Virus record (IMG/VR): IMGVR_UViG_3300008448_012602
Location: 1-40,672 of that record
Direction: 5' to 3' (one strand)
DNA length: 40,672 bases
From: a virus
Position 1 is the first letter of the stretch. Each line of letters starts with the position of its first letter. Made by a program: the position numbers and the translations under genes. A model generated the notes under the pieces. The model saw nothing but the letters and a program-made list of their open reading frames with translations, ran no database searches and was not told the origin of the DNA. Shown here piece by piece: positions 1 to 40,672 of this stretch.

Positions 1-1
1 T

Positions 2-205
2 CGTCCTGAGCCAAGGTATTGTGTTGTAGTGGATGAAGTAATCTATAAAAAGAATAACACAGCATCTATTAGACCAAGAAGTAACAAGAAAGGACCGGAG
101 TGGTGGACAGGCACAACTATATGGTTTAGGTATCCAAATCACAACATACACAGAGGAGACACAGTAGAGATAACTATGAAGGACGCTATTGGACCAAGAT
201 TCTAA
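2..205 (+). CDS. C-terminal end of a truncated unknown protein
   Basis: An open frame runs in from the left edge and stops with TAA at 203-205, giving 67 residues that end in DAIGPRF. The tail is rich in aromatic and basic residues (PEWWTGTTIWFRYP) and reads like part of a compact beta-rich domain. I do not recognise the family. It lies 18 bases upstream of the methylglyoxal synthase gene on the same strand, so the two may share a transcript. The frame is stop-free and its codon use matches the neighbours; the start is outside the window. Confidence 0.6.
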   Translation, partial: RPEPRYCVVVDEVIYKKNNTASIRPRSNKKGPEWWTGTTIWFRYPNHNIHRGDTVEITMKDAIGPRF

Positions 206-223
206 TCAACCAAATAAAAATAT

Positions 224-628
224 ATGACAATAGCTATAGTAGCACACGACAATAAAAAAGCGGACATAGTAGCATTCGTTCTAAAGAGAATTGAGTTTTT
301 TAAACGCAAAGACATCAAGATCATATCCACAGGCACCACAGGCACGCACATGAAGCATGCAGGATTAGAGAACGTAGAGTGCTTAAAATCAGGACCATTG
401 GGAGGTGACGCTCAAATAGCCTCTCGATTGGTAGAAGGCAGTGTCGACGCAGTTATATTCTTTATCGATCCGCTCTATTCCCATCCTCACGAAGTAGATA
501 TACATATGTTAATGAGATTGTGTAATGTATACGATATACCGTTAGTAACCAATTACTCAACAGCATCATATCTAATTAAAGGATTAAAATACGAGCAAAA
601 TAAAATTTCAAAAAAAGTAGATTCTTAG
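224..628 (+). CDS. mgsA: methylglyoxal synthase
   Basis: Full-length (134 aa) methylglyoxal synthase, which converts dihydroxyacetone phosphate to methylglyoxal and phosphate, bypassing lower glycolysis and releasing phosphate. All catalytic and phosphate-binding positions of the E. coli enzyme can be matched: His8 and Lys12 in the N-terminal VAHDNKK segment, Thr36 and Thr39 in STGTTG, Asp62 in SGPLGGD, Asp82 in FFIDP, and His89 and Asp92 in HPHEVD. It is slightly shorter than bacterial homologues (about 150 aa) because of a short C-terminus. It is followed by a hairpin terminator. In a phage this is an auxiliary metabolic gene. The family call is firm; its role in infection (phosphate release, toxic stress, redirecting carbon) is inference. 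Confidence 0.93.
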   Translation: MTIAIVAHDNKKADIVAFVLKRIEFFKRKDIKIISTGTTGTHMKHAGLENVECLKSGPLGGDAQIASRLVEGSVDAVIFFIDPLYSHPHEVDIHMLMRLCNVYDIPLVTNYSTASYLIKGLKYEQNKISKKVDS

Positions 629-640
629 TATTTTTGTTTA

Positions 641-650
641 TATTTATAAT
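641..650 (+). promoter_or_regulatory. AT-rich late-type start element (weak)
   Basis: TATTTATAAT matches the element seen before many other genes in the window. Here it is followed only by a 12-codon frame (649-687) and a terminator, so it may start a short untranslated RNA or be a chance match. Confidence 0.25.
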
Positions 651-694
651 GGATATTATGAAAAATCGAGCGTTAAATTTATTATAAAAAATAG

Positions 695-721
695 AAAGGA
701 GATATTAATTCTCCTTTTTTT
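695..721 (+). terminator. rho-independent terminator
   Basis: An 8-bp stem (AAAGGAGA at 695-702 with TCTCCTTT at 710-717), a 7-nt loop and a run of seven T. It separates mgsA from the synthetase-like gene. Confidence 0.8.
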
Positions 722-750
722 ATGCTTATTATCGAACAAAAATAAAAACT

Positions 751-1575
751 ATGTACAACACAACAATCTACGACGAATTAGTCCAAAAAATGAGAACTTT
801 CTTCCTTGAAAAAGGCTACAAGGAAGTACCCGCGCAATCAAGATTATCGATCTTAGCGGCTTGCGAAAATCCACACTCTATTACTACTTTCGCCTATCAA
901 GGAGAAGTATGGCCATTACCGCAAACAGGGCAAATGTGGTTAGAGTACGAACTGCTTAAAAATCCTGAATGGCCAGGAGTATTTTGTTTAACGACTTCTT
1001 ATAGACAAGAAAAAAATCCAATTGCAGGCAGACACGAATTGATTTTTCCGATGTTTGAGTTTGAAAGTAAGGGCAATATGATCGATCTAGAAAATCTAGA
1101 GAACGAATTGCTTGCTCACCTGGGATTCGATAAACCAACGCAAGTTGATTACGATTCTTTGTGTAACAAATACGATACTTCTATTTTAGAAGCAGAGCAC
1201 GAAACAAAAATGTGGAATGAAATAGGTTCTGTTATATCTTTACAAAACTTCCCAATCAGAACTAATCCGTTTTGGAATATGAAACATCAAGGAGGCGGAG
1301 TATTCAATAAGATAGACGTAATCTTGTACGGACAAGAAACGATAGGTAGCGCTGAAAGAAGTTGCGACGTAGAAAAGATGAGAGAGATGTTCTACACGAT
1401 AGAGAATGGAAACTACTGCGCTAAATTATTCGAGCTGTTCGGAAAAGAAAGAGTAGAAAAAGAGTTAGAAGAGTTTTTATCTTTTAATTTCTTTCCAAGA
1501 TTCGGAGCTGGTATAGGTATGACGAGACTAGCAAGAGCGTATGAGATATTGAAAGAGCAAGAAATGTTTTTGTGA
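751..1575 (+). CDS. class II aminoacyl-tRNA synthetase-like catalytic core (Asp/Asn type)
   Basis: A 274-residue protein made only of a class II synthetase core. Motif 2 is visible as TTSYRQEKNP (81-90) followed by RHELIFPMFEFE (94-105). Motif 3 is FPRFGAGIGMTRLARA (248-263), with the ATP-binding Arg259. It lacks the N-terminal OB-fold anticodon-binding domain of true AspRS, AsnRS or LysRS, so it probably does not charge tRNA in the usual way. Stand-alone cores of this kind include the archaeal AsnRS paralogue that makes asparagine, and AsnA. Possible roles are amino-acid adenylation for asparagine synthesis or for modifying a macromolecule. The family call is firm, the substrate unknown. It lies between a terminator and a conserved hairpin, so it is probably transcribed alone. 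Confidence 0.8.
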   Translation: MYNTTIYDELVQKMRTFFLEKGYKEVPAQSRLSILAACENPHSITTFAYQGEVWPLPQTGQMWLEYELLKNPEWPGVFCLTTSYRQEKNPIAGRHELIFPMFEFESKGNMIDLENLENELLAHLGFDKPTQVDYDSLCNKYDTSILEAEHETKMWNEIGSVISLQNFPIRTNPFWNMKHQGGGVFNKIDVILYGQETIGSAERSCDVEKMREMFYTIENGNYCAKLFELFGKERVEKELEEFLSFNFFPRFGAGIGMTRLARAYEILKEQEMFL

Positions 1576-1585
1576 TAACTAAGAT

Positions 1586-1630
1586 CCAATCAGTTATGTA
1601 TTAATAAAAAAAATATATGTAACTGATTGG
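1586..1630. other. long imperfect hairpin without a U-tract
   Basis: CCAATCAGTTA at 1586-1596 is perfectly complementary to TAACTGATTGG at 1620-1630. The stem continues inward with two G-T pairs and three A-T pairs to about 16 bp around an A-rich loop. No T-run follows on the plus strand. It could cap the synthetase-like transcript or act as an RNA element in the 175-base gap. Confidence 0.5.
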
Positions 1631-1750
1631 TTCTCCCTGAAGTATTTTCAAAAATAGTCGCTTATTAATTTCTCCACGTCGTAGCAAAGCAGTACTTTTA
1701 CCCTAATCGCCCAATATCGGTCGGTATATAATAAAAAAAATTAATAAGTT

Positions 1751-2875
1751 ATGGCACTATCTAATCGCAGTCTTTCGCAAGCAAAACAAGTATTAGCGGA
1801 CATTTTGTACTCTCACGTAGACGTTATCGTTACTCGTGCTGCTTTAGACAAAAGAATTGAATTGATTAAGTTTCCCTATCTCAAGCCTTCTCACGATCGA
1901 CATCAGAAAAATAAAACTCTTTATGTGAGTCGACAATACGATCCTATCCGTTATTGGTTAATTAAAAATAAATTTCTTACTCAGAATTACGAGAGCGGAA
2001 AATATATTTACACTGTTAACAGAGATATTATAAGTGCTTTCTTACGAGCAGAAAACGACAGAGTACAATCTAACAACAATAAAACAAAAAAACAAAAAGT
2101 TATGACGAAGAAGGAAAGAGTGTTTAGACACATTGAAGACAACGGTAATGCAATGCGTTACACAGACATTATCAAGTTTGCTTATGAAATTACTCACGGT
2201 ACGGGTTCATTCGATAAGAGAGAGAATCGTGGCTATTATGCGTGCGCGTTTACTTACCATTCATATTGGAGTGCAATGTTTGGTGGACAACGTAAAAAAA
2301 ATATTGGTTCACCAAAAGGTCATTTCGTTATTCCAACCAAAAGCGGTCACTTAATTAAATTGCCAAATGGACTTTGGAGTGTTGTTCGTCCTTCAAATTG
2401 GAAGCGCGATAATATTGAAATGCCTAAATCAAAATCGCACAGTAATTCCGTAACGGTAATATCTAAAGAAGAATATGAATCCATGTGTTGCGTCTTAAAG
2501 AAATACAACATTACGGCTAATGAGCTAGATAATTTAGCTACAGAGTATTTTCATAAAAAAAATGGCGATGGCGCATCTTGTTATCAATGGGCATATTATG
2601 ATTTGTTAGAAAAAGCTGGCGTTATTTCAGACACAACAAAAGAATTACAAAAAGAAATAGATGCTTTAGCTGATCACATAATCGCTCAAAATAAACCTAA
2701 AGAAACTATGTACGCAGTCGTATCTGAATTTTCTGTGTTAGAAGGCATTCTTACAAAATCAGAATTGGAATTGTTCTTCAGCGAAGACAGAGACGTTAAT
2801 AAGTACATGATATTCGAAGCCGGTAATTCGGTTCAGATCGAGAAAAAAGTAACAACTACAATCACAATAAAATAA
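1751..2875 (+). CDS. unknown protein, possible nucleic-acid-binding
   Basis: 374 residues of no recognised family. The N-terminal 100 residues are helical and basic. They contain a segment (RYWLIKNKFLTQNYESGKYI, about residues 57-76) that resembles the wing of a winged-helix domain. A lysine-rich linker follows at about 107-121 (NNKTKKQKVMTKKER). The next region, about 122-210, starts like another helix-turn-helix (RVFRHIEDNGNAMRYTDIIK) and is rich in aromatic residues and glycine. The last 130 residues are helical. The start is preceded by AATAAGTTATG, shared with several other non-structural genes here. It ends six bases before the next gene. A DNA-binding or regulatory role is a weak inference. 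Confidence 0.7.
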   Translation: MALSNRSLSQAKQVLADILYSHVDVIVTRAALDKRIELIKFPYLKPSHDRHQKNKTLYVSRQYDPIRYWLIKNKFLTQNYESGKYIYTVNRDIISAFLRAENDRVQSNNNKTKKQKVMTKKERVFRHIEDNGNAMRYTDIIKFAYEITHGTGSFDKRENRGYYACAFTYHSYWSAMFGGQRKKNIGSPKGHFVIPTKSGHLIKLPNGLWSVVRPSNWKRDNIEMPKSKSHSNSVTVISKEEYESMCCVLKKYNITANELDNLATEYFHKKNGDGASCYQWAYYDLLEKAGVISDTTKELQKEIDALADHIIAQNKPKETMYAVVSEFSVLEGILTKSELELFFSEDRDVNKYMIFEAGNSVQIEKKVTTTITIK

Positions 2876-2881
2876 TTAGTT

Positions 2882-3100
2882 ATGAAAAAACACATTTACG
2901 TAAAAGACAAATATAGAAAGAATCCTCTATCGTTAATACCAGGAGGACACGAAGTAACTATAATATATGCAGATGGCTTCTCTCAAACTTACGATAAAGT
3001 CAAGAGTCCTAAAGCATTCATTTCAAAAATCAGTAACGATCCTAAGCGACCTCACAAAATGGTTTCTATAACCGTAGATGGCGAACCATTTATGCAATAA
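2882..3100 (+). CDS. small unknown basic protein
   Basis: 72 residues, strongly basic at the N-terminus (MKKHIYVKDKYRKNP). A predicted beta-hairpin region follows (EVTIIYADGFSQTYDKVKSP) and the protein ends in VSITVDGEPFMQ. I do not know the family. It starts six bases after the preceding gene and shares its TAGTTATG start context, so the two are probably co-transcribed. No membrane segment or signal peptide is visible. Confidence 0.65.
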   Translation: MKKHIYVKDKYRKNPLSLIPGGHEVTIIYADGFSQTYDKVKSPKAFISKISNDPKRPHKMVSITVDGEPFMQ

Positions 3101-3116
3101 TATTCGCAATGTTCAC

Positions 3117-3127
3117 ATATTTATTAA
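3117..3127 (+). promoter_or_regulatory. late-type start element ATATTTATTAA
   Basis: Copy of the recurrent element, 15 bases before the ATG at 3143. It separates this gene from the preceding one, which lacks the element. Confidence 0.45.
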
Positions 3128-3142
3128 TAAAAAAATAAAATA

Positions 3143-4198
3143 ATGAAAGATTTTAATTTACAAAAATATCTTAAAGATAATCCTTTGACTCAGAAAAAAC
3201 AAGTCTTGAAAAAAGGAAAAATAAATGAAGCATTCGAAGGATTCAACGGAGTTAGATCTATTGCGCCTATTCACGAAGCTCCTATTCAAACAAGAAATTC
3301 TAACTTTGATCCTACAGATATGGCGAATTATGACGAAGAATCTCGTCCAAATAAATGGATAGCTGATATTGATCGTTTGCAACCTGAATACGGCGATTGG
3401 AAAGCGTCTTACGAATATCCAGGCATAATTGTTTGGTCTCATGCAGATATTCCAGACGCTATGGTTGTTGCTACTCCAGGTTGGGACGGCAAAGGCACTC
3501 CAGTAGAATTTCAATCTGTAAAAGGTTCTCACCAAATGTTGAAAGTCTTAGATCAAGATGATTTTCCTAATATAAAAGCGTACATCACGGCAATCGCTCC
3601 TTATCTTGATATGGTTGAAGATGCTAATCTAAATCCTACAAGTACTGATTACGAGAAGAGTCCTATTAAAGCTCCAGGAATGGGAGAATTTCAAGGCTTA
3701 CATGAAGGTTTGCCAAGAATGAAAACTCTTTTTGTATTAGATTATGGATCTGGTACAGTTTATGAGAAAGCAATTCCTGCTAATATGCAGTCTGAAGAAA
3801 TTGAAGAGATGCTTGCTGACGAATACGGTATGAATCCAGCCGACGTATATTATATGATTACTGATAAAAATCAAGTGGAGAATCTTGATGACGCTACTTT
3901 TGATGAAGGTTATATGGGAACTCAATATGATTCTTCTGAGGACATGGCAGTAGATATGGTAAAAAAGGGTATAAGAGAAGACGACTATAAAAGTATGACG
4001 GCCGATAAAGGTTGGGAATACGATGATGATGAAATGGAAAAACCAAGTAGAATCTCAGGTCTTGTAGATCAAAGAGAACTTGCTAAATTTAAAGAAGCTG
4101 TTATGGCAATCGCTCAAGATTTGGATAACGAAGGATTTGATTCTATCGATATCAAAAAATTCTTGAAAGATCAACTTGATGACATGATTATTGCTTAA
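3143..4198 (+). CDS. unknown acidic phage protein, possibly packaged
   Basis: 351 residues, acidic after the first 30. The N-terminus FNLQKYLKDNPLT is very like that of the gene at 38469 (FDLQKYLIENNLT), although the rest of the two proteins differs. At residues 24-26 the sequence INE precedes Ala-Phe-Glu, which fits the (L/I)-x-E cleavage pattern of T4-type prohead protease. Two central regions are separated by PGMGEFQGLHEGLPRM; the second starts KTLFVLDYGSGTVYEKAIPA and reads as a small alpha/beta domain. Function unknown. It is preceded by the late-type element and followed by a strong terminator, so it is probably a single-gene unit. A head-packaged or structural role is inference. Confidence 0.7.
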   Translation: MKDFNLQKYLKDNPLTQKKQVLKKGKINEAFEGFNGVRSIAPIHEAPIQTRNSNFDPTDMANYDEESRPNKWIADIDRLQPEYGDWKASYEYPGIIVWSHADIPDAMVVATPGWDGKGTPVEFQSVKGSHQMLKVLDQDDFPNIKAYITAIAPYLDMVEDANLNPTSTDYEKSPIKAPGMGEFQGLHEGLPRMKTLFVLDYGSGTVYEKAIPANMQSEEIEEMLADEYGMNPADVYYMITDKNQVENLDDATFDEGYMGTQYDSSEDMAVDMVKKGIREDDYKSMTADKGWEYDDDEMEKPSRISGLVDQRELAKFKEAVMAIAQDLDNEGFDSIDIKKFLKDQLDDMIIA

Positions 4199-4221
4199 TA
4201 AAATAATGCAACACAAAAGAT

Positions 4222-4246
4222 AAAGCCCTCTTTTTGGGGGTTTTTT
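4222..4246 (+). terminator. rho-independent terminator
   Basis: AAAGCCCTC (4222-4230) pairs with GGGGGTTTT (4236-4244), with two G-T pairs, a T5 loop and six T in the 3' tract. It ends the 3143-4198 unit. Confidence 0.8.
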
Positions 4247-4270
4247 ATTATATTTAATTAAATAAAAGTT

Positions 4271-5026
4271 ATGCGATTAGATATTTCCCCTTACAACACA
4301 AGACAAGAGCAATACAGAGACGATCCATTCAAGATGCTCATGATATGCTTTATGCTCAATCAGACGAGTCACAAACAAGTCGACCAGATACGCGAAGAGT
4401 TTTTCAATAGGTTTCCTGATGCAGAGAGTTTTGTATTGGCAGAAGAATCGGAAATAGCTCAGATGATAAAAATTTTAGGCTTCTACAACAAAAGAGCTAA
4501 GGCATGGAGACAGTTTGCTTTCGAATGGATAGCAGCAGTAGACAAATTCGGTGGCACAAACATTCCAGTAGAAGAGTTAGCCAAAATGAAAGGAATCGGC
4601 AAATACGCTCTTGACTCTTGGAAGGTGTTTCAGCTTTACGATTACGATATAGAAGTAGACGACCACGTTCTGAATTGGTACGTTGATTGGGCAAGAGTAG
4701 AAAAAGAGAGACTTATCAGAGAGAGCAAACCTTGGAAACCTATGAGCGTTTATTATTTACATTTCGAAGACAGTAGAGAGGTAGTTCCAAATTGGAAAAA
4801 TTGCAAGGACTATGTGTGTTGCGTTATGGCGAGAACTCAAAAAGAGGCTATAGAAGTTACTCAATATGTCGCACTAGGTCAGAAAAAAGCCAAACACGTG
4901 AAAATACTAGGAATAGGTCACTGCAAAGAAGAGTGGACCATGTGCGAACAACCTATGACAACAGACGAACAAGCGCTGCGCGCACAATTAGATGCGATGC
5001 GGGAAAGAATGAAATCTAAATATTAA
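4271..5026 (+). CDS. MBD4-like helix-hairpin-helix DNA glycosylase
   Basis: 251-residue HhH-GPD superfamily glycosylase. The helix-hairpin-helix is LAKMKGIGKYALDSW (103-117), and the catalytic aspartate is probably Asp131 in VDDHVLNWYVDW. Both segments closely resemble those of the MBD4 thymine/uracil glycosylase, in which GIGKY and EDHKLN occur. The lysine that gives endonuclease III its lyase activity is replaced by Tyr112, so a monofunctional glycosylase is expected. No iron-sulphur cluster ligand set is evident. It would remove a mismatched or damaged pyrimidine from DNA. Its position just before the two possible base-modification genes suggests a link to modified DNA, which is inference. 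The start follows AAAAGTTATG. Confidence 0.85.
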   Translation: MRLDISPYNTRQEQYRDDPFKMLMICFMLNQTSHKQVDQIREEFFNRFPDAESFVLAEESEIAQMIKILGFYNKRAKAWRQFAFEWIAAVDKFGGTNIPVEELAKMKGIGKYALDSWKVFQLYDYDIEVDDHVLNWYVDWARVEKERLIRESKPWKPMSVYYLHFEDSREVVPNWKNCKDYVCCVMARTQKEAIEVTQYVALGQKKAKHVKILGIGHCKEEWTMCEQPMTTDEQALRAQLDAMRERMKSKY

Positions 5027-5038
5027 TATATTTATTTT
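5027..5038 (+). promoter_or_regulatory. late-type start element, variant
   Basis: TATATTTATTTT lies directly after the glycosylase stop and two bases before the ATG at 5041. It is a looser match than the other copies. Confidence 0.35.
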
Positions 5039-5040
5039 AT

Positions 5041-5532
5041 ATGAAACTACTTGACATACTAAATGAAACTAAAAAAGATATGAGAGTTGGACTGGATTAT
5101 TTACAATCCATTCAATCTGATGAGCCATTTAACGTTCGTCAACCCTTATATCATTTGGCATTACGGCAAGCTTACATAAATAATGTAAAAAAACAAGGCT
5201 TAATACCATCGCAACCAGAAGCGTCTATGCATGCTGGAGCTTTGAAAGGAGAGCTGTTTAAGGGCGTTTGGTTAACGTCTCTAAGTGATATTTCTTCGAT
5301 TGTCAGTTTACACTATCTTCCTGATTATTACGAATATGAAAGTGTACTATTAAAGATAGACGGCACTAAATTAGATCCAAATTTATTCTCAATTGGAATT
5401 GAAATACCTTTAAGATTAATGATGGACGTAAAAAAAGGCAAAAAAATATCTAGAAACGACTATTATAAGCAATCAGATGAAATAGTATATCTAGGAGAAA
5501 TACCACCAAAAGCTATAACACTAGTCAATTAA
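5041..5532 (+). CDS. capsid-tagged ADP-ribosyltransferase-fold-like protein
   Basis: 163 residues. Residues 1-9 (MKLLDILNE) match the shared N-terminal peptide ending in (L/I)-x-E. The body has the order of short motifs seen in small ADP-ribosyltransferase-fold proteins (Tpt1/DarT-like): LYHLA (36-40), a helix ending KKQGLIPS (50-57), GVWLTS (75-80), then VLLKIDGTKLDPNLF (102-116) and DEIVYLGEIPPKAI (146-159). The glutamate in DEIVYLGEIPP is a candidate catalytic residue. In T4 the head-packaged protein Alt is an ADP-ribosyltransferase injected with DNA to modify host RNA polymerase. This gene may do a similar job, which is inference. The fold call is moderate and the target unknown. Confidence 0.55.
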   Translation: MKLLDILNETKKDMRVGLDYLQSIQSDEPFNVRQPLYHLALRQAYINNVKKQGLIPSQPEASMHAGALKGELFKGVWLTSLSDISSIVSLHYLPDYYEYESVLLKIDGTKLDPNLFSIGIEIPLRLMMDVKKGKKISRNDYYKQSDEIVYLGEIPPKAITLVN

Positions 5533-5586
5533 ATTGATTAAATTAATAAACATACTATTTAATAGTTTATAAAAAACAAAAACGTT

Positions 5587-6759
5587 ATGAGTTTACTTAC
5601 AATGACGGATTATTATCCGGAGTTTTTACGCTACTATGCACTAGCAAAAACACAACAAGAAGAGTGTAATTTAGGCCTCATTCCTCACACTGAATCATCG
5701 ATACCAGACGATCTAATGAAACACGTAGAACTCTACGATGTAGTAGAAAGGAAATACGCTGGATTCTCTCAAATAGTTAATGATATATTTTATGGTTGGA
5801 GCGAAGATCATCCTTATTGGAAACGCATGGAAGCTGGATTGGCTAGCGAACCAAGAAAAAAGATAGCTCCGTTGTGGACAGGCAAAAGAAGCAAATTAAA
5901 TACAGAAGCATGGTTCTTTTTATTTTTAGTGCATCGTCTTACTGGATCGGCTATCAATTATGCTAAGAAACCTAGTGGTTATCACAATAGTATTCTATTC
6001 GATCTACATGAGTGCGATGATATTCCTCAGATGGTTGAGAAGATAAAGAATCGCATATCTCCATTTTACACCTCAGTTGGTTATCAAATTGCTGCGTTTC
6101 CAAAACCTCAAGGCAATTACAAAAGAGGAGGAGATTATTTCATTTGCGAATGGGTACCTCAATTGGCGGTCGATGTTCTTGCTTTCTTAGAAAGCGGAAA
6201 TAGAAAAAAGAACTTTAGAGAAGTTGGAGATTTTATGTTTGCTTGGAATAAAGAAAGAGGATTTAGAATATTTAAATTTCAATACTCTGCTTTTATAGCC
6301 GACATTGCAGATTGGTTTCCTGAGTATATAAACAAAGAAAGTCCTTTCTATTACGGTACGAACGCTATAGAGTGTTTAAACTATTTGGCAAAGAAATACA
6401 AAGGCATTCCTCAAGAAGCTTTTCTAGATCAGATAACAAAAAAGATATACGAAGACACTGGAGCATATCCTTACAATAGCGAGGACGTTACCTGTGACTT
6501 TATTCGTTATGTAGAAAACTACGTAAAACCTGGTAACGATTATCGACATTTAGACTACGACAACTTGTGGAACAGTTGTGGTATTACAAATCACCCTTAT
6601 GGCAGACAAAAGGCTATGTTAGATCTTGGATTGACTCCAACATTCAAAGGCATAACCGATCATCCATCAGACGATAAGATCATTAAAGCTGTAGGAATCA
6701 CTGCAGAACAATACAAAGAAAAAGTAAAAGAGTTTCAATTTAACAATCAAATACAATGA
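5587..6759 (+). CDS. possible thymine-hypermodification family protein (first of a pair)
   Basis: 390-residue, mainly helical protein without a signal or membrane segment. Conserved-looking blocks are AWFFLFLVHRLTGSAINY (about 108-125), GGDYFICEWVPQLAVDV (about 180-196), FKFQYSAFIADIADWFPEY (about 223-241) and a C-terminal NSCGITNHPYGRQKAM. From memory this resembles the helical alpha-glutamyl/putrescinyl-thymine pyrophosphorylase and amino acid:DNA transferase families predicted in phages with hypermodified thymine, but I cannot confirm it. It overlaps the next gene by four bases (ATGA), which suggests translational coupling. It starts in the CGTTATG context shared with other early-type genes. 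The DNA glycosylase two genes upstream supports a DNA-related role. Confidence 0.5.
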   Translation: MSLLTMTDYYPEFLRYYALAKTQQEECNLGLIPHTESSIPDDLMKHVELYDVVERKYAGFSQIVNDIFYGWSEDHPYWKRMEAGLASEPRKKIAPLWTGKRSKLNTEAWFFLFLVHRLTGSAINYAKKPSGYHNSILFDLHECDDIPQMVEKIKNRISPFYTSVGYQIAAFPKPQGNYKRGGDYFICEWVPQLAVDVLAFLESGNRKKNFREVGDFMFAWNKERGFRIFKFQYSAFIADIADWFPEYINKESPFYYGTNAIECLNYLAKKYKGIPQEAFLDQITKKIYEDTGAYPYNSEDVTCDFIRYVENYVKPGNDYRHLDYDNLWNSCGITNHPYGRQKAMLDLGLTPTFKGITDHPSDDKIIKAVGITAEQYKEKVKEFQFNNQIQ

Positions 6760-7763
6760 CTAACATCTTATATCAAAACACCTGTGAAGTTGAATTTAAA
6801 GGAAAAAAACCAAAAGACAGTTGGATGGCCAATTGGTCGCTAGACCAGAGACTAGACAAGTTCTTTGAATTTTGTAGAGTTTTTGATGATCGTCAAGATA
6901 GTTTATTAAAAGATGAATATCAAATATTCTCGCATCGTTTACATTGGCATGAGCATCCATTCTGCGACTTAATGAAGTCTATTACTGATAATGAGTTGAG
7001 ATTATTCTATACGCTTGTTTTTAGTTTTTCTAACGAACATTGGGGAACTCTAAATAAATTAATGGAAGAAGGCATATGGAGTACTCGTAATCATTTTCAA
7101 AGCAATAGACACGCTCGTAATGATTTGTTTCAGATATACTATCCTAAAGGCACAAATGTAAAGGAGTGGCTTCTGAGTGGTCCTCATGCAGCTGCTACAT
7201 TTCTTGCTGATAGTTTATTAGGATCTGTAGAAAGAGGCGAAAGAGGAAAATGGACTATGATGGAGTTTGCTAAAGCTTTGGAATCTTATTTTAAAGAGCA
7301 TCAGAATTTTAGAAGTCCTTTATATCCATGTAAGAACACTGCACGATATATTGCTATGGCGTATCCTCACTTAGTAGATCCTGAATCTATTCTTTTTGGT
7401 GGTACTGGTCACTTTGATGGACTTCATCAAATCTTCGGTGGACAAAATCTTAATGGTAAAGTTAAATATTCTATTAATGAGAATGGTTTATTTATTCCAG
7501 AAAATAAACAAGCAGAAACTTGGTTGTATCAGATGGACATTTTAGTGAACGATTCTAGAAATCCCATGAGAGAACAGAAGTATTTAAATGTAGAAGATAA
7601 AACTTGTTTTTTCTGGAAGCACATAAGTATCCATCATGGAGCCAAAAAACCAACTAAAAATATTCCATACACATGGATATTCTCAGATGACTTCAATCTT
7701 AGCAATCATTCAGACTTTTTACAAAACATCGCTGAAAGGAATCTAATGTACGAAGAGGCTTAA
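6756..7763 (+). CDS. possible thymine-hypermodification family protein (second of a pair)
   Basis: 335 residues, coupled to the preceding gene by an ATGA overlap. Distinct blocks are FSFSNEHWGTLNKLMEEGIW (about 88-107), SPLYPCKNTARYIAMAYP (about 187-204), a glycine-rich FGGTGHFDGLHQIFGG (about 212-227), and EDKTCFFWKHISIHHG (about 272-287). The conserved Cys, Asp, Glu and His residues suggest an enzyme. I connect it tentatively with the same DNA base-modification group as its partner. The tight coupling suggests a complex or successive steps. Family membership would need a profile search. Alternatively the pair could be an uncharacterised nucleic-acid-processing system. Confidence 0.5.
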   Translation: MTNILYQNTCEVEFKGKKPKDSWMANWSLDQRLDKFFEFCRVFDDRQDSLLKDEYQIFSHRLHWHEHPFCDLMKSITDNELRLFYTLVFSFSNEHWGTLNKLMEEGIWSTRNHFQSNRHARNDLFQIYYPKGTNVKEWLLSGPHAAATFLADSLLGSVERGERGKWTMMEFAKALESYFKEHQNFRSPLYPCKNTARYIAMAYPHLVDPESILFGGTGHFDGLHQIFGGQNLNGKVKYSINENGLFIPENKQAETWLYQMDILVNDSRNPMREQKYLNVEDKTCFFWKHISIHHGAKKPTKNIPYTWIFSDDFNLSNHSDFLQNIAERNLMYEEA

Positions 7764-7773
7764 TATTTATAAA
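7762..7773 (+). promoter_or_regulatory. late-type start element AATATTTATAAA
   Basis: One base before the GTG start at 7775. The same element occurs before the next two genes. Confidence 0.5.
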
Positions 7774-7774
7774 C

Positions 7775-8392
7775 GTGAAGTTACTAAATATACTTAAAGA
7801 AATAGGAGACGCTTCTGCGAAACCATTTGTATGGAGTTCAAAAGGCGATATCTCTACGTTAGCAAAACAATTTGCATCTGTTATAGATAACAAAAAAAGC
7901 GGTATGAATATGGTTGGGCCCTCTGTTTTTGGATACACTGCTCAAAGCGACAGCGCAACCTACGATATAAATATAGAAGCGATGGGACGTAGAAGACTAT
8001 CTCTTCAACTTCCAGGAAAACCAAAACCAAAACAAATAGGCCCATCTCACGTAATGGAAGTTTGGATTAGTTTTACAGTTAACGATAGCGATGAAGACAC
8101 AAATCTAAACGAACAGTATAGAGTAATGGCCACAGTAATTGCTTGCGTTCAAGACTTCGTTAGAAAAGTTAGTGACACATTCGAAATCAAAGAAATTAAT
8201 ATCCTTCCAAAATCAGATACAAGTTCAGATGCTCAATTCGATTCACACAGAGGTCGTTTGTATTTAGCGTACGTAAAAAGAAACATCGATAAACTTCCAG
8301 GAAAATGGACAGCTTACGCAAACGAAGACGGAATATCCATAAAAAATGGATCGTGGGAGGGTGGAAATATCGTAGCTAAATCAACAAATTAA
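7775..8392 (+). CDS. capsid-tagged unknown protein
   Basis: 205 residues from a GTG start; the start is fixed by the upstream element and by the N-terminal peptide MKLLNILKE, which ends in the (L/I)-x-E pattern. The body looks like a single alpha/beta domain. A beta-rich segment (SHVMEVWISFTVNDSDED) is followed by helix VMATVIACVQDFVRKVSDTF and then INILPKSD, FDSHRGRLYLAYVKRN and KLPGKWTAYANEDGI. I have the impression of a family common in marine T4-like phages but know no function. It is the first of three consecutive tagged genes (7775-9911), each with its own late-type element. Packaging in the head is inference. Confidence 0.7.
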   Translation: MKLLNILKEIGDASAKPFVWSSKGDISTLAKQFASVIDNKKSGMNMVGPSVFGYTAQSDSATYDINIEAMGRRRLSLQLPGKPKPKQIGPSHVMEVWISFTVNDSDEDTNLNEQYRVMATVIACVQDFVRKVSDTFEIKEINILPKSDTSSDAQFDSHRGRLYLAYVKRNIDKLPGKWTAYANEDGISIKNGSWEGGNIVAKSTN

Positions 8393-8393
8393 T

Positions 8394-8404
8394 AATATTT
8401 ATAA
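8394..8404 (+). promoter_or_regulatory. late-type start element AATATTTATAA
   Basis: Ends two bases before the ATG at 8407. Confidence 0.5.
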
Positions 8405-8406
8405 GT

Positions 8407-8964
8407 ATGAAATTAATGCATATCTTATTGGAAGCCGAGTCAGAACAAAAAGTGGATTCTGTAGTCTCTCAATTAAAGTCTCAAATGGGAGATCTTATAA
8501 GCGACATCGAAGACACTATAGAGGACAAATCTAAAGAACAAAAAGAAGGCGTTTTAACTTACGTAGGAGTAGCTCTAGCCATTCCGCCAATATTAGGACT
8601 CATTGCGAAATTCGGTAAATACGCTTCAAGTGTAATCAATAAGATTCTAGGAAAGAAACCAGACGATCAAACTGGAGCTGAAAGATATTTCCAACAAATG
8701 GGTAGAATAGCAGATGAATTACATGGTTTATATATAAAGCCTTTAGAATTGTCTATTAGATCGTTTGTAAAAGACGAACAAAAGGCGAAAAAAGTTTCAA
8801 GTTTTATATATCATATAATTGTAGCGTATATGTTGATAAACGCAGGAATAACCGCTGTAAAAGCTATACAAGCAAAACAAGTTTCTCTTGCTACTCTAGA
8901 GACTGCTTTAGCGGCCATAAAAGGAGGAGAAGTTAAAAAATACATTTTAAAACTACTTGCGTAA
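8407..8964 (+). CDS. capsid-tagged membrane-active helical protein
   Basis: 185 residues beginning MKLMHILLE-A, the shared tag with an (L/I)-x-E end. A charged coiled-coil-like region (about 20-50) precedes two hydrophobic stretches that could span or insert in a membrane: VLTYVGVALAIPPILGLIA (about 49-67) and FIYHIIVAYMLINAGITAV (about 133-151). The C-terminus is basic and helical. Function unknown. If it is packaged and ejected with the DNA, the hydrophobic helices would suit a role at the host inner membrane during genome entry, which is inference. No catalytic motif is visible. Confidence 0.7.
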   Translation: MKLMHILLEAESEQKVDSVVSQLKSQMGDLISDIEDTIEDKSKEQKEGVLTYVGVALAIPPILGLIAKFGKYASSVINKILGKKPDDQTGAERYFQQMGRIADELHGLYIKPLELSIRSFVKDEQKAKKVSSFIYHIIVAYMLINAGITAVKAIQAKQVSLATLETALAAIKGGEVKKYILKLLA

Positions 8965-8970
8965 TTACTT

Positions 8971-8982
8971 AATATTTATTAA
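8971..8982 (+). promoter_or_regulatory. late-type start element AATATTTATTAA
   Basis: Eleven bases before the ATG at 8994, the same spacing as at 33597. Confidence 0.5.
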
Positions 8983-8993
8983 TAAAAAATTCA

Positions 8994-9911
8994 ATGAAAA
9001 CAAACATGAAACTTTTAAAGCTTATCATAGAAAATCTAAGAGAGGCTGATGAAGAGCAACCAGCAAAAGGTGGCGACGCTGCAGGTAAACTTGCAGCAGC
9101 TTTCAAAACTCAAGACGTTTCTGGATTCGTAAGTCAATTCAAAGCGATTGCATCTGATCCAAAGGTTCAAGCTATTCTAAAAGCAGGTACAACTGATGGA
9201 AACCCAGGTGATGAAAAGATCACTTACGCAAAAGGCAGCGTTGCTGTTAAAGGATTGTTGCCAACTCAAAGTGAAATTGGATTCGATCAAAGCATAGCGA
9301 ATATACTTTCTGATCAATACGATAGTCTTCAAAGCATACTTAAAGGTACAGCAAACGTTGGAGGCCCAATAGTTACCTATAATGGAAAATACGTTATAGA
9401 TGGTCACCACAGATGGAGTCAAGTATACGCAGCAAATCCAAATGCGAAAATGGAAAATTTGGACATTAAAGGAAATTTAAAACCAACCGAAATACTAAAG
9501 ATAGTTCACGCAGCAATTGCAGCCAAAATTGGAGAAGTTCCTTCTGCTGATCCAAAGGGCATAAACATTCTTAATGGAGTTACAGAAAAACAAGTTGCAG
9601 ATGCAGTTAATTCCAAACTTTCAGATAAAGCTAAAAAGATTTGGGCAGCAAACGGAGAAAAAGATAACGCGTCTATCACAAAACGCATATATAACAATCT
9701 GAAAATGTTGATAAGCAAAAATAAGCCTGTTGCTGGTTCTCCTGGTAGAGCTGATATGCCTCAAACAGATAAAGGTGGAGCTCCTACAGATAAATTAACA
9801 CTGCTTCAAAAAGGAATGGTAAATTTCAAAGATCCAAAATCAGGTGACGTGAAAAAAGAATCTCTTCAAGAAATCCGCAGAATGCAAAAATTATCAGGAA
9901 TTAGAAAGTAG
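8994..9911 (+). CDS. capsid-tagged ParB/sulfiredoxin-like domain protein
   Basis: 305 residues. The tag MKLLKLIIE begins at the second Met (position 9006), so either 8994 or 9006 may be the true start; 8994 keeps the usual spacing from the upstream element. The core contains GPIVTYNGKYVIDGHHRWSQ (124-143). This is the signature loop of ParB/sulfiredoxin-fold nucleotide-binding domains, in which DGxHR binds phosphate. A helical, basic region follows, then a Pro/Gly-rich linker. The C-terminus is LQEIRRMQKLSGIRK, a motif that recurs at the N-terminus of the gene at 39147. ParB-like folds act as CTPases, nucleases or ATP-dependent enzymes; which applies here is unknown. A terminator follows. Confidence 0.7.
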   Translation: MKTNMKLLKLIIENLREADEEQPAKGGDAAGKLAAAFKTQDVSGFVSQFKAIASDPKVQAILKAGTTDGNPGDEKITYAKGSVAVKGLLPTQSEIGFDQSIANILSDQYDSLQSILKGTANVGGPIVTYNGKYVIDGHHRWSQVYAANPNAKMENLDIKGNLKPTEILKIVHAAIAAKIGEVPSADPKGINILNGVTEKQVADAVNSKLSDKAKKIWAANGEKDNASITKRIYNNLKMLISKNKPVAGSPGRADMPQTDKGGAPTDKLTLLQKGMVNFKDPKSGDVKKESLQEIRRMQKLSGIRK

Positions 9912-9938
9912 TAATAAACAAACTATCACATAATTGAT

Positions 9939-9967
9939 GGGGAGCTCATGGTAGCTCCCTTTCTTTT
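9939..9967 (+). terminator. rho-independent terminator at the end of the left plus-strand block
   Basis: GGGAGCT (9940-9946) pairs with AGCTCCC (9953-9959) around a 6-nt loop, followed by TTTCTTTTT. It lies between convergent units and stops plus-strand transcription. The minus-strand side lacks a T-run. Confidence 0.85.
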
Positions 9968-10054
9968 TGTCCTATGGTTACTATTAATGAGCTTTTTTGA
10001 CAGAATGGGGACTAATGGGTGAGCTCCAAATGAGACAGGTAACTCATTGACAAT

Positions 10055-10064
10055 CAACGCGTTG
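10055..10064. repeat. 10-bp perfect palindrome CAACGCGTTG
   Basis: Perfect palindrome five bases downstream (minus-strand sense) of the last minus-strand gene. It may be a weak transcript end or protein site; it could also be chance. Confidence 0.25.
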
Positions 10065-10068
10065 CAAC

Positions 10069-10527
10069 TTATTGGTTTTCATTGAGTTGCTTAACGTCCC
10101 GTCTGAACCATTTGCCTTGAATATTCTCATTGTACGAATCAGTAGACAGCACTTCGTATACCATTTGATAGAACACTTCGTAGTACGATAATTGTTTTTT
10201 TGAGAAGCAAAATTCGATAATTTCTCTTTTGAACTTGTGTGGACCCAAAACTTTAACGTCTTCCAAAAGAGGTTTACAACTGCCATAGTATTTATTCCAA
10301 TCTGATTCTTTTACTACTTTGGTTTTGTTGGGAACTTTTCCTGGTTTCGACCAAGATTCTTTTTCTTTGAGAGTAAGTTTCTTTGTGAGTAAGTTTCGTA
10401 GTATTTTCTTACCTATGTATATTTTTCCCGTGTCTATGTTATAGATCTTGTAAACGAATCCGATACAGTTTTCAGGAAAATCTTCTAGAGTCAAGTACTC
10501 TTGACCTTGATGCAACCAATTTGTCAT
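10069..10527 (-). CDS. GIY-YIG nuclease family protein
   Basis: 152 residues. The two hallmark strands are GFVYKIYN (23-30) and KIYIGKK (35-41), corresponding to GIY and YIG. Downstream are DWNKYYGSCKPL (77-88) and SYYEVFYQMVYE (114-125), where Glu117 is a candidate metal-binding residue. No DNA-recognition domain such as that of I-TevI is fused, so it may be a small free-standing endonuclease (Seg-like homing type) or a DNA-processing nuclease. It is the last gene of the long minus-strand unit and carries its own late-type element in the 19-base gap to the preceding stop. Its position at the edge of the tail module fits a mobile homing endonuclease, but no intron or insertion scar is visible. 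Confidence 0.75.
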   Translation of the reverse strand: MTNWLHQGQEYLTLEDFPENCIGFVYKIYNIDTGKIYIGKKILRNLLTKKLTLKEKESWSKPGKVPNKTKVVKESDWNKYYGSCKPLLEDVKVLGPHKFKREIIEFCFSKKQLSYYEVFYQMVYEVLSTDSYNENIQGKWFRRDVKQLNENQ

Positions 10528-10533
10528 AGCCTT

Positions 10534-10546
10534 TTATTATAAATAT
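10534..10546 (-). promoter_or_regulatory. late-type start element ATATTTATAATAA
   Basis: Minus-strand copy directly before the GIY-YIG gene, beginning right after the upstream stop codon. Confidence 0.45.
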
Positions 10547-11374
10547 CTATGTATCGTATCTAACTACGAAAGTCATATCTGTATTTGGAGGAATTGGATA
10601 TGGCCTTGAAAGTTTACCTACAACAAGCAAATCATTTCTTTCGTTGTAAAGTCCAACGCATGTAGTGTATGGCCTAAAATCTGAGCCCGTTACGTTGTCC
10701 GAAAGAGATCCAGTTCCACCTATTTTTACAGCGCTAAGATTCTGAGTATAGTTGAAATCGTTCTCACTTATGTGACACCTATGTTCTTTTTGATAGATCG
10801 TTGTCTCTGCTAAGAAAGATATTATTGAGATTTGAAAATCCTTGGGAATAGCAGATAAATTTTGAGAAGTGATTATTATCAAACCTTGAGAGTAGATAAC
10901 ATTCCCAGCTTTTTGATTATTAGAATCATATATATTGCCGTTTCCATCATCTGTATAGGTCTCGAAGGTCGCATCATCATTAATCGTCAAACTATTCCTA
11001 GAAATCTGTTCTCCAAAAACTATAGGAGGTATAGATATGACTTGTATAGTTGCGTTAGATTCAGTAGGAAAATATCGATTCTCGTAATCAGAAGACCCAG
11101 AAAAAGCCGTTGATTGTTGATTTGAATCCCAATAACTAGCAGAAAACAATAAAGATCCCGTCAAATAGTTTTGATAGTATAATTGACGAATGGTTCTAAA
11201 ATTAATAGTATCTTGTTTGACTGATCCTGTTATTGTGACAGGTCCATTAGATCCTGTAATAACATTTATTCCATATGCGCTAAAGTCAGCAGCTTCTATA
11301 CCTACTAGATATTTTAATTTTATAGGCGTAGTAGATATATCGGATGCCTTTAACGTATTATACGCTCTACTCAT
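10547..11374 (-). CDS. virion structural protein, tail/baseplate-associated
   Basis: 275 residues, rich in Ser, Thr, Gly, Asn and beta-strands, with no enzyme motif. The C-terminal 70 residues (from FNYTQNLS through CVGLYNERNDLLVVGKLSRP) are clearly paralogous to the C-terminus of the neighbouring protein at 11420-12448. Both share the pattern NYT-x-N-x-S ... VG-(L/M)-YN-xx-N-(D/E)-LL-x-V-x-KLS-x-P. This motif is familiar from structural proteins of marine T4-like phages. Its position at the end of the baseplate operon suggests a fibre, decoration or adhesin component. The start is 45 bases after the upstream stop. Exact role unknown. Confidence 0.65.
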   Translation of the reverse strand: MSRAYNTLKASDISTTPIKLKYLVGIEAADFSAYGINVITGSNGPVTITGSVKQDTINFRTIRQLYYQNYLTGSLLFSASYWDSNQQSTAFSGSSDYENRYFPTESNATIQVISIPPIVFGEQISRNSLTINDDATFETYTDDGNGNIYDSNNQKAGNVIYSQGLIIITSQNLSAIPKDFQISIISFLAETTIYQKEHRCHISENDFNYTQNLSAVKIGGTGSLSDNVTGSDFRPYTTCVGLYNERNDLLVVGKLSRPYPIPPNTDMTFVVRYDT

Positions 11375-11419
11375 GATTTACAATTTTCTCTCGTTAATGA
11401 GACAATTAGAGATATTTTT

Positions 11420-12448
11420 TTACCAATCTAATTTTACTCTAATCAACGCTTCTTTGGTGAAATCTTTTACGAGAGGCTTAGAAAGTTTTGCCACCGCCAA
11501 CAATTCGTTATTGTTGTTATACATACCAACAGTAGTCATATAAGTTTGTGGACTGTTTATATAATTAGAGTATAACAAATCTCCCGAACCAGTTATGAAA
11601 GAAGGATTCGTTGTGTAATTGTATTCTGAGTTCTTTATTCTAACGAATACATAATCTGAAGATATTGTCTCTTGAGAGCTTAACGTAAAGTTACTACCTG
11701 AAACTATTGTTTTATATACTTCTAAATTGTTGTAAGAGTTATTAGCTGAACTACCTACTGCTGTAGAAAATGCCATTCCCAATCCACCTTTATCTGTAGA
11801 AGCTCTCAATGCTGAAGGATTAAGCAAAATTAATCCAACATCAGGCAAAAACGTACCATAGGACCCAGTAAGAGTGTATCCTTTTCCAGGAGCTCCTGAG
11901 ATTAGTGGGGAATTAGCTGCAGTTCCAAAAGTTCCAGAAACTATGTTATATGCTCTTCCGCAATCTAAATAAGTTACAACAGACGTGTCTAATGAATCGT
12001 CGGTTAACTTAAGAGTAGTGGATCCTGACGTAAGAGTCAAGTTGAAACTACCCGGAAACAGAGCTTCTTTATATCTATTACGATCCACAGCTATAGCTAT
12101 AAGATCAGAAGAAGAAGTTACTGCTGCTCCAAATTCTACTCTAGATTCGTTATCTCCATATACTATATTTCTGAATTGACCATAATTCGTTCTTGAAGGA
12201 GTATTTTGCGGAACTAAAGAATTTAATGGCACAGATCCTGTTCCATTTATATGACCGTATGCTATACAAAATTGAATAGCTGAATTACTGCCTGTTGGAT
12301 TAGCATTATATACTGCTAAATAATAATCGTTGCTAACAGATGAAGTAAAAAAGGTTGATAGCCTTGGTATATTTGTACTCCATGCTGGAGCTGTTACAGC
12401 ATCTGAAGATACTACGAAATCTGTTGCGTCTAATCTAGTATATGACAT
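11420..12448 (-). CDS. virion structural protein, paralogue of the downstream gene
   Basis: 342 residues beginning MSYTRLDATDFVVSSDAVTA, beta-rich with many Ser/Thr/Asn/Gly residues. The C-terminal domain (from SEYNYTTNPSF through TVGMYNNNNELLAVAKLSKP) matches the end of the 10547-11374 protein, suggesting a shared attachment or trimerisation domain on different N-terminal parts. The N-terminal half includes FPGSFNLTLTSGSTTLKLTD. It follows the 12455-13114 gene by six bases, so the two are co-transcribed. A tail or baseplate surface protein is likely; function is unproven. Confidence 0.65.
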   Translation of the reverse strand: MSYTRLDATDFVVSSDAVTAPAWSTNIPRLSTFFTSSVSNDYYLAVYNANPTGSNSAIQFCIAYGHINGTGSVPLNSLVPQNTPSRTNYGQFRNIVYGDNESRVEFGAAVTSSSDLIAIAVDRNRYKEALFPGSFNLTLTSGSTTLKLTDDSLDTSVVTYLDCGRAYNIVSGTFGTAANSPLISGAPGKGYTLTGSYGTFLPDVGLILLNPSALRASTDKGGLGMAFSTAVGSSANNSYNNLEVYKTIVSGSNFTLSSQETISSDYVFVRIKNSEYNYTTNPSFITGSGDLLYSNYINSPQTYMTTVGMYNNNNELLAVAKLSKPLVKDFTKEALIRVKLDW

Positions 12449-12454
12449 AGTTTA

Positions 12455-13114
12455 TTATTGTGTTACTTTTGTGATTTGTACTGGTATTGAAATTCTCGCT
12501 CCTGAATCTCTTCCTACTATTGTTAAAGTAGTGAATAAAGACGTATTTGTTCCAAATAAGGTGTTTACAGTCGTTGCAGACATGTTAACAGTAGTTCCTA
12601 TTACTGTGGAGCTCACGTTTGTTCCAACTGTAGTGGTAGTATTTAGCGCAGAAGCTTCTGGTGTGTTTATACCCACTCCCGTAAATGTAGACATTGTTCT
12701 AACGTCTCCTATTGTAGCTACGTACCCAGATTGTTCGAAAGTAGTGGTAGCGCCTATATAATTTAGAGTTTGCGGAGTTACAGATATAGAAGAGCCTTGT
12801 TTGATTACTATATTGCTATAACCTACATCTATTACTGGTATTTTAGCGGTTCCTCTAGGAAGAGTTATAAGTTTAGATCTCATTATCTCTTGATCGTTCG
12901 GATAAGCTTGTAATACGGGCATATTTTCTATCGCTTCACCGTAGAAAGCCGATCCAGAAGGATGATTTGGGTTATACAAACTATAATCTACCTCATCGTC
13001 AGATACGGAAAACTGAGTTATTTGAAAAGATCCATCGTTTCTAGCCAGTAATTCTCTACCTTTTTTGGTGAGAATTGCGTCTACGACTACGGAAGTGTTA
13101 CTTAAATAAGACAT
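12455..13114 (-). CDS. virion structural protein with conserved N-terminal domain
   Basis: 219 residues. The N-terminal 95 residues (VDAILTKKGRELLARNDGSF, then QITQFSVSDDEVDYSLYNP and SKLITLPRGTAKIPV) form a compact domain that I have seen repeatedly in T4-like marine phage tail modules, always without known function. The C-terminal half is a low-complexity Thr/Val/Ser-rich beta segment (for example TTTTVGTNVSSTVIGTTVNM). This suits a fibrous or repeat-stacked part of a virion. It is preceded by a late-type element and heads the last part of the tail unit. Confidence 0.65.
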   Translation of the reverse strand: MSYLSNTSVVVDAILTKKGRELLARNDGSFQITQFSVSDDEVDYSLYNPNHPSGSAFYGEAIENMPVLQAYPNDQEIMRSKLITLPRGTAKIPVIDVGYSNIVIKQGSSISVTPQTLNYIGATTTFEQSGYVATIGDVRTMSTFTGVGINTPEASALNTTTTVGTNVSSTVIGTTVNMSATTVNTLFGTNTSLFTTLTIVGRDSGARISIPVQITKVTQ

Positions 13115-13130
13115 AATTGTATTCTATTTT

Positions 13131-13143
13131 ATTATAAATATTA
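13131..13143 (-). promoter_or_regulatory. late-type start element TAATATTTATAAT
   Basis: Minus-strand copy in the 58-base gap before the ATG at 13114. Confidence 0.5.
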
Positions 13144-13172
13144 GTTTTTAAAAAATTAATTCGTTATATATT

Positions 13173-13883
13173 TTATTGCTGAGATAATAGCTGAGTTTGA
13201 ACATTAGATTGAATGGTTGATATTTTATCCAATACATCTAAAGTGATGTCTTCAGGTATGGTAAACCCGTAGCCTGTATATCCAAATTTTATATCCAATG
13301 GAATTATTATATTTTGCTCATCTTGTAATTTTTTTACTATTAGCAATTCGCTAATTTGATCTGGATTATTTTGAAAATACACATCTAAATCTGGATTAAC
13401 CGTTATTTGTAGAACGTTAGCGATATTAGAAACAGTTCGAATAGTTAATATTTGAACGCGACCATCGTAAGATTTTATAACTATTTTATCGTTAAACTTT
13501 GGAGAGAACGCTTGAGTGATATTTCCATACGTTGTATATAGACTATTTTGAAATTCAGGAGTTGCGTCTGGAGATATTGCATAAAACGGAATTTGTCGAT
13601 AATCGTCTGTAAAAGAACTAAGAATTGTATTGAATACAAGAACGTTTGGAGGTTGTACAGAATAAACAAAATTTCCGTAATCAGCGCTTGAAGTTGCGTA
13701 AGGATAACCACCGATACTAACTGGTTGTATATCTACTGTTAAACTGCCAGTGCTAACTGATCCTGTCCAATTTCCACTCGTAGGTTGATACTCACTCACG
13801 AACTCAAAAGTAAATTCATCCCCCGCGTAACAGTTACTAAGCGTAGTTGAAATAGAGTATTTTAATGATCCTGATGTTGCCAT
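13173..13883 (-). CDS. virion structural protein, unknown
   Basis: 236 residues, beta-rich N-terminal part (MATSGSLKYSISTTLSNCYA and following) and a helical C-terminus ending in DVLDKISTIQSNVQTQLLSQQ that could form a coiled coil. It begins four bases after the stop of the permuted-intein gene, so the two are almost certainly co-translated and may work together. No intein or enzyme motif is present. It contains only one cysteine, Cys18. I do not recognise the family; a baseplate or tail-tip component is inferred from the operon. Confidence 0.6.
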   Translation of the reverse strand: MATSGSLKYSISTTLSNCYAGDEFTFEFVSEYQPTSGNWTGSVSTGSLTVDIQPVSIGGYPYATSSADYGNFVYSVQPPNVLVFNTILSSFTDDYRQIPFYAISPDATPEFQNSLYTTYGNITQAFSPKFNDKIVIKSYDGRVQILTIRTVSNIANVLQITVNPDLDVYFQNNPDQISELLIVKKLQDEQNIIIPLDIKFGYTGYGFTIPEDITLDVLDKISTIQSNVQTQLLSQQ

Positions 13884-13887
13884 GTTG

Positions 13888-14775
13888 TTAATTAAATATA
13901 TTAATACTTTCGATTACTATTTCTTCTAAATTTCTATTAATTATGATGTCTCCTATAAGTAATTCCTCAGACGTTATATTACTCCATTCGTTGTTTCTTT
14001 TTATTACGTGTTTATGAGAATCAGAACATCTAATCAATCCATTGTTAAGTAAATAAAGTTTGTCTACTTCATGGAAACTTTTAGATGTTATTATAGATTC
14101 TTCGTATTGCATTGTTTCAGGATCTATAGAAAGTAGACTATCTCCAATATTTACGTCTTTTAAAAATATATTTTTTCCATCATATAGTTCTATTAAAGTA
14201 TCGGGTGTTAAACAATTTTTCTGCAAACTTCCATTCTTAAATGAATACTCTCCGTATGGAAATCTATTTGTAGCTGATCTGCCCGTTGCATCTGTTGCTG
14301 TCATTACAGCTTGCCAATAAAAAGTTCCATCAGATGTATTAAATAGTGTTTGTACAGAAAATGATATCGGATTATTTGCTTGCCAACCAAAAAACGACGG
14401 CTGGTACGTCATTGCGCCTTGAGTACTTATACCTAAAGTGTTGTTATATGTAAGTCTTCCATTTTGGAATTGTAATTTTACCATCGGATATGCTTGAGTA
14501 CCCGCGCACCTAGCACCGCCATCTGCGAACTCAAAATAATTTTCGTTTGTATTAGACGATACTATTATTTGTATGGGTAAACTTGGCACGTAACTACTTT
14601 GATAAAATATTTTAGGTTTTACAGTACCGCCAAAATTTTCAATAGTTCTAGAAGAATAGCTAGTTCCAATCGGACATTCGATCGTGTCAGGATTTTTAAC
14701 GTAGTTGTGAGTTAATACTCCATTGGCTATATATCTTTGCGTTGTCGTAGATATATTTATTACTTTATATTTCAT
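13888..14775 (-). CDS. circularly permuted intein (Hint) protein flanking a virion-type cargo
   Basis: 295 residues with intein halves in reversed order. Residues 1-24 form an intein C-terminal piece: block F-like YKVINISTTTQ and block G YIANGVLTHN, with penultimate His23 and terminal Asn24. Residues 25-187 are a beta-rich cargo starting Tyr-Val-Lys and ending Leu-Gln-Lys-Asn. Residues 188-295 form an intein N-terminal piece: block A CLTPDTLIELYDGK with Cys188 and a GDSLLS turn, then block B GLIRCSDSHKHV with a Ser-x-x-His in place of Thr-x-x-His. No homing endonuclease is present. Joined end to start, the two pieces make a complete minimal Hint fold of about 132 residues. The +1 residue is Tyr, as in type A bacterial intein-like domains, which can cleave or splice without a +1 nucleophile. 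Expected products are a cyclic cargo, head-to-tail chains, or a freed linear cargo. It starts 18 bases after the preceding tail gene, and no partner half occurs there. Confidence 0.85.
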   Translation of the reverse strand: MKYKVINISTTTQRYIANGVLTHNYVKNPDTIECPIGTSYSSRTIENFGGTVKPKIFYQSSYVPSLPIQIIVSSNTNENYFEFADGGARCAGTQAYPMVKLQFQNGRLTYNNTLGISTQGAMTYQPSFFGWQANNPISFSVQTLFNTSDGTFYWQAVMTATDATGRSATNRFPYGEYSFKNGSLQKNCLTPDTLIELYDGKNIFLKDVNIGDSLLSIDPETMQYEESIITSKSFHEVDKLYLLNNGLIRCSDSHKHVIKRNNEWSNITSEELLIGDIIINRNLEEIVIESINIFN

Positions 14776-14793
14776 TTTTTGTAATAATTTTTT

Positions 14794-17700
14794 TTATATT
14801 CCGTAAGGCTCTCCAAAAGTGATATAGTAAGAATTTCCTGGATAATTTCCTCCTGATCCGCCACCTGTTCCATCTGCATTAAATATATAACTTTGAGAAG
14901 CCGCAATAGTTCCATTTCTTTTAATTAACATGGTAAATGATCCGCTTTCTGCATCATTAGACGCTGTCAAATTCAAATCAAATCTTAAATTAATAACATA
15001 ATTACCAGCATTTCTAACTAAATAATTTGTATAATCTAAAGAACCTGTATCCCCAGCTGAGTGAGCGCCTGATTGATCAATTACTTCTACATCAAATAGA
15101 TTGTATATTGAACCAGTCATACCAGATCCAGAAGGAATAAGAGGGTATCTCAGATTTGTAGATCCAGAAACATAATTATCAGGAAACGGATTATTTCTTG
15201 CTAATACGTATGAATTGCTTGTTCCTAAATAAGAAAAATAAACTCTTTTATCGTTTGCCGCATTAAAATAAAGCATTGGAGTGTAACTATATCCGCTTTC
15301 ATAAATGGTGTGAACTGCATTGATAGACGGCTGTTCGTTATCGAAAAAGTTGTTTTTACTATCGAATTGTTTTACAGTTAAAGTTTTACCTGCTTTAAAA
15401 GTGTTTTGAACTTCGAACCAATTGTTGTTTGATTGATTCAATTCATTAATTCCGCTGACTCTATCAACCAAGTAAACCATTGTAACATCAGTATACCCAG
15501 GAAAAAATATATTAGATTTTATTTGAGAAAATAGACCCAACTTCTGAGTTCTAAGATCTATAACTGGGAATTTTCCGTACGATTTATCTCCCGCATATCC
15601 AAAAGACGCTGTTGTGTATATATTATATTGTCTACCTTCTAATTTAGATCCAAAATATCTCGGTATAGTGCTTCTTTGAGAAAAATAATTAAAATCCTGT
15701 AATTGCGCGTAAGGATTATTTTTGTTAGTGTATGTATTGAAATTATCTGATACCGAATTATCTATTGATTGGGTTATTAATCCAAAATTAACTGGTACAA
15801 TCGAATTATACGAATAATCTAAATCTAAATATTTTGTAGATCTAACAGAAGCTGTTACGTTATTTATAAGAGTATCTAAATAAACGACACTAGATGTCAG
15901 AGCATTGCTTGATTTTTCCGTTTGGTTTCCTAAACTAGTCAAACTAGTTGCAACAACTTGTGTGCCCATATATTCTCCCGTAAATTTCTCGACTCCAAAA
16001 GATTGAGTTACTGATATGTAACCTATCGAAGACGGTACATCTTGGTAAACGGTAGTGTCAGCAGAATAACTTGTGGCCGCGAAAGCTGAAATTGTTCCTA
16101 TATCTATAGATTCAGAATAGTTAGCAAACGCAATTTCAGGCTCGTGACGAGCATACTTACTTCTCTCTAATATATGTGGCTTTATAACAATTCCAGTAGA
16201 AACGTTAGATCTTGCTGGCACAAAATCTTTTACCATTTTGAATAAAGAATTATTATAATACTTTATTAATCTGATGTATTCCCATATAGAATGGGAGTAG
16301 TTATAAGTGCTAAAATAATTATTTCTATAATTGTCTAAACTGTTATACGATGCTGAATAAAGATTTTTTGGATCTCCTATATATTGATCAATGTTAAAAA
16401 CGTTTGCTAATGAAGACGATAGGTTGCTATTAATTTTGTCTGAAGGAGAAAATCCTATTTCTAAGTTATAACTGCTTAATCTATTTAAATCGTTGTATTT
16501 TTGTATAGTTGTATACGGACTTAAAATAGATTCAGATAGATATAGAGCTGAGCTTTGACTAACTATCGATATTTTATCATTATTTATAGAATCTATGCCT
16601 GAAACAGAATTTCTATTGTATCCTCCAAATTCATTTACAGTTAATATGCTATTGGGTATTCCATAACATGCTATTAGAGCTTTTATGCCCCTTTGTGTGC
16701 CTCTAGTTTTTAATAAGTAGGGTAAATTATGATATATGCGTTTGTATACCTCTTTTTGCACTTGATCGTAAGGAAGTATATAAGGTCTTCCTGATCCCGA
16801 AATGCTCGAAGTCACATACGTAGTAATCTTTTCAGAACCTGTAGGAGGCAACAGGGAATTTTGATTATTTGTGCCGAATAAAGAATAGTATACGTCGTTA
16901 GATAGATTTGTATTGGTGTATAATTCTATACCAAATCCCTTTAAAGCATCGGATACAAGATCTAAAGATATTCCTTCGTAAGGATTATTTGAAGCATTGT
17001 ATCTATTTGTGATGTCTTTATAATATATCCATATATTATCGAAATATTGACCAATCATGTCAATAAACGTTATATATGATTCATTGCTATTATCGTCTCT
17101 TAGATATTGAGGTATAGACAATCTTAGTATGTCTTTATTAGTGCTATCGTAAAAAGATGCAGAGAATAAAACAGATGCTGTAGTTGCATTAGGCGTAGTT
17201 GTCGGCGATCCTAACCAAGAAATAGCTTTAGAAGACGTAACAGAGTGTAGAGAGTAGGGTTTTGTGCTAGTAGATTTAGGCCAAGCAAAAGATTCAGATT
17301 CGTAGTATAAATAATATTCGTACGGATCAAATTTTTCTATTACGTTAGAAATATACGTATTTAGTAAATTTACAGACGAAGTCACTGTTGCTTGATTAGC
17401 TGTTCCAACAACAAGACTTTGAGAATATATTTGCTTGTTATAATCTTCTATTAATCCAAGTTTATATACAAAATTATTTACTCTCTCCTCAGCGCTTGAA
17501 AAGTGAATAAAATTATCAAAACTTGAATAATCTACATTTATTGATAGTGCTTTATCTTCGTAGTAAGACATTAGTTGTCTAATTGACGAAGTTAAATTTG
17601 AAGAAAATAATGTATTGTACGAATAATATTGAGTAGTTTGTCCAATTGATTGTTTATCTTTCACATTATAGTTTGGGCCTCTTAATTTAAAAGAGGTATC

Positions 17701-18384
17701 AACTGCTACTGATTCTACCTGTATATCAACTTTGTAACTAACAGAATTTCCTAATTTTTCAACAATTGATAATTGACTTTTTAATTCAATATCAATAGGA
17801 AGAGGTTCATATAATTTTATTAGAAGATAACTATTACCATCGGACTCTGTTATTACAATGGCATTGACTGCTATGATTAAATTATTTCTACCAAAATTCA
17901 AATAAAAATCAGGATAGTAGTTTTTTTGGCTTATATAATTTTCAAATTCATCGAAACCTGCTACGATAGATGTACTAGAAAGATCTTGAGATGCTAATTT
18001 TAATTCTAATCTAGAATTAGAAATTTCTTTAATAAAATATTGAAAAGTGACCGAATCTGATCCAAATAGATTTTTTAAAAAATTATATTGTATATTGATA
18101 ACACCTCTATTATATCCCATCGATTTTACATCTGCCTCAGGATCAATCAATACTCTACTGTATCTATTTCCTACAATATTCGATGTTGGATCTAGTGAAT
18201 ATGGAGCGTTATATCTATAATCTAATAAAAAATTAGAATCGTCCGTGATGAAATACTCTACTGTGTCAACTCCGTCTTCAAATGTATTATTGATATTGTT
18301 ATTAGTGATTAATTGTAAATCTCTAGTACTGTATCTCTGAATCTCAGATCCGAATCCGGTGTATGATATGTTAACAATTTCCAT
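14794..18384 (-). CDS. very large baseplate/tail protein with gpI-like segment
   Basis: 1196 residues, the largest protein in the window and mostly beta-rich. A segment at about residues 545-587 (YHNLPYLLKTRGTQRGIKAL, then ACYGIP and TVNEFGG) resembles the conserved helix-turn region of the phage P2 tail protein I family and related wedge proteins. In those the LP...GT..G..AL..cyG pattern lies at the interface with the gp6/J ring. The C-terminus has a Gly-rich stretch (ADGTGGGSGGNYPGNSYY). It lies two bases after an upstream small gene in the wedge operon. A baseplate wedge arm or a link to fibres is the likely role. The T4 equivalent may be gp7 or gp10 by position; I cannot say which. Confidence 0.65.
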   Translation of the reverse strand: MEIVNISYTGFGSEIQRYSTRDLQLITNNNINNTFEDGVDTVEYFITDDSNFLLDYRYNAPYSLDPTSNIVGNRYSRVLIDPEADVKSMGYNRGVINIQYNFLKNLFGSDSVTFQYFIKEISNSRLELKLASQDLSSTSIVAGFDEFENYISQKNYYPDFYLNFGRNNLIIAVNAIVITESDGNSYLLIKLYEPLPIDIELKSQLSIVEKLGNSVSYKVDIQVESVAVDTSFKLRGPNYNVKDKQSIGQTTQYYSYNTLFSSNLTSSIRQLMSYYEDKALSINVDYSSFDNFIHFSSAEERVNNFVYKLGLIEDYNKQIYSQSLVVGTANQATVTSSVNLLNTYISNVIEKFDPYEYYLYYESESFAWPKSTSTKPYSLHSVTSSKAISWLGSPTTTPNATTASVLFSASFYDSTNKDILRLSIPQYLRDDNSNESYITFIDMIGQYFDNIWIYYKDITNRYNASNNPYEGISLDLVSDALKGFGIELYTNTNLSNDVYYSLFGTNNQNSLLPPTGSEKITTYVTSSISGSGRPYILPYDQVQKEVYKRIYHNLPYLLKTRGTQRGIKALIACYGIPNSILTVNEFGGYNRNSVSGIDSINNDKISIVSQSSALYLSESILSPYTTIQKYNDLNRLSSYNLEIGFSPSDKINSNLSSSLANVFNIDQYIGDPKNLYSASYNSLDNYRNNYFSTYNYSHSIWEYIRLIKYYNNSLFKMVKDFVPARSNVSTGIVIKPHILERSKYARHEPEIAFANYSESIDIGTISAFAATSYSADTTVYQDVPSSIGYISVTQSFGVEKFTGEYMGTQVVATSLTSLGNQTEKSSNALTSSVVYLDTLINNVTASVRSTKYLDLDYSYNSIVPVNFGLITQSIDNSVSDNFNTYTNKNNPYAQLQDFNYFSQRSTIPRYFGSKLEGRQYNIYTTASFGYAGDKSYGKFPVIDLRTQKLGLFSQIKSNIFFPGYTDVTMVYLVDRVSGINELNQSNNNWFEVQNTFKAGKTLTVKQFDSKNNFFDNEQPSINAVHTIYESGYSYTPMLYFNAANDKRVYFSYLGTSNSYVLARNNPFPDNYVSGSTNLRYPLIPSGSGMTGSIYNLFDVEVIDQSGAHSAGDTGSLDYTNYLVRNAGNYVINLRFDLNLTASNDAESGSFTMLIKRNGTIAASQSYIFNADGTGGGSGGNYPGNSYYITFGEPYGI

Positions 18385-18386
18385 TA

Positions 18387-18722
18387 TTATTGTAGCTGAC
18401 TAATGTTTAAATATGTTTGAGATAGATCAACAATTTGTTGTCTAAGCGAGTTTATCTCTTCAATTAAAGCGGCTTTTTCTTGATCTATTACTAATGATCC
18501 TATATATTGTTGACTTCTTTCAATTAAGCTTTCATGAGAGTTTTCTCCTGATATTGGAATATCATAAAATAATGTTTCATACAATGAAAAAAAATCAGAT
18601 ACAGTAGGAGTAGTATCAGGAATATCAGTAGGTTGTGTAAATAACTCCCTAAATTCCGTATCAACTACATTTTCGTAAGTATTTACGCCTTTTATATTTT
18701 TAATAATATCTACTTTTATCAT
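18387..18722 (-). CDS. small baseplate-operon protein with C-terminal coiled coil
   Basis: 111 residues. The N-terminal part is acidic and loosely structured (VVDTEFRELFTQPTDIPDT). The C-terminal 40 residues (EKAALIEEINSLRQQIVDLS) have a clear heptad pattern. The start overlaps the stop of the upstream gene by one base (TAATG), so it is translationally coupled. It may bridge or trimerise baseplate components. No family recognised. Confidence 0.65.
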   Translation of the reverse strand: MIKVDIIKNIKGVNTYENVVDTEFRELFTQPTDIPDTTPTVSDFFSLYETLFYDIPISGENSHESLIERSQQYIGSLVIDQEKAALIEEINSLRQQIVDLSQTYLNISQLQ

Positions 18723-19792
18723 TATCTTATAATTTTAAAAATACAATTACCATCGCTTACAACAGTTTCTCCAGAATTTAATATACTTTTTATTAGTATC
18801 TTATAATATCTTTCAGGTTCTAAACCGTTGATATACAGATTAAAATAACTTCCGTTAGTATCGCAGCTTACTTTTGTGTATGAATTATCAAAATCGATAA
18901 TCATATCTTCTGTTTTTACGTCTTGTATCCCCCAATAAGAGCTACTAGGTAACGCTTTATTTACTGTGTATATAGACGCTGTGGAGAAAGTTCTAACGGG
19001 ATATTTATCTCTTGCGGTTATTCTAAAAACGTATTTTTCCGATTTGTTTTTTATGTAATACGGATTATTAGATACATTCAAAACAGTATTGGAACTATTA
19101 ATAACCTGCAAACTTCCAGTATCGTACACTGAATCATCCCATCGCATTTCTAAGCAAGGAGGAAATATAGTTCTAGTGTCTATACTAAAGAAACTTAAAG
19201 CTATATATGAATCGCTATTGTTTTCTACACTTGAAGTATGCTTTATTAATATTCCGTAGTTATTTTGTCCATTAACCCAATTAGAAAATATACTTGTGAC
19301 GTTTACTTCTACATCTTTATTATCATTATAAGAAAAACTTTGAGTGGTAGGAGACGTTGTCCAAGAACCTCCACCAGGCGTTATATAGTAAGAAGTGTTT
19401 GTCCAATTATTTGAAGACCCAGAATAAGACGCTGTGCTATACCAAGAAACTCCGTTAAAGATAGATGGATTATCTAAGTACTTACCAGTACCCATAATCC
19501 AAGAATTGTTTATCTGGTGAAAATTTAAAGTATATGGCGACGTTAAATTCTCAGCATTAGATAGATATAGTTTTAAATATACATTGTAAGCATTTGAACT
19601 TCTTAATGTATTAATTTTCTGAATGTCAGAATCGCTAAATTTTATTAGAGATCTTCTAATATCATCTGACCCAGCCGCTACTAGTGAATTTTTTACAGAT
19701 ACTTCTAAAATTTCATCTAATCCAGTATTTTTAGTTGGATATGCAGAATATATAGTAGAGTCTGCCTCAGGAAATATTTTATATACTGACAT
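18722..19792 (-). CDS. DNRLRE-like beta-sandwich tail protein
   Basis: 356 residues beginning MSVYKIFPEADSTIYSAYPT followed by KNTGLDEILEVS. That opening is typical of DNRLRE/disaggregatase-related beta-sandwich domains, where a metal or carbohydrate may be bound. The domain continues to about residue 220 (SYIALSFFSIDTRTIFPP). The last 130 residues look like a fibronectin-type strand set (KYVFRITARDKYPVRTF ... YYKILIKSILNSGE). It is located between the gp6-like wedge protein and the 1196-aa protein. A surface, carbohydrate-binding or structural baseplate role is inferred from the fold type and context. Confidence 0.6.
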   Translation of the reverse strand: MSVYKIFPEADSTIYSAYPTKNTGLDEILEVSVKNSLVAAGSDDIRRSLIKFSDSDIQKINTLRSSNAYNVYLKLYLSNAENLTSPYTLNFHQINNSWIMGTGKYLDNPSIFNGVSWYSTASYSGSSNNWTNTSYYITPGGGSWTTSPTTQSFSYNDNKDVEVNVTSIFSNWVNGQNNYGILIKHTSSVENNSDSYIALSFFSIDTRTIFPPCLEMRWDDSVYDTGSLQVINSSNTVLNVSNNPYYIKNKSEKYVFRITARDKYPVRTFSTASIYTVNKALPSSSYWGIQDVKTEDMIIDFDNSYTKVSCDTNGSYFNLYINGLEPERYYKILIKSILNSGETVVSDGNCIFKIIR

Positions 19793-19810
19793 TTAAATAT
19801 TTTTTTATTG

Positions 19811-21664
19811 TTAAAAAGTAACTACTCTGCCTTGAATATCTTTATCTAGATATTTAACTTCAAAAATGCTCGGATCTAAAGAAGGATATAGTATATCATT
19901 TATTGTTGCGCCTGGTATATCGTAAGAATATTTAGAATAACCAGAAGATTCTCCATATAGATTGGTTATTTGTACATTTTGAGTAGTTTGTACGCCTTGA
20001 ACTTGATCTAATAATGAATACACATTAGATAATATTATAGGTTGATTTATTTGGAAATTGTCTATATTAAAATAATCTTGTAAAGCAGTTATACATCTAG
20101 CAATAACGTCTTGACCTGAGAAGTTTGGTCTAATTATCACATCAAAAATACAACCGATATTGATAATAAAAGCGCTTTTTATATTTATAGTATCCGTCAT
20201 CATTCTATATTCGGATAAATATGTATCTATATTTTGAGAAAGCGCTTGAGATGGCTGAGCTAGATTAGCATTTGAATCTAATCCAAGTACGTATAAACTA
20301 ACTAGTGATTGATCTCTATTTGCTGGGCTATTTTTTGAATATTGTACGAATGTAGAATCATCTTTTGTTACGTATACTTTAGCGACTTTTCCAAATTTAG
20401 GATGCATCGATAACACTCTTGACATATAGTCTTGTTGTGTAACTGCTCTTAATTGGCTTGAATATTGCACCATTGAGTTCATTCTCAATTCTTCTATCGT
20501 ATCTCCATCTCCGCCACCTGCTGCAGGAAGAGGGTTATTTGTAACTATAGTATTTTGTTGAGAAGTATTATTTCCAGTCACTGTAAAAGAAACAGGAACC
20601 GTTAGTTGATTGGATTGCGCATTAGATGATGCTCCACCTCCAACTAAATATTGAACTGTTAGAGTTGTATTTTTTGGAGTTAATCCGTAAGTTTGCGTGG
20701 TTACAAAATTAGTAGGATCGAAAGCTGTATTTAGAAGAGTTAAACCGTTTGTCAAACCCATTCCTACTGTACTTGGATCTGGTATTATTGCGGAATCTGC
20801 TACTGAATTTATACCTGATCCAAATTCTAATACTAGAGATTGATTAGATAAAACTCTACTAATAAATCTACGAGGAACGCTTATCTTGTCTATTATATAA
20901 GGTACTTGATTGCTAAACTGATTTAAACTTGGGTAATTAGTCGATGTATTTTGTACGGGATTAAATATATAATCTTGAGCCAAATAAGGAACCTCATACC
21001 AAATATTGCCATCGCTATCAGTTACTTTAACTATAGATATAATATTAGAATCATTTATAGTTATTCTAGGAAATCTGTCTGAATTACCAAAGGTGAATGT
21101 TTGAGATTTTAATTGTCCCGAGATCGCTTTAGCTGATTTCTTTAGAAGATACTTGTCAGGATTTCCAGAGCTTAAACTATAAATAGAAATATCTGTTGGA
21201 TCATAAGATGAAGAAATAGTAAAATCTACTTTTTCTGGTATATAGAAATAAGCTGTAGTAGAAACATTAGATTGAACCTGCATTCCGGGTTGAACTACCA
21301 ATGCGTAATCAAAATCTGGATAATATTGTCCGCCGACTATTTTTGAAGGAACTGTTTGAAACACATCTAGATCTGCTATAGCTGCTGAAGTTATTTTAGG
21401 TCTATATCCTAGCATGTATGCTAGAGAATATAAATTATTTGGCTGCTTTGCGTATTGTAAAAAAGTTTCTTGTAATTGATTGTCTAAATAATAAGACAAT
21501 ACGTCGCCAACGTATGCAGCCATTTCTATAAACATAGATCCTGGTGAAGCTTGGCTGAAATCATTATATACAGTAGGAAAATAAGATTTAGCGTACTCTA
21601 TCAAATCTGACTTGAAAGTAGAAAAATCTTTATTTAAATAATTTATTTGTTTATTATTTGCCAT
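19811..21664 (-). CDS. 6: baseplate wedge protein, T4 gp6 / baseplate J family
   Basis: 617 residues. The N-terminus has the typical gp6/J signature: NYLNKDFSTFKSDLIEYAKS, then SQASPGSMFIEMAAYVGDV followed by LSYYLDNQLQETFL (residues about 38-71). A central domain with GGGDGDTIEELRMNSM (about 389-404) and an RAVTQQDYMSRVLSMHP segment (about 411-427) matches the J-domain GE(T)xxexlR ... VTxxDYexl pattern. Gp6 forms the continuous ring that holds the baseplate wedges. It overlaps the gp25-like gene by one base, the classic 25-6 pairing. Identification is confident; the symbol follows T4 numbering. Confidence 0.9.
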   Translation of the reverse strand: MANNKQINYLNKDFSTFKSDLIEYAKSYFPTVYNDFSQASPGSMFIEMAAYVGDVLSYYLDNQLQETFLQYAKQPNNLYSLAYMLGYRPKITSAAIADLDVFQTVPSKIVGGQYYPDFDYALVVQPGMQVQSNVSTTAYFYIPEKVDFTISSSYDPTDISIYSLSSGNPDKYLLKKSAKAISGQLKSQTFTFGNSDRFPRITINDSNIISIVKVTDSDGNIWYEVPYLAQDYIFNPVQNTSTNYPSLNQFSNQVPYIIDKISVPRRFISRVLSNQSLVLEFGSGINSVADSAIIPDPSTVGMGLTNGLTLLNTAFDPTNFVTTQTYGLTPKNTTLTVQYLVGGGASSNAQSNQLTVPVSFTVTGNNTSQQNTIVTNNPLPAAGGGDGDTIEELRMNSMVQYSSQLRAVTQQDYMSRVLSMHPKFGKVAKVYVTKDDSTFVQYSKNSPANRDQSLVSLYVLGLDSNANLAQPSQALSQNIDTYLSEYRMMTDTINIKSAFIINIGCIFDVIIRPNFSGQDVIARCITALQDYFNIDNFQINQPIILSNVYSLLDQVQGVQTTQNVQITNLYGESSGYSKYSYDIPGATINDILYPSLDPSIFEVKYLDKDIQGRVVTF

Positions 21665-22080
21665 TATTGAGTATTTTGAATAGCTATAGTTACCGTATCA
21701 GAATCTCCAGTATTTAAGATAGTGTAAAAAAATTTTATATTTATTGAATTATCGTCAATATTAGATAGTATATCTATATTTTGTACTTCAATGTTAGGAA
21801 AATTGCTTTTTACTTGACTAGCGATTCTTAATTTTATTTGATCAAAATTTTCTTGGTTTATTTGTTCGAATAGTATCAATCTCAATCCACAACCAAAATT
21901 AGGATTCTGAGGCCTTTCATACTTATCTGTTAATAAAAAATTAATCAAATTATATTTCAATTGATCTTTTGTATTATAGACAGTACTAAAAGCAGATGGT
22001 GATTCAAAAGGAATACTTACGCCAACCCCAGTTGAAGTTCGTAGATCGAGTGGAGAAATATTTTTTATTCCGTAAGCCAT
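21664..22080 (-). CDS. 25: baseplate wedge protein gp25-like (GPW/gp25 family)
   Basis: 138 residues, the usual length. It has the family's core: a start SPLDLRTSTGVGVSIPFESP, helix TKDQLKYNLINFLLTDKYER, then the hallmark PQNPNFGCGLRLILFEQ (about residues 76-92) and a C-terminal beta strand pair. Gp25 initiates sheath polymerisation and joins gp6 in the wedge core. One-base overlaps on both sides couple it to the 152-aa gene and to gp6. Confidence 0.9.
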   Translation of the reverse strand: MAYGIKNISPLDLRTSTGVGVSIPFESPSAFSTVYNTKDQLKYNLINFLLTDKYERPQNPNFGCGLRLILFEQINQENFDQIKLRIASQVKSNFPNIEVQNIDILSNIDDNSINIKFFYTILNTGDSDTVTIAIQNTQ

Positions 22081-22538
22081 TATATTGCGCCTTTTGATAT
22101 TAAGTTTTTCATTAATCCTGAATAATCAGGCACCTCGTTTATTTGTACCATAGATATATCAGAGCTTGGTCTAGCTGTCGCTAACATGCTATTTACATCT
22201 CCAATATTAGCTTCTTTTGGTTGAAAAAAATCTATTGGATTTATGTTATCTGTAGTATATGATAATGTATCATAATCTTCTCCTTGCATAGACATTGCTG
22301 TTTCATTTAATATTGAATTTAAAGGAGAAGAATTTGTAAATTGCAAATTAGATTGTTTTTTGTATGTTTCTGCTGTATTTAATGTCATTGGGAATTGAGA
22401 TTTTTTCATCTCTTTTATAACATTACTTACTCCGGTACTAGACTGTTTATTTTCATGTAGTATCTTTGGCAGCTCTTCTCTTAGAGCCGCTTTAACTTCC
22501 TCTCTAATTAATTTTCTAAGTAAATCTATTTTTGCCAT
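22080..22538 (-). CDS. conserved phage protein with helical N-terminal peptide
   Basis: 152 residues. The N-terminus MAKIDLLRKLIREEVKAALR is an amphipathic helix resembling the capsid-tag class, with IRE as a possible (L/I)-x-E site. The middle and C-terminus are polar and poorly structured, with conserved-looking DYDTLSYTTDNINPIDFFQP and VNSMLATARPSSDISMVQI. I recognise this as a protein found beside gp25 in marine T4-like phages, function unknown. A late-type element lies three bases before the ATG. Confidence 0.6.
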   Translation of the reverse strand: MAKIDLLRKLIREEVKAALREELPKILHENKQSSTGVSNVIKEMKKSQFPMTLNTAETYKKQSNLQFTNSSPLNSILNETAMSMQGEDYDTLSYTTDNINPIDFFQPKEANIGDVNSMLATARPSSDISMVQINEVPDYSGLMKNLISKGAI

Positions 22539-22540
22539 AT

Positions 22541-22553
22541 ATTATAAATATTA
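22541..22553 (-). promoter_or_regulatory. late-type start element TAATATTTATAAT
   Basis: Minus-strand copy three bases from the ATG at 22538, inside the baseplate operon. It could start a gp25-gp6 subtranscript. Confidence 0.5.
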
Positions 22554-22560
22554 TTTTTAA

Positions 22561-24672
22561 TTATTTTAACGAAGCATTTTCATTCTTTAATTGAGTATTT
22601 CTTTGTTCCAATTTTTTTATCTTGTCTTTTAGATCTTTTATTTTTCTTCTCAATAATATTACTGCAGCTGGATTGGCGACTGTTGCAACTATTGCGGCTG
22701 TGTATCTCTTTATTCTAGAATTATGGAAATTAATTTGTTCTAAATTTGCTTTTATTTCGTCTTCATTCGCAGATCTCTTAATTTTAGCCACTTTTTTATT
22801 TTTGACTTTATTATTCGGATCTGATTTCGCTAAAGAATCTGCAAGTTGTCGTTTTTGTTTTGCCATCTGTATTCTCATACGACGACGTAAACGTTTTCCT
22901 CCCTTTAGTTTATTTACGAATGCATTTAAATTTAAAGAATCGTCTTCTTCATCTTCTTCCTCATCTTCGTCTTCATTATCAGGATCGTCATTAATGACAT
23001 CAATATTCAATTCATCTATCGTGTCTATAGATACAGTGGGATCTTCCAAATAATTAGAAGCCTCCTCGTAAATATTTAATTCAGCAGCAGATGTAGTTCC
23101 TTGTACAGATTTTACTAGATTTTTACTAATTAATAATAACTTTACTTCTTGAATAATAACATTGTCGTCAGATGCAAAAGTAGGTGTAGATTGAACAATT
23201 ACGTTTCCGTCTTTATCTAATGCAACGCCGTATCTTCTTTTTCTCGGAATATTTTCATCAGTTAATTTTTCGTCTAATATCGAAATGCTATATCCGCCAA
23301 ATGTTTTTTGTTTGTTTTGTTTATTATTATTGTACGTGTCTAAGTAATTTTTAAAAATAGCTACAGTTGAATCTAGCTTATTTATAGAATCTTTCATCTC
23401 AGAAACCAGAGAAGGATCCATATTATCACAATTTTCTAAATTTAACAAAGATATTTTTAGATTATCAGATATTTCTTGTAGTTTAATTATTATGCCATTT
23501 ATTAAATTAAAAATAGAATCAAGTACAATGCTTATTTCTTGTAATCTATTTTGAAAATACTTTACTGTATCTACAATTTTTCCATTAGCTTCTGACATTA
23601 ATGTTGATAATCCCAAAATCGTAAATATATTAGGCACTGCCAATAATTTTAAAAACTTGTTAATTATCTTTAGTACAAAAACTAGTATTAGACAAACCTG
23701 TACAATAGTTCTACCTAAATTAACGTAAGATATTATTTGATTACAAACGTTTTGAATGCTAGTTAAAGTTCTCAAAATACTCTTAATAGTTCTCGCTATT
23801 TTCTTTGGATCAATTAATTTATCTAATTTTTTTAGCTGCTCTTGTATTTTACCACCTGCAATATTATTTGCAAAACTAACTAAGTCTTTTGGAGTAGATA
23901 GCGCTTGTATTGCAATACACACATTTCTTGTTTTATCTATATAATCTAGTGCTTTTTTTACATCTGCAGAAGCTAGATTTCTCGGATCAGAATATTGAGC
24001 GAAAAAAGACAATATATTATTTATGCCATTTTCAAATATTGTAATTTGAGGAAATGCTTGTAGAAGCTCTGGATTTTTAAATATTTCTTGAGAGTTTACT
24101 CCAACAATATTCTCTAAAAACTGTCTTACATCTGTGATTAAATCGCCTAAAGCTGTTGAGCTTGCAACAGAATTAAAATCTGTATATTCGCTATAGTATC
24201 TATCTATTACTCCTTGTACGTCATACGCAGTTTTTTGTAACGTATATTTTACCCTACCATAAGTAGTATTAATCTCTTGTTTATTTTTTTCTGGATCAAA
24301 ATTAGAGCCTTGCACTGCATTGGAAGAAGCAATATAGGTGAATAAAGAACATAAATCAATAGATGAAAATAATTTTACTATGTTTATAAGACCGTAATCT
24401 AAAGGATTACTAAATTTTCCGTTTTTTAAACCAAACTCAGAAGTGCCTTTTCCGTAATAGTATTGATCTATCTTGTCTTCGATTTTTGTTACTATATCTT
24501 GTATAGTGTGACTTATTTTTCCAAATCCTTCTGCAAGACTTGTACCAGGCGGTGGAGGAGTTTTAATGGCTCCTTCTAAAGTTTGCGCATTAACAGGATT
24601 ATTCGGCGCAGAAATGGCGGGTGGCGCGCTACTTACTGATACAGGTGGTTTATTTACAGAATTATTTCCCAT
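22561..24672 (-). CDS. large helical tail/baseplate-region protein, unknown
   Basis: 703 residues. A Pro/Ser-rich N-terminal tail (about 1-45) leads into a long helical region. A hydrophobic stretch at about 319-357 (IVQVCLILVFVLKIINKFLK) could insert in a membrane. There is a strongly acidic run at about 562-584 (DDPDNEDEDEEEDEEDD), and then a basic region and a coiled-coil C-terminus ending in LEQRNTQLKNENASLK. It lies between the spike-like gene and gp25. It could be a hub-associated or tape-measure-like protein ejected during infection. It is shorter than most myovirus tape measures, so I leave the function open. One-base overlap with the upstream gene. Confidence 0.6.
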   Translation of the reverse strand: MGNNSVNKPPVSVSSAPPAISAPNNPVNAQTLEGAIKTPPPPGTSLAEGFGKISHTIQDIVTKIEDKIDQYYYGKGTSEFGLKNGKFSNPLDYGLINIVKLFSSIDLCSLFTYIASSNAVQGSNFDPEKNKQEINTTYGRVKYTLQKTAYDVQGVIDRYYSEYTDFNSVASSTALGDLITDVRQFLENIVGVNSQEIFKNPELLQAFPQITIFENGINNILSFFAQYSDPRNLASADVKKALDYIDKTRNVCIAIQALSTPKDLVSFANNIAGGKIQEQLKKLDKLIDPKKIARTIKSILRTLTSIQNVCNQIISYVNLGRTIVQVCLILVFVLKIINKFLKLLAVPNIFTILGLSTLMSEANGKIVDTVKYFQNRLQEISIVLDSIFNLINGIIIKLQEISDNLKISLLNLENCDNMDPSLVSEMKDSINKLDSTVAIFKNYLDTYNNNKQNKQKTFGGYSISILDEKLTDENIPRKRRYGVALDKDGNVIVQSTPTFASDDNVIIQEVKLLLISKNLVKSVQGTTSAAELNIYEEASNYLEDPTVSIDTIDELNIDVINDDPDNEDEDEEEDEEDDSLNLNAFVNKLKGGKRLRRRMRIQMAKQKRQLADSLAKSDPNNKVKNKKVAKIKRSANEDEIKANLEQINFHNSRIKRYTAAIVATVANPAAVILLRRKIKDLKDKIKKLEQRNTQLKNENASLK

Positions 24673-25115
24673 TATTTTGTAAATGTTACTTTTGATAATG
24701 GATACTGAGGATTATCTTTATTTTGCAACCTCGGTATCAAATTTTTACATGTAGTATATAATTTATCTCCTGCTGCTTTTATTGCCAAAAAAGATGCTGC
24801 TGGAGAAGTATCAGATACGCGTTGAAGTTGAGAAGCTAACGATTGTAAATCTGTAACGATATTTAAAAATTGTAACAAAAAAGTTTGACCTAATATAATA
24901 GGTTCTCCTTGAGTTGACGCCTTATGTCCCAATTCTATTTTATCAGAATCTATCAAAATAGCATTTTTAGCATCAAAATTTATAGTATCAGTAGAAGATA
25001 ATGCTACCATCTTTTTACCAAATAAAAAAATACCTTCATTTTTAGAGTGAAGAAGGACTCTATCTGATGATAATATAATTTGTCTCCCTTTATATGGAAA
25101 ATTTGGATCTAACAT
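24672..25115 (-). CDS. baseplate spike-like protein with short beta repeats
   Basis: 147 residues. The N-terminal half is a ladder of short strands: RQIILSSDRVLLHSKNEGIF, then MVALSSTDTINFDAKNAIL and IDSDKIELG. This resembles the triple-stranded beta-helix/prism of gp5, VgrG and gpV spikes. The C-terminal half is helical (LLQFLNIVTDLQSLASQLQR). Together with the OB-fold gene 14 bases upstream it probably makes the central spike, with the functions of T4 gp5 split over two genes. No lysozyme domain is seen. Confidence 0.65.
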   Translation of the reverse strand: MLDPNFPYKGRQIILSSDRVLLHSKNEGIFLFGKKMVALSSTDTINFDAKNAILIDSDKIELGHKASTQGEPIILGQTFLLQFLNIVTDLQSLASQLQRVSDTSPAASFLAIKAAGDKLYTTCKNLIPRLQNKDNPQYPLSKVTFTK

Positions 25116-25129
25116 ATTTTATTTTTTTA

Positions 25130-26095
25130 TTATTCACTATCGTTTGTAATTTCTTGCGCACTATCTTGAAAATTATTAGTGACAGTGTTTATGTTTACCG
25201 CATTTTTATCCTGATCAGCTGCGGATACAAATTCATTGGTTTTAAAATATCTTTCAGGACGCTTAGCATCTGCCACTTGAGGATTGTTAGAATTACTAGT
25301 AGCATACGATCTTTTTGGAAATAGATTAATGTCAGTCATTATAATGCTGTGATCTTCTGTTAAGTAAATTGAAGATCCGTCTTTATTAATGTCTTCAAAA
25401 AATGTTGGTGAATCTATCTCAGCACTAGTAGGAAATCTTTGTTTATTAGAAATAATAGTAATAGGTTTTCCATTATCAGTATTATCTGACCATGTATTGT
25501 ACTTATTCATGTTTGGCACACTTGATCCGAATCTAATTGATTGACCAAACCGGCCTTGAATTATTATGTCGCCTTCAAAAGGTCTAAGTTGTTTTATGTT
25601 TTCTTGTTCGTCAAAAGTGAAACCTTGTGCAACTGGAATATTACCTACTGGACCTTCAGAATCATAATCGGAAGAAATTCTAGTATTTTTAATTTGAGCA
25701 GCGTATTGTTCCAATCTTGGAAATACATTATGATGAGCATCTCCCCATGTAGCAAATGGTGGAAGATAGTAATAATCTTGCTCTTTTGATCCATCATTCA
25801 TATTTGAAGAAGGTCCTGAAAAGATTAAAACTTGCTCTCCAATATTAGGATAGTGTCTTATATTTCCAAACATTGGATACGCTTTTCTTGAATTGTTTGA
25901 ACTTGCGTTAGTTCCTGATTTATTTATAAATAAAGGTTCGTAGTATATTGCGCCTATATCTTTTTCGCATGTGAAATCTAAATCCTGAATGGTATTAGTT
26001 TTTTGAGACCCTAATATAATTCTATTTACTCTACCCACAAAAAATGGAGGTAATGAACCCTCAGCGCTTGCACCATTATATACATCAAAAGCCAT
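25130..26095 (-). CDS. baseplate hub OB-fold protein, T4 gp5-like
   Basis: 321 residues. The first half has the OB-fold features of gp5/VgrG hub proteins: FFVGRVNRIILG (18-29), then GNIRHYPNIGEQVLIFSGP (about 77-95) and YYYLPPFATWGDAHHNVFP (about 107-125). It continues with EGDIIIQGRFGQSIRFGSS (about 174-192) and SSIYLTEDHSIIMTD, which begins the beta-prism pattern. The C-terminus is polar and disordered. There is no muramidase domain, unlike T4 gp5. It sits at the cell-puncturing centre of the baseplate, beside the spike-like protein. Confidence 0.75.
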   Translation of the reverse strand: MAFDVYNGASAEGSLPPFFVGRVNRIILGSQKTNTIQDLDFTCEKDIGAIYYEPLFINKSGTNASSNNSRKAYPMFGNIRHYPNIGEQVLIFSGPSSNMNDGSKEQDYYYLPPFATWGDAHHNVFPRLEQYAAQIKNTRISSDYDSEGPVGNIPVAQGFTFDEQENIKQLRPFEGDIIIQGRFGQSIRFGSSVPNMNKYNTWSDNTDNGKPITIISNKQRFPTSAEIDSPTFFEDINKDGSSIYLTEDHSIIMTDINLFPKRSYATSNSNNPQVADAKRPERYFKTNEFVSAADQDKNAVNINTVTNNFQDSAQEITNDSE

Positions 26096-26100
26096 ATTAA

Positions 26101-26457
26101 TTAATTAATTAGTTTTTTATCGTCTTTTGGAATAATAGAGTTAACTTCACTAAATAATTGAGCTATGTCCTTTTCAGATAATAGGCTAGTATCGCCTTCT
26201 GCAGATTGAGCTTTCTCAGCAGCTTTTTGAAATAGTTGAAGTATCTTCATAAGAACCTCATCATTTTTAATACTAGAATCAAAAAAGGCTTTTAACAAAG
26301 GCACTATAATAATAGCATCTCCAGGAGAAGATATTAATTCTGACAACCTCTCTATTTCTCCAGTAAGTCTGCTGTCTTGCGACTTGTGTTTATCGTAGAC
26401 TTCTTTTACTAGATCAGAGATTTTTTTTCCTTTGAATATTTCTTTATCTAAATCCAT
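26101..26457 (-). CDS. small helical conserved phage protein
   Basis: 118 residues, helical and charged, starting MDLDKEIFKGKKISDLVKEV with a central hydrophobic helix (DAIIIVPLLKAFFDSSIKND). It lies between the late sigma factor and the hub gene, with a late-type element in the 16-base gap before it. By position it might be a transcription co-factor of the sigma factor (T4 gp33 role) or a tail chaperone; the sequence does not decide. Confidence 0.55.
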   Translation of the reverse strand: MDLDKEIFKGKKISDLVKEVYDKHKSQDSRLTGEIERLSELISSPGDAIIIVPLLKAFFDSSIKNDEVLMKILQLFQKAAEKAQSAEGDTSLLSEKDIAQLFSEVNSIIPKDDKKLIN

Positions 26458-26460
26458 TGT

Positions 26461-26475
26461 TTTTATATAAATATC
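26461..26475 (-). promoter_or_regulatory. late-type start element GATATTTATATAAAA
   Basis: Minus-strand copy between the sigma factor stop and the ATG at 26457. It would place the baseplate operon under its own start. Confidence 0.5.
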
Positions 26476-27223
26476 AATGGTCTATATTTTGAATGTAGTG
26501 TTCTAATATACGTTTATATACAGATTTTAATTTTTTTATAACCTTTGTTATTGTTATACTTGGAACATCTGCAATTTCTTTTACATAAATAAAAATAGCT
26601 TTTTTATTAAAAATATCTATGTTGTTTCTTTTCCTAAAGATTTCAAGTATAGCATCAGCGGTTTTTAGATCTTCAGCTTTATCGAACATTTCAAATATTT
26701 TATCTTCTATTTCTTTAATAAACATGTCGATTACTCCCAATCTATCTATATCGTTAGATTCTGGTTTTTCAATAAGTAGATCTATTGTCTTCTCTTCGTT
26801 GTGTATCTCTTGAAAATCCGTTTTTGAAAGTATTTTTTTATAGTTCTTTTGATTATATAAAATCAAATACCTTTTTACAATAGTTCCAAAATAAGAATAC
26901 GCCTTTCCCTTAGATTGATCGTAGAGATCTATCTTTTGAAGTAGAAACGATATTACCTCATATTTAAGATCTTCGATGTTATCTACATCAGTATAATAGA
27001 ATTTAAAAGTATGAATTATATTTTCAGCTAATTTATAAAAAGCATTATGAATTTTTTCATTATACAATCTATTTTTTTCATCGTATGTTTTAGCAACTCT
27101 GTATGCCAATATAGCATTTTCTGTGTCCTCAGTAAAATATACATTTTTTGTTTTAGGCTTTCTTTTTCTAGGAACTCCTTTTTTAGTCAATTGGACTATT
27201 TCTACTTCTTTATTATCACTCAT
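26474..27223 (-). CDS. 55: late-transcription sigma factor, T4 gp55-like
   Basis: 249 residues. Residues about 55-120 carry a region-2-like core: EKIHNAFYKLAENIIHTFKF, then DVDNIEDLKYEVISFLLQKI and GKAYSYFGTIVKRYLILYNQ, where aromatic residues would melt the promoter. A helical C-terminal region ends in KVIKKLKSVYKRILEHYI. The N-terminus is basic (KKGVPRKRKPKTKNVYF). In T4, gp55 directs host RNA polymerase to the TATAAATA late promoter with the sliding clamp. It overlaps the upstream membrane-protein gene by eight bases and precedes the whole tail cluster, which it probably helps to transcribe. Confidence 0.85.
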   Translation of the reverse strand: MSDNKEVEIVQLTKKGVPRKRKPKTKNVYFTEDTENAILAYRVAKTYDEKNRLYNEKIHNAFYKLAENIIHTFKFYYTDVDNIEDLKYEVISFLLQKIDLYDQSKGKAYSYFGTIVKRYLILYNQKNYKKILSKTDFQEIHNEEKTIDLLIEKPESNDIDRLGVIDMFIKEIEDKIFEMFDKAEDLKTADAILEIFRKRNNIDIFNKKAIFIYVKEIADVPSITITKVIKKLKSVYKRILEHYIQNIDH

Positions 27224-27488
27224 TTGTTAAATAGTCTTTTATTTGAGATTGTATTTGTTTTACGGAATCGAATAAGGCATGCAATTCAGGATCTGACTGA
27301 ACCCATATAGTAGAATCTATTTTTTCTACTGCTTTATCTATTTCTTTAATAGTTAAAAGCATAGAATCTATAAAATTATTCTGTTTGATGACAGCATTTT
27401 CTAACTTTTTATTCTTATTATATAAATTATATATAACGTAACTTAAAATTGTTAGGGGCCATAGTATGACCATTATTAGTGTAAACAT
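27216..27488 (-). CDS. small membrane protein with coiled coil
   Basis: 90 residues. One N-terminal membrane segment (LIMVILWPLTILSYVIYNLY, about 4-23) is followed by a long charged helix and the C-terminal SDPELHALFDSVKQIQSQI. It resembles a conserved small protein of T4-like marine phages found beside the late sigma gene. It overlaps the sigma gene start by eight bases. Topology suggests N-terminus anchored with a cytoplasmic or periplasmic coiled coil; role unknown. Confidence 0.65.
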   Translation of the reverse strand: MFTLIMVILWPLTILSYVIYNLYNKNKKLENAVIKQNNFIDSMLLTIKEIDKAVEKIDSTIWVQSDPELHALFDSVKQIQSQIKDYLTNE

Positions 27489-27491
27489 ATT

Positions 27492-28130
27492 TTATTTATT
27501 TTGATTTTCTATTCGTGATGCTGCTAAGTCAGCTTGATGGACAATATACGGTAGATTGGTTTTTAATTCCGCATCTGGAGAATACGTTATGTAGTAAGCC
27601 TTATTTGCTTCTTCATATAACCCATCATGCAATTTGATTGTCAAGAATTCATTTTCAGAAACTGGAATATTAGCTTGTTGGAGGTAGTATAGACTTCTAT
27701 CAGCTATTCTCATATGAGTCATATTGCTATTGTACTTGTAATGAGCTCCTTGGTTTTTAATATGCCATTCTGAATCATTAGGAACATAGAAAGGTTGATC
27801 ATTTGTGCCTAATTTTCCAAGATCGTGATTCAAACACGAGAATACTAACTCTTCAAGAGTGTAATTTTTCTTTTGATTGAATTTATCCCACACTCTATCG
27901 ATTACTAATGCTAATTCTGTAACTCTTAATACGTGATCTAAGTAACCTCCTGGGAAACAATTATGATGAGCATCTTTTGTTGATGCTGGAGAATCCACTA
28001 ATGTCTGCTCTATTGATTTATAGAAGTTTATAAGTTGATCTTTCCTAGATCCAGTAATGTACTTGTCAATATACTCATAGAATTTATTAACGTTTTCAAG
28101 CATTTGTTCAGCTGTTAATTTGAATTTCAT
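27492..28130 (-). CDS. HD-domain phosphohydrolase
   Basis: 212 residues with the HD superfamily metal site: His66 in GGYLDHVLRV, the His102-Asp103 pair in CLNHDLGK, a further His168 in IKLHDG, and Asp201 in VHQADLAASRIE. The region AHHNCFPGGYLDH is typical of phage and bacterial HD nucleotidases acting on nucleotides or deoxynucleotides. A role in dNTP balancing or in breaking down a signalling nucleotide is possible. It starts in the GAGTTATG context shared with the left-arm early-type genes and lies 18 bases from the glutaredoxin gene. Confidence 0.8.
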   Translation of the reverse strand: MKFKLTAEQMLENVNKFYEYIDKYITGSRKDQLINFYKSIEQTLVDSPASTKDAHHNCFPGGYLDHVLRVTELALVIDRVWDKFNQKKNYTLEELVFSCLNHDLGKLGTNDQPFYVPNDSEWHIKNQGAHYKYNSNMTHMRIADRSLYYLQQANIPVSENEFLTIKLHDGLYEEANKAYYITYSPDAELKTNLPYIVHQADLAASRIENQNK

Positions 28131-28148
28131 AACTCTTTTTATTTTAAT

Positions 28149-28469
28149 TTACGCATTTTTAATGATAGTTAACATATTATCTATCGAGTGTACATACGTT
28201 AATATAGTTGTGCTATTTAAATTTTTAATTTGATTCAATTGATTAGATTCTTTAGCAAAACAAATTAATATTTTTCTATTTGGAAAAGATTCAATAATAC
28301 ACATTGGATAGATATTAGATTTTGTCGCGTTTTCTAATTTTTCGCATGCTAATTGATCAGTTGCGTATGATACCTCTTTATACTTTATAAAAGAATGATT
28401 CAATTCGTTTTTTAACCTATCACAAACAGAGCATCCTTGAAGTGTATATATCGTTATTTTATTCGTCAT
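28149..28469 (-). CDS. glutaredoxin-like protein
   Basis: 106 residues of thioredoxin-fold glutaredoxin type. The redox motif is GCSVC (12-16, Cys13 and Cys16) after strand KITIYTLQ, and the cis-proline is Pro55 in NIYPMCII. Phage glutaredoxins commonly reduce ribonucleotide reductase to supply dNTPs. Here no reductase gene is in the window. The C-terminal part is longer than usual and divergent (ILTYVHSIDNMLTIIKNA). Confidence 0.8.
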   Translation of the reverse strand: MTNKITIYTLQGCSVCDRLKNELNHSFIKYKEVSYATDQLACEKLENATKSNIYPMCIIESFPNRKILICFAKESNQLNQIKNLNSTTILTYVHSIDNMLTIIKNA

Positions 28470-28475
28470 AAAAAA

Positions 28476-28637
28476 TTAAGTAGTTTCGTTATCTAATTGA
28501 TCATCATCAAATTCGGGATCATAAATAGCTAATAGAAGAGTCCACATTTTTTGCTCTTCGTCTGTCATTCCATCGTAAGAAATAGCTAGATATTTGTATA
28601 TTGCATCTAGTTGTTCTTCTGTTAGTTGTTGCTGCAT
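28476..28637 (-). CDS. small acidic protein, first gene of the minus-strand unit
   Basis: 53 residues (MQQQLTEEQLDAIYKYLAIS, then YDGMTDEEQKMWTLLLAIYD, ending DDDQLDNETT). It is acidic, helical and free of stops, with normal codon use, and lies six bases upstream of the glutaredoxin gene. An in-frame ATG two codons earlier (28643) is an alternative start. The ATATTTATG variant of the late-type element overlaps that ATG, which favours 28637. No family recognised. It may be a small regulator or a partner of the adjacent enzymes. Confidence 0.65.
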   Translation of the reverse strand: MQQQLTEEQLDAIYKYLAISYDGMTDEEQKMWTLLLAIYDPEFDDDQLDNETT

Positions 28638-29013
28638 AAGCATAAATATGATTACAGGGTATTTGGCCCAATTTTCTAGTGATGATGATCTTGTTTTTTG
28701 TTTTTAACTTATTTTCCAATGCCCTGCGGAAATTTTACCCCCGTCGATTTAATATCATGTCGAAATTCATCGGCTTTTTATTAAAAACTATATTTTTATA
28801 CCTGACGCATTGTTACCTTGATCTTAGCGCCGAGTAGCGAAATGCTTCTTTATTCTACGACTCGCTCATGGAATCACACCAAGCTACGGTATAGAGCATA
28901 AAGTTTCGCAATTTACATAAATATACAACAATATTTCTATAAAAAAAAATAATTTTTAAAGTACATAGAAAAAAAAGTTTTTTATTTCGAGATAAAAACA
29001 GTATATTAGTATT
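28638..29013. promoter_or_regulatory. divergent intergenic region
   Basis: 376 bases between the minus-strand late unit and the plus-strand primase unit, so it should hold promoters for both. The part at 28725-28910 is noticeably richer in G and C than its surroundings. It carries an inverted repeat GCGAAAT (28837-28843) / GTTTCGC (28903-28909) spanning 73 bases. The 100 bases before the primase start are almost pure A/T. No tRNA can be folded here, and no convincing promoter boxes are visible by eye. Confidence 0.4.
28641..28649 (-). promoter_or_regulatory. late-type start element, partial
   Basis: ATATTTATG on the minus strand, three bases before the ATG at 28637. The match is shorter than at the other sites. 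Confidence 0.3.
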
Positions 29014-29949
29014 ATGGATAATAGTAAATACGTACTTGGCTTATTGGAATCTGTTCTAGGTAAAGCAAAACCCGACAAAAATAAAATGGATCACATATTC
29101 CATTGTCCTATATGCAAACATAAGAAGCCTAAACTCGTTGTAAACATATCAACTGGACAATATAACTGTTGGACATGCCATCCAGCGACAAAGGGTAAAA
29201 CTCCAGTAACGTTATTTAAAAAACTAGAAGTCTCGGCTGATAAAATACTAGAAATGAAACAGTATTTTAAAGGAGATAGAACGTCTCTTGAGAACTATAA
29301 TCCTACTAAAGTAACATTACCAGAAGAATTTGTACCACTAAGTAATATTCCTAAAGGTATCAATATAGAATACAGACACGCAATGGTTTATTTAAAACAA
29401 AGAGGAATAACTACAGAAGATATAAAGAAATACAATATGGGATACTGCTCCTCTGGAAGATTTAGAAATCGCATCATTGTGCCTTCATACGATAAAAATG
29501 GACAGCTTAATTATTTTATTGCTAGATCATTTGAAAAAGAACCATTCTTAAAATATGATGCTCCAAGCTGCTCCAAAACAGAAATTATAGGCTTTGAATA
29601 CCTTATAAATTGGAAAATACCCGTAATTCTATGCGAAGGATCTTTCGATGCTATTGCAATTAAAAGAAATGCAATTCCTTTATTTGGTAAAACTATTCCA
29701 AAAGCGCTAATGATGAAATTAGTAGAATCTGATGTAAAAACTGTATATATAGCATTGGACAACGACGCTCTTAAAGAGTCTATGACTTACGCAGAGAGTC
29801 TAATTAATATGGGCAAAGAGGTTTATCTAATAGAATTAGAAGGAAAAGATCCTGCAGACATGGGATTTGAAACAATCACTAAACTTTTACATAGAGCAAA
29901 GCAGCTCACATTCACAGATTTATTAATTAAAAAAATGCAACTAGCATGA
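29014..29949 (+). CDS. DNA primase (DnaG type, zinc finger plus Toprim)
   Basis: 311 residues. The N-terminal zinc-binding domain has CPIC (31-34) and CWTC (52-55). The Toprim core has the catalytic glutamate Glu208 in ILCEGSFDAIAI, the aspartate pair Asp249 and Asp251 in ALDNDA, and DPAD at 279-282. The region RNRIIVPSYDKNGQLNYFIA (151-170) matches the N-terminal part of the RNA polymerase domain of DnaG and T7 gp4. No helicase is fused, as in T4 gp61, which works with a separate helicase. It makes RNA primers for lagging-strand synthesis. The next gene overlaps it by four bases. Confidence 0.9.
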   Translation: MDNSKYVLGLLESVLGKAKPDKNKMDHIFHCPICKHKKPKLVVNISTGQYNCWTCHPATKGKTPVTLFKKLEVSADKILEMKQYFKGDRTSLENYNPTKVTLPEEFVPLSNIPKGINIEYRHAMVYLKQRGITTEDIKKYNMGYCSSGRFRNRIIVPSYDKNGQLNYFIARSFEKEPFLKYDAPSCSKTEIIGFEYLINWKIPVILCEGSFDAIAIKRNAIPLFGKTIPKALMMKLVESDVKTVYIALDNDALKESMTYAESLINMGKEVYLIELEGKDPADMGFETITKLLHRAKQLTFTDLLIKKMQLA

Positions 29950-30734
29950 TAAACAAATCAAGTAACGTCTTTAAAGACAAGCGCTTAAAAATGATGGTCG
30001 AAACAGACCCCGATCTAAGACAAATCACACTTCCCGATGCCAGATACTACCAAAGATCGCCAGGCATATTTTATCCTTCAGTGACAACTATATTAGGTTA
30101 TTTTCCCAAAGGAGCATTTTTCGAAACATGGTTAAAAGATTCTGGTCACAATGCTGATTTTATAATGAGACGTGCAGGAGATGAAGGCACTCAAGTTCAT
30201 AATGCAGTAGAAGATATTTTAAGAGGAAAAGAACTTAGATGGATAGAGGCCGACGGCCATGTAAACTATAACACTCATGTTTGGAGAATGATTTTAAGTT
30301 TCTACGATTTTTGGAGTACGTACAAACCAACTCTTTTGCTTTCTGAAGAGTTTATGTTTTCAGACACACATAAATATTCTGGAACATTAGATCTTTTGCT
30401 AGAGTTAAATGGAAAAAAATGGATTATAGATATAAAAACCTCAACAGCTATTCACACTAGTCACTTTTTACAAATGTCTGCGTATGTAAAAGCTTACGAA
30501 GAAAGATATTTACAAAATATAGATAATGTTGGTATATTGTGGTTAAAATCTCCAAAAAAAGGAGCTGATAAAACTGGCAAAAGAATACAAGGAGCTGGTT
30601 GGGAATTAAAAGAGGGAGATAAAAGCATAGATGATTACTTTCAAATGTTCCTACATACGTACGAAACATATAAAATGATGCACCCGGAACAAGAAATAGA
30701 GATGTTAACTCTACCAAACTCTATAAAGCTCTAG
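29946..30734 (+). CDS. PD-(D/E)XK family exonuclease
   Basis: 262 residues with the RecB/Cas4-type nuclease order: GTQVH (His85), Glu134/135 in LSEEFMF, GTLD (Asp149) in YSGTLDLLLEL, the DIK triad piece (Asp162, Lys164) in WIIDIKTS, and the QMSAY motif (Gln176, Tyr180). It would degrade or process DNA ends in recombination or replication repair. It overlaps the primase by four bases (ATGA), showing translational coupling with replication. There is no iron-sulphur cysteine set, so it is not a true Cas4. Confidence 0.85.
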   Translation: MINKSSNVFKDKRLKMMVETDPDLRQITLPDARYYQRSPGIFYPSVTTILGYFPKGAFFETWLKDSGHNADFIMRRAGDEGTQVHNAVEDILRGKELRWIEADGHVNYNTHVWRMILSFYDFWSTYKPTLLLSEEFMFSDTHKYSGTLDLLLELNGKKWIIDIKTSTAIHTSHFLQMSAYVKAYEERYLQNIDNVGILWLKSPKKGADKTGKRIQGAGWELKEGDKSIDDYFQMFLHTYETYKMMHPEQEIEMLTLPNSIKL

Positions 30735-30739
30735 GTTTA

Positions 30740-30750
30740 AATATTTATAA
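30740..30750 (+). promoter_or_regulatory. late-type start element AATATTTATAA
   Basis: Two bases before the ATG at 30753. It marks the switch from replication genes to tagged genes. Confidence 0.5.
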
Positions 30751-30752
30751 GC

Positions 30753-31553
30753 ATGATAAGGTTAAGTAGTCTACTTTTAGAAGCTATCGGCAATCCCATA
30801 GCCATATTTTTAGCAGGTTCTGCTGGAGCGGGTAAATCTACATTTAGAAGGGAATTTTTGGATTCTATTGCAGATTTTACCATTTTAAATATAGATGATG
30901 AATACGAACCTTTATTACAAAAAGCTAATCTTCCATTAGATTTTAGAAAATTTAAAGGACCAGAAGATCTATCTGCAGCAGGCACAGCGATGTCTCAAGC
31001 TCAAAAAACTCATAGGTTTAAATACGAGAAGTCAAAAGCAGACATGTCTCATATAATAATTGACGGAACTGGAGGTTCATCTAGAGAAATTATAAAAAAG
31101 AAAAAAGAATTAGAAGATTTGGGATATAGAACAGCCATGGTTTTGATATTTGTTCCACCAGATATATCGCTTTATAGAAACATTAAAAGGGGCGATGAAG
31201 GAGGAAGAACTCTTATGCCTTCAATAATACTGAGAAGTTGGTCATCTATGTTTTCTAATATTGATGTATATAAAAAAGAATTTGGAGACAACTTTATGTT
31301 GTATAAAGCGTATAAACCGGGTGAAGAAATATTTCCAGATTTTGATCCATCTAATCCTGAAATGAAAAAACAATTTTTCGATCCATTTCAAGTAAAAGGA
31401 AAAGAAAAATCTCCAGAGGAAAGAGCTAAAATGAATAAAAACATTAAAGATCTAAATAATCAAATATTATCTCAAATGCAAAAGATAAAAGATCTTGATT
31501 TCGATGATCCTTCTGAAATTAAAATAAAGATAAATAGATTGGCAAATGCGTGA
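30753..31553 (+). CDS. capsid-tagged P-loop kinase (zeta-toxin/AAA_33-like)
   Basis: 266 residues. Residues 1-10 (MIRLSSLLLE) are the shared tag. Next comes Walker A GSAGAGKST (22-30) after a hydrophobic strand. Then NIDDEYEPLLQKANLPLDF, a Walker-B-like IIIDGTGGSSRE and a lid containing RNIKRGDEGGR. The layout is that of small kinases acting on nucleotides, polynucleotide ends or UDP-sugars (zeta toxin). The C-terminal third is charged and helical. It overlaps the nucleotidyltransferase gene by eight bases. A tagged kinase packaged in the head could act on host targets soon after injection, which is inference. Confidence 0.75.
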   Translation: MIRLSSLLLEAIGNPIAIFLAGSAGAGKSTFRREFLDSIADFTILNIDDEYEPLLQKANLPLDFRKFKGPEDLSAAGTAMSQAQKTHRFKYEKSKADMSHIIIDGTGGSSREIIKKKKELEDLGYRTAMVLIFVPPDISLYRNIKRGDEGGRTLMPSIILRSWSSMFSNIDVYKKEFGDNFMLYKAYKPGEEIFPDFDPSNPEMKKQFFDPFQVKGKEKSPEERAKMNKNIKDLNNQILSQMQKIKDLDFDDPSEIKIKINRLANA

Positions 31554-32136
31554 TTATAGTCAAATAGGCGTAGAAATAATCAAAGAGATTCTTAAAGAGG
31601 TGGATGATAAGACAGGACCTTGTTTTTTTCCTGGTAAATTTAAACCACCTCATAAAGGTCATTTTGAAGCCGCTAAGTACCTAACTCAAAGACCCTATAT
31701 AAATAAAGTATACGTTGTCATAAGCAATGTAACAAAATTTGGAATAACAGCTAATGATAGTCTTACAATATGGCAAGATTACTTAGCTGCTGAACCAAAT
31801 AATAATATAGAAGTAAAAATTTCTACAGAAGGCACACCAATAAAAGATATATTTAGATTTGCAGCACAAAATCCTGAATTAAAAAGTATATATGTTGCAT
31901 CAGCAAAAGAGGAAGCAGACAATCTAGGATATTTTGATAAATTGCAAGAGCAATTTCCTAATATTAAAAAAGAAGTTGTTCCCGACCAATTTGGTAGAAT
32001 ATCAGCAACTCAAATGAGAAACGCGGTAAAAGACGGAAATTTTGATGAGTTTGCAAAATTTGTACCAACAAGCGCATATAATAAAGGAAAAGCAAAAGAA
32101 GTTTTTGGATTGCTAACAAAAATTCTAGAAAAATAA
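31546..32136 (+). CDS. nucleotidyltransferase (NMNAT/cytidylyltransferase superfamily)
   Basis: 196 residues. The HIGH-type motif is GKFKPPHKGH (30-39) and the second signature is ISATQMR (152-158), both characteristic of nucleotidyltransferases such as NMN and phosphopantetheine adenylyltransferases. It transfers a nucleotide monophosphate to a phosphate-bearing substrate; the substrate cannot be read from the sequence. The first 18 residues (ending EIIKEILKE) form an amphipathic helix with (L/I)-x-E sites, like the other tags but longer. It is coupled to the kinase gene and runs directly into the next gene. Confidence 0.8.
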   Translation: MRDYSQIGVEIIKEILKEVDDKTGPCFFPGKFKPPHKGHFEAAKYLTQRPYINKVYVVISNVTKFGITANDSLTIWQDYLAAEPNNNIEVKISTEGTPIKDIFRFAAQNPELKSIYVASAKEEADNLGYFDKLQEQFPNIKKEVVPDQFGRISATQMRNAVKDGNFDEFAKFVPTSAYNKGKAKEVFGLLTKILEK

Positions 32137-33030
32137 ATGGATTCTCAACAAAGATTAGGTATAATAAACGATTTCATTGAGTATTGTCAGACTAATTTAG
32201 AAATAGAAGACTTACCAGAAATAAATTTCACTGAAGAAAGAGAGTGGGCTACATCAATCCACAGCTTTGGACAATACGCAAACAATCAAAAATCTCTAGA
32301 AGTCTATATTGGAAATAGAAATTTAGCCGATATACTAAGAACACTTTCTCATGAACTAGTTCATCACAGACAGAACGAATTGGGAATGTTAGATTCAAGA
32401 TCTGGAGACACAGGATCAGAAATTGAGAACCAAGCAAACTCAATATCAGGCATTTTAATGAGAAACTACGGAAAAATGAACGAATTAATATACGAATCAA
32501 AATTGAAATTTATGGCTGAGTCCATAATAAAGTCAAGATTCACTATATATTGCGATATGGACGGAGTTTTAACTGATTTTGAAGTACAATTTGATCACTA
32601 TTACGGAATGAGCGCTAGAGAATTTTCAAACGCAAAAGGTCCAACAATAATGAAAAAAGCCGTTGACGATGTGGGACTGGATTTTTGGGCTAAAATGCCT
32701 CTATTTCCTGGAGCGCTTGAATTATGGTCATACATATCTAAATATCAACCTATAATATTGTCTAGTCCAAGTACTTTTAAATACGCTAAACAAGGAAAAG
32801 ATATATGGATTGCTAATAATTTAAGACCATCGCCTAGCGAAATAATATATAAACAAACCGGTCACAAAGAAGAAGCTATCCAGGGACTGCCAGAAACTGA
32901 AATAAAGAGATCTATACTCATAGACGATTACTACAAAAACCTAGCACCATGGAAAGAGCTGGGTGGCATAGGAATCACTCACAGAAGCGCTGAACAAACT
33001 ATAAACATATTAAAAAAGTTTCGATTATGA
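32137..33030 (+). CDS. fusion of HExxH metalloprotease-like domain and HAD phosphatase
   Basis: 297 residues in two parts. Residues 1-115 contain SHELVHHRQ (71-79, the HExxH zinc site His72-Glu73-His76) with a possible third ligand in SEIENQAN (Glu95/97). Residues 134-297 are a HAD domain with the nucleophile motif DMDGVLTDFE (Asp140, Asp142), Ser209/210 in ILSSPS and the acidic motif ILIDDYY (Asp263, Asp264), close to 5'-nucleotidase types. The joining segment MNELIYESKLKFMAES has an (L/I)-x-E-like cleavage pattern (IYE-Ser), so a prohead protease might separate the domains. Begins immediately after the upstream stop and overlaps the next gene by four bases. Confidence 0.75.
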   Translation: MDSQQRLGIINDFIEYCQTNLEIEDLPEINFTEEREWATSIHSFGQYANNQKSLEVYIGNRNLADILRTLSHELVHHRQNELGMLDSRSGDTGSEIENQANSISGILMRNYGKMNELIYESKLKFMAESIIKSRFTIYCDMDGVLTDFEVQFDHYYGMSAREFSNAKGPTIMKKAVDDVGLDFWAKMPLFPGALELWSYISKYQPIILSSPSTFKYAKQGKDIWIANNLRPSPSEIIYKQTGHKEEAIQGLPETEIKRSILIDDYYKNLAPWKELGGIGITHRSAEQTINILKKFRL

Positions 33031-33596
33031 ATCAATCAACACTGAAAAAAGAATTCTCTCAAAGCACAGTACAGAGAATGAGAAATATCATTACCGGAAA
33101 AGCAGGTGATAGGACACAAGTACAAACTGGTTGGGAAAAACACAAACAAGACTATCAAGAAGGCGATGTATGGGAAGAAAGCGGTAAGAGATGGACAATA
33201 AAAAATGGAATAAAACAAACTATCACTAAATTAGATAATCTAAAAAAGCTAGTAGTTCTACCATTGACTTGTCCAAATTGTAAAACTCCATTCAAAGCGC
33301 ACGATGTTAATAAAAAAATGTATTCTATTCACGGAATGTGTTTAAATTGCGTAACGGAAATGGAAACCAAGTTAAAAATAGAAGGAAAATACTCGGAATA
33401 TGAAAAAAATATTTTAAACCAAAATAAAAATGCTTCTTTAGAAGAATTTGAAATGGGTTTAGAAGCTTGGTTGAAAGAAAACGATTCGTTTGTTACAGAA
33501 GCAGGAGACGTGGAGAGCTGGGGAAAGGTGGACAAGACTAAAATGTACGAAGAAATAAAATCAAATATAGAAAAACTTAAAAAGATCGATATTTAA
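33027..33596 (+). CDS. zinc-ribbon conserved phage protein
   Basis: 189 residues. The region DYQEGDVWEESGKRWTIKNG (about 42-61) and the QRMRNIITGKAGDRTQVQTG segment before it are widely conserved in T4-like marine phages. A zinc ribbon follows: CPNC (82-85) and CLNC (105-108). The C-terminal 80 residues are helical and charged. Function is unknown; a nucleic-acid or protein-binding adaptor is plausible. It is coupled to the upstream gene by an ATGA overlap and lies just before a late-type element. Confidence 0.65.
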   Translation: MNQSTLKKEFSQSTVQRMRNIITGKAGDRTQVQTGWEKHKQDYQEGDVWEESGKRWTIKNGIKQTITKLDNLKKLVVLPLTCPNCKTPFKAHDVNKKMYSIHGMCLNCVTEMETKLKIEGKYSEYEKNILNQNKNASLEEFEMGLEAWLKENDSFVTEAGDVESWGKVDKTKMYEEIKSNIEKLKKIDI

Positions 33597-33608
33597 AATA
33601 TTTATTAA
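33597..33608 (+). promoter_or_regulatory. late-type start element AATATTTATTAA
   Basis: Eleven bases before the ATG at 33620, matching the spacing at 8971-8994. Confidence 0.5.
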
Positions 33609-33619
33609 AAAGCAAAAGC

Positions 33620-34489
33620 ATGCCATATTCTATTGACTACAAAAATAAGTGTATATATAAGAAAAAAGAAGATGGTTCTCGTGGAGAAAAGGTAGGCTGT
33701 ACTAAAGGCAATTTAAAATCATACATTGCGGCTGTTCAAATTCACGCAGAATCCAAAAAATATAACACAAAAAAAATGATAAAAGAAACAGACGAAATGA
33801 ATCCTGAGATTATTGAACCAATCGATGGAGCTATCGCTCAATTATATGTGGTTCAAAAACCATATGTTGGCTGCGAATTAACTAGCCTCGTAAAACCTAT
33901 AGATCCACTTATGGGAATAGGAGCAGGTCATTCTATAGTTCCAGATCAAGTGCATGCTGTTTTTGCTGACGAACCTACTGCTCAAAAAATAGCTACTGAA
34001 TTGTACGAAACTTATTTGGAAGGTCAAGCTGCTTTGGAAGAGAAGAAAGAGACTACTACAAAAAAAGTTAAATCAGCTATAGATGCTCTAGAAAAGAAAA
34101 GAAAAGAGCACATGGACATGGCAAAAGAAGATCCTAAAAATGCAAGTAAACATCGTCAAGAAATTGCTGTATTGGCTAATAAAATAGACGATCTTATGAC
34201 TAAATTAGAAAAGATCGAGAAGTCCAAAAAACCTGCAGAAGAAAAATTAGATGAAAACTTTTTTAAGAAATTAAAAGAGAGCATAAAAATGCAAAAATCT
34301 ATTAAAGAAATAGGAAATACTTCTAATGTTCATCCTTGGGTATTAAGAGCTATGGAAGAACTAAAAGACGATTTAGATTTTTATTTAGGAAAAAATAATC
34401 AATATGCAGGATCTAGTATAGATTTTCAGTTACTTAAAACCAAAATGAATCATTTAACCAAAATGATTAATACTTACAATAAACAATAA
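33620..34489 (+). CDS. conserved phage protein, possibly scaffold or packaged
   Basis: 289 residues. The N-terminus (MPYSIDYKNKCIYKKKEDGS, then RGEKVGCTKGNLKSYIAAVQ) is a small basic domain often seen near terminase genes in marine T4-like phages. It is joined by KMIKE-Thr, a possible (L/I)-x-E site, to a region with GIGAGHSIVPDQVHAVFADE. A long lysine/glutamate-rich coiled coil follows (about 140-215). The C-terminal domain (WVLRAMEELKDDLDFYLG) is helical. A core or scaffold function inside the prohead is possible from the coiled coil and context, but not shown. Confidence 0.6.
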   Translation: MPYSIDYKNKCIYKKKEDGSRGEKVGCTKGNLKSYIAAVQIHAESKKYNTKKMIKETDEMNPEIIEPIDGAIAQLYVVQKPYVGCELTSLVKPIDPLMGIGAGHSIVPDQVHAVFADEPTAQKIATELYETYLEGQAALEEKKETTTKKVKSAIDALEKKRKEHMDMAKEDPKNASKHRQEIAVLANKIDDLMTKLEKIEKSKKPAEEKLDENFFKKLKESIKMQKSIKEIGNTSNVHPWVLRAMEELKDDLDFYLGKNNQYAGSSIDFQLLKTKMNHLTKMINTYNKQ

Positions 34490-34498
34490 TACATAAAA

Positions 34499-34861
34499 AT
34501 GGAACAATACGTAAAATTTATATCTACGCTATTCGCTAGTCGCACGCAAGCTCATATTTTTCATTTACAAACAAATTCTTTCGCAGCGCATAAAGCTCTC
34601 AACGAGTATTACGATGGGATCATAGATTTTGTTGATGGTCTAGCAGAAAGCTTTCAAGGACGATACGGTATTATGAGAGGATATACAAGTCCAACAACAT
34701 TTAAAGAAGACGATCAAGTGATAACTTATTTCGAAGCTCTTTGTAAATACGTTGAAAGCACTAGACAATCTTTGCCGCAAGACAGTTATATACAAAATGA
34801 GATAGATAATGTAGTTGCTTTGATAGAATCAACTAAGTATAAACTTAAATTTTTGCATTAA
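34499..34861 (+). CDS. ferritin-like (Dps-type) protein
   Basis: 120 residues, all helical. The segment SRTQAHIFHLQTNSFAAHKA and the following LNEYYDGIIDFVDGLAESFQ place His19, His22, His31, Asp43, Asp46 and Glu50 at the spacing of a Dps/ferritin-like metal site. In Dps the second part reads D..AER. It may bind or oxidise iron, protect DNA, or use the fold only as a structural bundle. The family appears to be common in T4-like phages and was uncharacterised when I learned of it. It starts nine bases after the preceding stop. Confidence 0.65.
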   Translation: MEQYVKFISTLFASRTQAHIFHLQTNSFAAHKALNEYYDGIIDFVDGLAESFQGRYGIMRGYTSPTTFKEDDQVITYFEALCKYVESTRQSLPQDSYIQNEIDNVVALIESTKYKLKFLH

Positions 34862-34864
34862 TAT

Positions 34865-35191
34865 ATGCATAAGCATGAATTAAACGAAGGCGAATTTTGC
34901 CCAATGTGTTTGAAAGAGTATATCTTAGAACACGCTAATAAATTAGAAGAGGCAGAATACAAAGGCAGAGACGTACCTTTAGGAAAACCAATGGCAGGAG
35001 ACGTAAAGAAATTTAAAGTATACGTTAAGAATGACAAAGGCAATGTAATTAAAGTTAATTTTGGTCAAAAAGGGGTTAGGATAAAAAAGAATAATCCAAA
35101 AAGACGTAAAAGTTATAGAGCTAGACACGGATGCGATAAAAATCCTGGACCTCGTTGGAAAGCAAATTATTGGTCTTGTAGAAAATGGTAA
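34865..35191 (+). CDS. small basic phage protein with Cys motifs
   Basis: 108 residues. The N-terminal part has FCPMCLKEYILE, half of a zinc knuckle with an ILE tag-like site. The basic C-terminal domain FKVYVKNDKGNVIKVNFGQK and RRKSYRARHGCDKNPGPRWK ends in YWSCRKW. The second half is a well-conserved domain in many phages, sometimes attached to other head-gene products. It is rich in Arg/Lys and suited to binding DNA inside the capsid. Three bases separate it from the Dps-like gene. Function unproven. Confidence 0.65.
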   Translation: MHKHELNEGEFCPMCLKEYILEHANKLEEAEYKGRDVPLGKPMAGDVKKFKVYVKNDKGNVIKVNFGQKGVRIKKNNPKRRKSYRARHGCDKNPGPRWKANYWSCRKW

Positions 35192-35204
35192 ATACAATAA
35201 TATT

Positions 35205-35492
35205 ATGCATAGCTTAAAACAATTATTAGAAATAGGAGATTATACCGCTGCAACCACAGTTCAAACAGGAGTTGATCCTGAAACAGGTAAAATTTCTTGG
35301 GACGTATCTTATAAGCCCGATTTTAATATAATATTTAAAAAATTAGACGAGGTTATAAAAAATATTCAACAAGCAGAAGCAGACGAACATATAAAAGATC
35401 CTGTTATAGAGCAGAGTTTAAAAGCTTTAAAAGCAGCTAGAAAATCAATGGAGTCAAGAATAATGGATAAATATCCAGAGTTTTTAAAATAA
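35205..35492 (+). CDS. capsid-tagged small helical protein
   Basis: 95 residues starting MHSLKQLLE-Ile, the shared tag with (L/I)-x-E. A beta-rich stretch (TTVQTGVDPETGKISWDVSY) precedes two charged helices (FKKLDEVIKNIQQAEADEHI and onward). No recognised family. It sits in a row of four tagged small genes at 35205-36540. Confidence 0.6.
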   Translation: MHSLKQLLEIGDYTAATTVQTGVDPETGKISWDVSYKPDFNIIFKKLDEVIKNIQQAEADEHIKDPVIEQSLKALKAARKSMESRIMDKYPEFLK

Positions 35493-35498
35493 AAAACT

Positions 35499-35756
35499 AT
35501 GATAAAATTAATAGCTCTATTATTAGAAGCAGAAAGAACAAAGTCTGGCGTAAAAGTTAAAGCCGCGTATTTAACAAAAGATAAAGCGGCGATGAAAAAA
35601 GAAATAGACAGAGTAAAAAAATTGAAATCAGATGATCCCTCAGCTTACAATAAATGGGACGCTGATTACTCAGATAAAGAAAAAACAAAAAAATACAAAA
35701 CAAAAAAGTCTGCAGCAACTACTGCATACGAAAAAAGATTTGGTAAAAGCAAATGA
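35499..35756 (+). CDS. capsid-tagged small lysine-rich protein
   Basis: 85 residues. The tag is MIKLIALLLE-Ala (1-10). The rest is highly basic and lysine-rich (VKVKAAYLTKDKAAMKKEID, KEKTKKYKTKKSAATTAYEK), suited to contact with packaged DNA. The AATLTK/AYLTKDKAAMKKE style segment is familiar from marine phage genomes without a function. It overlaps the next gene by four bases. Confidence 0.6.
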   Translation: MIKLIALLLEAERTKSGVKVKAAYLTKDKAAMKKEIDRVKKLKSDDPSAYNKWDADYSDKEKTKKYKTKKSAATTAYEKRFGKSK

Positions 35757-36034
35757 TAAGCCTACTTAAACTTCTTTTAGAATATGACGATAACGTAGAA
35801 AAAGCTTTATCTAATAAAGCAAAAGCTACAAAAATATCGAAAACTATACTTAAGCAGGTGTATGAAAAGGGCTTAAGCGCATGGAAAGGCGGACACAGAC
35901 CAGGTGTTGGTCAACATCAATGGGCAATGGGAAGAGTCAATTCATTCGTAACAGGTCAAGGAGGATCAAGAAAAGTAGACAAAAAGTTATGGCAAAAAGC
36001 GAAAAAAAGCAAAAAGAAAAAAGCCAAAAAATGA
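35753..36034 (+). CDS. capsid-tagged protein of the DUF5824 type
   Basis: 93 residues. The tag is MISLLKLLLE-Tyr (1-10). The core YEKGLSAWKGGHRPGVGQHQ followed by WAMGRVNSFVTG (about 37-68) is a motif I know from many large phages and giant viruses, usually labelled DUF5824, of unknown function. The C-terminus is a lysine-rich tail (KKSKKKKAKK). The combination of tag, small core and basic tail suggests DNA-associated packaging. Overlaps both neighbours by four bases. Confidence 0.7.
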   Translation: MISLLKLLLEYDDNVEKALSNKAKATKISKTILKQVYEKGLSAWKGGHRPGVGQHQWAMGRVNSFVTGQGGSRKVDKKLWQKAKKSKKKKAKK

Positions 36035-36540
36035 TAAAATTAAAAAATCTATTAAACGAAGTATCTTACGAAAAGTCTGGATTAAAAAAACCAGAACTCG
36101 CAGATAGAGACAAAGATAAAAAAATATCTTCTTGGGAAAAGAAAGTAGGTCAAAAAATAGAAAAAAATCTAGACGAAACTGCTCCTCAAGACGAATATTC
36201 TATAGGAATGAAAAAATATTCAGTGGGCAGACCTCAACAATATCCAGATTCTTGTCAAGAGTGCGGAGGAATGGTTTACGAAGGATCTTGTATGGAATGT
36301 GATTCCGTAAATCAAAATCAAATGACTTCTTATGATGGAGGATACGAACATGAAGAAGAATCTCATGATCATGAAGTTGGAATGGCTCAAAATCTTTTAA
36401 AAGACATCATAAGTAACGCATCTCAATTGATGGATAAAATAGGTCAAGAAGAAATTAATTTACCGGGTTGGATCCAAGATCACATATCGAAAGCTCAAAA
36501 CTATATTAGTCAAGCAAACGTGGGATACCATGAACTATAA
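36031..36540 (+). CDS. capsid-tagged protein with EF-hand-like loop and zinc knuckle
   Basis: 169 residues. The start at 36031 is chosen because it overlaps the previous stop as ATGA and begins with the tag MIKLKNLLNE-Val; a longer open frame from 35881 only shadows the upstream gene. Residues 25-36 (DRDKDKKISSWE) have the calcium-ligand spacing of an EF-hand loop (positions 1, 3, 5 and 12), with Lys at the usual glycine. Cys75, Cys78, Cys87 and Cys90 (CQEC...CMEC) form a zinc knuckle. The C-terminal helix region is acidic and His-rich before it (HEEESHDHE). Function unknown. Confidence 0.65.
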   Translation: MIKLKNLLNEVSYEKSGLKKPELADRDKDKKISSWEKKVGQKIEKNLDETAPQDEYSIGMKKYSVGRPQQYPDSCQECGGMVYEGSCMECDSVNQNQMTSYDGGYEHEEESHDHEVGMAQNLLKDIISNASQLMDKIGQEEINLPGWIQDHISKAQNYISQANVGYHEL

Positions 36541-36541
36541 T

Positions 36542-38467
36542 ATGCAAAATCTAGACATACTAAAAAAATTATTACTTCAAGAGGAAGAAGATTCTAAAAG
36601 AATGGAAAAATCTCCAAAGACTTTCGAAGACGATCCTATGAATTTTATCTTGAATAAGTACGATACTCTAAAAGAGATAATGGCTGAGTTGATGTCTGAG
36701 AATTTTGAAGAACTCTTAACGGGAATTTATATATTAGCATATAAACCCAGTCAATTTAAAATAGTTCTTCACAACGGTCAATATTTCTTTATGACCTTTA
36801 TGGGAGAAGCATATCAAGCTACAGTCTCTGGTAAAAACTATTTCTTATTAAATACAGGAGAGAAACAAAGAGCGATGTTGGCAATATCTAGATTGCTTAG
36901 ATGGGGAAGTCCTCTAAAAGTAAAAGGTCCTGAAAGCGCTGAACAAGGGACAGAATCAGGAACAGAAGAAACACCAGTAGAAACTCCACCAGCAGAAGGA
37001 GGAGAAGAAACAGGAGAAGAAGGCGGCACATTAGAAGAATCATTGATTTTACGTAAGCTATTATCAGAATCAATAGAAGACGATATATCTAATATTTTAA
37101 AAAAAAATAAAAATATATCATCTTTAGGAATACAAAAGATAGAAAAAACTGGTAAAAACACATATAAAGTGTATTTTAGCGGTGTAAATACTAGAGATAA
37201 GAAAGCTAGATTAGACGCAATGAAGCAATTAATATCCACTAAAGGTATTAACGCTAGCATATCTAGAGGTCTTTCTTCTATAGGAAACGTAAAATTGTCA
37301 ACCAAATCTGGAGACGTAAATCTATTATTTAAAGGATCATCAGAAACAGCCACTTCAACTAACGTAAAAGAAGGATTGGTAATATTATTTTTCTACTCTA
37401 AAATATCAAAGCCTGTAACAAAAACAAATTTTGATAGTATTGTAACCACGTTAAAAAAAGTATTGGCTAAATCCTCAGGAATAAGTGATAGTACAAAATC
37501 TGAATTAGATTCATTTTTGACGAGTATAAAAAATACGCCAGAAGCAATAAGTAATTTAAATCAACCATTATCTCAAGCAACAACTATAAAAAGTAAATAT
37601 TCCACTTTTAATTTAACAAGAACTGGAATATTTGATGAGATTAGATCTGTTGCGCATGAAAAATTAGGCATGCCCGCAGATAAGTGGTGCCCTGGCGATG
37701 TTTACGTAGTCATTAATGAAAAGAAAGCTCAAAGTATTTTACAAAAAGCCAAATCTGAAGATTCTTCTCAAACAGCCGGCATATTAAATAATGCATTCGT
37801 TTCAAAATGGGGATCAGTAAATGCTCCATTGGTTGCGGTGTCATTAAAATTTGAAAAAGCCCAAGGAGGAAAAGCGAAAGCATATTTTGATAAGTTTAAA
37901 AAAGCGAAAACAGAGTATAACTTAACATCAGACGAACAAAATTATAACGAAAAGAAATACAGAGAGGGCATAGAAAGGTTAAGAAAGTCTATATTATCGT
38001 ACGTAAAAAGCAACAAAAATATAAAATACGATATACCTGAAACAGATGTAAAAAATATAAAAGTAGAACAACTTAGAGGAAAGTATGCTGCATTGAAATC
38101 ATTAAATTTCTTTTTTACTCAAATAACAAACGATGAAGGCGTACAATCTATAGATGATGCTTTACTGGCATTAGCCGCTTTTGCAATGTCTCTCGGAGAT
38201 GTTTCTCCTACGTTCTATAAAGTTATAGCATCAAGTACAGGAGAATCTGGAAAAATAGAAACTTTCGAAGCTGGTAGTGCTCTTTCCTTATATGTTGAAG
38301 ACAAAATACAACCTATAAAAATAACAGACACATCTACTTTTGGGGGATTGGTCATAGAGATATTAGCGTCCAAGAAGAAAGATGATAATATTAAAATAAC
38401 ATTGAATGCCAGAAATAATGGAACAACACAAGGCACTATAGAAATTTCAAAAATTCAACACATATAA
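36542..38467 (+). CDS. large unknown protein of the tagged group
   Basis: 641 residues from the ATG at 36542, placed right after the upstream stop; an in-frame ATG at 36530 would add four residues. The N-terminus (MQNLDILKKLLLQE) fits the tag pattern. A Glu/Pro/Gly-rich linker (about 140-172) is followed by LILRKLLSE-Ser, a second tag-like (L/I)-x-E site, so the first ~180 residues could be removed. Later blocks include AHEKLGMPADKWCPGDVYVV and NAPLVAVSLKFEKAQGGKAK. These resemble a virion-associated family of marine T4-like phages in which the WxPgD and VSLK motifs are kept. No catalytic assignment. Confidence 0.6.
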   Translation: MQNLDILKKLLLQEEEDSKRMEKSPKTFEDDPMNFILNKYDTLKEIMAELMSENFEELLTGIYILAYKPSQFKIVLHNGQYFFMTFMGEAYQATVSGKNYFLLNTGEKQRAMLAISRLLRWGSPLKVKGPESAEQGTESGTEETPVETPPAEGGEETGEEGGTLEESLILRKLLSESIEDDISNILKKNKNISSLGIQKIEKTGKNTYKVYFSGVNTRDKKARLDAMKQLISTKGINASISRGLSSIGNVKLSTKSGDVNLLFKGSSETATSTNVKEGLVILFFYSKISKPVTKTNFDSIVTTLKKVLAKSSGISDSTKSELDSFLTSIKNTPEAISNLNQPLSQATTIKSKYSTFNLTRTGIFDEIRSVAHEKLGMPADKWCPGDVYVVINEKKAQSILQKAKSEDSSQTAGILNNAFVSKWGSVNAPLVAVSLKFEKAQGGKAKAYFDKFKKAKTEYNLTSDEQNYNEKKYREGIERLRKSILSYVKSNKNIKYDIPETDVKNIKVEQLRGKYAALKSLNFFFTQITNDEGVQSIDDALLALAAFAMSLGDVSPTFYKVIASSTGESGKIETFEAGSALSLYVEDKIQPIKITDTSTFGGLVIEILASKKKDDNIKITLNARNNGTTQGTIEISKIQHI

Positions 38468-38468
38468 T

Positions 38469-38816
38469 ATGTCATTCGACTTACAAAAATATCTAATAGA
38501 AAACAATCTTACCTTAACAGGAAAAATAAGAATGTTTGAAGACAAAGATACTGAAGAGCCTACAGAAGAAGATATGAAATCTACTGATAAGGACATGAAG
38601 GATTTAGATAAGAATAAAAAAGAATTGGCGCAATTACAAGCAAAGGCAAAAGACATAATTTTTAAATACACTGAAGATACGCCGCAAGGCAGAAAAGTCA
38701 AAGGCAGCATTTCTGATTATAAAAAAGCGATAGGAGACATTCCAAATAAAATAAAACAACTAAAAGATAAAATCAAAGCAGTTGAAAATCCCACAGATAC
38801 CGATACAGAAGATTAA
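38469..38816 (+). CDS. small acidic coiled-coil protein with FDLQKYL tag
   Basis: 115 residues. The N-terminus MSFDLQKYLIE-Asn resembles both the (L/I)-x-E tags and the start of the 3143-4198 protein (FNLQKYL). The next part is acidic (DKDTEEPTEEDMKSTDKDM). The rest is a coiled coil (DLDKNKKELAQLQAKAKDII, then IKQLKDKIKAVENP). Scaffold-like or packaged protein; function unknown. Confidence 0.55.
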   Translation: MSFDLQKYLIENNLTLTGKIRMFEDKDTEEPTEEDMKSTDKDMKDLDKNKKELAQLQAKAKDIIFKYTEDTPQGRKVKGSISDYKKAIGDIPNKIKQLKDKIKAVENPTDTDTED

Positions 38817-39147
38817 TTATAAAACAGTGCTATATATAGTATTAGGATTTGTTTTACTATACGGAGTTATATTACTTGCAACACGTAAACCACAAATTCC
38901 CGCTGATATTAAAGCAACAATCGACTCATTAACTAATCTTAATAAACAATTAATAGAACATCAAAAACAAATTGATAGTACTATTCATGTTTATGAAACT
39001 GAAGTTAAACAAGTTGATGATAAAATTGATAATATAAAAGAAAAAACAACAATTATTAAAGAATATTATCATGAAATAAGTCAGCAAGTTAATAATTATA
39101 CTCTTACTGAATTAGATTCATTTTTTAAAAAAAGATACAACTACTAA
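38782..39147 (+). CDS. putative spanin-like (Rz-type) membrane protein
   Basis: 121 residues from a TTG start that overlaps the previous gene by 35 bases; a GTG at 38827 is an alternative that would place the membrane segment at the very start. One N-terminal membrane helix (VLYIVLGFVLLYGVILLA) is followed by a long coiled coil (SLTNLNKQLIEHQKQIDSTI) and the C-terminal LTELDSFFKKRYNY. This is the topology of inner-membrane spanins. The ending resembles Rz-like proteins of Bacteroidota phages. Lysis function is likely but inferred. Confidence 0.55.
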   Translation: MKIPQIPIQKINYKTVLYIVLGFVLLYGVILLATRKPQIPADIKATIDSLTNLNKQLIEHQKQIDSTIHVYETEVKQVDDKIDNIKEKTTIIKEYYHEISQQVNNYTLTELDSFFKKRYNY

Positions 39148-39725
39148 TGAAACAACATCTTAACGAAATTAAAAGAATGCAGAAATTAGCGGGAATCATT
39201 AAAGAAAACTATGATGATGATTCTTCAGGATATTCTTATGAATATAAAGAAGGACCAGGTGCTAATCCTCAAGAAATTGTAAATACAATAAAACAATATA
39301 AAAAAGATAAATTTACTTGGGAAAAACTAGCTAAAAATGATTTTTACTCGATGGCGCAAGGAAAATCAGCTGATATAAAATCAGAATACTACCCAGAGTG
39401 GAAAAAAGAAGATTTTCAAACAGTTATAGACGCGTTAGAGTCTTCTTCTTTAAATGAAGATAAGAATGATACTGGAGAAGAATTAGCTAATTTTTTAAAT
39501 CAAAATCAAGCTGAAGTAGAACGTAAAATAAATAGACCTGATTTACATCTAGATAAATTTTTACCTAATGGGGACTATACTAAGGGTACCGCGGTAGATG
39601 ATGTATTTGATCCTCCTTTTAGAGGTATAATATTATCGTTTAGTAAAGATGCAATTGATTATGATGATATAGAAAGTATAGAAGTACAAGGTAAGACTAT
39701 ATATTATTCTGCTTTCAATAATTAA
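39147..39725 (+). CDS. unknown protein with EIKRMQKLAGI tag
   Basis: 192 residues. The start MKQHLNEIKRMQKLAGIIKE contains two (L/I)-x-E sites and a motif that recurs nearly identically at the C-terminus of the ParB-like protein at 8994-9911 (EIRRMQKLSGI). The rest is acidic (YPEWKKEDFQTVIDALESSS; FLPNGDYTKGTAVDDVFDPP) with no recognised domain. It shares one base with the upstream stop region. It lies inside the putative lysis cluster but its tag suggests a virion protein. Confidence 0.55.
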   Translation: MKQHLNEIKRMQKLAGIIKENYDDDSSGYSYEYKEGPGANPQEIVNTIKQYKKDKFTWEKLAKNDFYSMAQGKSADIKSEYYPEWKKEDFQTVIDALESSSLNEDKNDTGEELANFLNQNQAEVERKINRPDLHLDKFLPNGDYTKGTAVDDVFDPPFRGIILSFSKDAIDYDDIESIEVQGKTIYYSAFNN

Positions 39726-39736
39726 TAATAAAAAAA

Positions 39737-40177
39737 ATGAAACAAATACTAACTATACTATTAATAATATTATCACTTTCATCTAAAGGACAACATGTAC
39801 CTACATATGATAGTTTAGGTAATGTCACTTACTATACAGAAGATACAATTCACTTACCATACTCAGTTGCTAAAAAAATAGCTAAAGAATTAGTAGGATG
39901 TGATAGCACTAAAGCAATACTTGAATTAACTAAAGAACAACTTACTTTAACTGAACAAAAAGTAACATTAAAAGATAGTGTTATAGCCCAACATATAAAA
40001 AAAGGTGAAATATACGAAGATCGTATCAAAAACGAGCAACTAAAATTCGATATGCAAGGTAAATGGGTAGATCAGTTACGTAAGCAAAATAAAAAACTTA
40101 AAGTAAAACTACTATTCACTAAAATAACATTAAGCGCTATTATAGGCGGACTAACATATTTATATATAACAAAATAA
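39737..40177 (+). CDS. putative lysis-associated protein, signal plus C-terminal membrane segment
   Basis: 146 residues. A signal-like N-terminus (MKQILTILLIILSLSSKGQH) precedes a segment LPYSVAKKIAKELVGCDSTK. That segment is followed by a coiled coil (LELTKEQLTLTEQKVTLKDS and on) and a C-terminal hydrophobic helix (ITLSAIIGGLTYLYI). This architecture is typical of lysis-cassette proteins of Bacteroidota phages. It may work with the spanin-like protein upstream. Cys53 is not in a lipobox. Function inferred from architecture and place. Confidence 0.5.
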   Translation: MKQILTILLIILSLSSKGQHVPTYDSLGNVTYYTEDTIHLPYSVAKKIAKELVGCDSTKAILELTKEQLTLTEQKVTLKDSVIAQHIKKGEIYEDRIKNEQLKFDMQGKWVDQLRKQNKKLKVKLLFTKITLSAIIGGLTYLYITK

Positions 40178-40184
40178 AAGTAAA

Positions 40185-40394
40185 ATGAAAAACGAAATCA
40201 AACTTGGATTACTAACAGATAATTTTATGTTAGGATTAATTTTAGCTTTGCAAGCTGTAGCTGGACAATCTCTTGATGAACTAACAAGCGATGCAGCACA
40301 ATCAGCAGTAAACGACCATCCAGGAGTTAAGGATATTCCAGAATTGGTTGGTTATGCTGGAGATTTTATTCGTGTGCAATTAGGAATTCAATAA
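40185..40394 (+). CDS. small unknown protein upstream of terminase
   Basis: 69 residues (MKNEIKLGLLTDNFMLGLIL, then ALQAVAGQSLDELTSDAAQS and a C-terminal VGYAGDFIRVQLGIQ). One mildly hydrophobic stretch is present, but it is short for a membrane helix. It starts seven bases after the preceding gene and ends 90 bases before the terminase gene. No family recognised. Confidence 0.5.
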   Translation: MKNEIKLGLLTDNFMLGLILALQAVAGQSLDELTSDAAQSAVNDHPGVKDIPELVGYAGDFIRVQLGIQ

Positions 40395-40395
40395 G

Positions 40396-40419
40396 AATAG
40401 AAATATTCTATTTGTTTTG
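40396..40419 (+). terminator. possible weak terminator
   Basis: AATAGAA (40396-40402) and TTCTATT (40406-40412) form a 7-bp A/T-rich stem with a 3-nt loop followed by TGTTTTGT. The stem is weak in G/C, so confidence is low. Confidence 0.35.
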
Positions 40420-40458
40420 TCACTTAATAAATATACAGTTGCATTGACCGAATAAAAT

Positions 40459-40470
40459 ATATATTTATAA
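40459..40470 (+). promoter_or_regulatory. late-type start element ATATATTTATAA
   Basis: Lies 14 bases before the GTG start of the terminase gene; the leader here is longer than at the other copies. Confidence 0.45.
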
Positions 40471-40484
40471 ATTAAAAGCAGTTC

Positions 40485-40672
40485 GTGTCTGAGCAAATAA
40501 GTATAAAAGAAAAGATAAAAGAGGAGTTCATTAAATGCGCTCAAGATCCTGTGTACTTCATGAAGAAGTATTATACGATCCAACACCCACAAAGAGGTCG
40601 ACAATTGTTTGATCTCTATCCTTTCCAAGAAAAAGTACTTCGCTTATTTCAAAAATATCCTGACTCCGTTAT
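40485..40672 (+). CDS. 17: terminase large subunit, N-terminal fragment (T4 gp17-like)
   Basis: The frame starts with GTG and runs off the right edge after 62 codons. The start VSEQISIKEKIKEEFIKCAQ is followed by DPVYFMKKYYTIQHPQRG and LFDLYPFQEKVLRLFQ. This is the classic N-terminal pattern of T4-like large terminases (a cDPxYFxxxYxxIxHpxxG...F.lYpfQ segment) just before the Walker A region, which lies outside the window. It packages DNA into proheads. A late-type element precedes it, and no ATG lies closer to the conserved start. Confidence 0.85.
   Translation, partial: MSEQISIKEKIKEEFIKCAQDPVYFMKKYYTIQHPQRGRQLFDLYPFQEKVLRLFQKYPDSV

What the first reader, a model, noticed from the sequence alone, without database searches (positions are those of the whole stretch)
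13888..14775. Natural circularly permuted intein around a phage tail-module protein
Seen: one uninterrupted ORF whose first 24 residues are an intein C-terminal piece ending YIANGVLTHN. Its last 108 residues are an intein N-terminal piece starting CLTPDTLIELYDGK, and a 163-residue beta-rich cargo lies between them. Known: in an ordinary intein the Cys-block lies first and the HN-block last. The reversed order is what engineers construct (split-intein circular ligation) to make cyclic proteins. Type A bacterial intein-like domains act with a non-nucleophilic +1 residue. Inference: the phage makes a covalently cyclic, head-to-tail polymerised, or doubly trimmed virion component. Both pieces are on the same chain, and neither the gene upstream nor the one downstream carries a partner half. 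I know of no described natural system built this way.
Basis: partly seen in the sequence, partly recalled or inferred. Interest (0 to 1): 0.95.

Follow-up and report, generated by a model that had tools for sequence, protein, structure and literature searches.

The report
Natural back-to-front intein in phage baseplate
A tailed phage carries, among its baseplate genes, a protein whose self-cutting intein-like domain is split and placed in reverse order around a small variable domain, the same layout engineers build to make ring-shaped proteins, and related phages keep this layout.

Summary
On the minus strand (14775-13888) one 295-aa ORF begins with a 24-aa intein C-half ending in HN and ends with a 108-aa N-half starting with Cys, around a 163-aa cargo. 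A profile built only from normal-order bacterial intein-like (BIL) domains hits both halves in reverse order (whole-protein E about 1e-24). It is not an assembly artefact: other contigs keep the whole permuted ORF in the same gene slot, one 81% identical, one 39% identical with a largely different cargo. All parts are under purifying selection; the catalytic Cys, S/TxxH and His-Asn are invariant. AlphaFold gives both ends pLDDT 91-98 in two divergent members. No partner halves were found on the contigs. Best reading: a circularly permuted A-type BIL that excises its cargo, probably closing it into a ring. Self-processing is likely; ring, linear release or conjugation cannot be told apart without biochemistry. 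No natural precedent was found in the papers held.

The parts
13888..14775 (-). Permuted BIL ORF, 295 aa (IntC - cargo - IntN)
   Evidence: conserved whole in L002, L003, L246
14704..14775 (-). IntC piece, residues 1-24, ends in H23-N24; +1 residue Tyr25
   Evidence: dN/dS 0.085 vs L002; pLDDT 91-94
14215..14703 (-). Cargo (V), residues 25-187, beta-rich, two conserved Cys (34, 90)
   Evidence: dN/dS 0.14; structure not predicted with confidence
13891..14214 (-). IntN piece, residues 188-295: Cys188, block B S251-x-x-H254
   Evidence: dN/dS 0.12; pLDDT about 91-98
14794..18384 (-). Upstream baseplate protein (1196 aa), N-terminal part of what is one long chain in relatives
   Evidence: Immutovirus homologue 36%
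14797..14838 (-). C-terminal tail NSYYITFGEPYGI of the upstream protein, motif found only in the permuted phages
13173..13883 (-). Downstream 236-aa protein, equals the C-terminal ~235 aa of the long chain in relatives
12455..13114 (-). Conserved 219-aa tail-module neighbour used as bait

Best explanation
The ORF encodes a naturally circularly permuted A-type bacterial intein-like (BIL) domain wrapped around a variable baseplate domain (V). SHOWN by sequence: both halves of one Hint domain, complementary without overlap, in reverse order on one chain, conserved with its catalytic residues in two divergent lineages while V diverges. INFERRED, likely: the two ends fold back into one Hint domain next to both ends of V; Cys188 forms a thioester with Asn187, and Asn24 cyclisation cuts before Tyr25, so V is freed of both intein pieces. 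INFERRED, about even odds: the freed alpha-amine of residue 25 lies in the same active site as the V thioester and attacks it, the route proposed for BILs without a +1 nucleophile, so V leaves as a backbone ring of 163 residues. V would then be assembled as a separate part in the position that a covalently built-in middle domain holds in relatives, perhaps docking on the tail of the upstream protein that only these phages have.
For: Reversed two-part match to a canonical BIL profile in three proteins and end-to-end match of the rejoined halves to canonical BILs and to solved BIL structures. Same permuted order in L002 (81%) and L246 (39%; IntN 48%, V barely alignable, E 0.015) in the same slot. 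Invariant C188, S251/H254, H23, N24. Purifying selection in all parts (dN/dS 0.085/0.14/0.12). Both ends at pLDDT 91-98 in two divergent members while V is low; Foldseek best hits BIL2, with CthBIL4 in the top six. No partner halves on about 117 kb of the three contigs. +1 is Tyr/Lys, as in the canonical phage BILs found here, whose +1 is mostly Lys, Arg or Tyr (the scan selected for such residues). Literature: BILs lack the +1 nucleophile (PMC7664689); engineered IntC-X-IntN gives cyclic or polymeric products (PMC7765530, PMC8405620).
Against: No biochemical data. BILs are reported to yield predominantly cleaved rather than ligated products, so a linear V is possible. The V fold and the distance between its ends are not predicted. 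pLDDT of each end does not by itself prove that the two ends pack on each other; coordinates and PAE were not available. Block F lacks the usual His. Only two independent lineages are known, from metagenomes.
Confidence: 0.5

Rival explanations
1. The permuted BIL only trims: N- and C-cleavage free a linear V with clean ends, the thioester being hydrolysed; no ring is formed.
For: BILs without a +1 nucleophile are reported to give mainly cleaved products (PMC7664689); canonical phage BIL genes often have only 1-18 residues after the HN, so ligation there would achieve little.
Against: Trimming both ends needs no permutation: an ordinary C-terminal BIL on a V protein starting at its own Met would do nearly the same. 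The permuted layout puts both ends of V in one active site, which is what favours ring closure.
Confidence: 0.25
2. Conjugation: the V thioester is attacked by an amine of another virion protein (lysine or N-terminus), as the best structural match, Tetrahymena BIL2, does when it makes an isopeptide bond; V becomes covalently attached to the baseplate.
For: Best PDB match by sequence and fold is BIL2, described as conjugating its N-extein to a lysine (PMC8616854). V replaces a domain that is covalently built in in relatives.
Against: The upstream tail has no Lys and the downstream N-terminus has no conserved Lys or Cys. Does not explain why the C-half sits on V's own N-terminus.
Confidence: 0.12
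3. Head-to-tail polymerisation: IntN of one molecule pairs with IntC of the next, giving a V chain.
For: The engineered IntC-X-IntN layout polymerises when the cargo is long and rigid (PMC8405620).
Against: V is short (127-163 aa), which favours ring closure; a baseplate part is expected in fixed copy number.
Confidence: 0.05
4. Middle piece of a three-piece split gene: IntC pairs with an IntN on the upstream protein and IntN with an IntC on the downstream one, restoring the one-chain baseplate protein by two trans-splicing steps.
For: The flanking genes and V occupy the three stretches of the one-chain protein of relatives.
Against: Neither neighbour carries an intein half in any of the three phages; profile search of all six frames of the three contigs finds none; the two halves on V complement each other without overlap.
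Confidence: 0.04
5. Degenerate relic or rearrangement without activity.
For: Odd architecture; few members.
Against: Catalytic residues invariant across 39% overall identity, dN/dS about 0.1 in both halves, intact ORF in three contigs.
Confidence: 0.04

Closest known systems
A-type bacterial intein-like (BIL) domains, in particular C-terminal BILs of phage tail-fibre proteins (L240, L222, L280) and the tandem BILs of L208
   Same: Same profile end to end, block A Cys, block B S/TxxH, HN terminus, non-nucleophilic +1; for L240/L222/L280 a phage tail setting
   Different: Those have the normal order (Cys-half then HN-half) at the C-terminus of the protein; here the order is reversed around the cargo
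Tetrahymena BUBL1 BIL2 (6y75, 6tmm) and C. thermocellum BIL4 (2lwy)
   Same: Closest solved BIL structures by sequence and by fold
   Different: Cis, normal order; BIL2 makes an isopeptide bond to a downstream Ubl
SICLOPPS and other engineered IntC-X-IntN constructs
   Same: Identical layout of halves and cargo (own knowledge)
   Different: Man-made from class 1 split inteins with a Cys/Ser +1; here natural, BIL type, +1 Tyr or Lys
Natural split inteins of fractured phage genes (gp41, NrdJ, DnaE type; own knowledge)
   Same: An intein split into two pieces; IntC at the N-terminus of an ORF
   Different: Halves there sit on two proteins and join them in trans; here both are on one protein in reverse order
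Immutovirus (Flavobacterium phage immuto) baseplate module
   Same: Syntenic module and homologous 1196-aa protein, 36%
   Different: The slot holds an unrelated 404-aa gene, no BIL

Membership tests
A-type BIL domain | Hint fold / BIL profile match over the full domain | tested here: met
   PDB BILs; pLDDT 91-98 for both ends
A-type BIL domain | Block A Cys, block B S/TxxH and C-terminal His-Asn | tested here: met
   invariant in window, L002, L246
A-type BIL domain | +1 residue usually not Cys/Ser/Thr | tested here: met
   Tyr25, Tyr25, Lys25
A-type BIL domain | Contiguous domain, N-half before C-half | tested here: not met
   order reversed in all three; hence a permuted variant, not an ordinary member
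A-type BIL domain | Autocatalytic cleavage or splicing | not testable with these tools
   needs expression
Class 1 intein | Nucleophilic +1 residue (Cys/Ser/Thr) | tested here: not met
   Tyr/Lys
Natural split intein (fractured gene) | Complementary halves on two different proteins | tested here: not met
   both on one chain; no other half on the three contigs; contigs incomplete
Circular-ligation (SICLOPPS-type) system | Order IntC-cargo-IntN on one chain | tested here: met
Circular-ligation (SICLOPPS-type) system | Cyclic product | not testable with these tools
   needs mass spectrometry
Pfam Intein_splicing PF14890 | Score above gathering cut-off 35.8 | tested here: not met
   14.5 bits as is, 17.6 rejoined; canonical relatives L240 and L222 also fall below it

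The most novel reading that the evidence does not exclude
Phages of this lineage make a backbone-cyclic (N-to-C joined) baseplate protein with a genetically permuted BIL domain, a natural circular-ligation system in which the ring is the functional virion part and the cargo changes freely inside a fixed permuted frame.
Probability: 0.45. Interest if true: 0.94.

Novelty: new variant of a known kind. Interest (0 to 1): 0.86.

Why it matters
Inteins in reverse order around a cargo are known as an engineering trick; a natural, conserved case would show evolution using protein-splicing chemistry to build ring-shaped or both-end-processed proteins, would give a use for phage BIL domains, whose purpose is open, and would offer a ready circular-ligation tool that tolerates a Tyr or Lys junction. 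It makes the question testable with a single small gene.

Tried and rejected
Assembly join or chimera: rejected, contigs from different metagenomes with intact flanks. Stop-codon readthrough or frameshift fusing the upstream gene: the window ORF is in frame behind one TAA, but L002 is out of frame and L246 has two TAA, so no conserved mechanism. Three-piece trans-splicing: no partner halves. Homology of V to the built-in middle domain of relatives: no BLAST or profile hit. V against PDB: only weak hits to antibody chains (best E 0.004), taken as noise. Bacteroidia genomes: two weak cargo-region hits; the one looked at is unrelated in setting. Pattern scans for further permuted ORFs: the scan for +1 codons with second base A was complete in viral contigs (82 stretches) and gave 19 in genome contigs, none new; an earlier broader scan was truncated at 120 stretches. 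The patterns need an ATGA start and a [YF]xA[ND]GxxxHN motif, so other permuted forms may be missed. Several flagged N-terminal IntC ORFs (L180, L192, L276, L279, L287) look like ordinary split inteins with +1 Cys/Ser and chance block-A motifs. Papers: no natural permuted intein found in the searches made, but the library holds open-licence papers only.

Full report
WHAT IS THERE. The ORF lies on the minus strand, 14775 to 13888, 295 codons. Residues 1-24 end in YIANGVLTHN, residues 188-295 start with CLTPDTLIELYDGK, and 163 residues lie between. The record is a 40,672-base virus record. The setting is a baseplate module: a GPW_gp25 protein and a weakly Baseplate_J-like protein upstream, and gene-by-gene synteny with Flavobacterium phage immuto (Immutovirus).

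IT IS ONE HINT DOMAIN CUT AND REVERSED. Rejoined in the normal order, the two ends match solved BIL domains end to end: Tetrahymena BIL2, 6y75/6tmm, E 2e-4 over residues 5-132 of the join. A profile made from 18 canonical-order BILs of phage and bacterial contigs, with none of the permuted sequences in it, hits all three permuted proteins twice and in reversed order: model 1-120 at the C-terminus (72-76 bits) and 126-147 (133-147 for the window) at the N-terminus (11.6-12.8 bits); the best of 9,000 shuffled sequences gave 10.8 bits. In the other direction, a profile of the three rejoined permuted domains matches canonical phage BILs from position 1 to 132 with E down to 1e-20. The pieces are complementary with no overlap. 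Pfam's Intein_splicing model gives only 17.6 bits to the join, but close canonical relatives are also under its cut-off.

IT IS REAL AND KEPT. A first search found a 100% and an 81% copy. A DNA pattern (start codon shortly before an ANGxxxHN motif) found L246, contig IMGVR_UViG_3300046804_004993: a 258-aa ORF with a 24-aa IntC, a 127-aa cargo and an IntN of about 107 aa, in the same slot, 39% identical overall. The IntN halves are 48% identical (E 7e-39) while the cargos are barely alignable (E 0.015). Cys188, S251xxH254, H23 and N24 are invariant. Between window and L002, dN/dS is 0.085 for IntC, 0.14 for the cargo and 0.12 for IntN. AlphaFold2, with an alignment of the three permuted proteins plus separate N- and C-halves of canonical BILs, gives pLDDT 91-94 for residues 1-20 and 91-98 for 191-295; L246 gives 94-96 and 94-98; the cargo is not predicted. 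Foldseek puts BIL2 first in both cases, with CthBIL4 in the top six, probability 1.0. Coordinates and PAE were not available, so contact of the two ends is inferred, not measured.

THE SLOT. In about 60 related contigs the upstream 1196-aa and the downstream 236-aa protein are the two ends of a single ORF, mostly 1,520-1,610 aa, with a variable stretch of very roughly 130-200 residues between them. In the window phage this protein is replaced by three separate ORFs, the middle one being the permuted BIL protein. A tree of the concatenated neighbours puts window, L002, L246 (as L294) and L094 in one clade (support 1.0), with L094 next to window and L002 (0.994). L094 has no permuted ORF but a 220-aa extension on the upstream protein. 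The upstream protein of the three permuted phages ends in a tail (NSYYITFGEPYGI / NNWYVSFGGIIGGA) whose motif no other ORF in the loci held carries near its end. Gain or loss of cassette and tail together suggests that they work together; that is inference.

HOW IT MAY WORK. Among the canonical BILs most like this one, L240, L222 and L280 sit at the very C-terminus of what look like tail-fibre tip proteins (in L222 next to a collagen-like fibre gene), with +1 Arg and only a few residues after HN; others have +1 Lys or Tyr. The permuted +1 residues (Tyr, Tyr, Lys) fit. BILs without a +1 nucleophile mostly cleave (PMC7664689); [quoted passage not shown] BIL2 makes an isopeptide bond (PMC8616854). 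The review PMC7765530 says A-type BILs cannot ligate, while citing a study whose title speaks of protein splicing by such domains, so the literature is not uniform. In the permuted layout, Asn24 cyclisation frees the amine of residue 25 and Cys188 carries the acyl group of residue 187 in the same active site; attack gives a ring, water gives a linear domain. Engineered IntC-X-IntN proteins behave in this way, or polymerise when the cargo is rigid and long. I put self-excision of some kind at about 0.85, split as ring about 0.5 overall, linear release 0.25, conjugation 0.12, polymer 0.05, with the remainder for three-piece splicing or no activity.

ORIGIN. Tandem BILs with a very short link exist (L208: BIL1-YKA-BIL2-KK; also L364 and L378). 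Loss of the outer halves of such a tandem with cargo between would give the permuted form directly. This is a suggestion only.

LIMITS. Two independent lineages only; contigs are fragments, so a partner half elsewhere in the genomes is not excluded, though about 117 kb of the three contigs hold none. The pattern scans cover one motif style. No scan of the metagenome collection was allowed. No activity was measured.

Noticed in passing
window 14794-18384 and 13173-13883; L095-L169: A baseplate protein that is one chain of about 1,520-1,610 aa in most relatives is split into separate ORFs in this clade and, separately, in L152/L155/L160/L170.
   Followed up: partly
window 14797-14838; L002; L246: C-terminal tail motif [NS]xYY[IV][ST]FGxxxG on the upstream protein occurs only in the three permuted phages among all loci held.
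   Followed up: partly
L208 988-3192; L364; L378: Tandem BIL domains separated by two or three residues (BIL1-YKA-BIL2-KK in L208).
   Followed up: no
L240 7033-8169; L222 8721-9833; L280 1388-2485: Small proteins with a C-terminal BIL in phage tail-fibre gene neighbourhoods (collagen-like fibre gene in L222); role of the BIL unknown.
   Followed up: partly
L004 8483-8944 (Phage NCTB): 153-aa ORF annotated as intein domain protein with a BIL C-terminal half but no recognisable block A, beside a tail protein with a C-terminal BIL.
   Followed up: no
L295 2749-4467: ParB-like ORF that appears to hold two inteins or Hint domains.
   Followed up: no
window 10069-10527: 152-aa ORF in the tail module matching phrog_447 and a homing-endonuclease family (phrog_314), conserved in L002 and L246.
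   Followed up: no
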